Source of the DNA: Arabidopsis thaliana
Taxonomy: Eukaryota > Streptophyta > Magnoliopsida > Brassicales > Brassicaceae
Reading direction: 5' to 3'
Assembly: GCF_000001735.4 (NCBI RefSeq)
Contig: NC_003076.8
Span: forward strand, 14,883,835-14,947,834
Length of the DNA stretch: 64,000 nucleotides
Shown here: one piece after another, positions 1 through 64,000 of the stretch
Position numbering within the stretch: position 1 is the first letter of the stretch
Layout: the number at the start of each line of letters is the position of its first letter
The notes under the pieces: generated by a model
The model's input: the letters and a program-made list of their open reading frames with translations, nothing else
What the model was told of the DNA's origin: nothing
Database searches by the model: none
Position numbers and translations under genes: made by a program

Positions 1-209
1 TAATTTTCGTTTCAAATCTTTTTTTCAGTTTACTTTTATTTTTGTTCTTGGCAGCTTTTGTCTTTTTCTCTTCCCCTCTTCTTTTTTTTCAGTATAATAT
101 TCTGTAATTTTTTTCGTAGATTAAATAAACGAGTAAATGCTGATTTGAAGTACTATTGGGTCTGATTTGAAGTAGACAATATACTCTGCCATTCTCCATT
201 TCTACATCT
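1..209. other. AT-rich left edge, no gene assigned
   Basis: Pyrimidine-rich and AT-rich sequence with no convincing open frame or splice pattern. It could be untranslated or flanking DNA of a gene lying outside the window. Confidence 0.3.
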
Positions 210-460
210 AAGCCTGGGCAAATAAACCGAACCGAATGTACCAAACCAAAACCGAAACAAAAGAACCAAAAATTGAAAACTAACCAAATAGATACTAAAT
301 TCTATAACCGAAACCGAATGGATATAAACCGAAATATTTTGGATAACCAAAAATATCCGAAATATAAATATATTTTTGAAAATATTAGTTATTTTTACAC
401 TGAATAATTAAAAATACTCGAGAATATATATAAACTTAGTAAAAATACTCGACAAAAACG
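210..460. repeat. Dispersed ACCGAA-type repeat
   Basis: The stretch is built from recurrent ACCGAA, CCAAA and ATATCCGAAA words followed by an AAAATATTAGTTATTTTTA-like block. The same vocabulary recurs at about 8690-8760, 21400-22290, 48975-49060 and 61005-61160, so this is a diverged dispersed repeat. I could not assign it to a named transposon family. Confidence 0.6.
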
Positions 461-642
461 AGTGCCGGAAAGGAGCAGAGATAGGAGGAAACACATAACC
501 AGGGTTGAAAGCCAAATTCAGAGAGAAAAGATTCCAGAGCTGTTACATCCCCAAATCAATGAGTGATAGATAGAGGAAAACAAAAAAAAAGGTTTTTGGA
601 GTTACATCTCCAAATGTCTGTGTTTGAACAATGTCATATTGT

Positions 643-1683
643 TTACACGAAAGAGTTGTTAAAGAGCAATATTAATCTAGGAAGGTTCTCAAGAGCCACT
701 GTGAAGAGGCCACCAAGAATAAACATCAAAACAAATGCAAAAAATATCCTCCCAATGTATTTCAGACTTTGCTCTCCGATTTCTGGTGTTGAATCATTTG
801 CAAAACCCTGCAAAGCAAACCACAAAACACTTCAGCATTTTCCCACAATCCGATAAACTACAGGGAAATCACATAACAAACGCCAAGTGATATGAAACCA
901 ACACCATAATCTCAAGCAAGAAGAAGTTTACAGTTATTTTACAGTCTACCAAGTCAACTGTTTCAACATTCTTCTGTTCCTTATCGAGCTCATTCTCTAT
1001 ATTCTAACAGACGTATGGTTCTAGTTTTTCTACACTCCTACTTAGGCTTTGACAATGAAAAGTATTCTAAGTATAAGTTAGATACTAAACTGTAATCATG
1101 CTAGCATCAACTATTCAGATATTTATAACACAATATCACACTATGAAGCTACTAACAAACTCAAGATACTTACCGTCGAAAATACAGAAGAAAACCGCTG
1201 TTGTCGATTGTTTTTCTCCGTTCCTGCATCAAAGAGAAAAGATTGGCATTAGAGTACATGAACCAAAGGTAAAGAGCTACATAATGCAGTTTGACAAGAA
1301 TTAAATTACCAGGTAGATCAGCATCAACAACTGTCTTCAACTTCCAACCAAGTCCATAATTCAGAAGACTAGCATTATCACCAAAACTAATAGGCTCTTC
1401 ACCTTCCTTTGCTGCTTCGATGTAAATCACTCGAGGTTTCAACGAACCAAGTTTCCTGTTGATCACAGAGACAGCAAACTCCGCCTTTGTCCCTGTTGTG
1501 AATCGGTAGTCTTTACCAGAAACTTCACAAAAAACCTCCAGAAACTAGTATACCACAATCAACAATGTTTTAGTTAACCAAAAACAACACTAGTATAAAC
1601 AAAAATCAACGAGAGTTTAGACCAAAAAAAAAAAAAAAAATCAACGAGTTAAGGAAACCTACAGGTGATGTATCGTCCACCAT
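643..1683 (-). CDS. Small plant protein with C-terminal membrane anchor (156 aa, 4 exons)
   Basis: Reading the minus strand, ATG at 1683-1681 opens a frame that splices cleanly as 1683..1663, 1544..1310, 1223..1174 and 807..643, all with GT-AG borders and consistent phases, giving 156 residues. The first two thirds are soluble and mixed charge. Residues about 122-145 form one strongly hydrophobic helix (IFFAFVLMFILGGLFTVAL), and the chain ends about ten residues later, the arrangement of a tail-anchored membrane protein. No signal peptide or catalytic motif is visible. I recall an unknown protein (AT5G37480) at this position but cannot assign a function. Sequence from 460 to 642 is its probable 3' UTR, and the 5' UTR and promoter lie between 1684 and about 2150. 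Exon structure is well supported; membrane topology is inferred. Confidence 0.85.
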
Positions 1684-2489
1684 TACTTTATTTGATCAGC
1701 CAGATGCATATAAGTTACTGCCAAAAGAAGCAAAGAACATAACAAATCAATATACTCAAAAACAAATCTTTGACAGAACACATTTGTCTTCAGAAATTGA
1801 CTTGAGTTTAGATCTAAGCCTGAGTTATGTCCGAACTAGATCATGATAAGATTTATCACTAACCAATTCATATCAAATTCTAAAATCGATTTTAAGCAAC
1901 AAAATGAAGTCAAATCTAATCTATGTGAAATAGCAAAGCAAGAATACGAAGGATCAATCGGGAAATTTTTACCAGGACTTGATTCTTTCCAGAAGAAAAT
2001 CCCAACTGCGAGAAGTGAGAAAGAGGATTGGAGTAAGAAGAAACAATCTTCGAAACCCTAAATTCTGAGAAAGAGGAAGATCGAAAAACAGAGACGACTT
2101 TGTGAATCCCAAATTATGGAAGATGAGTCAACTTAGAATCATTGACCAATTTAAACCGATTTTGTAAACCATGTCATAATGTATTCGAGTTATAAAACTT
2201 AACTTGTTGAACACTTGCGGCCGTACCAGTTTTTTTTTTCAGGATTTTTTTTAAAAAATTGATCTTAAAAATTAGCAAAAACTAATTTTAATGTAATTTA
2301 TCATGAATTTTTCATCCTGAAAAGACAATTATCAATTATGTATCTGATTTTTGTTTTTAACGTTGAATATTATCTTTTTATTTTTAAAAAACAATCAAAT
2401 TAAACAAAACTCAACAACAAAAATAAATTAAACACAACAATATAAACAAATTAAGTCTAATACGGTAAACCTTTTTGGAAGAGATAAGC
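1684..2489. other. 5' flank of the small membrane-anchored gene
   Basis: This stretch holds the probable 5' UTR and promoter of the minus-strand gene at 643-1683, including an A-tract at 1623-1641 just inside the gene. Short frames here have no supporting splice or family evidence. From about 2220 onward the DNA is plain AT-rich intergenic sequence. Confidence 0.4.
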
Positions 2490-3210
2490 AAAACAGCACA
2501 CCAGCATGTGTCACCTCCTAAGAAAAGCAAAGACACGAATAAAGGAAAAGCGCTAGATCCCCGGAAGAGATAGATCACCGACATCGTTCTCCAATATCAT
2601 AGAACTCCAAACCAGTAAACCCGAAATTCGTCATCAATTGAAGCCACAACGTTTTACGTAAGAACTCTAGAATCTTCATCCTTCAAACAACAAATTTTCA
2701 GAAACTCAAATTGGACTAGAGTTTCCACCGTTAAACAAGGGAAATTAAAATAAAATCCATCTACCCAAAAAACATTAATAAAATCGATACAAAATTAAAT
2801 TGAAGGAGAAAATAAAAACTAAATATAGATAACATCGGATCTAAAATGTACCAGATTCGCCAAAGAGATGAACGATGAAACTACTATAGAAAAGTCAGTC
2901 ATCGACAATGAAGAGACCGCTCGTCGGCCATGCACCACAAAGGCTGACTCAAGCTGAAAACAAGGCGCACATCGCCATAAAAGAGAAACGGCTGATGATG
3001 GTAAAAAATCCGGCTATAACCGCTAGGATAGCCAGTTGTTGTCGGACAAGAGCTAACCACCGCTACTGAAATAGCTATCGATGTCAGACCAGAGCCGAAT
3101 ACACACCGAACGACAAGAACTTTTTTTTATGATTTTTGCTGATTTTTGCTGAATAGGTCTAGAGGGACAACAAGGACAACAAAAGTACAACACTCTAGAC
3201 CTATGAATAT
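2490..3210. repeat. Retroelement-like non-coding repeat, family undetermined
   Basis: The segment is less AT-rich than its flanks, has no long open frame, and ends with a repeated GATTTTTGCT unit and a 12-bp inverted repeat (3153-3164 against 3193-3204). On the minus strand it reads like a non-coding leader or a non-autonomous retroelement. I considered a Sadhu-type or LINE-derived element but cannot confirm a family without a database search. Confidence 0.35.
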
Positions 3211-3682
3211 GATCCTAGCTGATTTTTTTTTCCTAGTTGCTTTCTTTTTTAATTTCATTACTTTTTTCTTAACACGGTTTAATTTCATTACTTAATTGCT
3301 TTGTTGTCTTGCCCGTCTTGCTTAAGTTCCTTACGTGTAAAAGAACCCAAAAACAACCAAACTCATTTTTTTTAAAACAACCAAACTCTTATGGTCTTTA
3401 GTTAGGTTCGATATTTTATATATCTGGTCAGTATAACAAGTAACAGAACATTCTACCAGTTTAATTAACTTGTACAAAAGTATTTTGCGGGATAAAACTC
3501 CATCACATCAATATATTCAGAGTAAATTGACACATTCTTAACCCTTTTACAAAAAAAAAAATTGACACATTCTTCTTTGTAACATTGACAAAAACTGAGA
3601 TTTAGTCCACAATAATTAACTACAGAACTAACCTCAACGAACTAATCAACTGAAAGTTCTTTTATTCCTTGAAAAATTCAAT

Positions 3683-3870
3683 GGTCAAAAGTTTCCAGTC
3701 CCTAGACCAACACAACTTGCAAATTAGACCTAATTAAACCTTCCTCATTCTCTCTTTTCCCCTAATTTTGACCAACAAATATTGACTTAGAAAAAAAAAA
3801 CCATTACATATAAATATAATCTCATCCCAACCCAAAATCTTAAAACCCAAGTCAATACTATTGACGTCAA
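3683..3870 (+). promoter_or_regulatory. W-box cluster, TGACGTCA palindrome and TATA box of PUB21
   Basis: TTGAC cores occur at 3683 (reverse), 3768, 3782, 3850 (reverse) and 3861, and TTGACGTCAA at 3861-3870 contains the palindromic TGACGTCA bound by TGA-type bZIP factors. An ATATAAATATA box lies near 3808-3818, about 95 bp before the ATG, so the 3850 and 3861 motifs may fall in the 5' UTR. W-boxes are bound by WRKY factors, so stress or elicitor induction is an inference. Confidence 0.55.
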
Positions 3871-3909
3871 CCAAAACAAAAAAGTCACTATTTTTGCATT
3901 TTACAAAAC

Positions 3910-5217
3910 ATGGGTTTTTTATGGAGAACGAGATCTAACGAGAAGAAGATAACTCCGGTTTTGAGTTGGCCGGAATCAGAACCGGAGTCAGAGATAACAA
4001 TTCCACCGGAGTTTCAATGTCCAATCTCGATCGATCTAATGAAAGATCCAGTAATAATCTCAACAGGCATTACTTACGACCGCGTAAGCATCGAAACATG
4101 GATCAATTCAGGCAACAAAACATGTCCAGTCACGAACACTGTCTTAACCACGTTCGATCAAATCCCAAACCACACGATTCGTAAGATGATTCAAGGATGG
4201 TGCGTGGAGAAAGGATCGCCGTTGATTCAACGTATTCCGACGCCACGTGTCCCTTTAATGCCATGTGAGGTCTACGAGATTAGTAGAAAATTATCGTCTG
4301 CGACGCGGCGTGGGGATTACGAGAAATGTGGGGTGATTATTGAGAAGATTAAGAAGTTAGGGGATGAGAGTGAGAAAAATCGAAAGTGTGTTAATGAAAA
4401 CAGCGTCGGATGGGTTCTTTGTGATTGTTTCGACAAGTTCTCGGGAGATGAGAAATTAACGTTTATGTTGAATGAGATTTTGTCTTTGCTGACGTGGATG
4501 TTTCCGATTGGTTTAGAGGGTATTTCGAAACTCGCGTCTGCGACATCATTTCGTTGCGTGGCGGGTTTGTTGAAGAGTACGGATGATTCCGTTCGTCAAA
4601 ACGCCGCGTTTATTATGAAGGAGATTCTCTCATTAGACGAAACGCGAGTTCACTCGTTTGCGGTTGAGAACGGAGTCGCCGAAGCGTTAGTAAAGTTGAT
4701 TCGCGATTCGGTTTCGTCTAGTTCAACAAAATCTTCGTTGATAGCGATTTATCAAATGGTGTTGCAAAAGCCTGAAATCGCGTCGGAGTTTCTCGAAATT
4801 GGTTTGGTGAGTATAACGGTGGAGATGATCGTTGATGCCGAGAATAGCGTTTGTGAAAAAGCGTTAGCGGTTCTTGACGCGATTTGCGAAACAGAACATG
4901 GTAGAGAGGAAGTGAGGAAAAATGCGTTGGTGATGCCGCTTTTGGTGAAGAAGATTGCGAAGGTTTCTGAATTAGCGACTAGGAGCTCAATGTCAATGAT
5001 TTTGAAGCTGTGGAAAACAGGAAACACGGTTGCGGTTGAAGATGCGGTGCGTTTGGGCGCGTTTCAGAAGGTGTTGCTTGTGTTGCAAGTTGGGTATGGA
5101 GAAGAGACTAAGGAGAAAGCGACAGAGTTGTTGAAGATGATGAATACACAAATGAAATTGATGAGTGATTGTGTTGATTCTTTAAAAGAGTTTAAGTATA
5201 TCAAAAAGCCATTTTGA
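3910..5217 (+). CDS. PUB21: U-box E3 ubiquitin ligase with ARM-like repeats (PUB21)
   Basis: A single-exon frame of 435 residues. A U-box occupies about residues 31-103, with the signature PPEFQCPISIDLMKDPVI and the downstream CPVTNTVL and IPNHTIRKMI blocks that form the E2-binding fold without zinc. The rest (about 120-425) is a run of alpha-helical armadillo-like repeats that typically select substrates. Proteins of this class transfer ubiquitin from an E2 to target proteins in the cytosol, and close relatives act in stress and defence signalling. Length and architecture fit the plant PUB20-PUB24 clade, and I recall this locus as PUB21 (AT5G37490). The ATG at 3910 follows a plausible TATA box and gives the full U-box. 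No substrate can be inferred from the sequence. Confidence 0.95.
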   Translation: MGFLWRTRSNEKKITPVLSWPESEPESEITIPPEFQCPISIDLMKDPVIISTGITYDRVSIETWINSGNKTCPVTNTVLTTFDQIPNHTIRKMIQGWCVEKGSPLIQRIPTPRVPLMPCEVYEISRKLSSATRRGDYEKCGVIIEKIKKLGDESEKNRKCVNENSVGWVLCDCFDKFSGDEKLTFMLNEILSLLTWMFPIGLEGISKLASATSFRCVAGLLKSTDDSVRQNAAFIMKEILSLDETRVHSFAVENGVAEALVKLIRDSVSSSSTKSSLIAIYQMVLQKPEIASEFLEIGLVSITVEMIVDAENSVCEKALAVLDAICETEHGREEVRKNALVMPLLVKKIAKVSELATRSSMSMILKLWKTGNTVAVEDAVRLGAFQKVLLVLQVGYGEETKEKATELLKMMNTQMKLMSDCVDSLKEFKYIKKPF

Positions 5218-5277
5218 CATAAACGACAGATTAGATTTCAACTAATAATACAAAAACCTTTGAAAGAAACATTGAAT

Positions 5278-5337
5278 CTTGGGGATCAAGCAAATATTTT
5301 GGGCCCCCAACAATGGTTAATTCTTGGGGATCAAGTC
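5278..5337 (+). repeat. Direct repeat of CTTGGGGATCAAG flanking a GGGCCC site
   Basis: CTTGGGGATCAAG appears twice about 46 bp apart, with TTTGGGCCCCCAA between the copies. TGGGCC is a site II type element. The pair sits just upstream of a TATAAAA box at about 5357, so it may be part of a promoter. Confidence 0.45.
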
Positions 5338-5468
5338 TCTCCGACTCTCCCCACTAATATAAAACTCACTTATCTTCTCTTTTTCTTCTTTCATCTCTTT
5401 ATCTATCTCTCAAACATTTCTCTTTACATATCCAAAATTTTTCAAAATTTTTATTTCTCTATAACTTG

Positions 5469-5648
5469 ATGGATCGTGTGAAATCTAATATTTGTTCGCA
5501 TATTCCTCTTATTGGGTGTGTCATGGACGTTCTTTTTCTACTTTTTACATCAGATTCTTCGAGTGACGCAGGCAAAGAAATTGTTGATACAGGTAATCTT
5601 GAAGCTCAGAAGAACTTCAGACAACTACAGTGTATTAAGCTCGGTTAA
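5469..5648 (+). CDS. Possible small gene, 59-aa ORF, function unknown
   Basis: An ATG at 5469 opens a 59-codon frame. It is preceded by a TATAAAAC box at about 5357-5364 and a long CT-rich leader that looks like a plant 5' UTR. The peptide begins MDRVKSNICSH, has a hydrophobic stretch (VMDVLFLLF) and an acidic and serine-rich middle, and matches no family I recognise. A CAG/GTAATC sequence near 5590 could be a splice donor, so the true product could differ. The region lies between the PUB21 3' end and the GORK 3' end. The promoter-like layout is the main support; coding status is uncertain. Confidence 0.25.
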   Translation: MDRVKSNICSHIPLIGCVMDVLFLLFTSDSSSDAGKEIVDTGNLEAQKNFRQLQCIKLG

Positions 5649-5760
5649 TTGCTCTCTACGATAAAATTATTTACATAGTCTCTATGTTTTTGGTGTAATT
5701 CTAAATATTATAAATTAGTGCAATAGCTTGAAATATATAATAACGTGATAGTTCTGCTTT

Positions 5761-5936
5761 TGTCTCAAAATGCTCTACAAGAACTCAAATGATTCTATGT
5801 GATGATCAAAAAAGAATCGAAGATTTGAATACTATGTTTGCTCTGCGATAGATAAATTGTGTCAAAATGCTCTAGAATATAAAAACCTCAAATGAATCAT
5901 CGGAAAAATCGAAGAGTCCATCATTATGTTTGATCA
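5761..5936. repeat. Imperfect tandem duplication (~97 bp) at the GORK 3' end
   Basis: The stretch starting TGTCTCAAAATGCTCTA at 5761 is repeated starting at 5858, followed in both copies by CTCAAATGA, then AATCGAAGA and ATTATGTTTG-like words. The second copy overlaps the GORK stop codon region, so one unit lies in or beside the GORK 3' UTR. Confidence 0.6.
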
Positions 5937-8900
5937 GTAGTATCACTGATCATATACAATTTGTGTCCATCACTAATCATATCAATGTCTGTGATACGAC
6001 CTTGGTCTTCTGATAATAGTACAAATGAGGCTCCATCCGATAGCCCTAGCTCTTTCGCAGCGGTTACTATGAGTTTCTCGAGATTGCTTGGGATCCAAAC
6101 CACAACTCCGTGCTTTCTACTACGCTCTTCTTTCGCCTCTTGCGGGTGGAATGGAAACACCGTGCATTTCCGTCTCTCAATTCTCTCCTCTGTTTTTCAA
6201 AACATAAATCAAATTCAAGAATTACAAGATCCATTTTTGAGTTGTATCGTCTGAAGGAAGTATACGAGTACCTTGTAATTCACGCAAGCTTGACGGGTAG
6301 ATAGACGACTGAGCATTTTTCACATCTTCGAGTAACTTAATCAGTTTCTTGTTTCCGCACAATCGGGCTTCATCAAGCGGAGAATTCCCCCATCTTCAAA
6401 GAGAGAAGTTATGAAGTCTATAAACTATAGTTTTAAAGAATTAAATGATTCATTTTGCATGATTTTTACCGGTCTTTAGAAATAACGCTTGCTCCAGCTT
6501 CAACCAACATTTTAGCCATCAAGAATAACCCTTCAGAAGCCGCGACATGAAGCGGCGTTCTGTGATCATAATCTTCACTGTTTGGGTTCATACCGCTTGA
6601 AAGCAATCTCTTGAGAAAATCAGAGTCGCCTTTAGCAACTGTCGTGCAAAGGAAGTTTCCTGAATCTTCTAAATTAAAGGAGGCTCCTTCTTTGACAAGC
6701 AAACCAATCACTCCTTCTTGTCCTGCTTTCACAGCCTCAAACAATGGTGTGTGTCCGAACTTATCTGCGAAAATTTGTGATCAAAAGCGTAAACATAAAA
6801 CAATGTAATGTTTTCCATTAGAACGATTCATATTTTACCTTTTAGATTGACATCAACACCTTCCTGAATAAGGAATAATGTAATGTCTTCATAGCCTCTA
6901 CATGCTGCAAGATGCTGGATATAAAAAAGAATCAAAGTTAAGCTCTTAAAAGAAAGATAATCGATAAGCGACAAACGTACAAGCGGTGATCTTCCATCGT
7001 AATCGGTTTTGTTAGGATCGGCTCCAGATCGGATTAAGCTCTTAAGCTGGTAAAAATCTCCTTGGAAAGCTGCACTGTTTACTTTCAATGCAAGTTCTGC
7101 TTCTTGTTTCCCAATGTGAATCACTATGTCAGATTCTAGCTTCTTTATCCTATCATTTGATTCCTTCTCCTGCCAAAACCAAGTTTGAGTGAGTTGCAAG
7201 ATTTCTCAATCGAGTTTCAAAACCCTAAGTAAGAGATAGAAAAAAGAGTACCTCCATAATATTGTTCAAGATTGTGCGTCCGTCGTGAAAATAAATCTCG
7301 AGGATGTTTGAGAAAGACTGTTTATCGAGTCGTAAAAGATGGCATAGCTCACAAACCCTAACAGTGAAAGGTTGAGAAATGTTGCAAATGATGGAGATGT
7401 CTCCAAAAGAAGTGTGAGGCCCAAGTAACGTCACACTCTCTTCTGATCCATCTGTTTTTGTAACAAGAGCCTCCTATAAAAATCCCCAAAAATTACAAAG
7501 TGAGACATACAAGAAGCAAAGATAGACACAAGCACAATGAGATTTTACGTACCAGTAAGCCTTCACAGACGAAATACAAATGATCCACGACGTTTCCTTG
7601 CTCTGTTATTACTTCTCCTGGAAGAAAATACTCTTCATGGAGCCTTATAACTATTTGATTAATAAACTCTGTGGAGCAGCCTTTGAAGAGAGGAACTTTT
7701 TTGATGTAAGGCAGATACAATAATTGCGCAATCTGCAAGAAAAATGTGTATTAGTTAGGGTGTCAATGCGCGCTAATCCGTCATGCAGCAGGCTAAGATA
7801 TTGAGCGGGTTATGCGGACCGGCTTGACAAAGATTGTGTTCCAAGAAACACTAACTCTAACCTAAAAAGTACATGAATATTTGTTGGTAACAAAACGAGA
7901 ATTTTGTTTTTATAATTAGGGTACCTTGGCGCGGATTGATGCTGGGATGTCCTGAAGCATGACAGTGTCGGTGTAGTGACTGTCGTACTGCAATCTAACA
8001 TGACCAGTTATCTGGCTACGAAGGTCTCTCCCGAGTTTTTTGCGGTTCATGAAACTTATGAGATCATTCATTTTATCTCTGAACCTCTCTGTGTTTGAAC
8101 CTTTCACAATCAAGGCAGTGATGTTACCAATAAGGTAAGCACCGAGAACCATATCAAACGAAACATATATCATCACGAATATCATTTCCCTCAGATTCAC
8201 CGCGTGAATGTCTCCATAACCTAAAACCAAAACGAAAAAAAAAAAACCCATCAATCTCTTTGTTAGTAACTAATTAAATTAGCATCAAAATAGAATTGGT
8301 TTTTATACCGACAGTTGCCATAGTGACAATGGCGAAGTATAGAGCGGTAGTATAACGTTTCCAGAGATCGATTTCTCGGAAATTCTCGTAGCTATAGTCT
8401 CCTAGCTTCAAGCTACCGATCCAAGTGTAACCTTCGTTTTCTGGAGGAAGAGTGGTGGCCAAGTAATAGAAGATACAAGCAGCAGTGTGAGTACAATAAA
8501 CTTCAACGAACAAGAGCTTTAAGATTCTAGTGAATAGATAGTTGATTCTTGTGTCTTTCTCAAGCCTTTGGAAAAACTCAACCACTTTGCGAACCCGAAA
8601 TAGCCTTATCCACAACAAGTACCTCACCAACTCATGTTTCCCTGATGCCTACAAAAAGGTTAGGGTAGGAGTATAAACCAAACCAAACCGAATCAGAACC
8701 AAAAATGTATTTAAATAACCCAATTGGTTTATTATTTAAACATCGAAATCGAAGTGAAACTGATTTTAGTGTAAACTAACCAAATGAATTGATATTTATG
8801 TGAATTTTATTTTAATTATATAAGAAATTATAATATGTGTTATCATATTAGATAAATATAATATTAGTTAAGAAATATTTTTATATGTTTCAAAGTTACT

Positions 8901-11049
8901 TTTACAAAATTTCCAACCTAACTAAGCTAAAATTGCATCAAGTAGGAACTAAAGTTGCATCACCTAGAAACGAACCAAACAAATTACAAATAGTGTTTAT
9001 TTGGTTTGAGTTTTTATAAACCAAGAAATATTTATAAGCTATAGTGTTTCTTTGGTTTGACTTTTGTTGAAGATCTAAGCAAATATCAAAAGCAAAGTTA
9101 AGTACCTTATAAATAAGATCCCAAGGGAAGCAACCGATGAAATCCATGAGAAAATGCGACTTCAAGTACCTGATGAAAGACATACTTCCTCCATTAAAGG
9201 CTATATAAGTAGAAATGGTTAAAATGATTGTAAGAGTCTAATATATATAACTGACCGGAAAGCAATACGTGTTGGTTTGTAGACAGTCCGGTAGGTCTGA
9301 GTATCGCGATAGGCAACAAAGAACTGAAGAACAATATCGACCAAGAACGCGATCTGACCAACAATGTCAAGTACAAAGAGTCTCTCAGGCAGACCGCGGA
9401 AGAAACCAAACTCCATGGGAGTGAACAATGAGGAGTATATTGCCCACACCAATATAAACATTTCCCATGCCTTGTACCACCTGATCAATTTCTTCTCACT
9501 TTTCATTAATTCAGGTCTAATCAAAGATTCTTGAAAATGTAAAGATTGTGGCTTATACTTGATTCGTCAAATTGGTAATGTAGCTAAACGGAATCGTGGG
9601 AAGGAGACAAATGAAAATAATACTATAGTTATTAGTTAAGTGCAAGCAACAACGTTTTAAATTTTATTTGTTTAAGATCGACATAGCTGGACTAAGTTGA
9701 ATATACATTTTCACTAGTATAGTTTTGTTATTTTATAGTTAATGTTATTATGCTTAGAAGAACAGGTGGATGAAATATCCACGTGTGGCCTCTGGTTACG
9801 GCAGCTTTAGTGGAACCAATTAATAATCCGATCTTCGATGATTCTGTCACAACGCATAATTACTAATATAACCCTAGTGAAACATTTATGGGAGTGTAAC
9901 AGTATCCTCTAGTGGATTCAAGTTGTTTAACGTAGTATTTTTTTTTTTATTCCTGGTGCAATTTAACGTAGGATTCTATTTAAAGATAGATTTAAAGTTT
10001 TTCCTTGTTTTGGTCGGAATTTGGTTTTAGATTTAAGTTTTAAATTTTCAATAGGTCGGCTGCAAATAAAACAAATGCTTAGATTGAGGTGATCAGTGGA
10101 CAACGAAAGAGAAGAAATATATCACAAGGAAGTGTCCCACCAATTTCTTTTTTCTTAGTAAATAATAATGAAAAGAATATCGACAACAAAATCACCTGAT
10201 TAGCATCTAATATCTACTTTTGATAAGTGATGAAGATTATTCATCTAAATCCTAAGGCTATTAATGGATGATACGAATTAAGCGATTAGACCATTTTATT
10301 TTTAGAGCGAACAATAAATTCTGTAGACCAAATTCACTTTTACGTAAAAAAGATATATCGTTAGTCCATTGTAGACGGATTCTATTTTTATTATTTTGTA
10401 TTACTATAAATTATACTTTATGAACGGTAAATAAAAAGCAATCCAAACTGTAAACGGATTTGTCCATTCTAATTATCGTAATTTTTCGAACCTTAAATCA
10501 TTTAGTTGTTTTAAAAAATCCTTGACATAAATATTAATATTTAAACTAGATTGAAGTGATACTAATATTAGATTAGATTGGTGACACAGCCTTAAAAATG
10601 AGCAGAAAGAAATAACGATAAGAGTTTTAGTGATTGATAATTATTAAAATGGTGAATTTTCTATTATTGTATTATTCGAAGTTAAAACTAGGGAGACAAG
10701 TTTTTGAAGTGGTATGGTGAATAAAGTTTTTTTCTGAAGTTACAGAAAAAAAAACAGAAGATATTTTGAAGGTTTCAAGAAAAGTATTTTCTACGTATTT
10801 ATCTCCCGATAGAAAGGAAACTCTTCAAGTGCATGATGAAGAAAGAGAAAAAAGAAAGAACCTGTTTTTGGGATGAATGATGTATTTATAATCATTATGA
10901 CCATCGGTTTCAATTCTCCGATGCTCTGATGAATCAAGCCACCGAAACGTCTCGGCTAAACTGAGTTTTCCTCTTCTTGATGAAACGTCGTCGTTTGATT
11001 CCTCTTCTTCATGATCTATTATCTCTTGCCGTCTCCGGAGACGTCCCAT
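5924..11049 (-). CDS. GORK: Guard-cell outward-rectifying Shaker K+ channel GORK (820 aa, 12 exons)
   Basis: Splicing 11049..10862, 9480..9256, 9169..9106, 8648..8309, 8220..7925, 7732..7553, 7473..7252, 7169..6981, 6914..6839, 6764..6470, 6393..6272 and 6189..5924 gives an in-frame 820-residue protein with GT-AG introns throughout. Order of parts: acidic N-terminus, six membrane segments (about 75-320) with an Arg-rich S4 (RYLLWIRLFRVRKV), pore motif TVGYGD at about 271-276, cyclic-nucleotide-binding-like domain (about 380-500), ankyrin repeats (about 530-700), and a C-terminal KHA domain. This is the Shaker K+ channel layout. Length and sequence match GORK, the plasma-membrane channel that releases K+ from guard cells during stomatal closure; its paralogue is SKOR. 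Intron 1 is unusually long (1.38 kb) and carries a repeat also found upstream. Intron 3 holds an ACCGAA-type repeat fragment. Confidence 0.97.
9830..10470. repeat. Diverged repeat inside GORK intron 1 (copy A)
   Basis: This intronic segment is collinear with 11640-12880. Shared words in order include GTGTAACAG, GTTTAACGTAGGATT or a close variant, TTTTAAATTTTC, GGTCGGCT, AGAGAAGAAAT, ATATCGACAA, AATCACCT and GCATCTAA, then a second part with GACCA, GGTAAATAAAAA and a TTTGTCC end. Both copies are diverged and non-coding, resembling an old non-autonomous DNA transposon or a segmental duplication. Confidence 0.55.
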
Positions 11050-11409
11050 GTTTTCAAGAATCGGTTAAATGAAATCTCCGGCGATCTCTTCGACACAAAG
11101 ATCTAGAAAAACAGAGTTTAATACCCGATTCAACTCTTGAATCTGACACTCGAAACTTCGTCTTTTTGGTAGAAGATAGATCTTGTAATGTTTTACAAGT
11201 TGAAGAGAAAAGGCGGGAAGATCACGAGAGCTGCTTCTCTGTTTTTTTCCAAATTATTTTTTGTTTGGTCTTCTTTAGTTCTTCTTTCTCGTGATGTTAA
11301 AGCTATATTGATTTTGTTTCTGTCGAGAAACTACTGTTTTTTTTTTGTTTGGTTTGGACTCTTTATTAGTTGAAGTGTATAACGTAAGGTTTTGTCTAGA
11401 AGGACCGAA

Positions 11410-11417
11410 TTTATATA
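11410..11417 (-). promoter_or_regulatory. Candidate TATA box of GORK
   Basis: On the minus strand this reads TATATAAA, about 360 bp upstream of the GORK ATG. That would give a leader of roughly 330 nt. Assignment is by motif and position only. Confidence 0.45.
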
Positions 11418-11639
11418 GGACATCAGAACATGTCGATTGTCGAACATATATCATTGTTTTTTTAATATAAAAAATCTCATCTAAATTAAAATTTGGAATT
11501 GAATTGTACGAACGGCTAATAAAAATTTACCAAAAGATTACGATGCTCCAAATCTGGATGATGATTCCCTAAACCGGTTTTTGTGAATCATTTCTAGCAT
11601 AATCGAATTTAAGTTAATCTGGACTAGTGTACTTGAACA

Positions 11640-12880
11640 TTCACGGGGTAAGTGGGGGAGTTATTTTTTTTTAAGACAATAAATCTGTTGTAAATTGATG
11701 TACTAGTTATAGACATTAATGGGTGTGTAACAGCATTTCCTATATGTTTAACGTAGGATTTCTGTTTAAAGTAAAATCAAAATTTACATCAGGTTTTGAG
11801 ATTTTTAGTTTTAAATTTTCCAAATGGTCGGCTTTGTATAAAACCAAGAGAAGAAATTAAATATACACGAATATGAGGACGTGTCCAGAAAAAGAAGAAT
11901 ATCGACAATAAAAATCACCTAATTTGCATCTAAATATTGACTTTCATAGTACGCTAGAGATAATCAGTTCATCTTCACCTTATTCTTTGCATTGTGTAAA
12001 AGAGAGATTATGCAGAGTTTCCTAGTTGACGAGAATGAGATAGCAGAGATATTTCTTGTTTTCGTTTTGCACTTTAGAGGTACTACCTTATCGAGTTGTA
12101 TGAATATGATTGTCTTGCTTCTATTTTTTTTTTTCATTTTTGGCTTTGATTGAATAAAGGTGAGAATTTTTATTTATTTTTCGCAAAGTATTTCCTTAAA
12201 ATATTAGTATTTCGGTTTAGATTAGAACAAATACGAGACGATAAATAGTTTGATAACAAAAAGCTATATATGTTGTGTTTCATATCTTATCAACTCGGTC
12301 ACATCCTCTTTCCATTGGATGCAATTCTTTTTCATAGAAGAACCACTAATTCTTTTTTTTCTTTTGCCATTAACCCAACAATTTTTATTGTAGTTAGTGG
12401 TTCTCCCTTATGTTTCTTTGCCTTGGAATGTAATCACTCTGTTTTGACAAAAAAAAAAAAAGAAGGAATGTAATCACCCTGTTTGACAAAAAAAAAGAAA
12501 GGAATGTAATCACTCTGTTTGACAAAAAAAAACAAGAGAGGAATGTAATCACTCTTAAAGTGATCTATAACAATTTGAAAAAGTGTCATATTTATTAGCT
12601 ATAACTTATAACTTTATAAGTTTTGAATGGATGCAGTGGACAAAGCGGTATACTTTGTATGCGGTTTAATCTACCTTATTTTGAGGCGGACAATAAACCG
12701 CTGTGGACCAAGTTTATTTATATGTAAAAATAGTTCGTGGATGATTCACAGATGATCTGTTGCGGTTTTCTTCTTTTTTTTTTGTCCGGACCACTGTGCA
12801 CTATAATTGATTAATGGTAAATAAAAAACAGTCTGATCCGTTGATGGTTTTGTCCGCCCGAACCGCCGTAACCATTCAAA
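11640..12880. repeat. Diverged repeat upstream of GORK (copy B)
   Basis: Counterpart of the GORK intron 1 repeat, longer because it contains a tandem array at 12425-12560. The right part (12625-12880) has GCGGTTT, CCGCTGTGGACC and GTCCGCCCGAACCGCC words typical of hAT-like MITE sequence, which is a tentative assignment. No open frame of note. Confidence 0.5.
12425..12560. repeat. Four-copy tandem repeat, unit 36-40 bp
   Basis: The core GGAATGTAATCACTCTGTTT followed by TGACA and an A-tract starts at 12425, 12465, 12501 and 12540. The variable A-tract explains the period differences. The array lies within the GORK upstream region. Confidence 0.8.
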
Positions 12881-13456
12881 CCCATAATTAAAATTATAAC
12901 GAATTACTATGTAAATTTATAACTAAAACTATCAAATTAAACGAGTTAAATTATACTTATCATGTCTGCCTGTAATGATAAGATAATATATATCAAAGCT
13001 TATGAAACTTCATTTTTTTTTTTTTTTGGTTGTCATTGCAAAGGTTAGATTAATAACAATATCACTGATAATGATGCTTACACGTAAACCTAAACAAACG
13101 AGGAAAATAAACTAACTCTTACACGTAAACCTTAACCGATGCAGCATAGGTGTTGACAATATTTTCTTTCCTTTTATTTAAATAGACGACGTTGAGATGT
13201 TTAAAATTGTCATCATTTATAACCATATTTTAAGTTGTCTTTATCTGAAATATACAAATGTTCAATTAGTACATTGACCTAAAAGTCTCTAGGACTAATG
13301 ATTGATTAGAGGTTTATTTTGCTAGAGGTTCTAATATGTTGTATGGAACTAGAAGCAAGATTGTTTTAAACTCAATGTCATTAAGTGAATTAGAGAAAGA
13401 TCATCAAAACTCTTAAACTATATCTCCCAAAATTAACTTAATTCAGTTTGAAAAGA
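12881..13456. other. AT-rich intergenic DNA
   Basis: No gene seen. It contains a T-tract at about 13014-13027 and a short direct repeat TTACACGTAAACCT (near 13079 and 13120). Confidence 0.4.
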
Positions 13457-13545
13457 AAAAGCCCACAAAGCCCAAAACTCACTCATTCATAAGCCAATTA
13501 TAATATCCAAAATAAAAGCCCATAAAGCCCAAAACTCACTCATTC
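13457..13545 (+). promoter_or_regulatory. Duplicated site II (TGGGCT) promoter elements of EMB1467
   Basis: A unit AAAAGCCCAYAAAGCCCAAA followed by ACTCACTCATTC occurs twice with a 57-bp period (13457 and 13514). It gives four AGCCCA words, that is TGGGCT on the other strand. Site II elements TGGGCC/T are a known signature of plant nuclear genes for mitochondrial respiratory-chain proteins, which fits the gene downstream. A GAA-rich leader at 13616-13635 precedes the ATG. Confidence 0.65.
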
Positions 13546-13655
13546 GTGTCTCCTTCTCTCTCGCACAAATGCTTCAGGAGTTCTCACAACAAGATCGAGA
13601 AATACACACATAGAAGACGAAGAAGAAGAAGAAGACGATACAGATCCACAACGCC

Positions 13656-16518
13656 ATGGGTTTAGGCATCTTAGCTTCTCGAACAATTCGACCAGCTTCA
13701 CGTCTTCTTCAATCTCAAACCTCCAATTTCTTCCTCCGCACAATCGTCTCAAAACCAGAGCTCCAATCTCCTGAATCCGCTGCTGTCTCTGAGCCTGAGC
13801 CGCCGACACAGATTCTCCCTCCTAGAAACCCTGTAGGTGGAGCACGCGTCCACTTCTCGAATCCTGAAGATGCGATCGAGGTCTTTGTCGATGGTTACGC
13901 GGTCAAAGTCCCTAAAGGATTCACTGTTCTTCAGGCTTGTGAGGTCGCTGGAGTTGATATCCCGAGGTTTTGTTATCATTCTCGTTTATCTATTGCTGGA
14001 AATTGCAGGATGTGTCTTGTTGAGGTTGAGAAATCTCCTAAGCCTGTAGCTTCATGTGCCATGCCTGCGCTTCCTGGTTAGTTCGATTCCAGGAAAATTT
14101 CTATGCTGATGGATTGATTTTGATCGTTGATTGGTGGAATATATTTGGATTTGGTGCTATTGCTAAGAGTTTTTGTAACAGGGATGAAGATTAAGACTGA
14201 TACACCGATAGCTAAGAAGGCGAGGGAGGGAGTGATGGAGTTTTTGTTGATGAATCACCCTTTGGATTGTCCTATTTGTGACCAAGGAGGAGAGTGTGAT
14301 CTTCAGGATCAGTCTATGGCTTTTGGATCTGATAGAGGACGTTTTACTGAGATGAAAAGATCTGTTGTTGATAAGAATCTTGGTCCTCTTGTGAAGACTG
14401 TTATGACTCGGTGTATCCAGTGTACAAGGTTACTAATATAGTTTGCTTATAGTGTGATGTTTTAGTTAATGTGATAGATACGCTATCCTGTTGATTAGGT
14501 TTTGTATGTATAATGTTTTTGTAGGTGTGTACGATTTGCTTCTGAAGTTGCTGGGGTTCAGGATCTTGGTATACTAGGTCGTGGTAGTGGAGAGGAAATT
14601 GGAACTTATGTTGAAAAGCTTATGACCAGTGAACTCTCTGGAAATGTTATTGATATCTGTCCTGTTGGAGCCTTGACCTCAAAGCCTTTTGCCTTTAAAG
14701 CCAGAAACTGGGAGTTGAAAGCAACAGAAACTATTGATGTTAGTGATGCTGTTGGGTCCAACATCCGTGTTGATAGTAGAGGACCAGAAGTAATGCGTAT
14801 CATTCCACGCCTGAATGAGGTATGTAATGCTTTTGTTCAAAAACACTATTTTTAAAAGTATTTTGCTGGATGTTGAACTTGTGAATGTTCTTATTCAGGA
14901 TATAAACGAAGAATGGATATCTGACAAAACCCGATTCTGTTATGACGGCCTGAAAAGACAAAGGCTGAGCGACCCTATGATCCGAGATTCCGATGGACGA
15001 TTCAAGGCAGTGAGCTGGCGTGATGCCTTGGCTGTTGTGGGTGATATCATTCATCAGGTGAAGCCAGATGAGATTGTTGGAGTAGCAGGTCAGCTATCTG
15101 ATGCGGAATCCATGATGGTACTGAAGGACTTCGTTAACAGAATGGGCTCAGACAATGTATGGTGTGAAGGAACAGCTGCTGGTGTTGATGCTGATCTTAG
15201 ATACAGTTATCTGATGAACACTAGCATCAGTGGACTTGAAAACGCCGATCTCTTCCTTCTCATCGGTACCCAGGTGAGATTTCCACCCTGTCTTTTTTGT
15301 ATGGTTTCTGGTACCGGATTAGACAGACCGCTCTGTATTTGGAACAATGACATAAGAAAAACCAAATTGTGTAGTTTGATACTTTGATTTAGTGGTGTGG
15401 CTTAAGGTTCTGTGCATAATTTGGAATACAGAGGCAAATAGAAAGGAGAAACAAGCAAAATTAAGTTTCTAAAAAACAGATCAGATGTTAACATTTCGCT
15501 TGTATTGAATATTCCTGATCCAGACCAATCTAGATCAAGCAAAACTTGCTCTTCCAGATATCAAAGTTGTGAAGGTTTTTTAGCAGTACATTCACCAGTT
15601 TTTGTCTATTTTTACCAGCCTAGGGTGGAAGCTGCAATGGTGAATGCTAGGATCTGCAAGACAGTCCGTGCATCAAATGCCAAGGTTGGATATGTTGGTC
15701 CACCTGCAGAGTTCAATTACGACTGCAAACACCTCGGGACTGGGCCTGATACTCTCAAGGAAATTGCTGAGGGACGGCATCCATTCTGTACGGCTCTCAA
15801 GAACGCCAAAAACCCTGCAATCATTGTTGGTGCTGGGCTCTTCAACAGAACTGATAAAAATGCTATCCTCTCTTCTGTGGAGTCCATTGCACAAGCCAAC
15901 AATGTTGTCCGACCAGACTGGAACGGTCTCAACTTTCTCCTTCAGTATGCTGCCCAAGCGGCTGCTCTTGATCTTGGTCTCATTCAACAGTCCGCCAAAG
16001 CCCTCGAGTCTGCAAAATTCGTCTACTTGATGGGAGCAGACGATGTAAATGTTGACAAGATTCCTAAAGACGCCTTTGTGGTTTACCAAGGACACCATGG
16101 AGACAAAGCGGTTTACCGTGCAAACGTAATTCTCCCTGCATCGGCCTTCACTGAGAAAGAAGGAACCTATGAAAATACTGAAGGATTTACCCAACAGACT
16201 GTTCCAGCTGTTCCAACAGTTGGTGATGCAAGAGATGACTGGAAGATTGTGAGAGCCTTATCCGAGGTCTCGGGTGTGAAGCTTCCATACAACTCAATCG
16301 AAGGTGTTAGATCAAGAATAAAGAGCGTTGCACCAAATCTAGTCCACACAGATGAGCGAGAGCCAGCTGCTTTTGGGCCTTCATTGAAGCCTGAGTGCAA
16401 GGAGGCAATGAGCACAACACCGTTCCAAACCGTGGTTGAGAACTTTTACATGACAAACTCGATCACAAGAGCATCAAAGATCATGGCGCAGTGCAGTGCC
16501 GTGCTCTTGAAAAAGTGA
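13656..16518 (+). CDS. EMB1467: Mitochondrial complex I 75-kDa Fe-S subunit (EMB1467)
   Basis: Exons 13656..14076, 14182..14428, 14525..14819, 14899..15273 and 15619..16518 join in frame to 745 residues. Residues 1 to about 60 form an Arg- and Ser-rich mitochondrial presequence. A 2Fe-2S ferredoxin fold follows, with Cys106, 117, 120 and 134 (cluster N1b). His166, Cys170, 173 and 179 form HX3CX2CX5C (N5), and Cys218, 221, 224 and 268 form CX2CX2CX43C (N4). The rest is the molybdopterin-oxidoreductase-like domain that is structural in complex I. The protein passes electrons from the NADH/FMN site toward ubiquinone in the matrix arm of NADH dehydrogenase. All twelve cluster ligands are present, so it should be functional. 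I recall it as AT5G37510, an embryo-essential gene. The upstream site II elements suit coordinated OXPHOS expression. Confidence 0.97.
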
Positions 16519-17779
16519 GAGCTTTAACTTGGGTTTTCACATTTTCTCTCTTTTCGCAAAAATAAAGATACTGATTCTTCGTTTGCTGTCCTCTTTATAG
16601 ACCTTTTGTTTAAGCCTGAGTATCACTGTATCTCGGGTTTAGCTTGCGGTGAAATCTATAAGCAATTTGCAATAAGCACATTGTTAGATTCAAAACTTTG
16701 CAGTGTTAATTGGATGCTTTGTGGCATCTTGTATTGTTCTTATTAGGACTCCCTTTTACATTTGCATATATGAATTTGGAGGCATGGCGATATATACAAT
16801 CTCTACTTTTATCGTTTGTTCTTAACCATTGTGATTGTTACAAATAATGCAAATCTTGAAAGGATTAGATGGTTTCCAATGTGAGATGATCACTTGTGAA
16901 CTAAACTGTTTTTGACAAGTTATGTTACCTAAAATCATTTCAGTTTCAACTTTGTGATTGGTCATAAAGAAAATTTCAGATAGATTATGAAAGACAATCA
17001 CAAGTAACATATAAATTTATTTTAGAAAAACTTACCTAAACCAATCAATTTTTTTTTATAGCTGGGATAATTAATCCATCCAACTTTTTTTATCTTTCTC
17101 AAACAACCAACTTTTTATTATCAAATTGCTTTCTTACTGATTAGGTCTTATATCTAAAAGTATAATATAAGCAAAAAAATTATTTAATTTAATTAATTTT
17201 AAATAACCTGTTTTTTTTTTTTTTTGAACTTCAACACATTGTTTATTGGTTAAAATCCATGCTAAATGGATAAGATTTTTTTGATACATGTCCAAATCTT
17301 GTTGACCAATAACACATGTAAAAAACATTTTGTTAGTTTTTTTTGGGTAAGAATAATTAGTATATGTAAATATTCTTTTAATTAGTTTTTATTTTCTGTA
17401 AAAGAAAACAAAAAAATAAAACAGTTGTTGATATCTAATCGAGAAAGTTACCCGTGTCGCAATCATGTGAGTTACTAATTTTGAAAACCAAAGTTTATAT
17501 AATAAAATAATTATACCAAGTTAAGTTCATAAGTTAGTAATCTAGATTTACACATTTTTATACAGATACACAATACATGTAATAACAATAATCATGTACC
17601 ATAACACTTAATAAAAAAATGAGTTAATTATATAGTTCAAATTTTATGAAAAAGAAATCATGTGTATCTAGAAAATATTAATGTTATTTATATTTCTCTT
17701 TATCTCATTTATTTTGATATTATTATATAAATCTCTCTTTACTCTTTGATTGCCACTCCAACCTTATTTCTTAGAGAAT
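16519..17779. other. Intergenic, AT-rich, no gene seen
   Basis: The left part holds the EMB1467 3' UTR, including an AATAAA-like word near 16560. The rest is homopolymer-rich AT sequence. A TATTATATAAAT motif at about 17719-17730 is a candidate TATA box for the neprosin-like gene. Confidence 0.4.
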
Positions 17780-20377
17780 ATGAAATTAAGTTTTCCAGGA
17801 AAGTTGTTCTTCTTGTTAGGTTATATCCTATGTTTCAGCGATATATCGAGTTTCAATAATCATTTTGTGGATGCAGAAACATTGCAAAATTTCACCTCAT
17901 TTGAAATGGAAGAACAACTTAAAGTCATCGACGAACATGCAGCTAAAATCATCAAAGTCCGTTTAATTTCATCTTATTTTCTTAGAGCTGCACTCGTTAC
18001 CTTGATTTATACATATATATATATATATATATATATCTGAATTTTGTAGAGATATGTGAAGTTTACAAAATATTTTATAATCTACTTTTTGTTTATGGAT
18101 GATAGACTACACATGGAGATACATATGAATGTGTGGATTTTTACAAACAACCAGCGTTTGACGATCAGACCATGAAAAATCACTTGCTCAACTACAAAGT
18201 ATATAATAAATTGAATATAAGTGAATCTGATCATTATTTATCACTAATACAAAATTCTTTGTAAATGTAGATGCATCAGATATCATCCCGTAAAAATTCA
18301 AGAACAAGAAAAATAAATGACAAAAAATTTGGTTTCTTGTGGGAAAATGGTGTAGGGTGTCCCATTGGTACCATACCCATACAAAGAGTCACCAAAGACA
18401 AACTTTTGAGATTAAATTCGTATTCCAACAAATCTAAGCCCCAAGGTTCTTGGAACTTCACTTATAATCAATATAATGTCGAACATCATGTAAGTAGTAC
18501 CCTTCCTTATGTTTTATAAGATGTTTTAACTATTTTTTTCTTATGGTATAAGTTTTAGTTATGTAAGAAATATAAGTGTGTTTTAATTAATTACCTTTAA
18601 AATTCTAAATTATTGTTGTTAGAAACAAATTAATTTCAAAAATGTAAATATAACTTTTTAAATCTCCGTGCAGTCATCTTTATAAAAAGATACAAAATAT
18701 ATAATTTTGTTATTTTGCTCAATATATAGAATTCTATTAAATTCAAAATAAGAGTTGATTATGCATGGTTATGATGACTAGTTTGCAGTTGCTCGAACCA
18801 AGAGAGGAGAAAAGAAAAGCTATAGTGGAGTATCGATGGCTATTTCTGTACATGATCCTGAAGTTAGATCTCCGCAATTTAGTTCTTCTCGTATGCACGT
18901 TCAGATTGGAGACGATTTTATTCAAGCTGGATGGACTGTAAGTTTGTTTCAACATTTTATGTTTAATTAGAGTTGCGGCCTAAAAGTATAAAAATATAAA
19001 TCATAATAAATTGGTTTTATTATAAATACTTAGAAATATACTACACTTAGTTTTAATATTATTAACATAAATCTATTAAAATTTCAGGTAAATCCGGCTT
19101 TATATACTGACATGCAACCACGAAGTTATGTTTATACGAAAGTAAGTTTATTACTTATATATCTTCAAATACCAAGAAACTTATTTAACTTTTCTTTTTT
19201 TTGACAGCTCCAAGAAACTTATTTAACTATATAACATGCTATTGTAAAATGATTATAAAATTTAATCATTTGCCTAAATTACTTCAAAATTTAAAAGATA
19301 AATTAAACACACATTATATATCTTTACAAAAGAAAACAAAATTCCTCACATTATATTTTATTTTTATAATTTCATTCTAAATATTGATTTTTTTTTTATA
19401 TTTCAAACAATTGAAACAAACAAAAATGATGTTCAACGCAACCAAAAACAATGTTTTCTAAATGAATATTTTGTAGCGTAATTTATCATAAAAAAAAACA
19501 ATACTATAAATCACTCCATCATATTTTGTAAAATTATTCGATGTATTAGATATTTATACGCTAGACATAACGATACATGTAAAATTTGTATAGGCAGGTC
19601 AAAATCAGTGTTATAACAGCTTGTGTCCGGCTGGAATCATTTTGGTCCGTTCAGATATTCCTCTTGGTGGGCTTCGAGGTCCTCCTGGTGTCCGTGGTTC
19701 TACACAAATAGTATATGATACATATGGATTACTCAAGGTTTGCTACTTATTTCATTTCCTCTTTTTCTATAACTTACTAAATTGTTATTATGTTTCTTAT
19801 TATTCAAACAAATTTGATAGAACGTATGTAAAAAAGAGAGAAACAAATAAATATAGGTATTAAATCAATAGCACACGCATAAAACATAAAACTCAACAGT
19901 TGTTTTTATTTGGAAGTTGTATGTGTGGTTTTAACAGTATTTATCAATATATATAACATGTTCTATTTGTAATTATATAATAATGCTAATATGTTTTTGC
20001 TTTGATGTGGATGTTGATCAAAGGACAAAGCAAATGGTAATTGGTGGCTCGAGTTTGGAGGAATACAAATTGGGTTTTGGCCAGCAAACATATTTCAACA
20101 GAGTTTGGCTAACAGTGTCGAGTGGGGAGGAGAAGTATATAGCGCATCTCTGCCGGGTCCTCGTATGGGAAATGGTTATTTTCCATTGTTAGATCCAGTG
20201 GACGATGCACATGTGTGTAATATAACTTTAGTTGATGAGAATTTTAAGGTTGATAAGATGGTAAAAAATATAGAGACATTCTCGGATAACAATCATAGTT
20301 ATAAAGTATACGAGGATTTAGATTCAGGACTACCGGTTGGACATATCATATATTTTGGAGGTCCTGGAAAGATGTAA
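17780..20377 (+). CDS. Neprosin/DUF239-family secreted protein (398 aa, 7 exons)
   Basis: Exons 17780..17956, 18106..18198, 18271..18489, 18782..18937, 19088..19141, 19594..19737 and 20024..20377, all phase 0, yield 398 residues. An N-terminal hydrophobic signal peptide (LFFLLGYILCF) is followed by an activation-peptide-like region (about 40-150), then the neprosin domain with QCYNSLCPAGIIL, WWLEFGG, IGFWPANIF, WGGEVY and the terminal IYFGGPGK motif. Neprosins are secreted glutamic peptidases that cut after proline. In the pitcher-plant enzyme the catalytic pair is Glu188 and Glu297, and here the second is kept (Glu318 in WGGEVY). The first position is Gln211 (FIQAGW instead of EAGW), so peptidase activity is doubtful. 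The family is large in Brassicaceae. Intron 1 contains a (TA)n microsatellite near 18010-18036. Confidence 0.88.
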
Positions 20378-20929
20378 AAGAAAGAATATAATTTTGTGTA
20401 AAACTGAAAATGAAATAAAATTATCTTCATGTAATTGAGCATCTAAAATAAATTTCTCTGTTTATAGATTATTTTATTTATTACTGTTTATAGATTAGTT
20501 TATTTATTACTTCCTCTGTTTCTATATAAATGTAGTTTAAGGGTTTTTATTTTTTTCCAAAATAAGTGTTGTTTTCAACTTTTTATGCAAATAATAAATG
20601 TATTTAAAATTTTTTAACCAATTATACTTAATCATATATATATATTTTATTGGTTGAATTGGTTATAATAAATGATATTTTTTTATAGAAAAGAGGTAGA
20701 TTAAATAAGATTTTTATGATTTCTTAATATATGTGTATAAAACTTAAACTATAACTAATATGAAACCGAGGGAGTATATAATTAGTTTATTAAATGTAGG
20801 AATGAAATTTATTTAATTTAGTTGGTAATTTGATTTTGAATTTAAATTGTATAGGTTAGTTTTTTTATTATATAAATTAGTTTAAAAAATAATATAATCG
20901 TTAGTTAGTTACATCTAATGGTGCACACA
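20378..20929. other. Intergenic, AT-rich
   Basis: 3' flank of the neprosin-like gene. It contains a duplicated TTTATAGATTA-TTTATTTATTACT word near 20460-20510. No gene seen. Confidence 0.35.
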
Positions 20930-21370
20930 AAAAAAAGAAGTTATTTTACATCCACCAATCACATAGTAGCAACATACGGATTAGAGAACTTTGTGGTCTT
21001 GACAAATGCCTAAAGTAGGAACCTCAATCTTTCGAATTGATAGTCTTCCAATCGGCCCTCGAAAGCATGTTGAATCATCACATAAACAAATATTCAGCGG
21101 GAAACCTAACTCACCTAGTACGGATCCCAATGACACTCGAATGTCCTAATAGCAGTTGAGCGTCGTACATACAAGTTTAGGCACTCTATCACATATTACG
21201 CCCTCTGCCATAAGCTACCAACCGTCGGAGGAAAAAAATACTCATTAAAATGAGTTTTCTCGCCACCACCACTTCCAAGCACTCGCTTACCGGCCTAGGC
21301 AACTTACTATACCCTATTGACAAAATGTCATCAACTCAGTTATTCTCACTAGAACACTAAGCTTTCTTGA
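20930..21370. other. Unexplained GC-richer island without open frame
   Basis: About 440 bp with clearly higher GC than the surrounding intergenic DNA, full of stops in all frames, and with sharp borders to AT-rich repeat DNA on the right. It could be the remnant of an LTR retrotransposon or an inserted foreign fragment. I could not match it to rRNA, tRNA or organellar genes from memory. Confidence 0.3.
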
Positions 21371-21379
21371 TAGTAGGTA

Positions 21380-22380
21380 TTATTTTTGGGCATATTAATT
21401 AACCAAGCTGAAAGTACCAAATCGAGATCAAACTGAAAATACTAAATTGAAATTGAACCGAGAAGAATCAAACCAAAATTTTAAATACTCGAATGGATTC
21501 TTAACTCTAGAACCAAAAATATCGGAAGCAACCCAAAATATTTTGAATATTGAACTACAATTATATATCCAAAAATATTAGTTATTTAGACCGTAAATAT
21601 TTGAAAATATCAAAACACCCTAAAATATAAATATATATACAAATATATATATATATATATATATATTTTTTAATAGATCATAAACTCAAGAACGAAAGAA
21701 CCGGAGCTGAACCCAAAACCAAACCGATATTTTCGATACCTATATAGATCTTAAACTAAAATCGAAAGACGCAAAACCTAACCATTTTTTTTTATACATA
21801 TGCATATTACAAACTAAATTCGTAAGAATCAAAGCCAAATTAAATCGACCTTAATATCTAGATGTCCAAACGTAACAATTATTGTAGATGTTAAGCGATC
21901 AACTTATAAGAAAGTGGAAAAAGACAAAAAGTTGCGCAATGCTATCAAGTAAACAAACCACTGCTTTTAAATTTTTTTAAATTTACTTTCCAGTAAAAAA
22001 ATCAATGCTAAATGAGTTTACCAAAATACCCGAAATACATAAAAATAAATAATACTCCAATAGATCTTAAACATAACCAAAAGAACCGGATCATAAAAGT
22101 TTTTTTAGATATCTATATTGATCTGAAACTAAAATTGAAAGAAGCAGAACCGAATTGGCTTTTTTCGACATACATATTTTAAACTAAAATCGAGAGAAAC
22201 AAAACGAAATTAAATCGACCCGAATATCCAAACGCGTAAACCTAACAATTATTGTAAGTGTTAAACGATCGAGGCATAATGCTAGGTAAACAAGACCACT
22301 GCTTTTGAAGAATTTAAAATTTGATTCTTGTTGATTTACTTCCCGGTTTAAAAAAAAAAAAAAAATGCTAAATGAGTTTA
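21380..22380. repeat. ACCGAA-type repeat field with a 360-bp tandem duplication
   Basis: Diverged ACCGAA, CCAAAA and AAATCGA repeat words fill the region. Two units match at an exact 360-bp offset at their right ends: ATGCTAAATGAGTTTA at 22005-22020 and 22365-22380. They also share AACAATTATTGTA, GTTAAACGATC or variant, and ACCACTGCTTTT in order. Non-coding. Confidence 0.6.
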
Positions 22381-22670
22381 CAAGATCAAGTTATCTTGTT
22401 AATTATTCTCTTGAGCGTTAAAAAGTTCGTCTCATGTTTCTCAAATATAGACAAGAAAAAAATAAAAAAAGAGAGAAGTAATTCTTAGGTAAGAGTTTTA
22501 TTGATAAATTTAAAGATTAGGGACTTAAAATCAAGAAACACAAAAATACGAGGTTTTAAATGATAAGTAGTTTGTTAAACACTGATGTTTAATAAATAAA
22601 CCCTACACACATTCGTTAAACCTTAAAATTCGATTGTGTCTTTTTGGTCGGAAAGAGAAATCAAACGGTA
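22381..22670. other. Promoter and leader of the TcdA-like gene
   Basis: About 290 bp between the repeat field and the ATG at 22671. No clear TATA box is seen. Confidence 0.35.
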
Positions 22671-25186
22671 ATGGAGGAGAAATCAAAGTATCTAAGTCTC
22701 GTCGGAGCCGGAGCTCTTATCGGATCCATCTCCACCGTCGCTCTCCTTAAACTTCTCTCCAGGCAAAAACCCTTTTTATATCATCTCTAGACTCTCAATT
22801 TCATTGTTATAGAACTTCTAAATCCTAAGTAGCTTCGAAATAGTTGAAAGCTGACTCGAGCTTTTATCCATGGCAGGAGTTCATTGAAGCAGCTTAATGA
22901 AAACCCAGAAACTAATTTCTTAGGTACTTGTCATTTTGCAATGCAAGTTTTGTTTTTTTCCCCTTTGATGAAAAAATTAGTGTTCTTTGTTTCTTCATAA
23001 AAATCTGTTTTTTTTTTTTGTTTTAATACCTATGTTAACAGCAGGAAATGGTATTGAATCTGAAACAAGACCAGATACTGTAGCAAATGGTCAAGATCTT
23101 TTGAAAGATGAAATTGTTTCTGAACATTTAACCAGGTACCTTTTAATTAGCAATGAAATTGTTGTTTCTGAGGACTTGGTGCTATGTTGATACTAAATGG
23201 TTTATGTTGATTTATATCTCTTTAGGAATATACAGTTTTTCGGTCTTGAATCGCAGCATAAAGTAACTGGATCATATGTTGTGGTTATTGGACTTGGAGG
23301 TGTAGGGAGTCATGCTGCATCTATGCTCTTGAGGTCAGGTGTTGGCAAGCTTCTCCTTGTTGACTTTGATCAGGTATCATTGGTTCTATTTGGCTTCACT
23401 TTTCTCTTCATTACACAGATTTAAGGTCTGTTTTAGAGATATTTGCATGATCCACTTGTGTTCTTCCAAGAGAACTTTGTTTCTTTCCCCTTTACATATA
23501 TATTCATGAACTTATTCTTAAATACATGAGAAGGTGTCACTATCATCATTAAATCGACACGCTGTTGCAACACGAGCAGATGTTGGTATTCCGAAAGCTA
23601 TGTGTCTCAAGAAGCATTTCTCTTCAATCTTTCCTGAATGCCATATAGAAGCCAAGGTGATGCTGTATGACTCATCATCTGAAGAAGAAATTCTTTCAGG
23701 CAAGCCAGATTTCGTTCTGGACTGCATTGACAACATCGATACAAAGGTACCCTTTCTTTGCAGACGCGAATTGATCCGTCTATTTCCAATAATGCTTAAG
23801 GTTATAGCACACTGATATAATTGCCTCATTTCAAATATAATGTTAGGTGGGACTTTTGGCTGCATGTGTTAAGAGGGGTTTGAAAGTTCTGAGTGCAACT
23901 GGTGCTGGGGCTAGAGCTGACCCAACAAGAATCAGAGTGGCTGATATAAGAGAGTCAACAATTGACCCGTTATCTCGATCTGTAACACTTCTAACTCTTT
24001 CCTCTATTGAAATACCATCTTAAGGTATTAGTACACTCACTTTTAATCTCCTATATCATTCTGGATTTTTCAGGTAAGACACAGATTGAGGAGAAAACAC
24101 GGCATTGAAGGAGGCATTCCTGTTGTATTTTCCCTGGAAAAACCAAAAGCAAAGCTGCTTCCCTTTGAGGGGACAAATGGAGAAGACGAGAATCCTTTAG
24201 ATTATCAAGTAACTAATTTTAGTTCTTGAAACACTGAATATTTACTTCCAATATTTACATTAGTCATTGATCTTATAGCTTGTGTGTGATTACAGGTTGT
24301 TCCTGGCTTTCGTGTTCGGATAATTCCTGTTCTCGGAACCATCCCGGCTATATTTGGACAAATTATGGCCTCCTATGTTATAACACAACTTGCAGGTGTG
24401 CAAGTTCAGATGGAGCCTATAGTGAATCTAGATTTGGATCATTACCGATTGCTTCATCAACGCCTTATTGAGCATGAGGAGACAGTTTATGGCACATCTG
24501 CTGAAGTCGAGGTATTCAGATTGGTCTCACTGATAATATAGTTGCTAGAACTTGTTAAGAAAAAGACTAATAGAAAAAAGAGATGGTATCTGAGTTATAT
24601 GAGACACTTGAAACTACTTGTGAAGTTAATAGCAGCTTCTTGAGAACTCCTCTAAACTTTTGTCCAATTCCTGAAAATGATTAAAAGTTTGTATCTCCTT
24701 TTGTTTTCTGTAGGTGGATGTTGAGGAAGTGATGTACATAGTGAAAGAGTTGTGGCACGGACGAAGTGCTAGAGATGAGACTGCAAAAGATGTTGGCAGA
24801 GGGATGTGGCGAGCCATGAATGAGTTGATGCTCGTAAGGTATGTTGATTCACTCCTTTTACTAAGCTCAATGGAAATCTGACAAAAAAATATAATGGGAA
24901 GTTATGAATAATCAGATGGGATGCAAAAAAGCCAGCAACAGTCTCAAACTTGGTTCTTTTGAAGTTCAAAGAGGTTTGGTTTTGCTCAATGATAATAAGC
25001 TTGAAACCGTTACATGACCTTTATCACTTTGATCTGGTTTTGTCACAATTTGAGATATGATGTATGTTGTTATAGGCGGATGAACATGAGACTAAGACTC
25101 TTGAGGAAGTGAAGGAAAGTGAAACAGAGTTCTTTGAAAGAGTTTCATGCGTACTGAAGAAGGCAGAGCTTGATTTCTACGGCTAG
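22671..25186 (+). CDS. TcdA/ThiF-type tRNA threonylcarbamoyladenosine dehydratase homologue
   Basis: Eleven exons (22671..22762, 22877..22923, 23045..23135, 23226..23373, 23534..23746, 23847..23981, 24074..24208, 24296..24511, 24714..24838, 24916..24973, 25076..25186) give 456 residues. Residues about 7-30 are hydrophobic (LVGAGALIGSISTVALL), a probable N-terminal membrane anchor. The ThiF/E1-like fold follows, with nucleotide-binding VIGLGGVGSHA at about 97-107, then LLLVDFDQV, FVLDCIDNIDTK and an LSATGAGARADPTRI block. Bacterial TcdA and yeast Tcd1/Tcd2 use ATP to cyclise t6A at tRNA position 37, and the yeast enzymes sit on mitochondria, matching the anchor. Intron 1 begins with GC, not GT, and exon 3 has a CAGCAG tandem acceptor that would add one Ala. 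I recall AT5G37530. Family call strong, substrate inferred. Confidence 0.92.
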
Positions 25187-25524
25187 AGAACCCGTTGAAC
25201 TGAACATCAATCACACAGGCTTGAAGAACCCATTCATGACTTACAAAATTACTCATCTTAATGTATTATTTTCTCATTTGATTAGCAAAAATTTTGTTTT
25301 TATCAATTAGTAACAACAGTGTGTCGAGTTTATTATAGAGAAATTTCACTACTTTTTTGTTGATGAAACTGAAAACATATGTGCGTTTACATGTTATAAA
25401 TTTTGAAAACTAAAACATACAAAACCTTAAGAATACTATTTCTTTTTAATCTATCTATGTGGGTTTGAAGAAAAACAAAATACTTATACTACTACTATCT
25501 CATTTGAAATTTCTAATGTGTTAA
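25187..25524. other. 3' flank of the TcdA-like gene
   Basis: Contains the probable 3' UTR and AT-rich DNA. No gene seen. Confidence 0.35.
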
Positions 25525-25860
25525 TAAAAAAGTATCAAATTGGAAGTTGAAGAAATTATCAAGTATTATATAAAAGTTTAGAGCCACTTCTGTCAGTTGA
25601 TTGTAGGTTGGAAGTCTATGTTCAACTTGAATCTATCTTTTTCGTTGGCCCATCTTGTAAATGTTATTCCCACATATGCTCACGTTTCAAAGCTAGTGAT
25701 GCATGAACGTGAGGAAGGGTCTTAATAAAAAATGTCCAACATCGGAAATTGGAGAAATTATCAAGTAGTATATAAAGTTTTAGAACCATTACATCTATTG
25801 CGAATTGGTTTTAGGTTAAAAGCGGATGTTAAGCCCAAATGTATCGTATTAAATTAATGT
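25525..25860 (+). mobile_element. Two degenerate LTR-like fragments in tandem
   Basis: GAAATTATCAAGTA followed by TATATAAA and then AGAGCCAC or AGAACCAT occurs near 25552 and again near 25754. The second copy also keeps TCCAACATCGG at 25735-25745, a TATATAAA box at 25769-25776, TTGCGAATTGGTTTTAGGTT and AAGCCCAA. This order is the one I know from LTRs of plant Copia-type elements. No internal coding region remains, so these are solo-LTR or truncated relics about 200 bp apart. Confidence 0.5.
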
Positions 25861-28800
25861 AAACAAATCGCATATCGGATTCTTGTCACTTTCTCTTGAA
25901 CTAATTAATGTAAACTCTTTTTTTAGAAATTTAGATTTAGCCAAAAAAAAAGTATCTTGAACTAATTTTTTTTGGTTCACCAATCATGCAAGCCACGTAA
26001 CAGATGTTTCAGTTCAACATTTGTTATTGAGTATAACCACTAACAAAATCCCAAATATGACAATCATAAATAGAATTAACTCAAAAGAGACCCAACGTAT
26101 AACTGCCATGAAGATATTTGTAAATAAACCAGGTTACAAAATTTAATAATTGCACGGCTTCGTGTTGGATAAAACAACGACACTCCAATTTTAAAGATCT
26201 AAAGTATACAAATTAAAAACGTGAATGTGTCAAAAGTTCACGATCAAATGCACAAGTCCCTGTCGGGAATTCATTTTTTTCCTCTTCACAGTTTTGTTTT
26301 CGAGAGATCATTATACTGTATTTTTTCCTCACTTACTCGATGTTGAGTATTACTCCTCTTTTATTACATTACTTATTGTATATTTGTAACATCACAGTTT
26401 CATTTTGATGACGTTGCATGCATTTATTTTAGTGATCCAAATAAGTCGATGACTTTATGTCATGTTGTCAACGTCACTTGCAAATGAATATCTTTTGTGT
26501 ACACCAGTTTATGTCATCCGGCGGAAAATGATCTTCTCAAATATAGGCATGCGTATACAAAGTATATATTTCTAAATAGTACCAATATTCTGTAGAAGCT
26601 CTTGAACTCATGAATGGAAGTAGATGATATTTATTTTGTATCATTGTATGGGCAAGTTTTGTTATGATTTCAGATTCATAGAAATTTTCTAGCTTCAATA
26701 ATATGATTTTACATAGGAGATTAGATGAATACTCCGACGATTGAAGAACTTTTATTTAATTTTAATTTTAAAATTTTAAAAGTTATTAATAAAACAGATA
26801 TATAATTTTGGAATTTTTGGACCACAGACTTTGCAAATAAGGCAAAATACCACATTTTTTCTTTGTATCATGCAAACATTAATTTTAGGACTTATTGTAA
26901 GGTTTTGTGCTTAGCTTAGTTATAAAATCATTAAAAATAGACACTTTCGTTTTTTAGTTATATCATAGCTAAATTAAAATATTAATAATAGCTGATTCTT
27001 ATACCAGGAAAAAAAAAAATTCAACTATGGCATTGATTTGATGCATGTAGGTAAAATATATATATATATATATATATATTCCAAAGTATCCAAAATCTTT
27101 GCGAATAGAAAAACAAGTTTGAGCCTTGAGCCAGATAATTGCATCAACAAACGTTTACACCAACGCGTAATATATTCTCCTCTATCTACATGATTGAATA
27201 AATTAATAGTTTTCTTTCTTTCTTTTTCTTATTAGCCAAGAGGTTATACTCATATTGGTTATGGGTCTCTAGATCTATAATGTTTTCGAGTCAAAATCAG
27301 TAGGATTAATTAGTTTTTCTTTTTTTTGTTGCGCTGGAAATTATAACTTTAAAAACTTTTATTATTATTTGAATAGCTAACTAATACACCGATTAACCTA
27401 TCAACGTCCTATCACAAATATAATATTGAGATTCTACTTTATATTTATTATTTTTAGTTCGATTAACTTTTTGTTGTCAACGATGTTTTTAATATATCAT
27501 TTGCAACAAAAAAAAGAAAAGGAATTGAACTCTTTTATTCAAAAAATTTGTAGAGGAGATGAAAATGTAATTAATGCTAACGAATCTGAACATTTCGATT
27601 AAGATCATATGGACTATTAAGACTAAATAATGGACTAAAATTGTTTGATAGATCATTTCTAGATAAAGTCACTTTTTAAACAACTAACAAATGAATAATG
27701 ATTGTAATTTGGTGGTTATAAACATTTTGAATAGTTTATATAAGAAAAGGGAAAAAATAATTCTACAAAATATTTTTAAAAAAAATTAAGTTAACGTATA
27801 TACTTTTTAAAAAGAATATATTTGTGTTCCTCTCCACCTAACCAAACATTTCTCTTCGTTTGATATATTAATGGTGCTTTTTTCCAATATAAAATATGAA
27901 TAAATTTGCCATTTTTATTGATTTTCTTGATTGGTTTGTATTCTACAACTATATAATTTTTTCTATTGACGGTTTAAGGTGCAAGCCAGTAGGACTTTCC
28001 ATAAAATCAATGTTCTTCTTAGCCATTACGTGAAAGTTGTGGAAACTACATGTAATATTGACTCTTGAACAGTATGAACAAAAATCAATTACCAAATATA
28101 TCAATATAAAATATAAATTTCACCAAACCAAAGTCTAAAAACCGAAGACCATTTTGTCTGAAATCGAAGAGAAAACGCGTTCCGGAATTTCGCTTTCTAT
28201 CACTCTCAGTATCTCTGTCGTCTTCTCTTTAACACCTTTGACTACGTGTCAACTGCTTCATGGGCCATTCTTTTGTTCATCAACAACGATATATTATTTT
28301 GTACTATATCAAAATGAACGTGAAAAAGAAGCAACACAAAAACCACTCAACGTAACTTGTAAGTACATCAGTTTTAGATTAATTAACGTATATGATTGCT
28401 AAATATGGATTGTTCGTTTGTTTACCAATTAACCAGGAGATCAAAGAATGTTTTTGAAATCTAAATGAATGTTATAAACAATCAATCTTTTATTTTTTTT
28501 CCGGATGCATGAATCTTTACTTTTGTAGAAACACACCGTAAACGAATTCAATCGAGCGGATACAAAATTTGAGTATCAACGAAGCCATTTACTTTATTAA
28601 TCTAGACTTACTAGTATACTAGAAAGATCTTTTAATATTCTGAATAATAGGTCATTGAGTTCATATTAAAAAGACCTAGGTCGTTCAGCTGAAACCTCTA
28701 AATTGACACCTAATCATCCAATAATTAGTCCAAACCCATACAAAAACTAAAAAATACGTAGAAGCAAAAACTTAGTTATATTTCCTAGCCTTATCCATGC

Positions 28801-28964
28801 ATTACCAACCGACACAAAGACTATCTTAAAACCATATATTATACAAAACAGACGATAAAATTACAAAAATCATACGAAGCTAACCACTTTAATTTAGTTG
28901 CACAATCTCCCTCAATTTCTCTTATCTTTTTTCTTCTTATAATATTCGTACGCGTGTGGATGTC
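25861..28964. other. Long AT-rich intergenic region
   Basis: About 3.1 kb without a supportable gene. It has a (TA)n run at about 27056-27080 and scattered homopolymers. A frame at 28154-28402 starts with TTG and has no family match. The promoter of the aspartyl protease occupies the right end. Confidence 0.4.
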
Positions 28965-28974
28965 TATATATAAA
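28965..28974 (+). promoter_or_regulatory. TATA box of the aspartyl protease gene
   Basis: TATATATAAA lies 54-63 bp before the ATG at 29028 and is followed by a CT-rich initiator region (CTCTCTCCTCACTCACTC), a typical plant core promoter with a short leader. Confidence 0.65.
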
Positions 28975-29027
28975 CCACTCTCCCATAATCTATCTCTCTC
29001 CTCACTCACTCTCACTCACAAAAAAAA

Positions 29028-30356
29028 ATGTCTACCATTTCAAAACCTCTCTTCTTAAAACTTCTCTATATCTTCTTCTTCTTCTGCTACTCAGTTTCTC
29101 TCTCATGGTCTTCGTCTCTTTCTCTCCACTTTCCTCTCACATCTCTTCGTCTCACTCCAACCACAAACTCCTCCTCCTTCAAAACCTCCCTCCTTTCTCG
29201 CCGGAACCCATCTCCGCCGTCGTCTCCGTACACTTTCCGATCAAACATCAAATACTCAATGGCTCTAATCCTCTCTCTTCCCATAGGAACACCATCTCAG
29301 TCACAAGAGCTAGTTCTTGACACCGGAAGCCAACTCTCATGGATCCAATGCCATCCCAAGAAAATCAAGAAACCACTTCCTCCTCCAACGACGTCGTTTG
29401 ATCCTTCTTTATCTTCATCGTTCTCCGACCTACCTTGCTCTCATCCTCTTTGTAAACCTAGAATTCCCGATTTTACCCTTCCCACGTCTTGTGACTCGAA
29501 CCGTCTCTGTCACTACTCTTACTTCTACGCTGATGGAACCTTCGCCGAGGGCAATCTCGTTAAAGAAAAATTCACTTTCTCAAATTCCCAAACTACCCCT
29601 CCTTTGATTCTTGGTTGTGCTAAAGAGTCAACTGACGAGAAGGGTATTTTGGGAATGAATCTTGGTCGTCTTTCTTTTATCTCACAAGCAAAGATTTCTA
29701 AATTCTCTTACTGTATCCCAACCCGGTCAAACCGTCCCGGTTTAGCCTCAACCGGCTCGTTTTACCTCGGAGATAACCCGAATTCTCGTGGTTTCAAATA
29801 CGTTTCTCTTTTGACTTTTCCTCAAAGTCAACGCATGCCGAATCTAGACCCTTTAGCTTACACTGTACCATTACAAGGTATCAGAATCGGACAAAAGAGA
29901 CTCAACATACCCGGTTCTGTTTTTAGACCCGATGCAGGTGGGTCGGGTCAAACCATGGTTGATTCGGGTTCTGAATTTACTCACTTAGTCGACGTGGCGT
30001 ATGATAAAGTCAAAGAAGAAATAGTGAGGCTTGTGGGATCAAGATTAAAGAAAGGTTACGTGTACGGTTCGACAGCTGACATGTGTTTTGATGGTAACCA
30101 TTCGATGGAGATCGGACGGTTGATAGGCGATCTTGTGTTTGAGTTTGGGAGAGGTGTTGAGATACTCGTTGAGAAACAAAGCCTTTTGGTTAACGTAGGA
30201 GGTGGGATTCACTGTGTTGGAATCGGACGGTCAAGCATGCTTGGTGCAGCTAGTAATATAATCGGGAACGTTCATCAGCAAAATCTTTGGGTTGAGTTTG
30301 ATGTGACCAATAGGAGAGTTGGTTTTAGTAAAGCTGAGTGTAGATTATTGCCGTGA
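29028..30356 (+). CDS. Secreted pepsin-type aspartyl protease (A1 family, 442 aa, intronless)
   Basis: A single exon encodes 442 residues. The N-terminus has a hydrophobic signal peptide (LLYIFFFFCYSVSLSW), then a Ser- and Pro-rich propeptide. The first catalytic motif is LVLDTGSQLSW (Asp98) and the second is MVDSGSEFTHL (Asp312). Both are intact, with the usual spacing for the atypical or nepenthesin-like plant group, which lacks the plant-specific insert. Cysteines after the first lobe motif (CHPKK, CSHPLC, CDSNRLCHY) fit the nepenthesin-type disulphide insert. The chain ends after VGFSKAEC, as usual for the family, with no GPI-type tail. It probably cleaves proteins in the apoplast or secretory system. 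I recall AT5G37540. Substrate unknown. Confidence 0.94.
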   Translation: MSTISKPLFLKLLYIFFFFCYSVSLSWSSSLSLHFPLTSLRLTPTTNSSSFKTSLLSRRNPSPPSSPYTFRSNIKYSMALILSLPIGTPSQSQELVLDTGSQLSWIQCHPKKIKKPLPPPTTSFDPSLSSSFSDLPCSHPLCKPRIPDFTLPTSCDSNRLCHYSYFYADGTFAEGNLVKEKFTFSNSQTTPPLILGCAKESTDEKGILGMNLGRLSFISQAKISKFSYCIPTRSNRPGLASTGSFYLGDNPNSRGFKYVSLLTFPQSQRMPNLDPLAYTVPLQGIRIGQKRLNIPGSVFRPDAGGSGQTMVDSGSEFTHLVDVAYDKVKEEIVRLVGSRLKKGYVYGSTADMCFDGNHSMEIGRLIGDLVFEFGRGVEILVEKQSLLVNVGGGIHCVGIGRSSMLGAASNIIGNVHQQNLWVEFDVTNRRVGFSKAECRLLP

Positions 30357-31693
30357 GTAGGTGAATATTCTTCTACGGTCGTGCGTATTAGTTTTGAGTT
30401 GTATCTCATTATGATGATCGTTGGATGTTTGATCGAATGGTGTATAGGAAATCTGGGATTTTTGTGGGTCCCGTAGAAGGACAACTGTCTGAAGCAAACT
30501 TCTCAATCTTTATTAGGCTCTGGAACTATGTATAAATGTTTGTACTATGATAATTAAAAGCTTGTATATTAAATGGTTAATATAACTTGTTATCAACAAA
30601 ATTGTCCAAGTTTTAATTGTTTTTTTTTTGTGTAATATTTTCATTGTTTAACTACTTATAAAACAATTTACTCATATACAAAGAAAATTAATAACGTTGA
30701 CAAAAATAAAAAGTAAATCAAGAAAATGGATAACAACAAATCATAAAGTTTTAATCAAAACCACTACGCAATTTTTTCGAATATGTTTATTGTGTATAAT
30801 TTTTCTTTTTCTTTTTGGTTGTGTGCTTATTTTTGTTAACTTTTTTTTTGCGGATTTTCAATATTAGGTGTGGTTAAAAACAATTTATCATTAAATACAT
30901 TGAAAATTTATCTATGTTATTATTTCTTTTATTTTTATTTTTATGCATCTATGTTTTTCTAAAAAAACACATTTGTCCATTGGTTTCGGCCGTAAAATAT
31001 CTAAACTCACTTACGATTAGATTTTCTTGTCGAAAATAAAACTTCAAAAGATCAAATGGAAAGACAAACAAGAATGTTATTGCTTGAGTCGTGGTCTATT
31101 GTAGTGTCAGTATTTCCTAATAACTAATAAGACAAACCGAAATTGAAAATAGATAACACATAAGATGATAGAAAGTGGTCGTATTTATGAGAATTTAAAG
31201 ATGATAGATAGATACAAGTGACCGATTTAGGGAGAGAGGCAATGACTGAGGCCAACAAAAACACATGATGCAAATGAAGACAATGACACATGATGATGAA
31301 ATCGAGCAGAACACTGGTAATCAATTACCACTGAGATACGGCAAGTCGGCAACGTCATATTTTGTTGTCATTAAAAAGTAAATCTAAAGTAATCGGCCTT
31401 AGCTAGGCTTCTCTCTTTTTCTTTCCCATGAATCAACATGTTTGATAGAGATAACATTAATTAGCTATGTACTTTTTTCATTAATTCAGTCCAGGCTTTG
31501 AAGATTTTATTAATAAAATTAGTAAGAGTCGTTTATAAAACATTCCTTCTTTTTCTTAACCAAACACGAAAAAAAACAAATCGCAAAAAAATTTGTGAGA
31601 TTTTTAAATTAATTGTTGATCGGTCTAAGATAAACTATATATATGTGATTTATTTTAACATTCTATACGAAAATCTCTCACTTTTTTTAGTAA

Positions 31694-31747
31694 TTTCATA
31701 TGCAATCTTGACAAAAACTATTTCATATGCAATCTTGACAAAAACTA
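31694..31747. repeat. Perfect 27-bp tandem duplication
   Basis: The 27-bp unit beginning TTTCATATGCAATCTTGAC at 31694-31720 is repeated without change at 31721-31747. Confidence 0.9.
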
Positions 31748-32740
31748 AAAGCTTACCAAAATAAAACAAAACAAAACAAGATACAATAGTTTAAGAATTT
31801 AGTGTTAATTCCCAACACTGAATTTTTGTAAGCTACCACTTTGATAAATGTTCAAATCTACAAGTTTCTCAAATCCTCATCACTCAAAAAAATAAAACCT
31901 CTGAGTCTCAGCTTATAAGTTTCTTGAGATTGTTTTACATAGTTTAAAAATACGAAAGTAAGTTTGTTTTGTAGAAACAACCTTCAACAACTACCAAATA
32001 TTAAATTTTACTTGTCACTATTTACCTCTGTCAAAACTAAATCATAACGTTATATAGTGAATTCGAGGTAAAGCTCAGTTGAAAAAAAAACTTACGTTTA
32101 TTGTTTTGAAATTTTGAAAAAGAAAAGCAGAATTTGAATGAAAAGGGTAAAAAATGGGGGCCCAAAAGATGAGCTGGATAGATTTTGGGGGAGTAGCCGA
32201 CAGCTTAGTTCCAAGTCTTTCGCCGAACTCAACTCACTTTGGATTTCTTATTCTCCTTTATTCCTGACAATGACCTTATTCGTATCACGATTGTTTTATT
32301 CATTTCATGCATCATTGCTATATATATTTTTGGGTGTAAATGTTAAATATCATTTGCAATTTTGTTCATTCATGACTAATTACTTTTGTTTAATCATCGT
32401 ATCTCAAGTGTTTGCAACAGAACTAAATCTAACTAGTACAATTAAAATTGCCAAAAAGGGTTTGAACTTTTAGTCTACGAAATTTCTATATATATCACAC
32501 TAATTTGATTTGGTTAGTACTTAGTGCCACATATGAAACTCCATGTTTCATATCACTATCGATCAGTTTGTTTCTCCCCAAAATTATGTTGATTAATTAT
32601 ACAACCGATCATAAATTTGTATTCCATAAATTGTTTCACTTCATCATTCATTATCTTATAGGCATATCATAAGTTACTGAGTTGGAAAAATAAGTACTAT
32701 ACGTACTATTACTTTGCTCTGGTTACTTTTAAGGTAATGT

Positions 32741-32773
<33 letters not shown>

Positions 32774-34557
32774 CATAGGGACTGTTTTACTTGTTGGATC
32801 AAAGCCACGTCTTTTGGGACTGCCACACATAGAGCTATCACTTATCAGGGACCATCCTCGATCTACATATAGACATATATGTGTGTATTAGATTCTACTG
32901 GTGCATGCATATCTATAAACAGCTGTTATGTTAAATAGTCAAAAGCAGGTAACTCATGCTATTTCACATTTCCGAGTTTATTATTTTAAGGCACTAAACT
33001 CCAAGTAAAGTGGATAAATCATAGGTCAAAGTGCCAGTTGTTATAATCCAGTAATCCATACAATCTTCATTTAATTCTTGCTTTTTGGTGAAGCTAGAGA
33101 TCCACAACCTAATTTATATCCCATATAAATTGGATTTATTGTATGCATCTATGCCCATTTATGCTGGTTAGTAGTTACAATTCAAAGCAATTTTCATTTT
33201 TCTTTTTAATATAATCAACATGAGAATGCTGACGAATAACATAGAAAAATGAAAAATGACATATTTAAGTTTTTATTGATACTACTAAATATAATTGGAA
33301 TGAGATGAATATTGACAAAATATGTATTAATGAAATTTCTCAATATCCACTTAATTTGTATATATAGATCATCTTGCCCCAACCTATTAATATTAATTAT
33401 ATGTAAATCATCTAATCCCTAAACCGTAACTGTTTAGTGTCTCATGTATTTGTCTTATATCCGTGTAGAACGAAAACACGACTGGAACGAGAAGTAATAG
33501 GAATGGGAGACAATATAATAACCATGCGTAGATTTAGTTTTAGATATATTTGGGTGGTGGTATATATTCCCTTTTTTTAATGATTACCTATGCCAATTTG
33601 ATGATGACAAGAAGTCGGTGAAACACATTGACAATCATTCAATTCTCTAAGAGCATATGATATGAACAACATCAACGAATACCATCTCTTTGAAGATAAA
33701 ATCATATGTGGAAAATTGACTATACTCATGTTTCCACTCATATTCAAGTAGCGAAAATCTTGACCAAAGCACTACCCCGAAGCACTCGATATGTCATTCT
33801 TTAACAAACTCGACATTCGAGACTTACTTATACAATAACAATATACATGCATGCACTACTATGAACGTGGATATTGAGAAATTTGGCCAGCCTTTTTTTT
33901 TTTGATAAGAGAAATTTAGTCAACTCATCATTTAACTCTCCTTAAATCTAAGAATTCGAAACGAGACGGGTCGGAATAAGAACGGAAATTCCTATAAGAA
34001 AAATCTTAGAACAAGTTACAATTAAAATAAAATAAAAATGCTCGCAATAATGTATTTACAATGTTTCTCTTATTTTATCTAGAATAAATATGTTCCAAAT
34101 AAGAAATAAGAAAAGTTAAATAATATTTTTTAAAATAATGTTATATGTTAGTTAAAAATTAAGAAAAAAACATATTCCGATATAGATAATTTAAACATAA
34201 AATAATAACAATAAAGAATTAAATTAATTTTATAATATTATATAATATATACATATACTATGAATATACATAATTATTTATTATATATATAGGTCATAAA
34301 CGGGACTTCAAAAATTCTGGTTTACGTCTCGTCTCGTCCTGTCTAATGGGACGAGAATTTGAGAAATGGTACGAGATGGAACAGAACGAAATGGAAATTG
34401 TGCTTACCCTCTACTTAATTCCAAGACTAAAACTTATTTTGACAAGTTGAATAACTAAATTTTGATCTAAAGTTGTAGGTAAGAAGATCATAAAGGATAA
34501 ACAAATTGTTCATTAAGTTGTATTTTATGTAGTGTATATATTTAGATCAAATTGTTT

Positions 34558-34660
34558 ATTTCCTCTCTTTTATTGATTAGAGTCATAAAATATATACACT
34601 ACGAATTATTCATTTCCTCTCTTTTATTTATTAGAGTCATAAAATATATACACTACGAAT
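34558..34660. repeat. 54-bp-period tandem duplication with upstream inverted partner
   Basis: ATTTCCTCTCTTTTATTGAT and the following ATTAGAGTCATAAAATATATACACTAC-type block recur 54 bp later with a G-to-T change. GTAGTGTATATA at about 34529-34540 is the inverse of the TATATACACTAC in both units. Confidence 0.75.
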
Positions 34661-35265
34661 ATGAATCTTCCTACTTTTTGTACTAATTCAATTATTTATA
34701 CTTGAAAAATAGTCATCCAATGCAAATCTTGTTCGCCTAATGTTCCCCTAGTTTCTACTTTATACTAACATCTATGAACGACACCAATATAAAAAAACTG
34801 GGCCTTACTCCAACTAATGGCCCATTGGGTTTACGAATCTTTATTTTGGTTACTTGTGTAGGTGACTCCATTCTTTGGTTACTCAGCTCTTATCTTCTTC
34901 AAATCGGTTCTTTGTAGAGTTAAGCATATGATGAGATTCCAACAAAATGACTATAAATATATGTGGATCACAATTCACAAATCAAAATAAATTTTGATCA
35001 AAGCTTCCGTAGAAACACTAAGTCAAGAGAAACGAATGACCATGAATGAAATTTAAAAAAAAAGAAGAGATAATATTGTGGAAAATTATATAGGTATGGG
35101 CACAATATTCTCTAGAATGACCTAAAAAGTTAAATTAATATACACAAACTTGTTAAAACCCTTTAATTAATATTGTGGAAAAGAAGTCCTTTTAGCATTA
35201 ATAATGTCTAAACACATATTTTAGCTCCTTAATAACTAGAGAGTAGATACTATAGAGACATAGAG

Positions 35266-35958
35266 TTAGCGTCGGCCGGTACGCATATTGACACTCGTCG
35301 GTGCAACCTTCTTTGTTCTTGGACCAACCCGATGATATGCCCCAAGATCCACGTCATCACTTCTTCCACAAACCGTCCTTGGAGCCATCATAATCATTCC
35401 TTTCCACAAATTTCTAATGCTCATTTTTTTCACCAACCCATTCTCTTGCTTACTATCATATTCAAGCTTCTTCTGCAACATATTATGATCATAATGTTGA
35501 CCATGATCATTCCAGAAACCAATAGTTGGTAACGAACCCTCATCAATCCTCTTAGAGATGCTCTTGATCTCATAAGAATCAAGAAGACTAGACAACTTGG
35601 TTTCTTGATCTCCACGCAAAAAATGATTAGAGTGTGGTTTAGAAACCTTATTCTCGGAGAGGATCATGGTCTTGTTGGCCTCGAGCTTATACCGCGAAGG
35701 TCGAGGTGTTCTTATGGCTCTTTTCGAGAGATCGAACTCTCTCATCATCGGCTTTCCTTCGTGTCTTTGGTACCAAGCCCACGCCGCAGCTTTCACTGTC
35801 GCCAGCTCATCATCTCCTCCTCCTCCTCTTCCTCCTCCTCCTCCGGCAAAGAGCGTCGGTGACCATCTCTTCTTTCTACTATTGTTACGGCTTCTGGTGA
35901 TGCTCTTCTTCTCGGACATAATTGGTGTTGAAATGTAGTAGTTGGCGAATGGAAGCAT
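35266..35958 (-). CDS. Plant-specific basic protein of unknown function (230 aa)
   Basis: A single-exon frame on the minus strand. The first ATG at 35958 gives 230 residues, and a second in-frame ATG at 35919 (MSEKKSITRSRN) is an equally plausible start giving 217. The N-terminal part is basic with a Gly-rich run (FAGGGGGRGGGGDDE), then a conserved-looking patch VKAAAWAWYQRHEGKP, and several basic and polar stretches. No transmembrane helix, zinc finger or enzyme motif is visible. The AAWAWYQR patch is shared by a small group of plant proteins of unknown role, as I recall. The locus matches AT5G37550 in order. The protein is probably soluble, and nuclear location is possible from the basic segments but not demonstrated. 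Confidence 0.8.
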   Translation of the reverse strand: MLPFANYYISTPIMSEKKSITRSRNNSRKKRWSPTLFAGGGGGRGGGGDDELATVKAAAWAWYQRHEGKPMMREFDLSKRAIRTPRPSRYKLEANKTMILSENKVSKPHSNHFLRGDQETKLSSLLDSYEIKSISKRIDEGSLPTIGFWNDHGQHYDHNMLQKKLEYDSKQENGLVKKMSIRNLWKGMIMMAPRTVCGRSDDVDLGAYHRVGPRTKKVAPTSVNMRTGRR

Positions 35959-38109
35959 CGTTCATTGATTATAATGTTTTTTGGGTTTGTGGAATTTGGA
36001 GTGGACACGTTAATAGAGGGAAATGCTTAGAAAGAAAAAAAGAAAGAATCATAAATATATAAATACGCGTGTTGCCAAAATAAAAATTAATAAATACGCG
36101 TATGTGAAAATGATTTGATAAAATGAGAAAAAGAGTATTATTATTAGTAGTTGTTGTTGCTCTTGCTTTTGGGTCCATTGGTGGATACAACAATTATTCC
36201 GTAGGAAAAGTGTTGTATTTTTGTAGTTGGACGCACAATCTACATTTCTTATATATTCTTTTTGTACCTTAGTTTATTTTTTCAATATTTTTCTTTCAAT
36301 GAAATAATATGTACGTAGAATGTTGTGTTGAGGAGGATTCAACTCATTGGAACAAAAAATTGGTGAAACCGCTTCTCATTATATCGATATATCATATATG
36401 GATTGTTCTATGACTTGGTCTTATTTTAATTCTGATGAAAAAATTGGGATGATGCATTGGAACAAAAGCATAGTTGTGGGAACATGCGAGGCTGTTGGAA
36501 AAAGAAAGAGAATGTTGGTGTATGAATCGATTAAACACTATAAAGGAAAGGTGATATGAATTATTGATATCAATATTTTATAAACACTATAATCAAAATA
36601 ACATTAACCTAACATGATCAATATTGGATGAAGTAACTTTACTTCTATTCTCCTAACAACAACCTAATTCAACCCTCACAAATTGATGTACCATAAACAA
36701 TATCATGTGATACTCCATTTTTAAACAGTATCAGACTTTTAGGAATAAATCTACTAAATTGTCACCCAAATTAGTTTTCTATATTGAAATTAAACCATTT
36801 GAGATAATGGTTGTTATCTTATGTGAAGAGTCTGAATACATCAAATAGTTTTAGTATATTACTTCTATGTTAGAATAAAGTGTTTGGAGTTGTATTAAAA
36901 AAACAAAAAAAACTCGTAGAGAGTCTCTTTCCGTTATAGACCAAAAGCATCATTATAGTAAATGCCCACAGTTAGCCTATTTAGGTTCTTGGAACGAATC
37001 CACCACTTCAAATTGCTGAATTTCAAAAGGTATTTTTTTGCAAGCGTTTACTACAGTTCCATGTTGTTAAAAAAATCACATAAACAACAGATAAAATAAT
37101 TCTTTTGTATCAAACCCCACATATTAAGGTTATTCTCCATCAATATCATGATGTTAATCCAAACTAAAAAAGGCAAAATACGAACATAAGTTTTATCAAT
37201 GCGAAATATTTATGAATTCAAATACATTTGTCATATTACTTGAGTTTTTGGTGATGAACCAGATGCATGAACTAATAATTATTTTATTATGAAATTAATT
37301 ATGTTTTTGAATATTATGTAGTACTTTGTTTATTTATTATTAATTGTATTTAATTTTTTTAATCATTTTGTTAATAAGATAATTTTTTGTCTTTTTATAA
37401 ATTTTATAATTATAAATTATATTTATCTGAGTCATTTTTTTTATTTATTCGATGTCCCATCCGCTCGCTAACAAGTCATAAACTCTTGCAAATATAATAA
37501 TTTTCAACAAGTAAACCAGTTGTTCAAACTGTTTAATAACACGTTTAAAGTAGTCTGGCTTACATGTGTTGCTCAATAGTCTTTTTTCACCCAATCAGAT
37601 TTTTTGAATTTTTAAAAATTTTAAAGGTCGTAAAAATCTAACTGCTTTATTTTTTGTTTTTGTTTTTTTCTTGTTATATTCTTAAAATCATTAAGAGAAA
37701 ACTTTGGAATTGAATGGCAAAAACTTTATATTAGAGGTTTAGATTAAAAATTATTGTAGAGAGTTTAAGTTTACATCAATGGGTCTGACTTAAAAATTTA
37801 AAGGCTTATTTTGTTGGATAAAAAAGAAATGATTACATGAACAACAAAAAAAGAAAAGTTAGATTGTTCGAATTTTACTACTTTAGAAATCAAAAATATC
37901 ATTAGAGCAATATTTAGTAAAAAATCTAGTCAAACATATACATTTATGATCCGTCACAATTTACACGCAAATGACCTTTTAGATTAACCTTTCTTTTAAA
38001 AGACGACTATTGTAGTTAATGAGATTTTATTTTACAATTTCTCAATTCTCCTCTCGTCCTCTATATATAGACTCGATCTTTCTCGATAAAATTTGGATAT
38101 TAAACAATC
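35959..38109. other. Intergenic, AT-rich, no gene supported
   Basis: The left end is the promoter of the minus-strand gene at 35266. A frame ending at 36559 lacks an ATG at its start and has no family match. The right end leads into the RBR gene, with TATATATAG at about 38060-38068 as a candidate TATA box. Confidence 0.4.
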
Positions 38110-39956
38110 ATGGAAAATCATGTTATAAATTGCATTTCTAAAAAACGTCGGATGGATTATGCGGTAACCAAAGATATCCCAAATCGCAAAGGTGAGGGAA
38201 GTTCTAAGGTTGGCCAATCCACCTTTGAGACACAAAGTTGTGTGGATAATGTAGTCTACAAATTGTACTTCAAGGGTTTGGTGAGCGGTGAAACGGCGAC
38301 AGACAAGAAAGCGATTGTGAAAGTTGGGTTTGGAGTCGCGATATGCGACGAGGCGGATAACTTATTCTATGGAATGAATAAATCACTTTATGAAGCTGTG
38401 ATTAACCGCGAAGAAGCAGATATTCTAGCACTAATTACTGGGTTATATGAATCAATTCACCGTGGGGTTAAAAATGTCGTGATTTGTTGCGATGACCGTC
38501 AAATTTACCAAACCGTAAGTTTTTCATAACTTTGTTATTTCTTTGGTTATTTTTGTGAAAACAAGTAGTGCTACTCTGACTTAGATAATGCAAAATATTT
38601 TTTTTTGGAATTTGAGTAGTCCAAGTTTTGGTAGTAATAATGAGTGGTACATTAAGAGAAATGGCCTTGTTTTAGATAGCATATGAAATCTTTTTGTGGT
38701 ATTATGGATTTTTAGATTCGTTGCTTATCTTATTAATTATTTGTATTATTATATTGATACCACCAATCAAAATATTTGTTCATAGTGTTACTTGGAAGGT
38801 GTAGTCCCAAACGATTGATCGTAATGAGAAATAGTATAGTATAAGCCCTCTCGCTTTAGATGGGTTATAAACTAATTGTTGGCTTGTCTCTGAACTTGTA
38901 CTGCAGATAATTGGTAGAGAGAAGCCTCAGCAGAAGAATGTCCATCTTTTGGAAGAAGTCCAACGCCTTAGAGGGAGACTGGCTTCTACTGGAACTGTTT
39001 TGGTTGCGACGCGAGATGATAACTTTGCTCTTAGACTTGCTATAGATGCACTTGTGAAGGCAACACAAGAAAAACCATTGACTTGTTCCATTTGTAGTGA
39101 CAAAACCGACGCTGAGCACATGTTATTGAACGACAAATGCCTTCACCGTCATTGCTTTTCTTGCGTGAAACAGCAAGTGAAAGTGAAGCTTCGTAGCGGA
39201 ATAGTGCCCCCGTGCCTTGAAGATGGATGCAAGTCTGAGCTCACTCTTGAAAGTTGTAGCATGGTTTTGACACCAAAGCTGATTGAGATGTGGAAACGTA
39301 AAATGGAGGAGGACTTAATTCCCGATGCTGAGAAAATCTACTGCCCATATCGAAGCTGCTCAATGTTGATGTCCAAAACCGAGCTTTCAAGAGAAGCCGA
39401 ACAATCCAATGTCCGAGCATGTATCAAATGCTCTGAACTCTTCTGCATTGACTGCAAAGTACCATGGCATTCTGATTTGTCCTGTGCTGATTACAAGAGA
39501 ATTCACTCTGAACGTCTGGTTAATGACATGATGCTTAAGGTTCTGGCAAACGACCAAATGTGGCGTCAATGTTCCGAGTGTAAGCACATGATTGAACTGA
39601 CTGAGGGTTGCAATCACATAACTTGCAGGTAAATATATTGAATCCGACAAAGCTACTTCATATGGATAGTTTTATTTCATAATGTCTTCTTACATTCATT
39701 GTGTAGATGTGGATATGAGTTTTGCTACAGATGTGGGCACAAATGGACTAAGTATCATCATTACAGTTGCCAACTTATGGATAATCGTGAAGATGAAGAA
39801 GATTATAATCTTCATGTTGATGCTGAGGTCAACAATGATGATGATGACGATGAAGATTATGTATTTGATGAAGATTATGAGGAGGATGACGATGATGACG
39901 ACGATGATGATGGCACAACATACAGCTTAGAAGACTTTCGAAGAGAGATTTCGTGA
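38110..39956 (+). CDS. RBR-type E3 ubiquitin ligase with N-terminal RNase H-like domain (458 aa)
   Basis: Exons 38110..38514, 38907..39628 and 39707..39956 join to 458 residues. Residues about 50-135 resemble the RNase H-like (RVT_3) domain found in a plant RBR subgroup (YKLYFKGLVSG, GFGVAICDEADNL, EEADILALITGL, VVICCDD). RING1 starts at Cys195 (CSIC...CLHRHCFSC). An IBR follows (CPYRSCSMLM, CIKCSELFCIDCKVPWH). RING2 is CSECKHMIELTEGCNHITC then CGYEFCYRCG; by analogy with Parkin the ubiquitin-accepting cysteine is Cys370 in EGCNHITC. The tail (about 405-440) is extremely Asp/Glu-rich with a run of nine Asp. RBR ligases pass ubiquitin through a thioester on RING2. I recall AT5G37560. Substrate and nucleic-acid binding are unknown. 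Confidence 0.92.
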
Positions 39957-40659
39957 ATCATCGAGACCAATATATGTTAATCCAAAGAGATTAAATTATG
40001 TCATATGACCAGAGAGATAAGAGCAGATAAACTCCCAGATAATTTTAAGCTTTAAACTATTTTTGTAATGTGCTATATTATTATTTAAGTTTTCTATAGT
40101 TTGAAGGTAATTTACATATAGTGTTGATCTTATTAAGCCAGTTTATAGCCTAGTAGTAATCGACAACGACAAACAGAGTCGGGTACGTAGATATATCATA
40201 ACCAAACTATTTAATCTTTGAAGGTAGATCATAAGCGAATACATTAGTATGTAACAGATCTTTCTCTTATGAATTTTGTCAACAGCCCTCTCACTTCTGA
40301 AATCTGCGTTAACCTACATGTTCAGTACAGAGGATACCTTAGCATTTTGTTACAATCGAAACGACAAATCAGACGACGCAATGAGATCTCTGAGACAACA
40401 AACAAACCATAAATGAAGCTCTTTTCGTCTCGTGAATCATTCTTGGTTATCTATGACCTCCTCAAAGCATCCAACCAGAAAAATAACACAATGGATTTGA
40501 AGCCTGATCATGGTAAACATGTTATCCAACCTCTCCAGCTATGTACCAAAAACAATGATGTTTCAGGCTGGTTCTGTTTAGGTGCTCTTTTGCCTGAACG
40601 TCTTGTTAGGTTAAGCAAAAGTCTTGCATTGACACCGTTAGATGAAACCTGACAAGTGC
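39957..40659. other. Convergent intergenic region
   Basis: Holds the 3' flank of the RBR gene and the 3' flank of the minus-strand PPR gene. A 79-codon plus-strand frame starting with ATG at 40413 ends at 40652, just before the PPR stop, and is treated as unproven. Confidence 0.4.
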
Positions 40660-42312
40660 TTATCGACTTATCCAACTTCGGCCACAAATCTTTGTAATAC
40701 CATTTTCGTTCATTTTGTCCCTAAGATGAGCAACATCCGTCCACCGGTCTAAAGCTGCATAAATATTTGACAGAAGCACGTAACTACCGGCACTTTGTGG
40801 TTCAAGCTCAAAGAGGTGCCTTGCAACTACCTCTGCTATCTCAGTATTCCCATGTAGACTACAACCACCCAAAAGTGAACCCCAAGCACTAGCATGAGCT
40901 TCAAAGGGCATGGATTTGATAAGCTCATAGGCCTCTTTAAGCTTCCCTGTCCGGCTAAGAAGATTCACAATGCATGAATAATGATCAGGAGATGCCAAAA
41001 TAGAATATTTCTTTCGCATTAACTCGAAATACCTCAATCCCTCCTCAACAAGCCTGGATTGGCCACAAACTTTCAATATTACTGTGAAGGCAACTTCATC
41101 AGGAACAATACCTTCGTCTACCATTTTCTCAAACAGTCGAATAGCTTCACTTCCACACCCGTGGATCGCCATTCCTTCCATCATCGAACAATATGAAACA
41201 AGATCTCGCTGAGGCATCTCTTCAAACAACTTAGCTGCTCTGTCCATGTGGCCACACTTGGCATTCATGTCTATCAAAGCAGGTACAACATAATGACTAG
41301 AAAACTTATTCATCCTTTGGTGCAGATAAGAATCAACCTTTTCACATAACTCAAAACAACCCATCTGAGAACAAGCTGACATCAAACCCACCATTATAAA
41401 CTCATCAGGTTTGACATTCTTCGCACACATTTCGCTAAAAACCTTAAAAGCCTCATTCGGCTGACCGTTCTGTGCATAACCCAATATCAAAGCTGACCAT
41501 GCTCTAACATCAACACCCCTCGCTTCCTCAAACAAATCCCTTGCAGAAACCATATCACCACCTTTAGCATACCCATCAATCATAGAGGTATACGAAATTA
41601 TATCTCTCTTAGGCATTTCATCAAACAACTTCTTAGCATTAACCAAATCACCAGATTTAACCAACCCATCAACCAAAGCATTCCAAGATCCCAAATTACG
41701 CTCAGGCATAAGATCAAACATGCTCTTCGCTTCCTCTAACTCCCCAGATTTCACATAGGCAACAACCAAAGCTGTCCAAGAAACAGCATTTCTCTCAGGC
41801 ATTTCCCCAAACACCTTACGTGCACTAAACAAATCCTTACATTTACCATAAAAATCAACAAAACTTGTACCCACAACAACATCTTTATCAAACCCAATTC
41901 TCAAAACTAACCCATGAACCGATGAACCAACACGAACCTGTCCATTGTTAGAACAAACTTTCATAACCAAAGGAAAAGTATACTCATCAGGTCTAGCTAA
42001 ACCTGTTCTCATCATCCGCATTAGAATCGAAACAGTCTCAAAGAAGAGAAACTTATTCGAGTACCCTTTAATCAAATGATTCCAGAGATAAGTTCCAGGA
42101 GAAGGAACACGTTCAAAAACAGAGGAAGAGTAAGAGAGAGACGAAGAAGACGAAGAAGACGAAGAGATGAAGATTGAGATGAGATTCTGGTCTTGTTCAA
42201 GACCTTTGCGGATGATTCGGGCATGGATTTGATTAAGATGAATCTCGGATTTGCAGAGCTTGAAGAGGGTTTCGAGTGAGAGCAAAGAAGGATGAGATAA
42301 TCTCTGGATCAT
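40660..42312 (-). CDS. Pentatricopeptide repeat protein, PLS class with E-type end (550 aa)
   Basis: An intronless minus-strand frame of 550 residues. From about residue 75 onward it is a chain of PPR motifs of alternating length, for example NAVSWTALVVAYVKSGELEE, NLGSWNALVDGLVKSGDL, DIISYTSMIDGYAKGGDM and VRAWSALILGYAQNGQP. It ends with E and E+ like segments (AHASAWGSLLGGCSLHG, SAGSYVLLSNIYAALDRW) and no DYW deaminase domain. PPR proteins bind single RNA sites in mitochondria or plastids, and E-type members usually take part in C-to-U editing with a partner deaminase. A Ser-rich run at about 51-59 (nine Ser) sits in the N-terminal region. Targeting cannot be decided by eye. Locus order fits AT5G37570. 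The start at 42312 is the only ATG giving the full N-terminus. Confidence 0.92.
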   Translation of the reverse strand: MIQRLSHPSLLSLETLFKLCKSEIHLNQIHARIIRKGLEQDQNLISIFISSSSSSSSSLSYSSSVFERVPSPGTYLWNHLIKGYSNKFLFFETVSILMRMMRTGLARPDEYTFPLVMKVCSNNGQVRVGSSVHGLVLRIGFDKDVVVGTSFVDFYGKCKDLFSARKVFGEMPERNAVSWTALVVAYVKSGELEEAKSMFDLMPERNLGSWNALVDGLVKSGDLVNAKKLFDEMPKRDIISYTSMIDGYAKGGDMVSARDLFEEARGVDVRAWSALILGYAQNGQPNEAFKVFSEMCAKNVKPDEFIMVGLMSACSQMGCFELCEKVDSYLHQRMNKFSSHYVVPALIDMNAKCGHMDRAAKLFEEMPQRDLVSYCSMMEGMAIHGCGSEAIRLFEKMVDEGIVPDEVAFTVILKVCGQSRLVEEGLRYFELMRKKYSILASPDHYSCIVNLLSRTGKLKEAYELIKSMPFEAHASAWGSLLGGCSLHGNTEIAEVVARHLFELEPQSAGSYVLLSNIYAALDRWTDVAHLRDKMNENGITKICGRSWISR

Positions 42313-42591
42313 TCGGGATCAAATGGGGCTATTAGGAAACATATGTTTGTATGTAAATTTGTATGCTTTTGTCATAACATGAATCTTGGTGGATTCTAAT
42401 TTGTTAAAGTTTTCGATGAGAATCGATTTTTTGTAGAAGAATTTTGTAAAAGATGAAACCTTGGAGAAGGGTTTAAGGGTTTACAGATGGCAGCTTGAGG
42501 TTTTTATTGGGTTTTCAAAATTGATTGTTAATTTTGTAAATTCGAGATTGTTTATTTAGGAATTGACAAATACCATTTCTCTGTTTGAAAC

Positions 42592-42946
42592 TGTAACACC
42601 CAATTTCAAAAATATAATGGTGCATGCGGAAAGGTTTAAAAGAATTGATTTAACCACCTATATCATCAAAGTGCACATATCTTTTCAGTTAAACATCCCG
42701 ATAGAATTTCAGAATTAAATGTGTTTGGGCTTGAGTAGTTCAAGATGGGTGAACTTCCGGAAAACAATTGTCGGAACCATGCGAGTGAACCCAAAGTATG
42801 GGGAAAGATCATGTGGTGATTTGTAGTTTTGGTAACAAGTCTTTAAAGCCTCTTGGACATGACGCATCGACCGTCAGACAGAGGTGGTGCCCATAAGCCC
42901 GAAAGAGAACGTGGGGCCCACTGGTAGGGGCGGTCGTGACGTTACA
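42592..42946 (+). mobile_element. Solo LTR, Ty3/Gypsy-like, 355 bp
   Basis: The element begins TGTAACACCC and ends GGGGCGGTCGTGACGTTACA, the terminal style of plant Ty3/Gypsy (chromovirus-type) LTRs, with TGTAAC/GTTACA inverted ends. It is flanked by GAAAC on the left (42587-42591) and GAAAT on the right (42947-42951), a near-identical 5-bp target duplication with one mismatch. No internal domain or second LTR is present, so it is a solo LTR left by recombination. It lies about 280 bp upstream of the PPR start codon. Confidence 0.7.
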
Positions 42947-43137
42947 GAAATTTTTAGTTATCGAGGGGTTTTTAGTGTATGAAATAACATATACAGATAA
43001 TTCAATTATCATTTTGTTTGATTCGGTATAGTTTAAATTTTGGTTCATATTCGTTTTCTTAATGTTAAAATACATATTTCTAACTCAAAACCAATTGAAA
43101 ATAAGTGGATTGACCTATTCCTCGAGATAATGTTCAA

Positions 43138-43195
43138 TGAACTATCTCGATGGAATTAGATCTTCCTGAACTATCTCGATGGAATTAGATCTTCC
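43138..43195. repeat. Perfect 29-bp tandem duplication
   Basis: The unit beginning TGAACTATCTCGATGGAATT at 43138-43166 is repeated exactly at 43167-43195. A related CTCGAGATAATGTTCAATGAACTATCTCG context precedes it. Confidence 0.9.
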
Positions 43196-43568
43196 TTTGG
43201 GCCATCAATTAGTGGAGGTGATCGGACCATTTTAGAATATGGGTTTCCAACTAACTTAGTTTTTCCTCTCACCAAGTTAGGGGTTTGATTTAAGGTCATT
43301 TTACAGGAAAGAATCATGCGTTTCTTTAAGTTTATAGATAACATTGTTACTTTCTTAAATAACTGACTTTTATTATTTGTAAATTGTTTTCAGGTTAACT
43401 TGTATAAATCCGTAACAACACACAAAAACCAGAGTAAATATTTCCGGTGAGAAAAGGTCAGTTTTCTCTCTCAGTTCTTCATCCTATAGTCTCAACAGGA
43501 AAACATGATCAATATTCGACATTTTGATCTCTGTAGATAGAGAGATTCTACCGTTTCCTTCACAAGCT

Positions 43569-46500
43569 TTAGCCTGTCTTTTGTGAACGAAGATCGATGT
43601 CAATACGCTTAATTTCTTCCTTGAGCTCTGGTAAAGAAATAGGACTTGCCTTTGAGTTAAGCGTCGTCTCTTTCTTTGCTAATAAAGCTGAGAGATGCTT
43701 AAGACACGAAAGGTATTCTGACTTTACTTCAGAAGAATCTTGCAGCTGAGTTCCATAACCAAACTGCACAAAACAAAGGAAACAAAAATGGAAGAATGAA
43801 AAACATGGAATCAGTGTCCAATGGTTTTTTTTCCCACACTATTAAAATTCATTTTTGTTAGTGACGAATTCTTTGGAGTAGCAAGAGGACAAATAGATAC
43901 TTACATTACATACTAATGAAAGCTGGGATAAGTAAGTTAATTAAGAGTGAAAGATTATTTTCAATAGTGGATCATCCAGAATAATCTCGAGGTTCTAGGT
44001 TCATAAGCCAGATTCATATTTGGAGAAGCTATTAATTGCTTACCTCTTTGTAAGCTGTAACACATTGGAGAAGTGAATCTTCAGCTGCATGCAGATTTTC
44101 TTCCTGCAATGTCAAGAGTCAACAGGTTTACACATGTTTGTTCTTTAGCGTAAAGCATCAATACAAAGTCGACTCAGTGTTCATCGTCGAGTCAAGTACA
44201 TTGAACCTAACGAAATGAGCAGAAAGCTTGTGTCTAAATCTATATAAATTTCCATTTGACGGCAATGAACTCTCGCGTTGGAGGACTAACCTTTGGCTCA
44301 TGGATCTCATTTTTGCTCATCTCCAAAGCTGCAAGACTCTCAAGAGATTGCAGCTGCAACGAATAGAAAAGGTCCCAAACGAATTGTTCTTAAGAGCATA
44401 TAATTCCCAAGTATTGCTTCTATAGAGACTTACCAGTATGACTAAAGCCGCGTGTTCATAATTCCTAAGAGCTGCACTGGATTTTTCGTCTTTCTGCGCT
44501 TTGCTCTTTTGGTTTTTAAGCTTATGCAGAACGTCCTTTGCTATCCTGGTTTACACCAACATTTATTTTGTCACATTTTGATACATGAAGATTAAAAACT
44601 CAAAGATCAACTTAAGCTAAGAAAAGAGAGCTAGTACAGAAAGATATATAGATACCAACCTAGCTGAGTTTTCAAGATAATTCTTTGCTTTTTCTAGTTT
44701 GGATAGAGCTTCACTGTTATCAGTTCTTCTCATCTGACTAGCCTGAAGCATAAATGTCTTTGCGATGTGCAGCAAGTTTCCACCTATCTATCAATCCAGG
44801 AGAGGACATAAGATGAATATCACTCTATTTCCAATATATAGATGAATGTTTTACACAAGAGAGTGAACCTGGATATGTCCTTCTGGAAGTAATTTTTTTC
44901 GGGCATTGAGACACCTAGCAGGAAGATTGTCATAGAGTTAGTTATATACATTTGGGAATCATCATATTACTCTGATAACCTAATCAAGACTTTATGTACG
45001 CACTTTTCAAAAAGTTCTAGAGCTTCTCCCAGCTTCCCAGATAATCGTAAAGTGAGAGCCAATGCTTCAGCTGCAGTTATTGCCTCCATTGAGTTCCATC
45101 CCTGTCATAGATTTTAGCCATTACGAAGTTATAAACTAGAATCATAAACATAATGGATGCAACTAGCTACATCTATGTAAGTGATCTCCTCAACTTATGA
45201 CTGATGTGAAATCAGCAGTTCAAAAGCATAATTAAGCTCGTTTAAGTAAAAAACTATCGTCCCAATTATAGACCTCTATAACTGCACAATATCTGAAAGA
45301 TTTAAACTTGTCTATTCCACCATGCAAATACCAGGAAGTTAGAACATTTTCCTACAGTACTAGATTAGAAAGTTAGAATTTGCAAGGACGAAAAGAGGAT
45401 GCAGCAAAACAGAAGGATTGTAAGATGTTAAATCAACGAAAAAGATTCTTAAACTCGACAGCTAAAGGAAAGTTATGTAAGAAAAAACCACACCTTCGAT
45501 AATTCCATCATGTGCAATAATTTCCTTTGAAGTTTTTCAGCCTCGGCCAGACGATTGGATCGTATATATATCTGAAACAACAGACGAGAATGTAAAATAA
45601 CAGAATTTCTGTGGTTTAGTTCATTGCTTCAAATCAATGCATTGTAAGAATAGAAGGCGACATCCCAATTACAAGTATAGTTTAAGGCAAGAAAACCTGA
45701 GAAAGATATCTCAGTCTCCTGATATATGCCATGGACTCTCCTTGACCACCTTCCTACATCAGAAGACGAAAAATACAATAAAGATGCATCCAATTGACAA
45801 AATAAAACGTCAAGATGGCACAAATATCAGTATTTTTAGGATACCGACATGCCTCAAGTATTTTAAGAGAATCCAGAATAAGAGCTTCCGCATCTGTATT
45901 TTTTCCTAGCATATGTAATACCTGTCGAATATCGGATCATATGTAAGAAGGAAGTTGAAAATCATAGATTCAAATCAGACTTCATGACAGCATGGATGCG
46001 TCATATTAGATGCATTTTATCATATGTCTGACTGGGCGAGAGCTATTATCAAGTTCAGGGTGACAATATGTGGCTAATATGCAAGAATCTTAAGAAAAGA
46101 AGTGTAATATTCATTACAAGTTTAAAGAGCTCATGAAGATTAACAAAATCAAGAAAAATGAGACATGAAAGTACCGTTCCAAGATGATACATTGTCTCTG
46201 CATAATCCGGATGATTATACCCCAGGACTCGTCCTTTCAACTAGATGGGAATCAAAAGAAACAATAAGAAGAGAAATACATACTACCAAGTGCTAAGTGT
46301 GAATTGAAAATAATAAATAGTAATCACCACATCCATACCTTTAAAGCACGCTGCACATGGAGCGATCAGCCAAAAAAATTAAAAAAAAATTATTAGCATC
46401 ACAGAATGTAAATCATTCGACTTTGGTGGCAGTATATCAATAGATAAAGAAAAACATAAAAACAGGCAAACAACACGAATTAACAAGCAGACAAGTACAT

Positions 46501-48875
46501 TTGCTGTGGATATTGTAGTCCTGATCAATTTAATCCACCTTTCAGAAAAAGAAGGTAAAACACTTATTTTGGACCAATTTTCTGATTCTAGCATCTAAAC
46601 TTCAATTTGTAACATGCCCTTTTATCATGACAACTTCATTTTCGTATACATAGCCAGCAACATTCATGACTCCAATTCATCATAATTTTTCACGTAAGAA
46701 ATAACAGCAAACACACACCTCCTAATCTCAAATACCAACACTACAGCAATCCAGATAGCCAAGGGACTATATATGACAAATTCATATTTGATGCCTTGTT
46801 TTGCAAAATAAAAAAATGATTGTACCTCATAGCACGCACGAGCTTCCTCAAGTTTTCGCTGGACAAGATAGAGTTGTCCAAGGTTGTGGAGAGTAGCACC
46901 AACACTGCATTGTTAAGAATATGGTTGAATGAATGAATGAACATACACACTAAGGGTGTCAAACTCGTCACCAAAAAATATATAAAATATAGCACAATTC
47001 CTGATAGTTCTAGGTGTCGCATGACTTTCAATTTAGCCAGTGGGATTTTCATAAAGATCACGAAGAAGGCCAAATAAAAATTGGACGTAAAGAAAGACTT
47101 ATGGATTTTAAAATTTTCATGTCAGGGAGAGGCATAAAGAGAAAAGTAAGCAATCTAAAAGAGGCATATAACTAAAATGTACCAGAAAACTCAGCCAGTT
47201 TCCAGAAATGTGATGGGTTCTCGGCTAAATTATGAGTGATCATAAATAGATGAAGTTTCGGAACAATAGTATTAATCAGGTAGCATCAAAACTCAAAAGA
47301 TAATGATATGATCTCTCACCGCACATCGTCAGGACCGTAGAACTCCTCCAAGATACTAACAGCTTCTAGGTATAAAGGCTCTGCTTTGTCGAATTCTTTC
47401 TTGACTCTATATAACTCTGCCTTACATAGAGGAACGAAAAGATAGAGCAATTAGCGTAAGAAAACAAGATATGACAAGTTTTTAAAAGCAGAGAACTGTA
47501 ACAATGAATTTTTTTGGAAAAGATGACTCTCCCAAGAAAGAATGGAACTTCTCAGAAAGAAATTGATCATGAAACCATTGTTCTAAAATATATAAAGAAA
47601 TTGAAAATTAAAAAGGATATGGCTACATTCCTCAGCCAGAAAACAGTAAACTGTTAAACACTTATCCTTAGAGGACCATACTCAAGATGCTGATATGAAA
47701 TGAACAAGCAAAAAGCACGACAATCCAAGGAACTAAACATAGAAACTAAAAAAGCTGAATAAAGAAAGCCCACAGAGACCAACCAGATTGTTGCATGCAG
47801 ATGCAACATGTGGATCCTTCTCTCCAAAACCTTCCTTAGCTTCCTGTATTGCCGAACCGAAAAGTCTCTCAGCCGGCTCGAGTTTCCCCTATAAGATAGA
47901 GCAAATTATCTAGCAAGATAAACATAGCTTGTTCAAAGAAATAAAACACATATTAAGCTTCATTATTCTCAAACATCAACCTGAAAGAAATAATCTCTTC
48001 CACTATCAGTAAACACCCTCCACTTAGATGTGTGTATATTAGATACAACCGACCCGTCCTCAATTTTTTCTAGCCCAGTATTGCCACTCTCATCCATATT
48101 ATCTCCAGATTTCGACTTCATAGACTCATCCTCTGCCAATACAGTGTTCCCACAAAACCCAAGGATTGCTGAAAAGGAATAAACCATATCATATTATATA
48201 CAGAAAAAGAATGAGAAATTCGAATCATAACGTCACAAAGACATCAACATTGAGCACACATACACACCAGCTTGTCCAGATAAGATAATCCAAAGCCGAG
48301 AATCCAAGAGATGCAAATTTGTTCTATGGCCTCCATAATCATTCTGATACGAAATCCTCGGTTTCCCTGCAATTAAACCGCTGAATTCTTGAGACTCTTT
48401 TAGATCCATTTTGACAATCTCTCACATAAAAACTCAACATTCTTACTCAAATATAAACAATTTTTGTCCTTTTGTTAAGAATCAAGAACCTATCTTTTAC
48501 ATGAGAATCATCTAAAAAGGTTGAAATGGTTACACAAACTCTGAGTTCAAATTGAATACTATACAAAATTTCACATATAGAGAAAAAATTTAAAAGATTT
48601 CGATTCAGTTCCACTGAAATGTTACAAATCAAATTCTATCATTGTGTGAAGAAATCAAAAATCAACGTTAAAAGATACATAATTTCGAATAGAAACAAAG
48701 AATGGCATAATGGGATTTGATAAAGGAAAGAAATTGATTCGAGAAATGATCTAAAAGAGTTACCGGAGAGTGGATTAGCGAAAGTGGTGCAGATCAGATT
48801 CCGCGAAGAAGAGAAGGAACGTGAAGTCCGATGAGTTCCTTTGTAAAGAGTCGACAAAATTCGAAGCAGAGACAT
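43569..48875 (-). CDS. Tetratricopeptide/kinesin-light-chain-like repeat protein (555 aa, 18 exons)
   Basis: Eighteen exons join in frame: 48875..48764, 48366..48268, 48168..47981, 47888..47784, 47420..47320, 46904..46826, 46350..46339, 46240..46175, 45921..45853, 45753..45697, 45571..45494, 45101..45004, 44914..44869, 44787..44660, 44545..44434, 44353..44291, 44103..44044 and 43763..43569. The product has an Arg/Ser-rich N-terminus (LLRILSTLYKGTHRTSRSF), which could be an organelle presequence, and a central TPR array of the kinesin-light-chain type (AELYRVKKEFDKAEPLYLEA, LHNLGQLYLVQRKLEEA, GYNHPDYAETMYHLGT). The C-terminal half is helical and charged. TPRs mediate protein-protein contacts; partners are unknown. 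Exon 7 is only 12 nt, and intron 9 starts with GC. An upstream in-frame ATG at 48896 would add MRKKKKQ. Locus order fits AT5G37590. Confidence 0.92.
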
Positions 48876-49739
48876 TTGTTTTTTTTTCTTCCTCAAGTTT
48901 TGTCAGACGCGAAGAATCCTTAAACCCTCGAGTATAGTGAAGTTGCTCACCAGGTGTTCGACGAAATTACTTTCAAATCATTTGGTTCGGTTCTTCATTG
49001 GTCCAAATTAACCTGAACCGAAATAACTAAAATTGATTTTAACTATATTTTCAAACTTTAATAAAATATATTAATCCAAGCTAAATGTTCAATCAGTGAT
49101 TCTAAATTATGCATTAGAATTAGTGTTCAACAAAACGCTAGGTGCTAAACGGGTGGTGACCTTCTGCTTAGTGCCTAGAACGCTTAGTCGGAACCTAAAC
49201 ATTTTAAACGGTTTTAGAATAAAATGATATCTATTTATATACTACTACATGAAATATTAGAAAAAAACATTATAAAAAGCATTCTTGAAAACGAATTTAA
49301 ATTTAACATTTTAAAATAAGATAAATAAAATAATAAAAGTATAGTTATCTTTATATATAATTTGAAATATTTATTTTGAAAAATTAAAAAAATATTAATA
49401 TACATTTAGATCCACCTAGCCTGCCCCGCAAACCAGATTAATTTTCATTTTAGTTGTTATCTTATATGAATCAAAATGCAAAAAAAAAAAAACAAATTCT
49501 GGATCTTAAGTGGTGAATGCATGCATTAGTAAATAAATCAGCCCTTTTAAGATAATGTTTATTCATAAATAATACACAGAAATGTTTTCAATAGGATGTG
49601 AAGTAAATAAAAAGCAGAATAAGCAGAGCAAATCTTTGACTTATCCTAAGACATTGCTTGATAGAGAACACAAACTTTGAATCTTGCAAGAAACACAAAT
49701 TTGAGTGACATTCAAGATTTTTTCTTGATCTGATGATCA
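48876..49739. other. Intergenic: TPR gene promoter and GLN1;1 3' flank
   Basis: Contains an ACCGAA-type repeat piece at about 48975-49060 and a degenerate block with GCTAGGTGCTAAACGGG and AGTGCCTAGAACGC words at 49135-49225, probably an old MITE. No gene seen. Confidence 0.4.
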
Positions 49740-51822
49740 TCAAGGATTCCAGAGGATTGTAGTCTCTGCAATCATGGAAGTGACAATGTAAGGATCCATG
49801 TTCGAAGCTGGCCTCCTGTCCTCAAAGTATCCTTTCCCTTCTTTCTCCGTATCACGTCCTACTCGGATCGATGCTCCACGGTTCGCAACACCCTACATAC
49901 AACATTCCAACACACAAAAGAATCACAAAATGTATCGTAATTCGGCTTTTTTACTATTCGAAAACCCGCAAAGATGTTTGTTAGTATACCCAAAGGAAAG
50001 TGTTGATGTCAGCAGTCTCGTGGTGTCCTGTGAGACGACGCTCATTGCCTTCACCGTAAGCAGCAATGTGTTCTTTGTGTCTCAGTCCCAATTTATCGAT
50101 TGCTTTCTTGATGATCTCGTAACCGCCTTCTTCCCTCATTGACTTGGTACTGAAACAATTACCATTTTGGTTTTATGAATCAGCGAAAAGACCATAAAAG
50201 AAAACATTTAAGAGATTCTTGACATGTACCTGTAGTTGCAGTGAGCACCAGCACCGTTCCAGTCACCGGGAATCGGTTTCGGGTCAAAAGATACCACTAC
50301 ACCAGCAATCTCTGTGATCCTCTGTTTTAAGAACAAGCTAAGTGTTACTAATCAAAAACTACATAAACAAACATTGAAGTTATAACGTTAAACTTACCTC
50401 CAAAATGTAACGAGCGACCCAAATTTCATCAGCAGCCGAGATACCAACAGCTGGACCGACCTGGAACTCCCACTGACCCGGCATGACTTCTCCATTGATG
50501 CCACTAATGTTGATCCCAGCGTATAAGCAGGCCTTGTAGTGAGAATCAACAACATCTCTGCCAAAAGATTTGTCTGCTCCAATACCGCAATAGTACGGTC
50601 CCTGCAATACATTTTCGCCTAAAATTTTAGAATAACCGACAACGGAAAAGATACAAAACCGATTATATATCCATCTTCTTCACCTGAGGGCCGGGATAAC
50701 CACCAATAGGCCAACCAACAGGCCACTTCACATCTTTCTGGAGTAAAGTGTATTCTTGCTCAATACCATACCATGGCACTTCAGCTGCAACATCAGGGTT
50801 GCTAAAGACCTTAGCCGCAGCGTGTCTTTTGTTAGTCGGGATTGGTTCACCCGCGGGAGTGTACGCATCGCACATGACCTGATCAAAACCATTAAGTTAA
50901 GATGGATGTAATAAAGCATGGCTGCAACAAAAAAGGTCAAAACTAAAAGAAACTCACAAGAATGTTGTTTCCTCTACGGAAAGGATCCTTGAATATGGCT
51001 TGAGGGCTAAACAAAGATGTACAAAACACAAAAGATTAGTAAACAAGAATCGAAAAAAAAACCAATGAGAAGAATCTGATTTAAGATCAAGAAAGAAAGA
51101 TTATTAACTATAAGATGACTTCACTGTCTTCACCAGGAGCTTGGCCTGTGCTTGAACCATCATAGTTCCACTTTGGTAGCTGCGAAGGGTCAGTCACTGG
51201 TCCAGGTAGAGTCTACATATATAAACCAGAATTACTACCAAAAATAGAGATAGACAAAAGTTGACCTTTTCACAAGATTATCTAGAGAATGAAAAATTAC
51301 CCTGGCTTTGCTTCTCATGTCCATTCCAGAACCACCAACCCTGATTTGGTATTAAAAGAACACCAACAAGAGACAAAATATTTCAGAAAATTCAATCGTT
51401 ATGTTTAAAAACAGAGCCAAAAACAGAGCCAGAACAGAGCCAAAAAACAGAGCAAACATCATCAGGGGATAAAAAGTTTTGCAGTATTGGCAGATTCAGG
51501 AGCCTAATAGATTTATCAGCAAATTAAACATAGATCTGAAGAATAAACAAAACCAAATTGGCTCTAGAGGACTAAGAACAACCAAAGGCAGACACAAAAC
51601 CAAAACTATAATCCATACAATCCCAAAAAGTAAAACAGAGTCAAAAGTTGAAAAAACAACACGAACCCATTAGATTTAGGTTTGATACGAGAACATATAC
51701 ACAAACAAAAAACGATTTTTATGAAAGAAACAAAAGAAGAAGACGAACCATATGTATTCAGCAATGATTTTGTCAGTGGAGTCTGAGAGGTTAAGGTTGA
51801 TGAGATCTGAAACAAGACTCAT
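49740..51822 (-). CDS. GLN1-1: Cytosolic glutamine synthetase GLN1;1 (356 aa, 9 exons)
   Basis: Exons 51822..51749, 51340..51301, 51212..51109, 51006..50958, 50878..50684, 50601..50398, 50321..50230, 50149..49990 and 49892..49740 give exactly 356 residues, the usual length of cytosolic plant GS1. Key blocks are intact: the N-terminal beta-grasp domain with [18 protein letters not shown], the catalytic [12 protein letters not shown], the ATP/glutamate segment [39 protein letters not shown], and [13 protein letters not shown]. There is no plastid transit peptide. The enzyme joins ammonium to glutamate with ATP, forming glutamine in the cytosol as a decamer, mainly in vascular tissue and roots. 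I recognise it as GLN1;1 (GSR1, AT5G37600). A CTTATA-type TATA box lies at 51927-51932. Confidence 0.97.
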
Positions 51823-51926
51823 GGCTACAAATACCAAGGGTTTGGATGATAGTAACAGTAATAAAAATGGAATCAAATCTGTCTCGTGTTTTGATATTTT
51901 GGTAGAGAGAGATATGAAGAGTAGTA

Positions 51927-51932
51927 CTTATA
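51927..51932 (-). promoter_or_regulatory. Candidate TATA box of GLN1;1
   Basis: On the minus strand the context reads TTCTATAAGTACT, about 105-110 bp upstream of the start codon, the expected distance for a leader of roughly 75 nt. Confidence 0.5.
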
Positions 51933-54286
51933 GAAGGAGGAGGGGTGGGTGCAGAGATTGAGGAAGAGGGTGACGTGAAGACTTTGGAGACTTTTTGGCT
52001 CTCCACAAGGAAAGAAACAAAAAATACAACTAAATATCAGGAATAAAATTATAAAGATTCTTTCGCGGCCCAATGGAATCTCATATTTTTCAGGAATATT
52101 AAAGTTTACATATATAGACACACCAGGTTACAATTTTGTATGAGGTCATTGGAATAAAAAGAGAAAGAAATGTAATTATTTAAGGTAAAAATCTCTTTCT
52201 GTAAATGCTAAAATAAAATTTGGGAAAAATATTAATATTCTTAATACTACATTTTCTGTGTTATTGATTTTTAAATTATTAATTTTAATTGATACAAACA
52301 TAATATGATATAACAATATATTTTTTTTTAATATGTGTAAAAAAAATCTTAAATGATATATAAAACAAAACGGACAAGTATAATTGATATATTATTTTAT
52401 TTGTGCAAAATATATCAATAGATTTAGTATAATAATGTTTTAAACGGTGATTAGGTGGAACCATAATTAAACACTCTAATCATCTTGAAATTAGTATTTG
52501 TTTTCTAATGCAACTTACTTAGATTATTATTTTTAAACGAAATTCGCTTACTTAAATTTAGTATTAGATCGAAACCATTTGTCTCACATCTCCGGTTTCT
52601 CTCCAATCATTTTATGGGGTTTAAGGTCATTAATCATAAACAAGAATCAAAATAAATCTTTCCTTGAGGAATTTTGTGAAAATATCACGGTGTCATATCA
52701 ATATCACAAGGTCATTGTTTTGTCTATCGAATCTTCGATCATCTTGAATCTATTCTGGTTTTTTTCCACAATGACTTTTCAACACAAAATATTGTTCTTA
52801 CTTGACAAGAAAACGAGTACCAAAGAAACCGGAGATACTCTAAATTCTTAGCCATACAAACCCAAGTAAACTATCTAAAACCAAAGATTTTTGTTTTTGT
52901 TTTTTTGGTTTATATTCAACTTTATTAAAGATAATGAAACTCAAATATATATTCCGATTAGATAGTTGAGTTGACTTTGTTTTGGGAGCATGTAAGAGGA
53001 CGTTTATGACGGGCATCGGTTGACTCGGCCCACAACCGTAAGAGTTGAAGTCTAAAATTGTTGACTTTTTTTTTAATTTTCTAAAAATATAATTATTTTT
53101 GACAGTTAAAAGTTAATTTCAAATCATATTTAATTATTTATTGAACACACATCTAATATATTCTTTGCAATTATATGATAACTTTTCATTTGAACAAAAT
53201 TTGTAGTATCAATTCAACGTAGCTCCAATTAGATGACTACAAAGTCTGACATGTGGGATTTGTAAGCTTATAGTTTTAGAGAAGTCATAATGTCTTTCGA
53301 TAATGTCTTTCGATAGAAGGTTCAAGCCAAAGACATCGATTGATTCGACAAAATTATCAAGATATATCTATCTTCTTATATAAATTCAAGATTCCGGTTA
53401 AACGTCTCAAAAGAGTTCTAATCATAAACAAGAAATTCAAAAAACTCTTCGGCTCAGAGGAGAGTGACCAAGAATTTTATCTTCTCCAGGAAGTCATTAT
53501 TGATACGAATTTTTCTTTGAAACCGAAGTTCCTAAGAGTCAGATATAATTCTCTCATCTCAGTCTCCATTCTAAATTTTGAGGGAGACTGAAAGGGGATT
53601 AAGATGAGAGAATTAGGGTTCGGAGATTGAGAGAGAATTAAGATGATTCAGATATTTTCTTTCTAAAAGGAGAGAGGAACCAAAAGAAAAAAAATGTAGC
53701 GTGGATTAAGAGTTTAATTGAATATATTTTCTTCTAAATTGTAAATAGGATCTCCAAAACGGAAATGATACGAAAATTTTAGAACTTCTATATAATTTTT
53801 TTTTTATATCTTCTCTATGTCTCACTAATTTAGAAAATATAATAAAATCGTTTGATTTTAGTTAACTATGCTTTGGGAAAGATGTAATTTATTAAATATT
53901 TAAGAGAATAAACCAGAAAACAATTAACTACTTTTTAAACGATGGATATATAAATCAGAAATTAAAAATAGAGAACCCAAAGTAATAACATAATTTAATT
54001 TTTAATTTTTAATTTATATTGGATTAATATATATTCTAAATATTTGTGGTATTATATATTTATTTATATTATTTTTTTGTGCACCCAATTTTATTTATAT
54101 TTATATTATATTTTTGTAGTAGACATCCCTAGAGAGTAAGCACAAGTTGGACATCTTTAGAGAGTAAGCAATATTATATTTATATTGATGTTGGGTTCTA
54201 ATGACATCTAGAGTTTGCTTACCTCCTTGATTCTTTGCAATGTGTCCCTGTCCAATCGAAATGACTACAACCATGCTCAGTTGAAC
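51933..54286. other. Intergenic region between GLN1;1 and VDAC5
   Basis: AT-rich, no supportable gene. It contains a 12-bp stem inverted repeat (53548-53559 with 53602-53613) and, at 54122-54171, a short direct repeat with AGAGAGTAAGCA words next to the porin fragment. Frames near 52579 and 53340 have no family match. Confidence 0.4.
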
Positions 54287-54778
54287 ATGTTATCCGAACG
54301 GGCCAGAATCAGTACAATTGTGGGGTTGTTTGCAAATCCAATTCTCAGTTTTTCTGCTGTATTCGGAAATGACTTTTGGCGATTTGGATTTGAGTTAACT
54401 TTGGATCTTGTGAACCGGATAATCACTAAGGCAAACACAGTTCTTAGTTTGATCACCGAGGACACAACAACCACCTTTTCCATTGATAAGAAAGCAAGCT
54501 TATTCACTGCTTCTTACTACCAGCGCTTGCACTCTAAAACAGTGTGTGGTGCTGAGGCGAAGTACATATTATCTGACAAGAGCAACTCTTTCTCCATTGG
54601 GAAGAGACATTTATTTGGTGATGACGATTTGATCCAAGCTTTATTGAGTGTGAGCAATGGTGGTTCTATGAGAGTTCTTTTTCAACATCATTGGACTTTG
54701 AAATCATTTTTCACCATAGCTGGAGAAAGATTGTTGAACCATTCAAGTCAACGATTTGGTTTAGCAGTTGAACTATGA
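54287..54778 (+). pseudogene. VDAC5: N-terminally truncated mitochondrial porin (VDAC5), 163 aa
   Basis: The frame from ATG 54287 encodes 163 residues that align with the C-terminal part of plant VDAC porins: [42 protein letters not shown]-like [10 protein letters not shown], and [19 protein letters not shown] near the end, in place of the usual IQHEWRPKSFFTVSGE. Normal VDACs are about 275 residues with a 19-strand barrel, so roughly the first 110 are missing and a complete barrel cannot form from this frame alone. Upstream in-frame sequence to about 54215 is open but starts after a stop and has no porin similarity. I recall the locus as VDAC5 (AT5G37610), annotated as protein-coding with this short length. 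It is most likely a retro- or duplication-derived relic, intronless over the retained part. Confidence 0.8.
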
Positions 54779-57059
54779 ATAGTGATCACTTTTAAACCCT
54801 TTTTTTGTGTAATTCTGGTTACAAATTTATGATGAAATATGTTTTAAGTTTTTGTTTAAGATTAGGTGAATAATCTATTTCTGTTTTATTTAAGATTTTT
54901 TTATTAAAAAAAAATATGAAATGGAATCGACGAAACTAAATTGGATACGTACACGGGACCTATGAATAATGACAGTGTTAATACTTGTACCTTCAGAATT
55001 GTCCGATAACAATTATTGCATTCACAACTTGCATAAGGTGACATATCGACAAAAAAGTACATTCATTTTCAACTCTCTGCATTGCATATGTCATGTTTCT
55101 TAGACGATCGATTCAATCATTTTGTAAATAAATAATAATTATTGCATAGAAAGATTACAGTAGCTAGGGTGATTTAAGATCATATGCCATGTGTGTTTCA
55201 AATTAAGTTTATGACAAAATAACATGTTTTTGATCATTATAATGACATATATATTTCATTATTTTGAAATTCTTATTGAAATGTATTTTTTCATTATTCT
55301 ACAGCATAATCTACCAAAGCTATATTGAATTTTCGCCCACTAGACCAAATTTTATAGATTCAAACTAGTAGACTTTTCCGAAATATTTGACTTAAGTTGC
55401 TTTAGATAAACGTTTTGCGGTAGTTAACTAATGATATATGTAGGCTAATGATTTGATTTATTTCTCACTAATATTCGATATCCACATAATGTATATTATT
55501 AGACAAAATTATATTTCTTGAAACAAATATATATTCTTAAATCAAAGAAATATCGTATAATTTTATTAATCAGCTAAGATCAAAAACAAATTAATTAATT
55601 GGTGAGCAGATCAACGACGTGCAAGAAAACTATCAAATAATAATAGTACGGAGTGTCTCTAAAAATATTCCTAAGGTGGGCCAACTGATTGTTACACATT
55701 TTAATTAAATGTTGGTGATAATGTAATGATGATGTATATTATTGTATCATGTGCTTAAGCTTACTATACCAATCTTTATACTATTAGATTAACAGAATTT
55801 CAATCATTAAAACAAAATCTTGAAAACAGATATGTGAAAATCTCACAATAAAAGTCAAATAATTGTTGTTCAGTTTCTGATGTGAGATCATAGGTCCACT
55901 CTTGCAAATCAAGCAGCGCCATTTATGCCTGCACGCATACTAAATTAATAAGTTGTGATAATCAGACGCAAAAAAGGAAAAAGAAGATGAAAAAACAGAA
56001 AGGTTCATCAACATACTAGTTGTTTACTTGGTTGTTTAACCAATTTGGAAGTATTGCCACTAATTGACTCATACCAAGTTTCTTGAGCAGATTATTTGGT
56101 TAGACTAAATGGGCATCAGTAACTAAATAATGTAGCCCATATGGATCATTAATGGGCTTGTAAGTTTTTTTTTTTTAATGTATTATTTACATTTTTGTCG
56201 TCTTATTACATTATTACTAGAAATATTTAATCTTTGTATTATTTTGAAAAACTTTTATCACAAGAAAAAATAAAAGGTTGATGATGAAGTATTAGAGAAC
56301 ATTATGTGTTGATGATCTGGTTAACTATGTGATAGGTTTGGCCCGGATGCTTTGTAGTTTGTTAACAAAATTTCCTAAATTAAATAATATCAGTTACCCG
56401 TTTCTTGTTGGGTCTGAGACTGGGCTGGGCTAGAATGTGTTTGTCTATTTCAATTATATTCTTATTTTTGCTTTTTTTTTTCTTTAACACCAAATCAAAT
56501 ATATTAGATTATAAGAGTGTTACATGATATATAATACATGAGACCATTCAAATACAACCATTGAATAAAATAAAGGAAATTGTACACAATTTCGATGAAA
56601 AGGTGGAAGTGACACTGCTTTCCAAACGGAAGCCTTACAAGCAACAGATGAAATCTGTTAAGTCCCCTCGTCATATACTCGTAAAAGGCTAACATCTTAT
56701 AGATGAAACTCCCAAATGCTTTCTGCATCACTTTGATTAAACGAACACACAAATATGTTGCTTGAAATGGATCTCGAACATGTCTTATTTTGACGATGGG
56801 TAGAGTGTTATTTTTGCTTTATAATCAAATTATCTACAACAAAATTTATACATCCCAATGATTATACACAAACAACTATGTATGTGTACTTGCTGCTTCT
56901 TTCAAACCTACCTATTTTCATATACTTTCATTTGTTGTAAGATTGGTCCTGGCCACCCAATTAACCAATTTATAGTTATAAAACCTAATACTTTTTTTTT
57001 TTAAAATGTATTTTTTGTTTTTGACATCAAAATAAATGTATTTATACCTAAACCATAAA
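54779..57059. other. AT-rich intergenic DNA
   Basis: No gene supported. A minus-strand frame at 56504-56752 shows no recognisable domain. Confidence 0.4.
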
Positions 57060-57305
57060 GAATTTTAATGGCAAAAATATCAAAAAAATCATGAAATTTT
57101 AAATTTGGGATGATTTAATCTTGAACTTCACGGAAGACAAATAAATCGTAAAGTTTTTTTTTTACTTTCGAAATAAATGACAAAGTTTGTGTTGACTTGT
57201 CATTTGAGTCATATCGTTAAATAGGTTAACAAAAACTTTTTTACAGCGTTAATGTCTTGTTTTATTTGCTCTGTAAGAACAAAACGACGTGGTTTATTGC
57301 AGAGA
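57060..57305 (+). mobile_element. Truncated copy related to the fold-back MULE arm
   Basis: This stretch parallels the left arm of the element at 62777-63396: ATCAAAAAAATCA, AAATTTGGGAYGATTTAATC, TTGAACTT followed by GAAGACAAATAAATCG, TTTCGAAATAAATGACA, GCGTTAATGTCTTG, and AACAAAACRACGT with TTTATTGCAGAGAC. It stops there, and no opposite arm is found nearby, so it is a partial copy. Confidence 0.7.
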
Positions 57306-57997
57306 CAAAACATATTATATAGTCCACATATAATTGGCCTTCACTTAAACATATTATAAATTACGCTAACATATTAAGCATATATTTCTTTGTGCTATAC
57401 AGTGTGGATCCTTACCTAGAATTGAATTAAATGGCATAGTGGTTTGCAATAAAACTGGAAGCTGGAATATGGTAATTTGATCATAGTGAAGTCACTTATA
57501 GTCTCCTTTTTTTTCTTTTCTAGTTCTATGTATAAATTACACACTTTTTTTTGTAAGAAAAATTGTTCATAAATATCCAAACATCAAACGGTTCATAAAT
57601 ATTCAAACATAAATCAATTCTAAACTCTAAACTGTTCACAAACGTCATAACATAAACCAAATTTGACTCTTACCAATTATTGATATGGTCATGGCTACTA
57701 TCAACAATAACCATAGTGAAAAATATGATAAATAATATATATTTTACGTGTCATATCATATAAAATTTCGCATGATTTAGTAAATTTAGGTATGAAATTT
57801 GAATTTTAAAAAACGATTAAGTATATTTTAGCACATAAGAAACTGTTAGGTATGAATTGAACACTTAAAATTAGATCGGGTATAAAATGACCGACTTTCC
57901 CACCAAAGAGTTGTGCATTTTCAAACAGCACAATGAATTCTCTGGATGGAGCCATCTTGTTGTTGAGACGACTGATAAAGCATTGGAGTTTTTGCTC

Positions 57998-58109
57998 TAC
58001 GAAATTGCTTAATGTTGTACGTTTTCTGACATTGCAAACTTAGCAAAAGAGAGACAAAACAAGGAGGGAAAATGAAAATAACATATGTACAACATTAAGC
58101 AATTTCGTA
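57998..58109. repeat. 23-bp perfect inverted repeat with 66-nt loop
   Basis: The 23 bases at 57998-58020 (core GAAATTGCTTAATGTTGTAC) are exactly complementary to 58087-58109 (core GTACAACATTAAGCAATTTC). RNA from this locus would form a long perfect stem. Confidence 0.85.
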
Positions 58110-58561
58110 TGTACCATAGATATGTTGATCACGAAGTAATTATCAGAAGAAAATAACAATTAAGCAGGTAGTTATTTTCATATTATATTAGAATAAGATG
58201 ATAGATATAAATTTGAAAAGTAAAAAGCTAGTGGAAATGGAGCGGACGATGAATTTAATATATTAGTCATCCTTTATTCATTTTACTTGTTTGAAAATTC
58301 AATTGATATTAGGTTGTTTTGGCAGTGGGAAATGACTTCTACCATTGCAGCTAGTGTACTGGCAGCAGTATTCCGAGAAAACATTTTGTATATTATATAA
58401 CTCTTCAATATATAGTATACACATATATTGGTTAAAATATAACATAACATTTTAACATTCTTTCTTTTTTATGTTTTCCTTTTTGTTTTTGGGGCCAAAA
58501 TCAGCATTCATAAGAAGAATATATATAATAGAAAGATTTTATTAATTACAATAGTCAATCT

Positions 58562-60520
58562 TTAATAAGTTTCAAGACGACATTTGAAAGAACAAATGTA
58601 TACATTAACTCCGCCCTTGGAAAGCTTAAGAATGGAAGGGAGCTTGCATCTAGAGTTACACACAAAGCAAAATGGTCTACAAATAGAGGTGTTGGATACC
58701 ACTTTTGTGTTCATGAGATGAGAACCATGCTTGATATATGAGAAGTCTCCAACAACGCAAGAAATATGTAATGTAGTCCCACAGTCATTGCATGTATAGA
58801 ACCATTCCTTTGAATTCACTTTTGTTTCACATGCCTCACACCAGTATTCACCATCCACATTCATCTCATCGAAAGACAAGAAGAGAGGATGATCATCGTA
58901 CCTATTATTCATTACCTTTCCCGGTAATATAGCACATTTGCCTCCCAAACCATAGTCACACTCGTCACATCTAAAGACGGAATCCTTCTTCCCACATCTA
59001 CTACAATGCGTATATGTAGTAGAATAGTAATATAACGAATGTTGATGGCTTTTGTACTCAAGTGTATCTGAAATTGCAGCACATCGTACATCTATAACAT
59101 AATGGCCAGATTGATACATGAAACCGTTGAATTCTTGTAAACAAAGCCAACATTGGAAAATCTCGTTGCCAGATGTAAGTAGTGTGAATGGAAGGTTGCG
59201 GTACACATGATGTTTCTTCCTTGGATGGTTAGCACATTTTTGGTGGAGTTTAAAATTACATTGCTTACAACTGTAGAACGGTTCTGATAAAATCTGGAGG
59301 GCACATGCTTCACAAACTATGTTTTCATGTAGAATTTGGCCATCACCGTCATTATTGATTCGTAAGTTATGATCATGGCTAAAATGTTTTATTGTGTTAT
59401 CATCAATCACCTCGAATGGCCCAATTTCATCTTCTTCAGGCGTCCCTTCTAGCTCCACCATCTCCCATACATCTTCTCTCGTTGCGCATCGTGCATGAAT
59501 AGCAAAACTAAGACATTTGACGCATATATAACCCCCATAGAATCCATCTACCATTTTACGACAAACTTTGCATATCCCCTTTCCATGTCTAATGCGTCTT
59601 GTGTAAGAGATGCGATGATCGTGGCGGTTGATGTTTATGACACGTGGTAAATCGATACACTGCCGATGGATCATGAAATTACATTGAAGACAAAAATAAG
59701 GGCTTTGTTCACCTAGCGTCCCACAAGCATTGCAAGTGAAATGGATGCGTCTTGGAACAAGATGAAGCTGATGTTCGTGGGTCGTCGGGCTTTCAACACC
59801 AACCGGTGGTGGGTTTTTCATACATGCTCTACATATGCTGAAATTACAAACATCACAATGGTGAAGACCTTGATCTTGATCAAACTTCTCGTCGCAAAGA
59901 AGACACTTCTTGTCGGCGTAATCAGGTGCTTCCGCAAATTTAAGGAGCTTGAGTGGGTGTTGAGGGTGGGAAGTGTGGTTTGCTTCTGGGAAAAACTCGG
60001 CACAGCTCGCATGGAAGAGTATTTTACATTGATAACATATATAACATAGTTTCTCAATGAGAAATGGAGAGTCACACGTCTTGCACTCTCTCAGTCTCAC
60101 TCGCTTGAGAGATTTCGATACATCGAAGAGCTTAAGTGGATGCTCGTGGAGATTGTAGTTTTCAAGAATAGGAAGTGGAGCAGCATCCTTCGCACAATGT
60201 AAATCCAACTTGAAGTCACAGATTGAACATACATAGATATAGGTTTTTCGAAGCAGATGAATTCCACATCGATTACATGTAGATGCTTTGTCATTTAGGC
60301 GCAGATTAAGAGGATGATCGGGGTGAGAGAAGTGCTTTATTTCCTGTAAAGACTCAGCACACTCTCTATGAAACGCAGGAGTCTCACAGCCTAACTCATT
60401 GCAATGGTAGCCTCCGTAAATGTAACCATCAGAGCCACACCCGTTACAACCGTGACGAGAGAAAAAACGAGTTATAGGTAACAAAGGATGTTTGTGAATT
60501 GGTAGCTCTATTTTTTCCAT
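58562..60520 (-). CDS. Cysteine/histidine-rich DC1 (C1-like) zinc-finger protein, 652 aa
   Basis: An intronless minus-strand frame of 652 residues. I count about ten C1-like modules in tandem, each with a leading His-Pro-Leu style motif followed by CX2C, a second CX2C and a closing His/Cys, for example HPDHPLNLRLND...CNRCGIHL...CSICDFKLDLHC. One module near residues 445-490 (LPFTLLTSGNEIFQCWLC) has lost several ligands. DC1 domains are plant-expanded relatives of the diacylglycerol-binding C1 domain. They fold around zinc and are linked to stress and hormone responses, but individual functions are mostly unknown. No membrane segment or kinase domain is present. The start at 60520 gives the MEKIELPIHKHPLL opening typical of the family. 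I recall AT5G37620. The promoter carries a G-box tandem array. Confidence 0.93.
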   Translation of the reverse strand: MEKIELPIHKHPLLPITRFFSRHGCNGCGSDGYIYGGYHCNELGCETPAFHRECAESLQEIKHFSHPDHPLNLRLNDKASTCNRCGIHLLRKTYIYVCSICDFKLDLHCAKDAAPLPILENYNLHEHPLKLFDVSKSLKRVRLRECKTCDSPFLIEKLCYICYQCKILFHASCAEFFPEANHTSHPQHPLKLLKFAEAPDYADKKCLLCDEKFDQDQGLHHCDVCNFSICRACMKNPPPVGVESPTTHEHQLHLVPRRIHFTCNACGTLGEQSPYFCLQCNFMIHRQCIDLPRVININRHDHRISYTRRIRHGKGICKVCRKMVDGFYGGYICVKCLSFAIHARCATREDVWEMVELEGTPEEDEIGPFEVIDDNTIKHFSHDHNLRINNDGDGQILHENIVCEACALQILSEPFYSCKQCNFKLHQKCANHPRKKHHVYRNLPFTLLTSGNEIFQCWLCLQEFNGFMYQSGHYVIDVRCAAISDTLEYKSHQHSLYYYSTTYTHCSRCGKKDSVFRCDECDYGLGGKCAILPGKVMNNRYDDHPLFLSFDEMNVDGEYWCEACETKVNSKEWFYTCNDCGTTLHISCVVGDFSYIKHGSHLMNTKVVSNTSICRPFCFVCNSRCKLPSILKLSKGGVNVYICSFKCRLETY

Positions 60521-60632
60521 GGTGATTTGTTTCCAGAATCTAAATCACAGCTCTCTTTTGCAATGGTTTCACAATGGTGTTTTCTTTTCTTTATTCTTTC
60601 GGATTTCTCAAAGCTGTGAGTCTGGCCACAAG

Positions 60633-60990
60633 CCACGTGAAATGGTTCTTGCTATAACATCTAACATGCATTAATTAGCTAAATTATATATCATATAACT
60701 TATATGTGTAAATTAATCCCAGCACCACGTGAAATGGTTCTTGCTTTAACAACTAACACCAATTAGCTTAAATTTTTTTGGTAAATTAATCCCAACAGTA
60801 ACACCCCATGAAATGGTTCTTGATATAACATGCATCTAACATTAATTACCTACAATATATGTGTAAATTAATCCCAAGTAGACCACGTGAAATGGTTCTT
60901 AGCTTCTTGCTATAATAACTAGAACATTAAATAGCTAAAATTATAGTATGTGTAACTTAATCCCGACACCACGTGAAATGGTTTTTGAAC
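60633..60990 (-). promoter_or_regulatory. Five-unit G-box tandem repeat upstream of the DC1 gene
   Basis: CCACGTGAAATGGTTCTTG recurs at 60633, 60725, 60883 and 60969 (the last with TTTTTG). A degenerate unit with CCCCATGAAATGG lies at about 60804. Units are 79-92 bp long and share TTAATTAGCTAAA, GTGTAAATTAATCCC and TATAAC words. The core CACGTG is the G-box for bHLH (PIF, MYC) and bZIP factors. The first unit is about 115 bp from the DC1 start codon. Confidence 0.8.
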
Positions 60991-61004
60991 TAACGTGAAC
61001 TGCC

Positions 61005-61160
61005 AAACTGATAGGTTTACCGAAACCGAATTAAAGTTCCAACTTCTAACATATCCGATAGATCATAAACTTCATTATCAAAATGAAATATTCGGACCGA
61101 AAATATTCGTTATTTTTAGACCAAAAATACTCAAAAACCAAAAAAAAAGCCATTAGTGAA
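61005..61160. repeat. ACCGAA-type dispersed repeat fragment
   Basis: CCGAAACCGAAT, ATATCCGATAGATC, AATATTCGGACCGAAAATATTCG and TTATTTTTAGACC words link this block to those at 210-460 and 21400-22290. Confidence 0.55.
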
Positions 61161-62776
61161 GTCCGATAAACAGTGCTCCGTTTTTCTTTTTAAACCCTTT
61201 TCGTTATTGGGCAAAAAATTTGTTTCTGAAGTTTAAAATTTTAATGCTCTATTTTGTAAGAAAAATTGAATCTCTTAGAAAGACAAAAACAACTATATAT
61301 GATAATCTTAACATTAAACCAAAAAATAAAAACTATGTATAATATATGCATGGTAGATCAGCCTTGTTCGGGTTTTGAGTCTCCATCGACATACTAATTA
61401 AGAAAGGCTTAAACAAGTGATGCTACGACGGTGATGTAGGAGAGTCGCTTATTTTTTTCAATATATACTATATTTTAATTCTTGTATACCGGCAAGACGT
61501 TTTTTTTTAAATTAGTATATAGAAAATTATAAATTCTATTTGTTAATAAAATATTTATATTTTATTATTTACAATTGTTAGGAAGTAACGTTCTGCTAAA
61601 TTCGTCCCGCCAAAAAAATTAATATTGTCAAATATTTATATTATATAGTTTACAATTGTTATAAGTTATGTTTGTTGTTTACTTCAACTGTTAGTATTAC
61701 CATTAATTGGTTCTTTCTTTTTGGTTCATACCAAAAATTTCCTTGATCATACAAAAAAAAGTTTAGGTAGTTTTCTATCATATTTTAGATAAGTCAGATT
61801 TTTTCACGGAATTTTCCCATTAAAAAAACGATGTTATGAAAAATATTCAAAGAACTCATGAATGAATAAAAAGATAGATGATACTTATGTTTGATTTTTA
61901 ATTTTCATCAGTTTGGGTGGAAGACATAATTGAGAAAATAGAGTTCCAGATATTGATTAGGGTTTTCTTGGAACGTGATACAAGGAGAAAAATATAGATA
62001 TATAAGATTATATATATATATATAATTTTAATTACAAATAATATTAATTTTTTAAATATTATAATTTAATCGCTCTTCTTAGGAACCTAATTCTCTCTTT
62101 CCCCTTCTCCCTCTTACTTTTTCAATTAAGTTTCTTATTTTATTTTGACGGGACTCACTTAGAGTCTACCATTGCACTTACTCTAATAGACATAACATAA
62201 GAAACTCATACGATCAAGTTAAACGCATAGTGAAAAAAAAAAAATATACCCTAAATGATACAATATATGGAACCCAAACAATATAATTAAACGTATACAA
62301 AATACGTTATATCTTTGAAAAAATATGAAAAACCCAAATTATCAAATTAAATACACATCAAATAGTGGTTATTGAGAATAACAGTTGGAGTATCGAAAAT
62401 CTACAATGAAATTTGTCATTAACTGATTTAAGAAACAACTATCTCCAAAAACAATTATGAATTAATCTGTATTTCATAACTAATTAATAAAATCTAGTTT
62501 TTACATTAACAAAAGAGGGAGAATGAATAGAAGATGTGAGAGGAAAGAGATTGTAGAGTCATACACAGAAACAAGAAATAGAGAAAGAGACAAAGGCAGA
62601 ATTGGTATTAATACAAAATATATAGAGAATATCAGTCTTTTTTTGTTACGTGTTAGTTTTGCTATTTATATTTCTTTTTGTGATATTCTTACAAATTTCC
62701 CCTAGAAAAAATAATTTATGTATATGTACTATATATATATTTTTAATTAAAAACTCTATTCAATCGATTTAATTTT
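61161..62776. other. AT-rich intergenic DNA
   Basis: No gene supported. A frame at 62523-62705 has no recognisable similarity. A TSD copy (ATTTAATTTT) of the adjacent transposon ends this stretch at 62767-62776. Confidence 0.4.
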
Positions 62777-63396
62777 GGGAAAAATGTCAAAAAAATCACG
62801 AACTTTCAAATTTGGGACGATTTAATCTTGAACTTTACAGAAGACAAATAAATCGACAAGTTTTTGTTGACTTTCGAAATAAATGACAAGTTTTTGTTGA
62901 CTTGCCATTTGAGATATCATTAAATAAGTTAAAAAATTTTTTTACGGCGTTAATGTCTTGTTTATTTACTTTGTTAGAACAAAACAACGTCGTTTATTGC
63001 AGAGACGAAACGACGTTGTTTTGTCTTTTGAAACAAATATAAACCCTAATTTCCCAAATTGATTTCATTATCTCAAAATCAGAGACCCACATTGACCTCA
63101 AAATCGCAGATAATGAAATCGATTTAGGGATTTAGGGTTTAAATTTGTTTCAACAGACAAAACGAGCTGCAATGAAGAACGTTGTTTTGTTCTAACATAG
63201 GAGATAAACGAGACATTAACGCCGTAAAAAAATTCTGTTAACCTACTTAACGACATGACTCAAATGACAACTCAACAAAAACTTTGTCATTTATTTTGAA
63301 AAACAACAAAAACTATACGATTTATTTGTCTTCCGTAGAGTTCAAGATTAAATCGTCCCAAATTTGAAAGTTCGTAATTTGTTTGACATTTTTCCC
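62777..63396. mobile_element. Fold-back Mutator-like element (non-autonomous MULE), 620 bp
   Basis: The element starts GGGAAAAATGTCAAA and ends with the complementary TTTGACATTTTTCCC. The arms match over nearly their whole length, about 300 bp each, including AAATTTGGGACGATTTAATC, GAAGACAAATAAATCG, GCGTTAATGTCT and TAGAACAAAACAACGT, and meet near 63080-63120. It is flanked on both sides by ATTTAATTTT (62767-62776 and 63397-63406), a perfect 10-bp target duplication. Long TIRs plus a 9-10 bp duplication define Mutator-superfamily insertions. No transposase is encoded. Confidence 0.85.
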
Positions 63397-63572
63397 ATTT
63401 AATTTTCAAAACAAGAATATCAAATATTTTCCCGCTCATAGAAAATTTTGAAATAGGTGAAAGAAACAAAACAGATCTAACTCTCACACACTCTCACAAG
63501 AGCGTCAATTCGAAAAATTCACCAAACATTTTCGGTTTCTCTTCACAAAAAATCTCAAATTTCTCTGTGAAA

Positions 63573-64000
63573 ATGGGCGAAGAATCAGAAATCGCCATGG
63601 CTTCAGCAGATCGAAATAACCTAACCCAGAAAATCGCCAAGATCCTAAACGAGACTCGCACATCATACGCTACTCATAACCGTAAGCTAAAGGAGCTCGC
63701 CACAATCCGTTCAAAACTATCTTCATCTGAATCCGAATCCGAGTCCGTGTCTTCTTCTATTCTTCAATTCTCTTCCGTGTTTCTCAAAACCCTAACCCCT
63801 CTTTTCATCGCGGCTCAACGAAGAACCGCTGCAGCAGAGCGTGTTGTTCGATTCGTGGCGGAATTCGCTTGTCTTCGTAGTAATTCAGACGGTGACTCCG
63901 ATTGCGACGAGTTTCTAGAGGAATTTCTTAAGTTTTTGGTTGCTGGGTCTGTTGCTGCCAATAGAAACGCGAGATTCAGGGCGTGTCAGATAATTTCAGA
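63573..64000 (+). CDS. CAPG: Condensin subunit CAP-G, N-terminal part (runs off the window)
   Basis: ATG at 63573 opens a frame that continues past the window end, giving the first 142 residues. It begins MGEESEIAMASADRNNLTQK and contains helical HEAT-like segments, ending in AANRNARFRACQIIS, which matches the conserved region of condensin CAP-G in which the first HEAT repeats start. CAP-G is the non-SMC HEAT-repeat regulator of the condensin complex with SMC2, SMC4, CAP-H and CAP-D2, and it compacts chromosomes in mitosis and meiosis. I recall this as AT5G37630 (EMB2656), an embryo-essential gene. A second in-frame ATG lies eight codons in. The core promoter is short because a fold-back MULE ends only about 175 bp upstream. 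Later exons are not visible. Confidence 0.9.
   Translation, partial: MGEESEIAMASADRNNLTQKIAKILNETRTSYATHNRKLKELATIRSKLSSSESESESVSSSILQFSSVFLKTLTPLFIAAQRRTAAAERVVRFVAEFACLRSNSDGDSDCDEFLEEFLKFLVAGSVAANRNARFRACQIIS

Follow-up and report, generated by a model that had tools for sequence, protein, structure and literature searches.

A fold-back Mutator-like element upstream of the Arabidopsis thaliana condensin gene CAP-G, probably an old insertion that bounds its promoter

The DNA immediately upstream of CAP-G, the gene for condensin subunit G, folds back on itself as a near-palindrome, raising the questions of what this structure is, when it arrived, and whether it contributes to the promoter of the essential gene that it adjoins. 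We examined it within a 64,000-nucleotide stretch of chromosome 5 (G000:C5:14883835-14947834; hereafter “the window”, numbered from its first letter) and against the remainder of the genome. The structure is 620 bp long (62777-63396, unstranded) and consists of a left arm with tip GGGAAAAATGTC (62777-63073, + strand), a 34-nt spacer between the innermost arm blocks of the inverted-repeat pair (63074-63107), and a right arm that is an inverted copy of the left (63108-63396, - strand). In a global arm alignment, 258 of 298 aligned columns were identical (86.6%) with 24 gap columns, and the arm blocks of 120, 68, and 56 nt were 90%, 90%, and 89% complementary, respectively. An earlier note on this DNA had described the arms as almost fully complementary, which is a little strong, although marked complementarity does hold, and the observed identity lies far above the ~70% that the note had set as the floor for its reading; its description of the ends as exact inverted copies is accurate for the outermost 15 bases. 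The predicted RNA fold of the element reached -331 kcal/mol, compared to -112.4 kcal/mol (sd 5.3) for 20 shuffled sequences (z = -41.6). Both tips abut the 10-mer ATTTAATTTT (62767-62776 on the left, 63397-63406 on the right), i.e., a target site duplication (TSD) identical at 10 of 10 bases, for which the chance of a match at these exact, fixed borders is ~6e-6 given the local base composition.

This structure is not unique to the CAP-G locus. A search of the 119.66-Mb, 7-contig genome with the element returned at least 105 matching pieces on the chromosomes from the 40 of 117 candidates scored; once merged, these formed 36 clusters, one of which joins both copies in the window, so that full-length or partial family DNA occupies at least 37 places. 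Similarly built elements of ~610–650 bp were found across chromosomes 1 to 5. The second copy in the window is a truncated solo arm 5.5 kb upstream of the full copy (57070-57311, + strand, 87% identity, tip GGCAAAAATATC); the 10-mer on its left flank, GAATTTTAAT, recurs nowhere else exactly in the window, and a single 9-of-10 match was seen at 57801 within the 1.4 kb scanned downstream.

We next considered how consistently family members (designated here by locus number) are flanked by duplications. Twenty-two tip pairs were scored and 20 elements with both tips were retained for counting, to the exclusion of two alternative tip pairings (L044b and L039b, both without TSD), of copies for which a single tip was found, and of L067-L074. 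An exact 10-bp TSD was present in 6 of these 20 elements (the CAP-G copy, L003, L004, L039, L041, and L047) and a 10-bp TSD with one mismatch in three more (L002, L043, and L044), i.e., 9 of 20 with at most one mismatch, while four displayed a 9–11 bp duplication with ambiguous boundary (L045, L049, L054, and L058). No TSD was accepted for the remaining seven (L005, L006, L007, L008, L040, L050, and L053): L005 and L007 had just a shifted 8-bp match, and the left tip of L008 was missing. L041 and L054 share flanks and are thus not independent in the TSD and empty-site counts. Together with L042, they lie at 15.66-15.73 Mb on chromosome 1 (C1) with shared flanks that are 90–93% identical, and these three copies apparently multiplied as the DNA around them was duplicated and not through separate insertions.

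The identity of the family became clear from longer elements with the same ends. L039 is a 4,703-bp element (4.7 kb) whose tips are GGGAAAAATGTC and whose 10-bp TSD, ATATTAATAT, is exact and lies in AT-rich surroundings; its open frames match the DBD_Tnp_Mut, MULE, and SWIM families above Pfam cut-offs. Frames in L040 match the same three families, also above cut-offs, although this element has no TSD. Because the transposase frames of L039 are split over different reading frames, it was not called intact, and both it and L040 are described here as coding relatives only. Among the at least 150 matches of a genome search with PF10551 (150 of 292 candidates scored), none lay at the CAP-G element and none inside L039 or L040, where a direct scan did find the MULE domain. 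The terminal repeats of L039 are ~340 bp long and 95% identical to each other, those of L040 are ~300–330 bp long, and in BLASTN alignments both are colinear with the left arm of the CAP-G element. These repeats extend nearly to the transposase ATG, which lies just inside them; the distance from tip to ATG is 369 bp for L039 and 320 bp for L040. Identity between the CAP-G element and L039 is 79–80% over the outer 219–242 bp, with weak but colinear matches further in (53 bp at 70% and 46 bp at 85%, E ~1e-4); for L040, identity is 72–77%, with one piece extending to 297 bp. We take this colinearity to mean that each arm represents nearly an entire terminal repeat, with the sequence that precedes the transposase gene included. 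L039, only ~79–80% identical to the CAP-G copy over the outer part, does not identify the element that actually mobilized it.

Evidence that family members moved as discrete units was obtained by joining the flanks of 13 copies with one TSD copy and searching the genome for the resulting sequences (40 of 84 candidates scored). Paralogous empty sites with 73–85% identity across the joint were recovered for four of the 13 copies (L044, L058, L054, and L002). These sites are not all perfect: one base differs from the TSD at the L044 empty site, small gaps fall within the TSD in both comparisons made for L058, the joint of the L054 site is interrupted by a one-base gap, and of the two sites found for L002, one spans the left flank incompletely. 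For the other nine copies, including the one at CAP-G, no site spanning the joint was found among the scored candidates except the locus itself, as expected for the CAP-G copy because its neighbor gene is single-copy. Empty sites therefore document mobility for the family, with none for the CAP-G copy in its own genome.

Based on these sequence features, the CAP-G element is a non-autonomous Mutator-like element (MULE) in which two nearly complete terminal repeats meet tail to tail, an assignment that follows from the 4.7-kb relative with the same tips and a 10-bp TSD, which encodes pieces of a MuDR-type transposase. MULEs are described as having 9–11 bp TSDs and terminal inverted repeats of typically 100–500 bp (PMC3310237), which compares with an exact 10-bp TSD and arms of ~300 bp at 86.6% identity at CAP-G. 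The superfamily assignment is confirmed through the coding relatives L039 and L040 and the empty sites, and the claim of a fold-back MULE with a genuine TSD in the earlier note was thus borne out. The element also has the features of a MITE, in being short, non-autonomous, multi-copy, and flanked by an AT-rich TSD, as well as non-coding, as judged from its length and arm structure. Elements of this kind are well known, and the CAP-G copy is an ordinary member.

To evaluate when the fold-back arrangement arose, we built a tree from the 24 arms of 12 elements. The left arms of L001, L002, and L007 cluster together, as do their right arms, with moderate support (0.77–0.90), and L003-L006 show the same grouping of like-sided arms. 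This suggests that, within each of these two groups, the fold-back unit predates amplification. However, like-sided arms of the two groups do not join, and the pattern is not followed by L050 and L054, which keeps the conclusion at the level of each group and short of a single origin of the arrangement.

The age of the CAP-G insertion is a separate question, which the earlier note had answered with “fairly recent” from the intact TSD. In a tree of 11 copies, the terminal branch of the CAP-G copy measures 0.060 substitutions per site, similar in range to those of L002, L007, and L008 (0.051–0.058) and longer than those of L003 (0.022) and especially L004-L006 (0.011–0.013). Mutations accumulate at 7e-9 per site per year, at which rate 0.060 would correspond to a rough upper bound of ~8 My. 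At 16 of 620 sites the CAP-G copy carries a base private to it among the 11 copies, which yields a rough age of ~4 My, and at 42 sites it differs from the majority. An intact TSD is compatible with such an age, since all 20 TSD bases would be expected to remain unmutated ~30% of the time at ~6% change per site. Conversely, among the youngest copies, L004-L006, only L004 has a clear TSD, while L005 and L006 have none. The TSD is thus no clock in either direction, and a perfect duplication can be a poor guide to age, as the CAP-G copy illustrates. On terminal branch length we rejected a recent insertion: the dating in the earlier note was probably wrong, and the CAP-G copy is probably old. L004, L005, and L006, on chromosomes 2, 5, and 4, respectively, are 98% identical to each other, and this young clade suggests that the family moved much later than the CAP-G copy inserted.

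The relationship between the element and the gene can be examined from the interval that separates them. An open frame begins at an ATG at 63573 and continues past the end of the window (63573-64000, + strand). We call the gene CAP-G because the only match to Cnd3 (PF12719) reported across the genome falls on the same strand, 3.3 kb beyond this ATG (C5:14950720-14951382); the first 142 residues of the gene product matched no Pfam family, and we take the locus to be AT5G37630. The element ends 176 bp from the ATG, in agreement with the ~175 bp given previously, and 166 bp of non-element DNA (63407-63572, + strand) follow the right TSD, probably comprising the core promoter and 5′ leader. This interval has no match to TATAWA or CCAAT but holds CT-rich and CA-rich stretches, as well as an E2F-type site, TTTCCCGC (63428-63435, + strand). 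The E2F consensus is TTTSSCGC, which occurs twice in the window against 2.45 occurrences expected, i.e., without enrichment, hence the site is notable solely, and suggestively, by its position upstream of a condensin gene. A literature search on E2F and CAP-G in Arabidopsis found no plant paper, as judged by titles and abstract openings.

This configuration bears on the alternative in which a recent insertion supplied the core promoter of CAP-G. Such a scenario would fit the perfect 10-bp TSD, the short distance between the element and the ATG, and the observation that terminal repeats of Mutator elements can carry promoters (PMC3310237). Judging by their position relative to the transposase genes of the coding relatives, the arms of the CAP-G element may carry such promoters. 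If still active, though, these would point inward, with the left one transcribing through the right arm in the direction of CAP-G, and between the element and the ATG lie 166 bp of non-element sequence that include an E2F-type site. Combined with a terminal branch of 0.060 vs. 0.011–0.013 in the youngest copies, and with ages of ~4 My from private changes and ~8 My as an upper bound, this makes a recent, promoter-supplying insertion very unlikely. The earlier note had proposed that the element “supplies or bounds” the core promoter: the first half of this proposal is weakened by the intervening DNA, while the second fits better. The core promoter of CAP-G is therefore best placed within the 166 bp, with the element probably bounding and not supplying it.

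Taken together, we consider it very likely that the structure is an old, MITE-like element of the MuDR superfamily, composed of two terminal repeats tail to tail, that inserted upstream of CAP-G and bounds its promoter. Specifically, we propose that two almost complete terminal inverted repeats of a coding MULE became joined with essentially nothing between them, an arrangement that, from the trees, would predate the spread of two copy groups. One such unit would then have inserted upstream of CAP-G through MULE transposase presumably supplied in trans, creating the 10-bp target duplication, at a time that the trees suggest is long past. As inferred from position in the coding relatives, the element would in effect amount to two facing, decayed transposase promoters. 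Read-through RNA would form a long hairpin, of a type that commonly feeds 24-nt siRNA production and RNA-directed DNA methylation at the locus, and the likeliest present effect would be a small methylated island that limits the CAP-G promoter on its upstream side without supplying its core.

Production of siRNAs from the CAP-G element is plausible by analogy with inverted repeats elsewhere in the genome. According to Arce et al. 2023, as summarized in a 2025 review (PMC12595863), 634 of 885 inverted repeats in Col-0 lie within 3 kb of a gene, ~68% are likely derived from transposable elements, MuDR MITEs especially, and ~486 of the 634 near-gene repeats make 24-nt siRNAs. The MuDR-type MITEs of that set are likewise short, MuDR-derived, and within 3 kb of a gene, in very probably the same species and accession, and we regard these figures as a fair prior for the CAP-G element, the likeness being one of kind.

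A further possibility is that the element acts as a natural silencer in the manner of Mu killer, with hairpin siRNAs from its facing terminal repeats silencing coding relatives in trans. In maize, Mu killer is a known case of an inverted duplication of a Mutator end that silences its own family (PMC3440606): it comprises two copies of TIRA, the transposase-side terminal repeat, and the CAP-G element resembles it in its inverted Mutator ends, in arms that correspond to the sequence preceding the transposase gene, and in its strong predicted fold. However, each half of Mu killer includes ~1.3 kb of mudrA and its silencing activity has been shown (PMC3440606), whereas the CAP-G element, known from its sequence, consists of ends only, and its arms stop before the transposase ATG of the relatives. 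It is also decayed, just ~79–80% identical to the coding L039, and one of many similar copies. A silencer of the Mu killer type is accordingly very improbable here. We would give still less credit, as a long shot, to a dual role in which hairpin siRNAs from the element, as two facing transposase promoters lacking the transposase, target its own MULE family in trans, and in which the methylation state of the element, 166 bp away, tunes cell-cycle expression of CAP-G; if true, this would link transposon silencing to condensin dosage. Finally, a local inverted duplication or hairpin-primed repair product, which the near-palindromic structure alone might suggest, was ruled out for practical purposes by the exact TSD, the dozens of dispersed relatives with related ends, and the empty sites for four of 13 copies.

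As an old MITE-like MULE, the CAP-G element joins other described fold-back families. The FARE foldback transposons of Arabidopsis (Windsor and Waddell 2000, as cited in PMC3169594 and PMC4486113) likewise fold back and include a MULE-domain transposase in the family; the likeness of FARE1 and FARE2 to the CAP-G element considered here is one of architecture. The MuTAnT foldback MULEs of Medicago (PMC4486113) are also built of two nearly identical terminal repeats and have a coding relative as well as documented empty sites, but show 9-bp TSDs and TA-microsatellite targets, whereas the CAP-G family has 10-bp TSDs and AT-rich targets that are mostly not microsatellites. Against this background, the CAP-G element cleanly illustrates how a transposon can be pared down to its two ends, here beside an essential gene and in a host genome whose inverted repeats of this type reportedly draw in siRNAs and change chromatin. 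Any influence of a fold-back element on a condensin gene could be studied upstream of CAP-G, at a defined locus.

A few observations concern other members or neighbors of the family. Among the pairs of terminal repeats 4.6–5.4 kb apart, L043 was considered as a coding relative alongside L040 and set aside, as the four frames inside the element (of five frames ≥90 aa) were scanned and none matched a transposase. At this locus (positions 918-6285, G000:C1:12926917-12932284), 5.4 kb lie between family terminal repeats with a 9-of-10 TSD; one frame has a match to the auxin-response-factor ancillary domain that just equals the Pfam cut-off (E 4e-6), and a second has a sub-threshold match to COX2_TM, so that L043 is possibly a gene-carrying MULE. 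At L039, a single further, diverged terminal-repeat end (6131-6282) flanks the coding element immediately beyond its right TSD. About 3 kb from the copy L002, the genome also holds a MULE transposase domain match (G000:C3:17415368-17415652).
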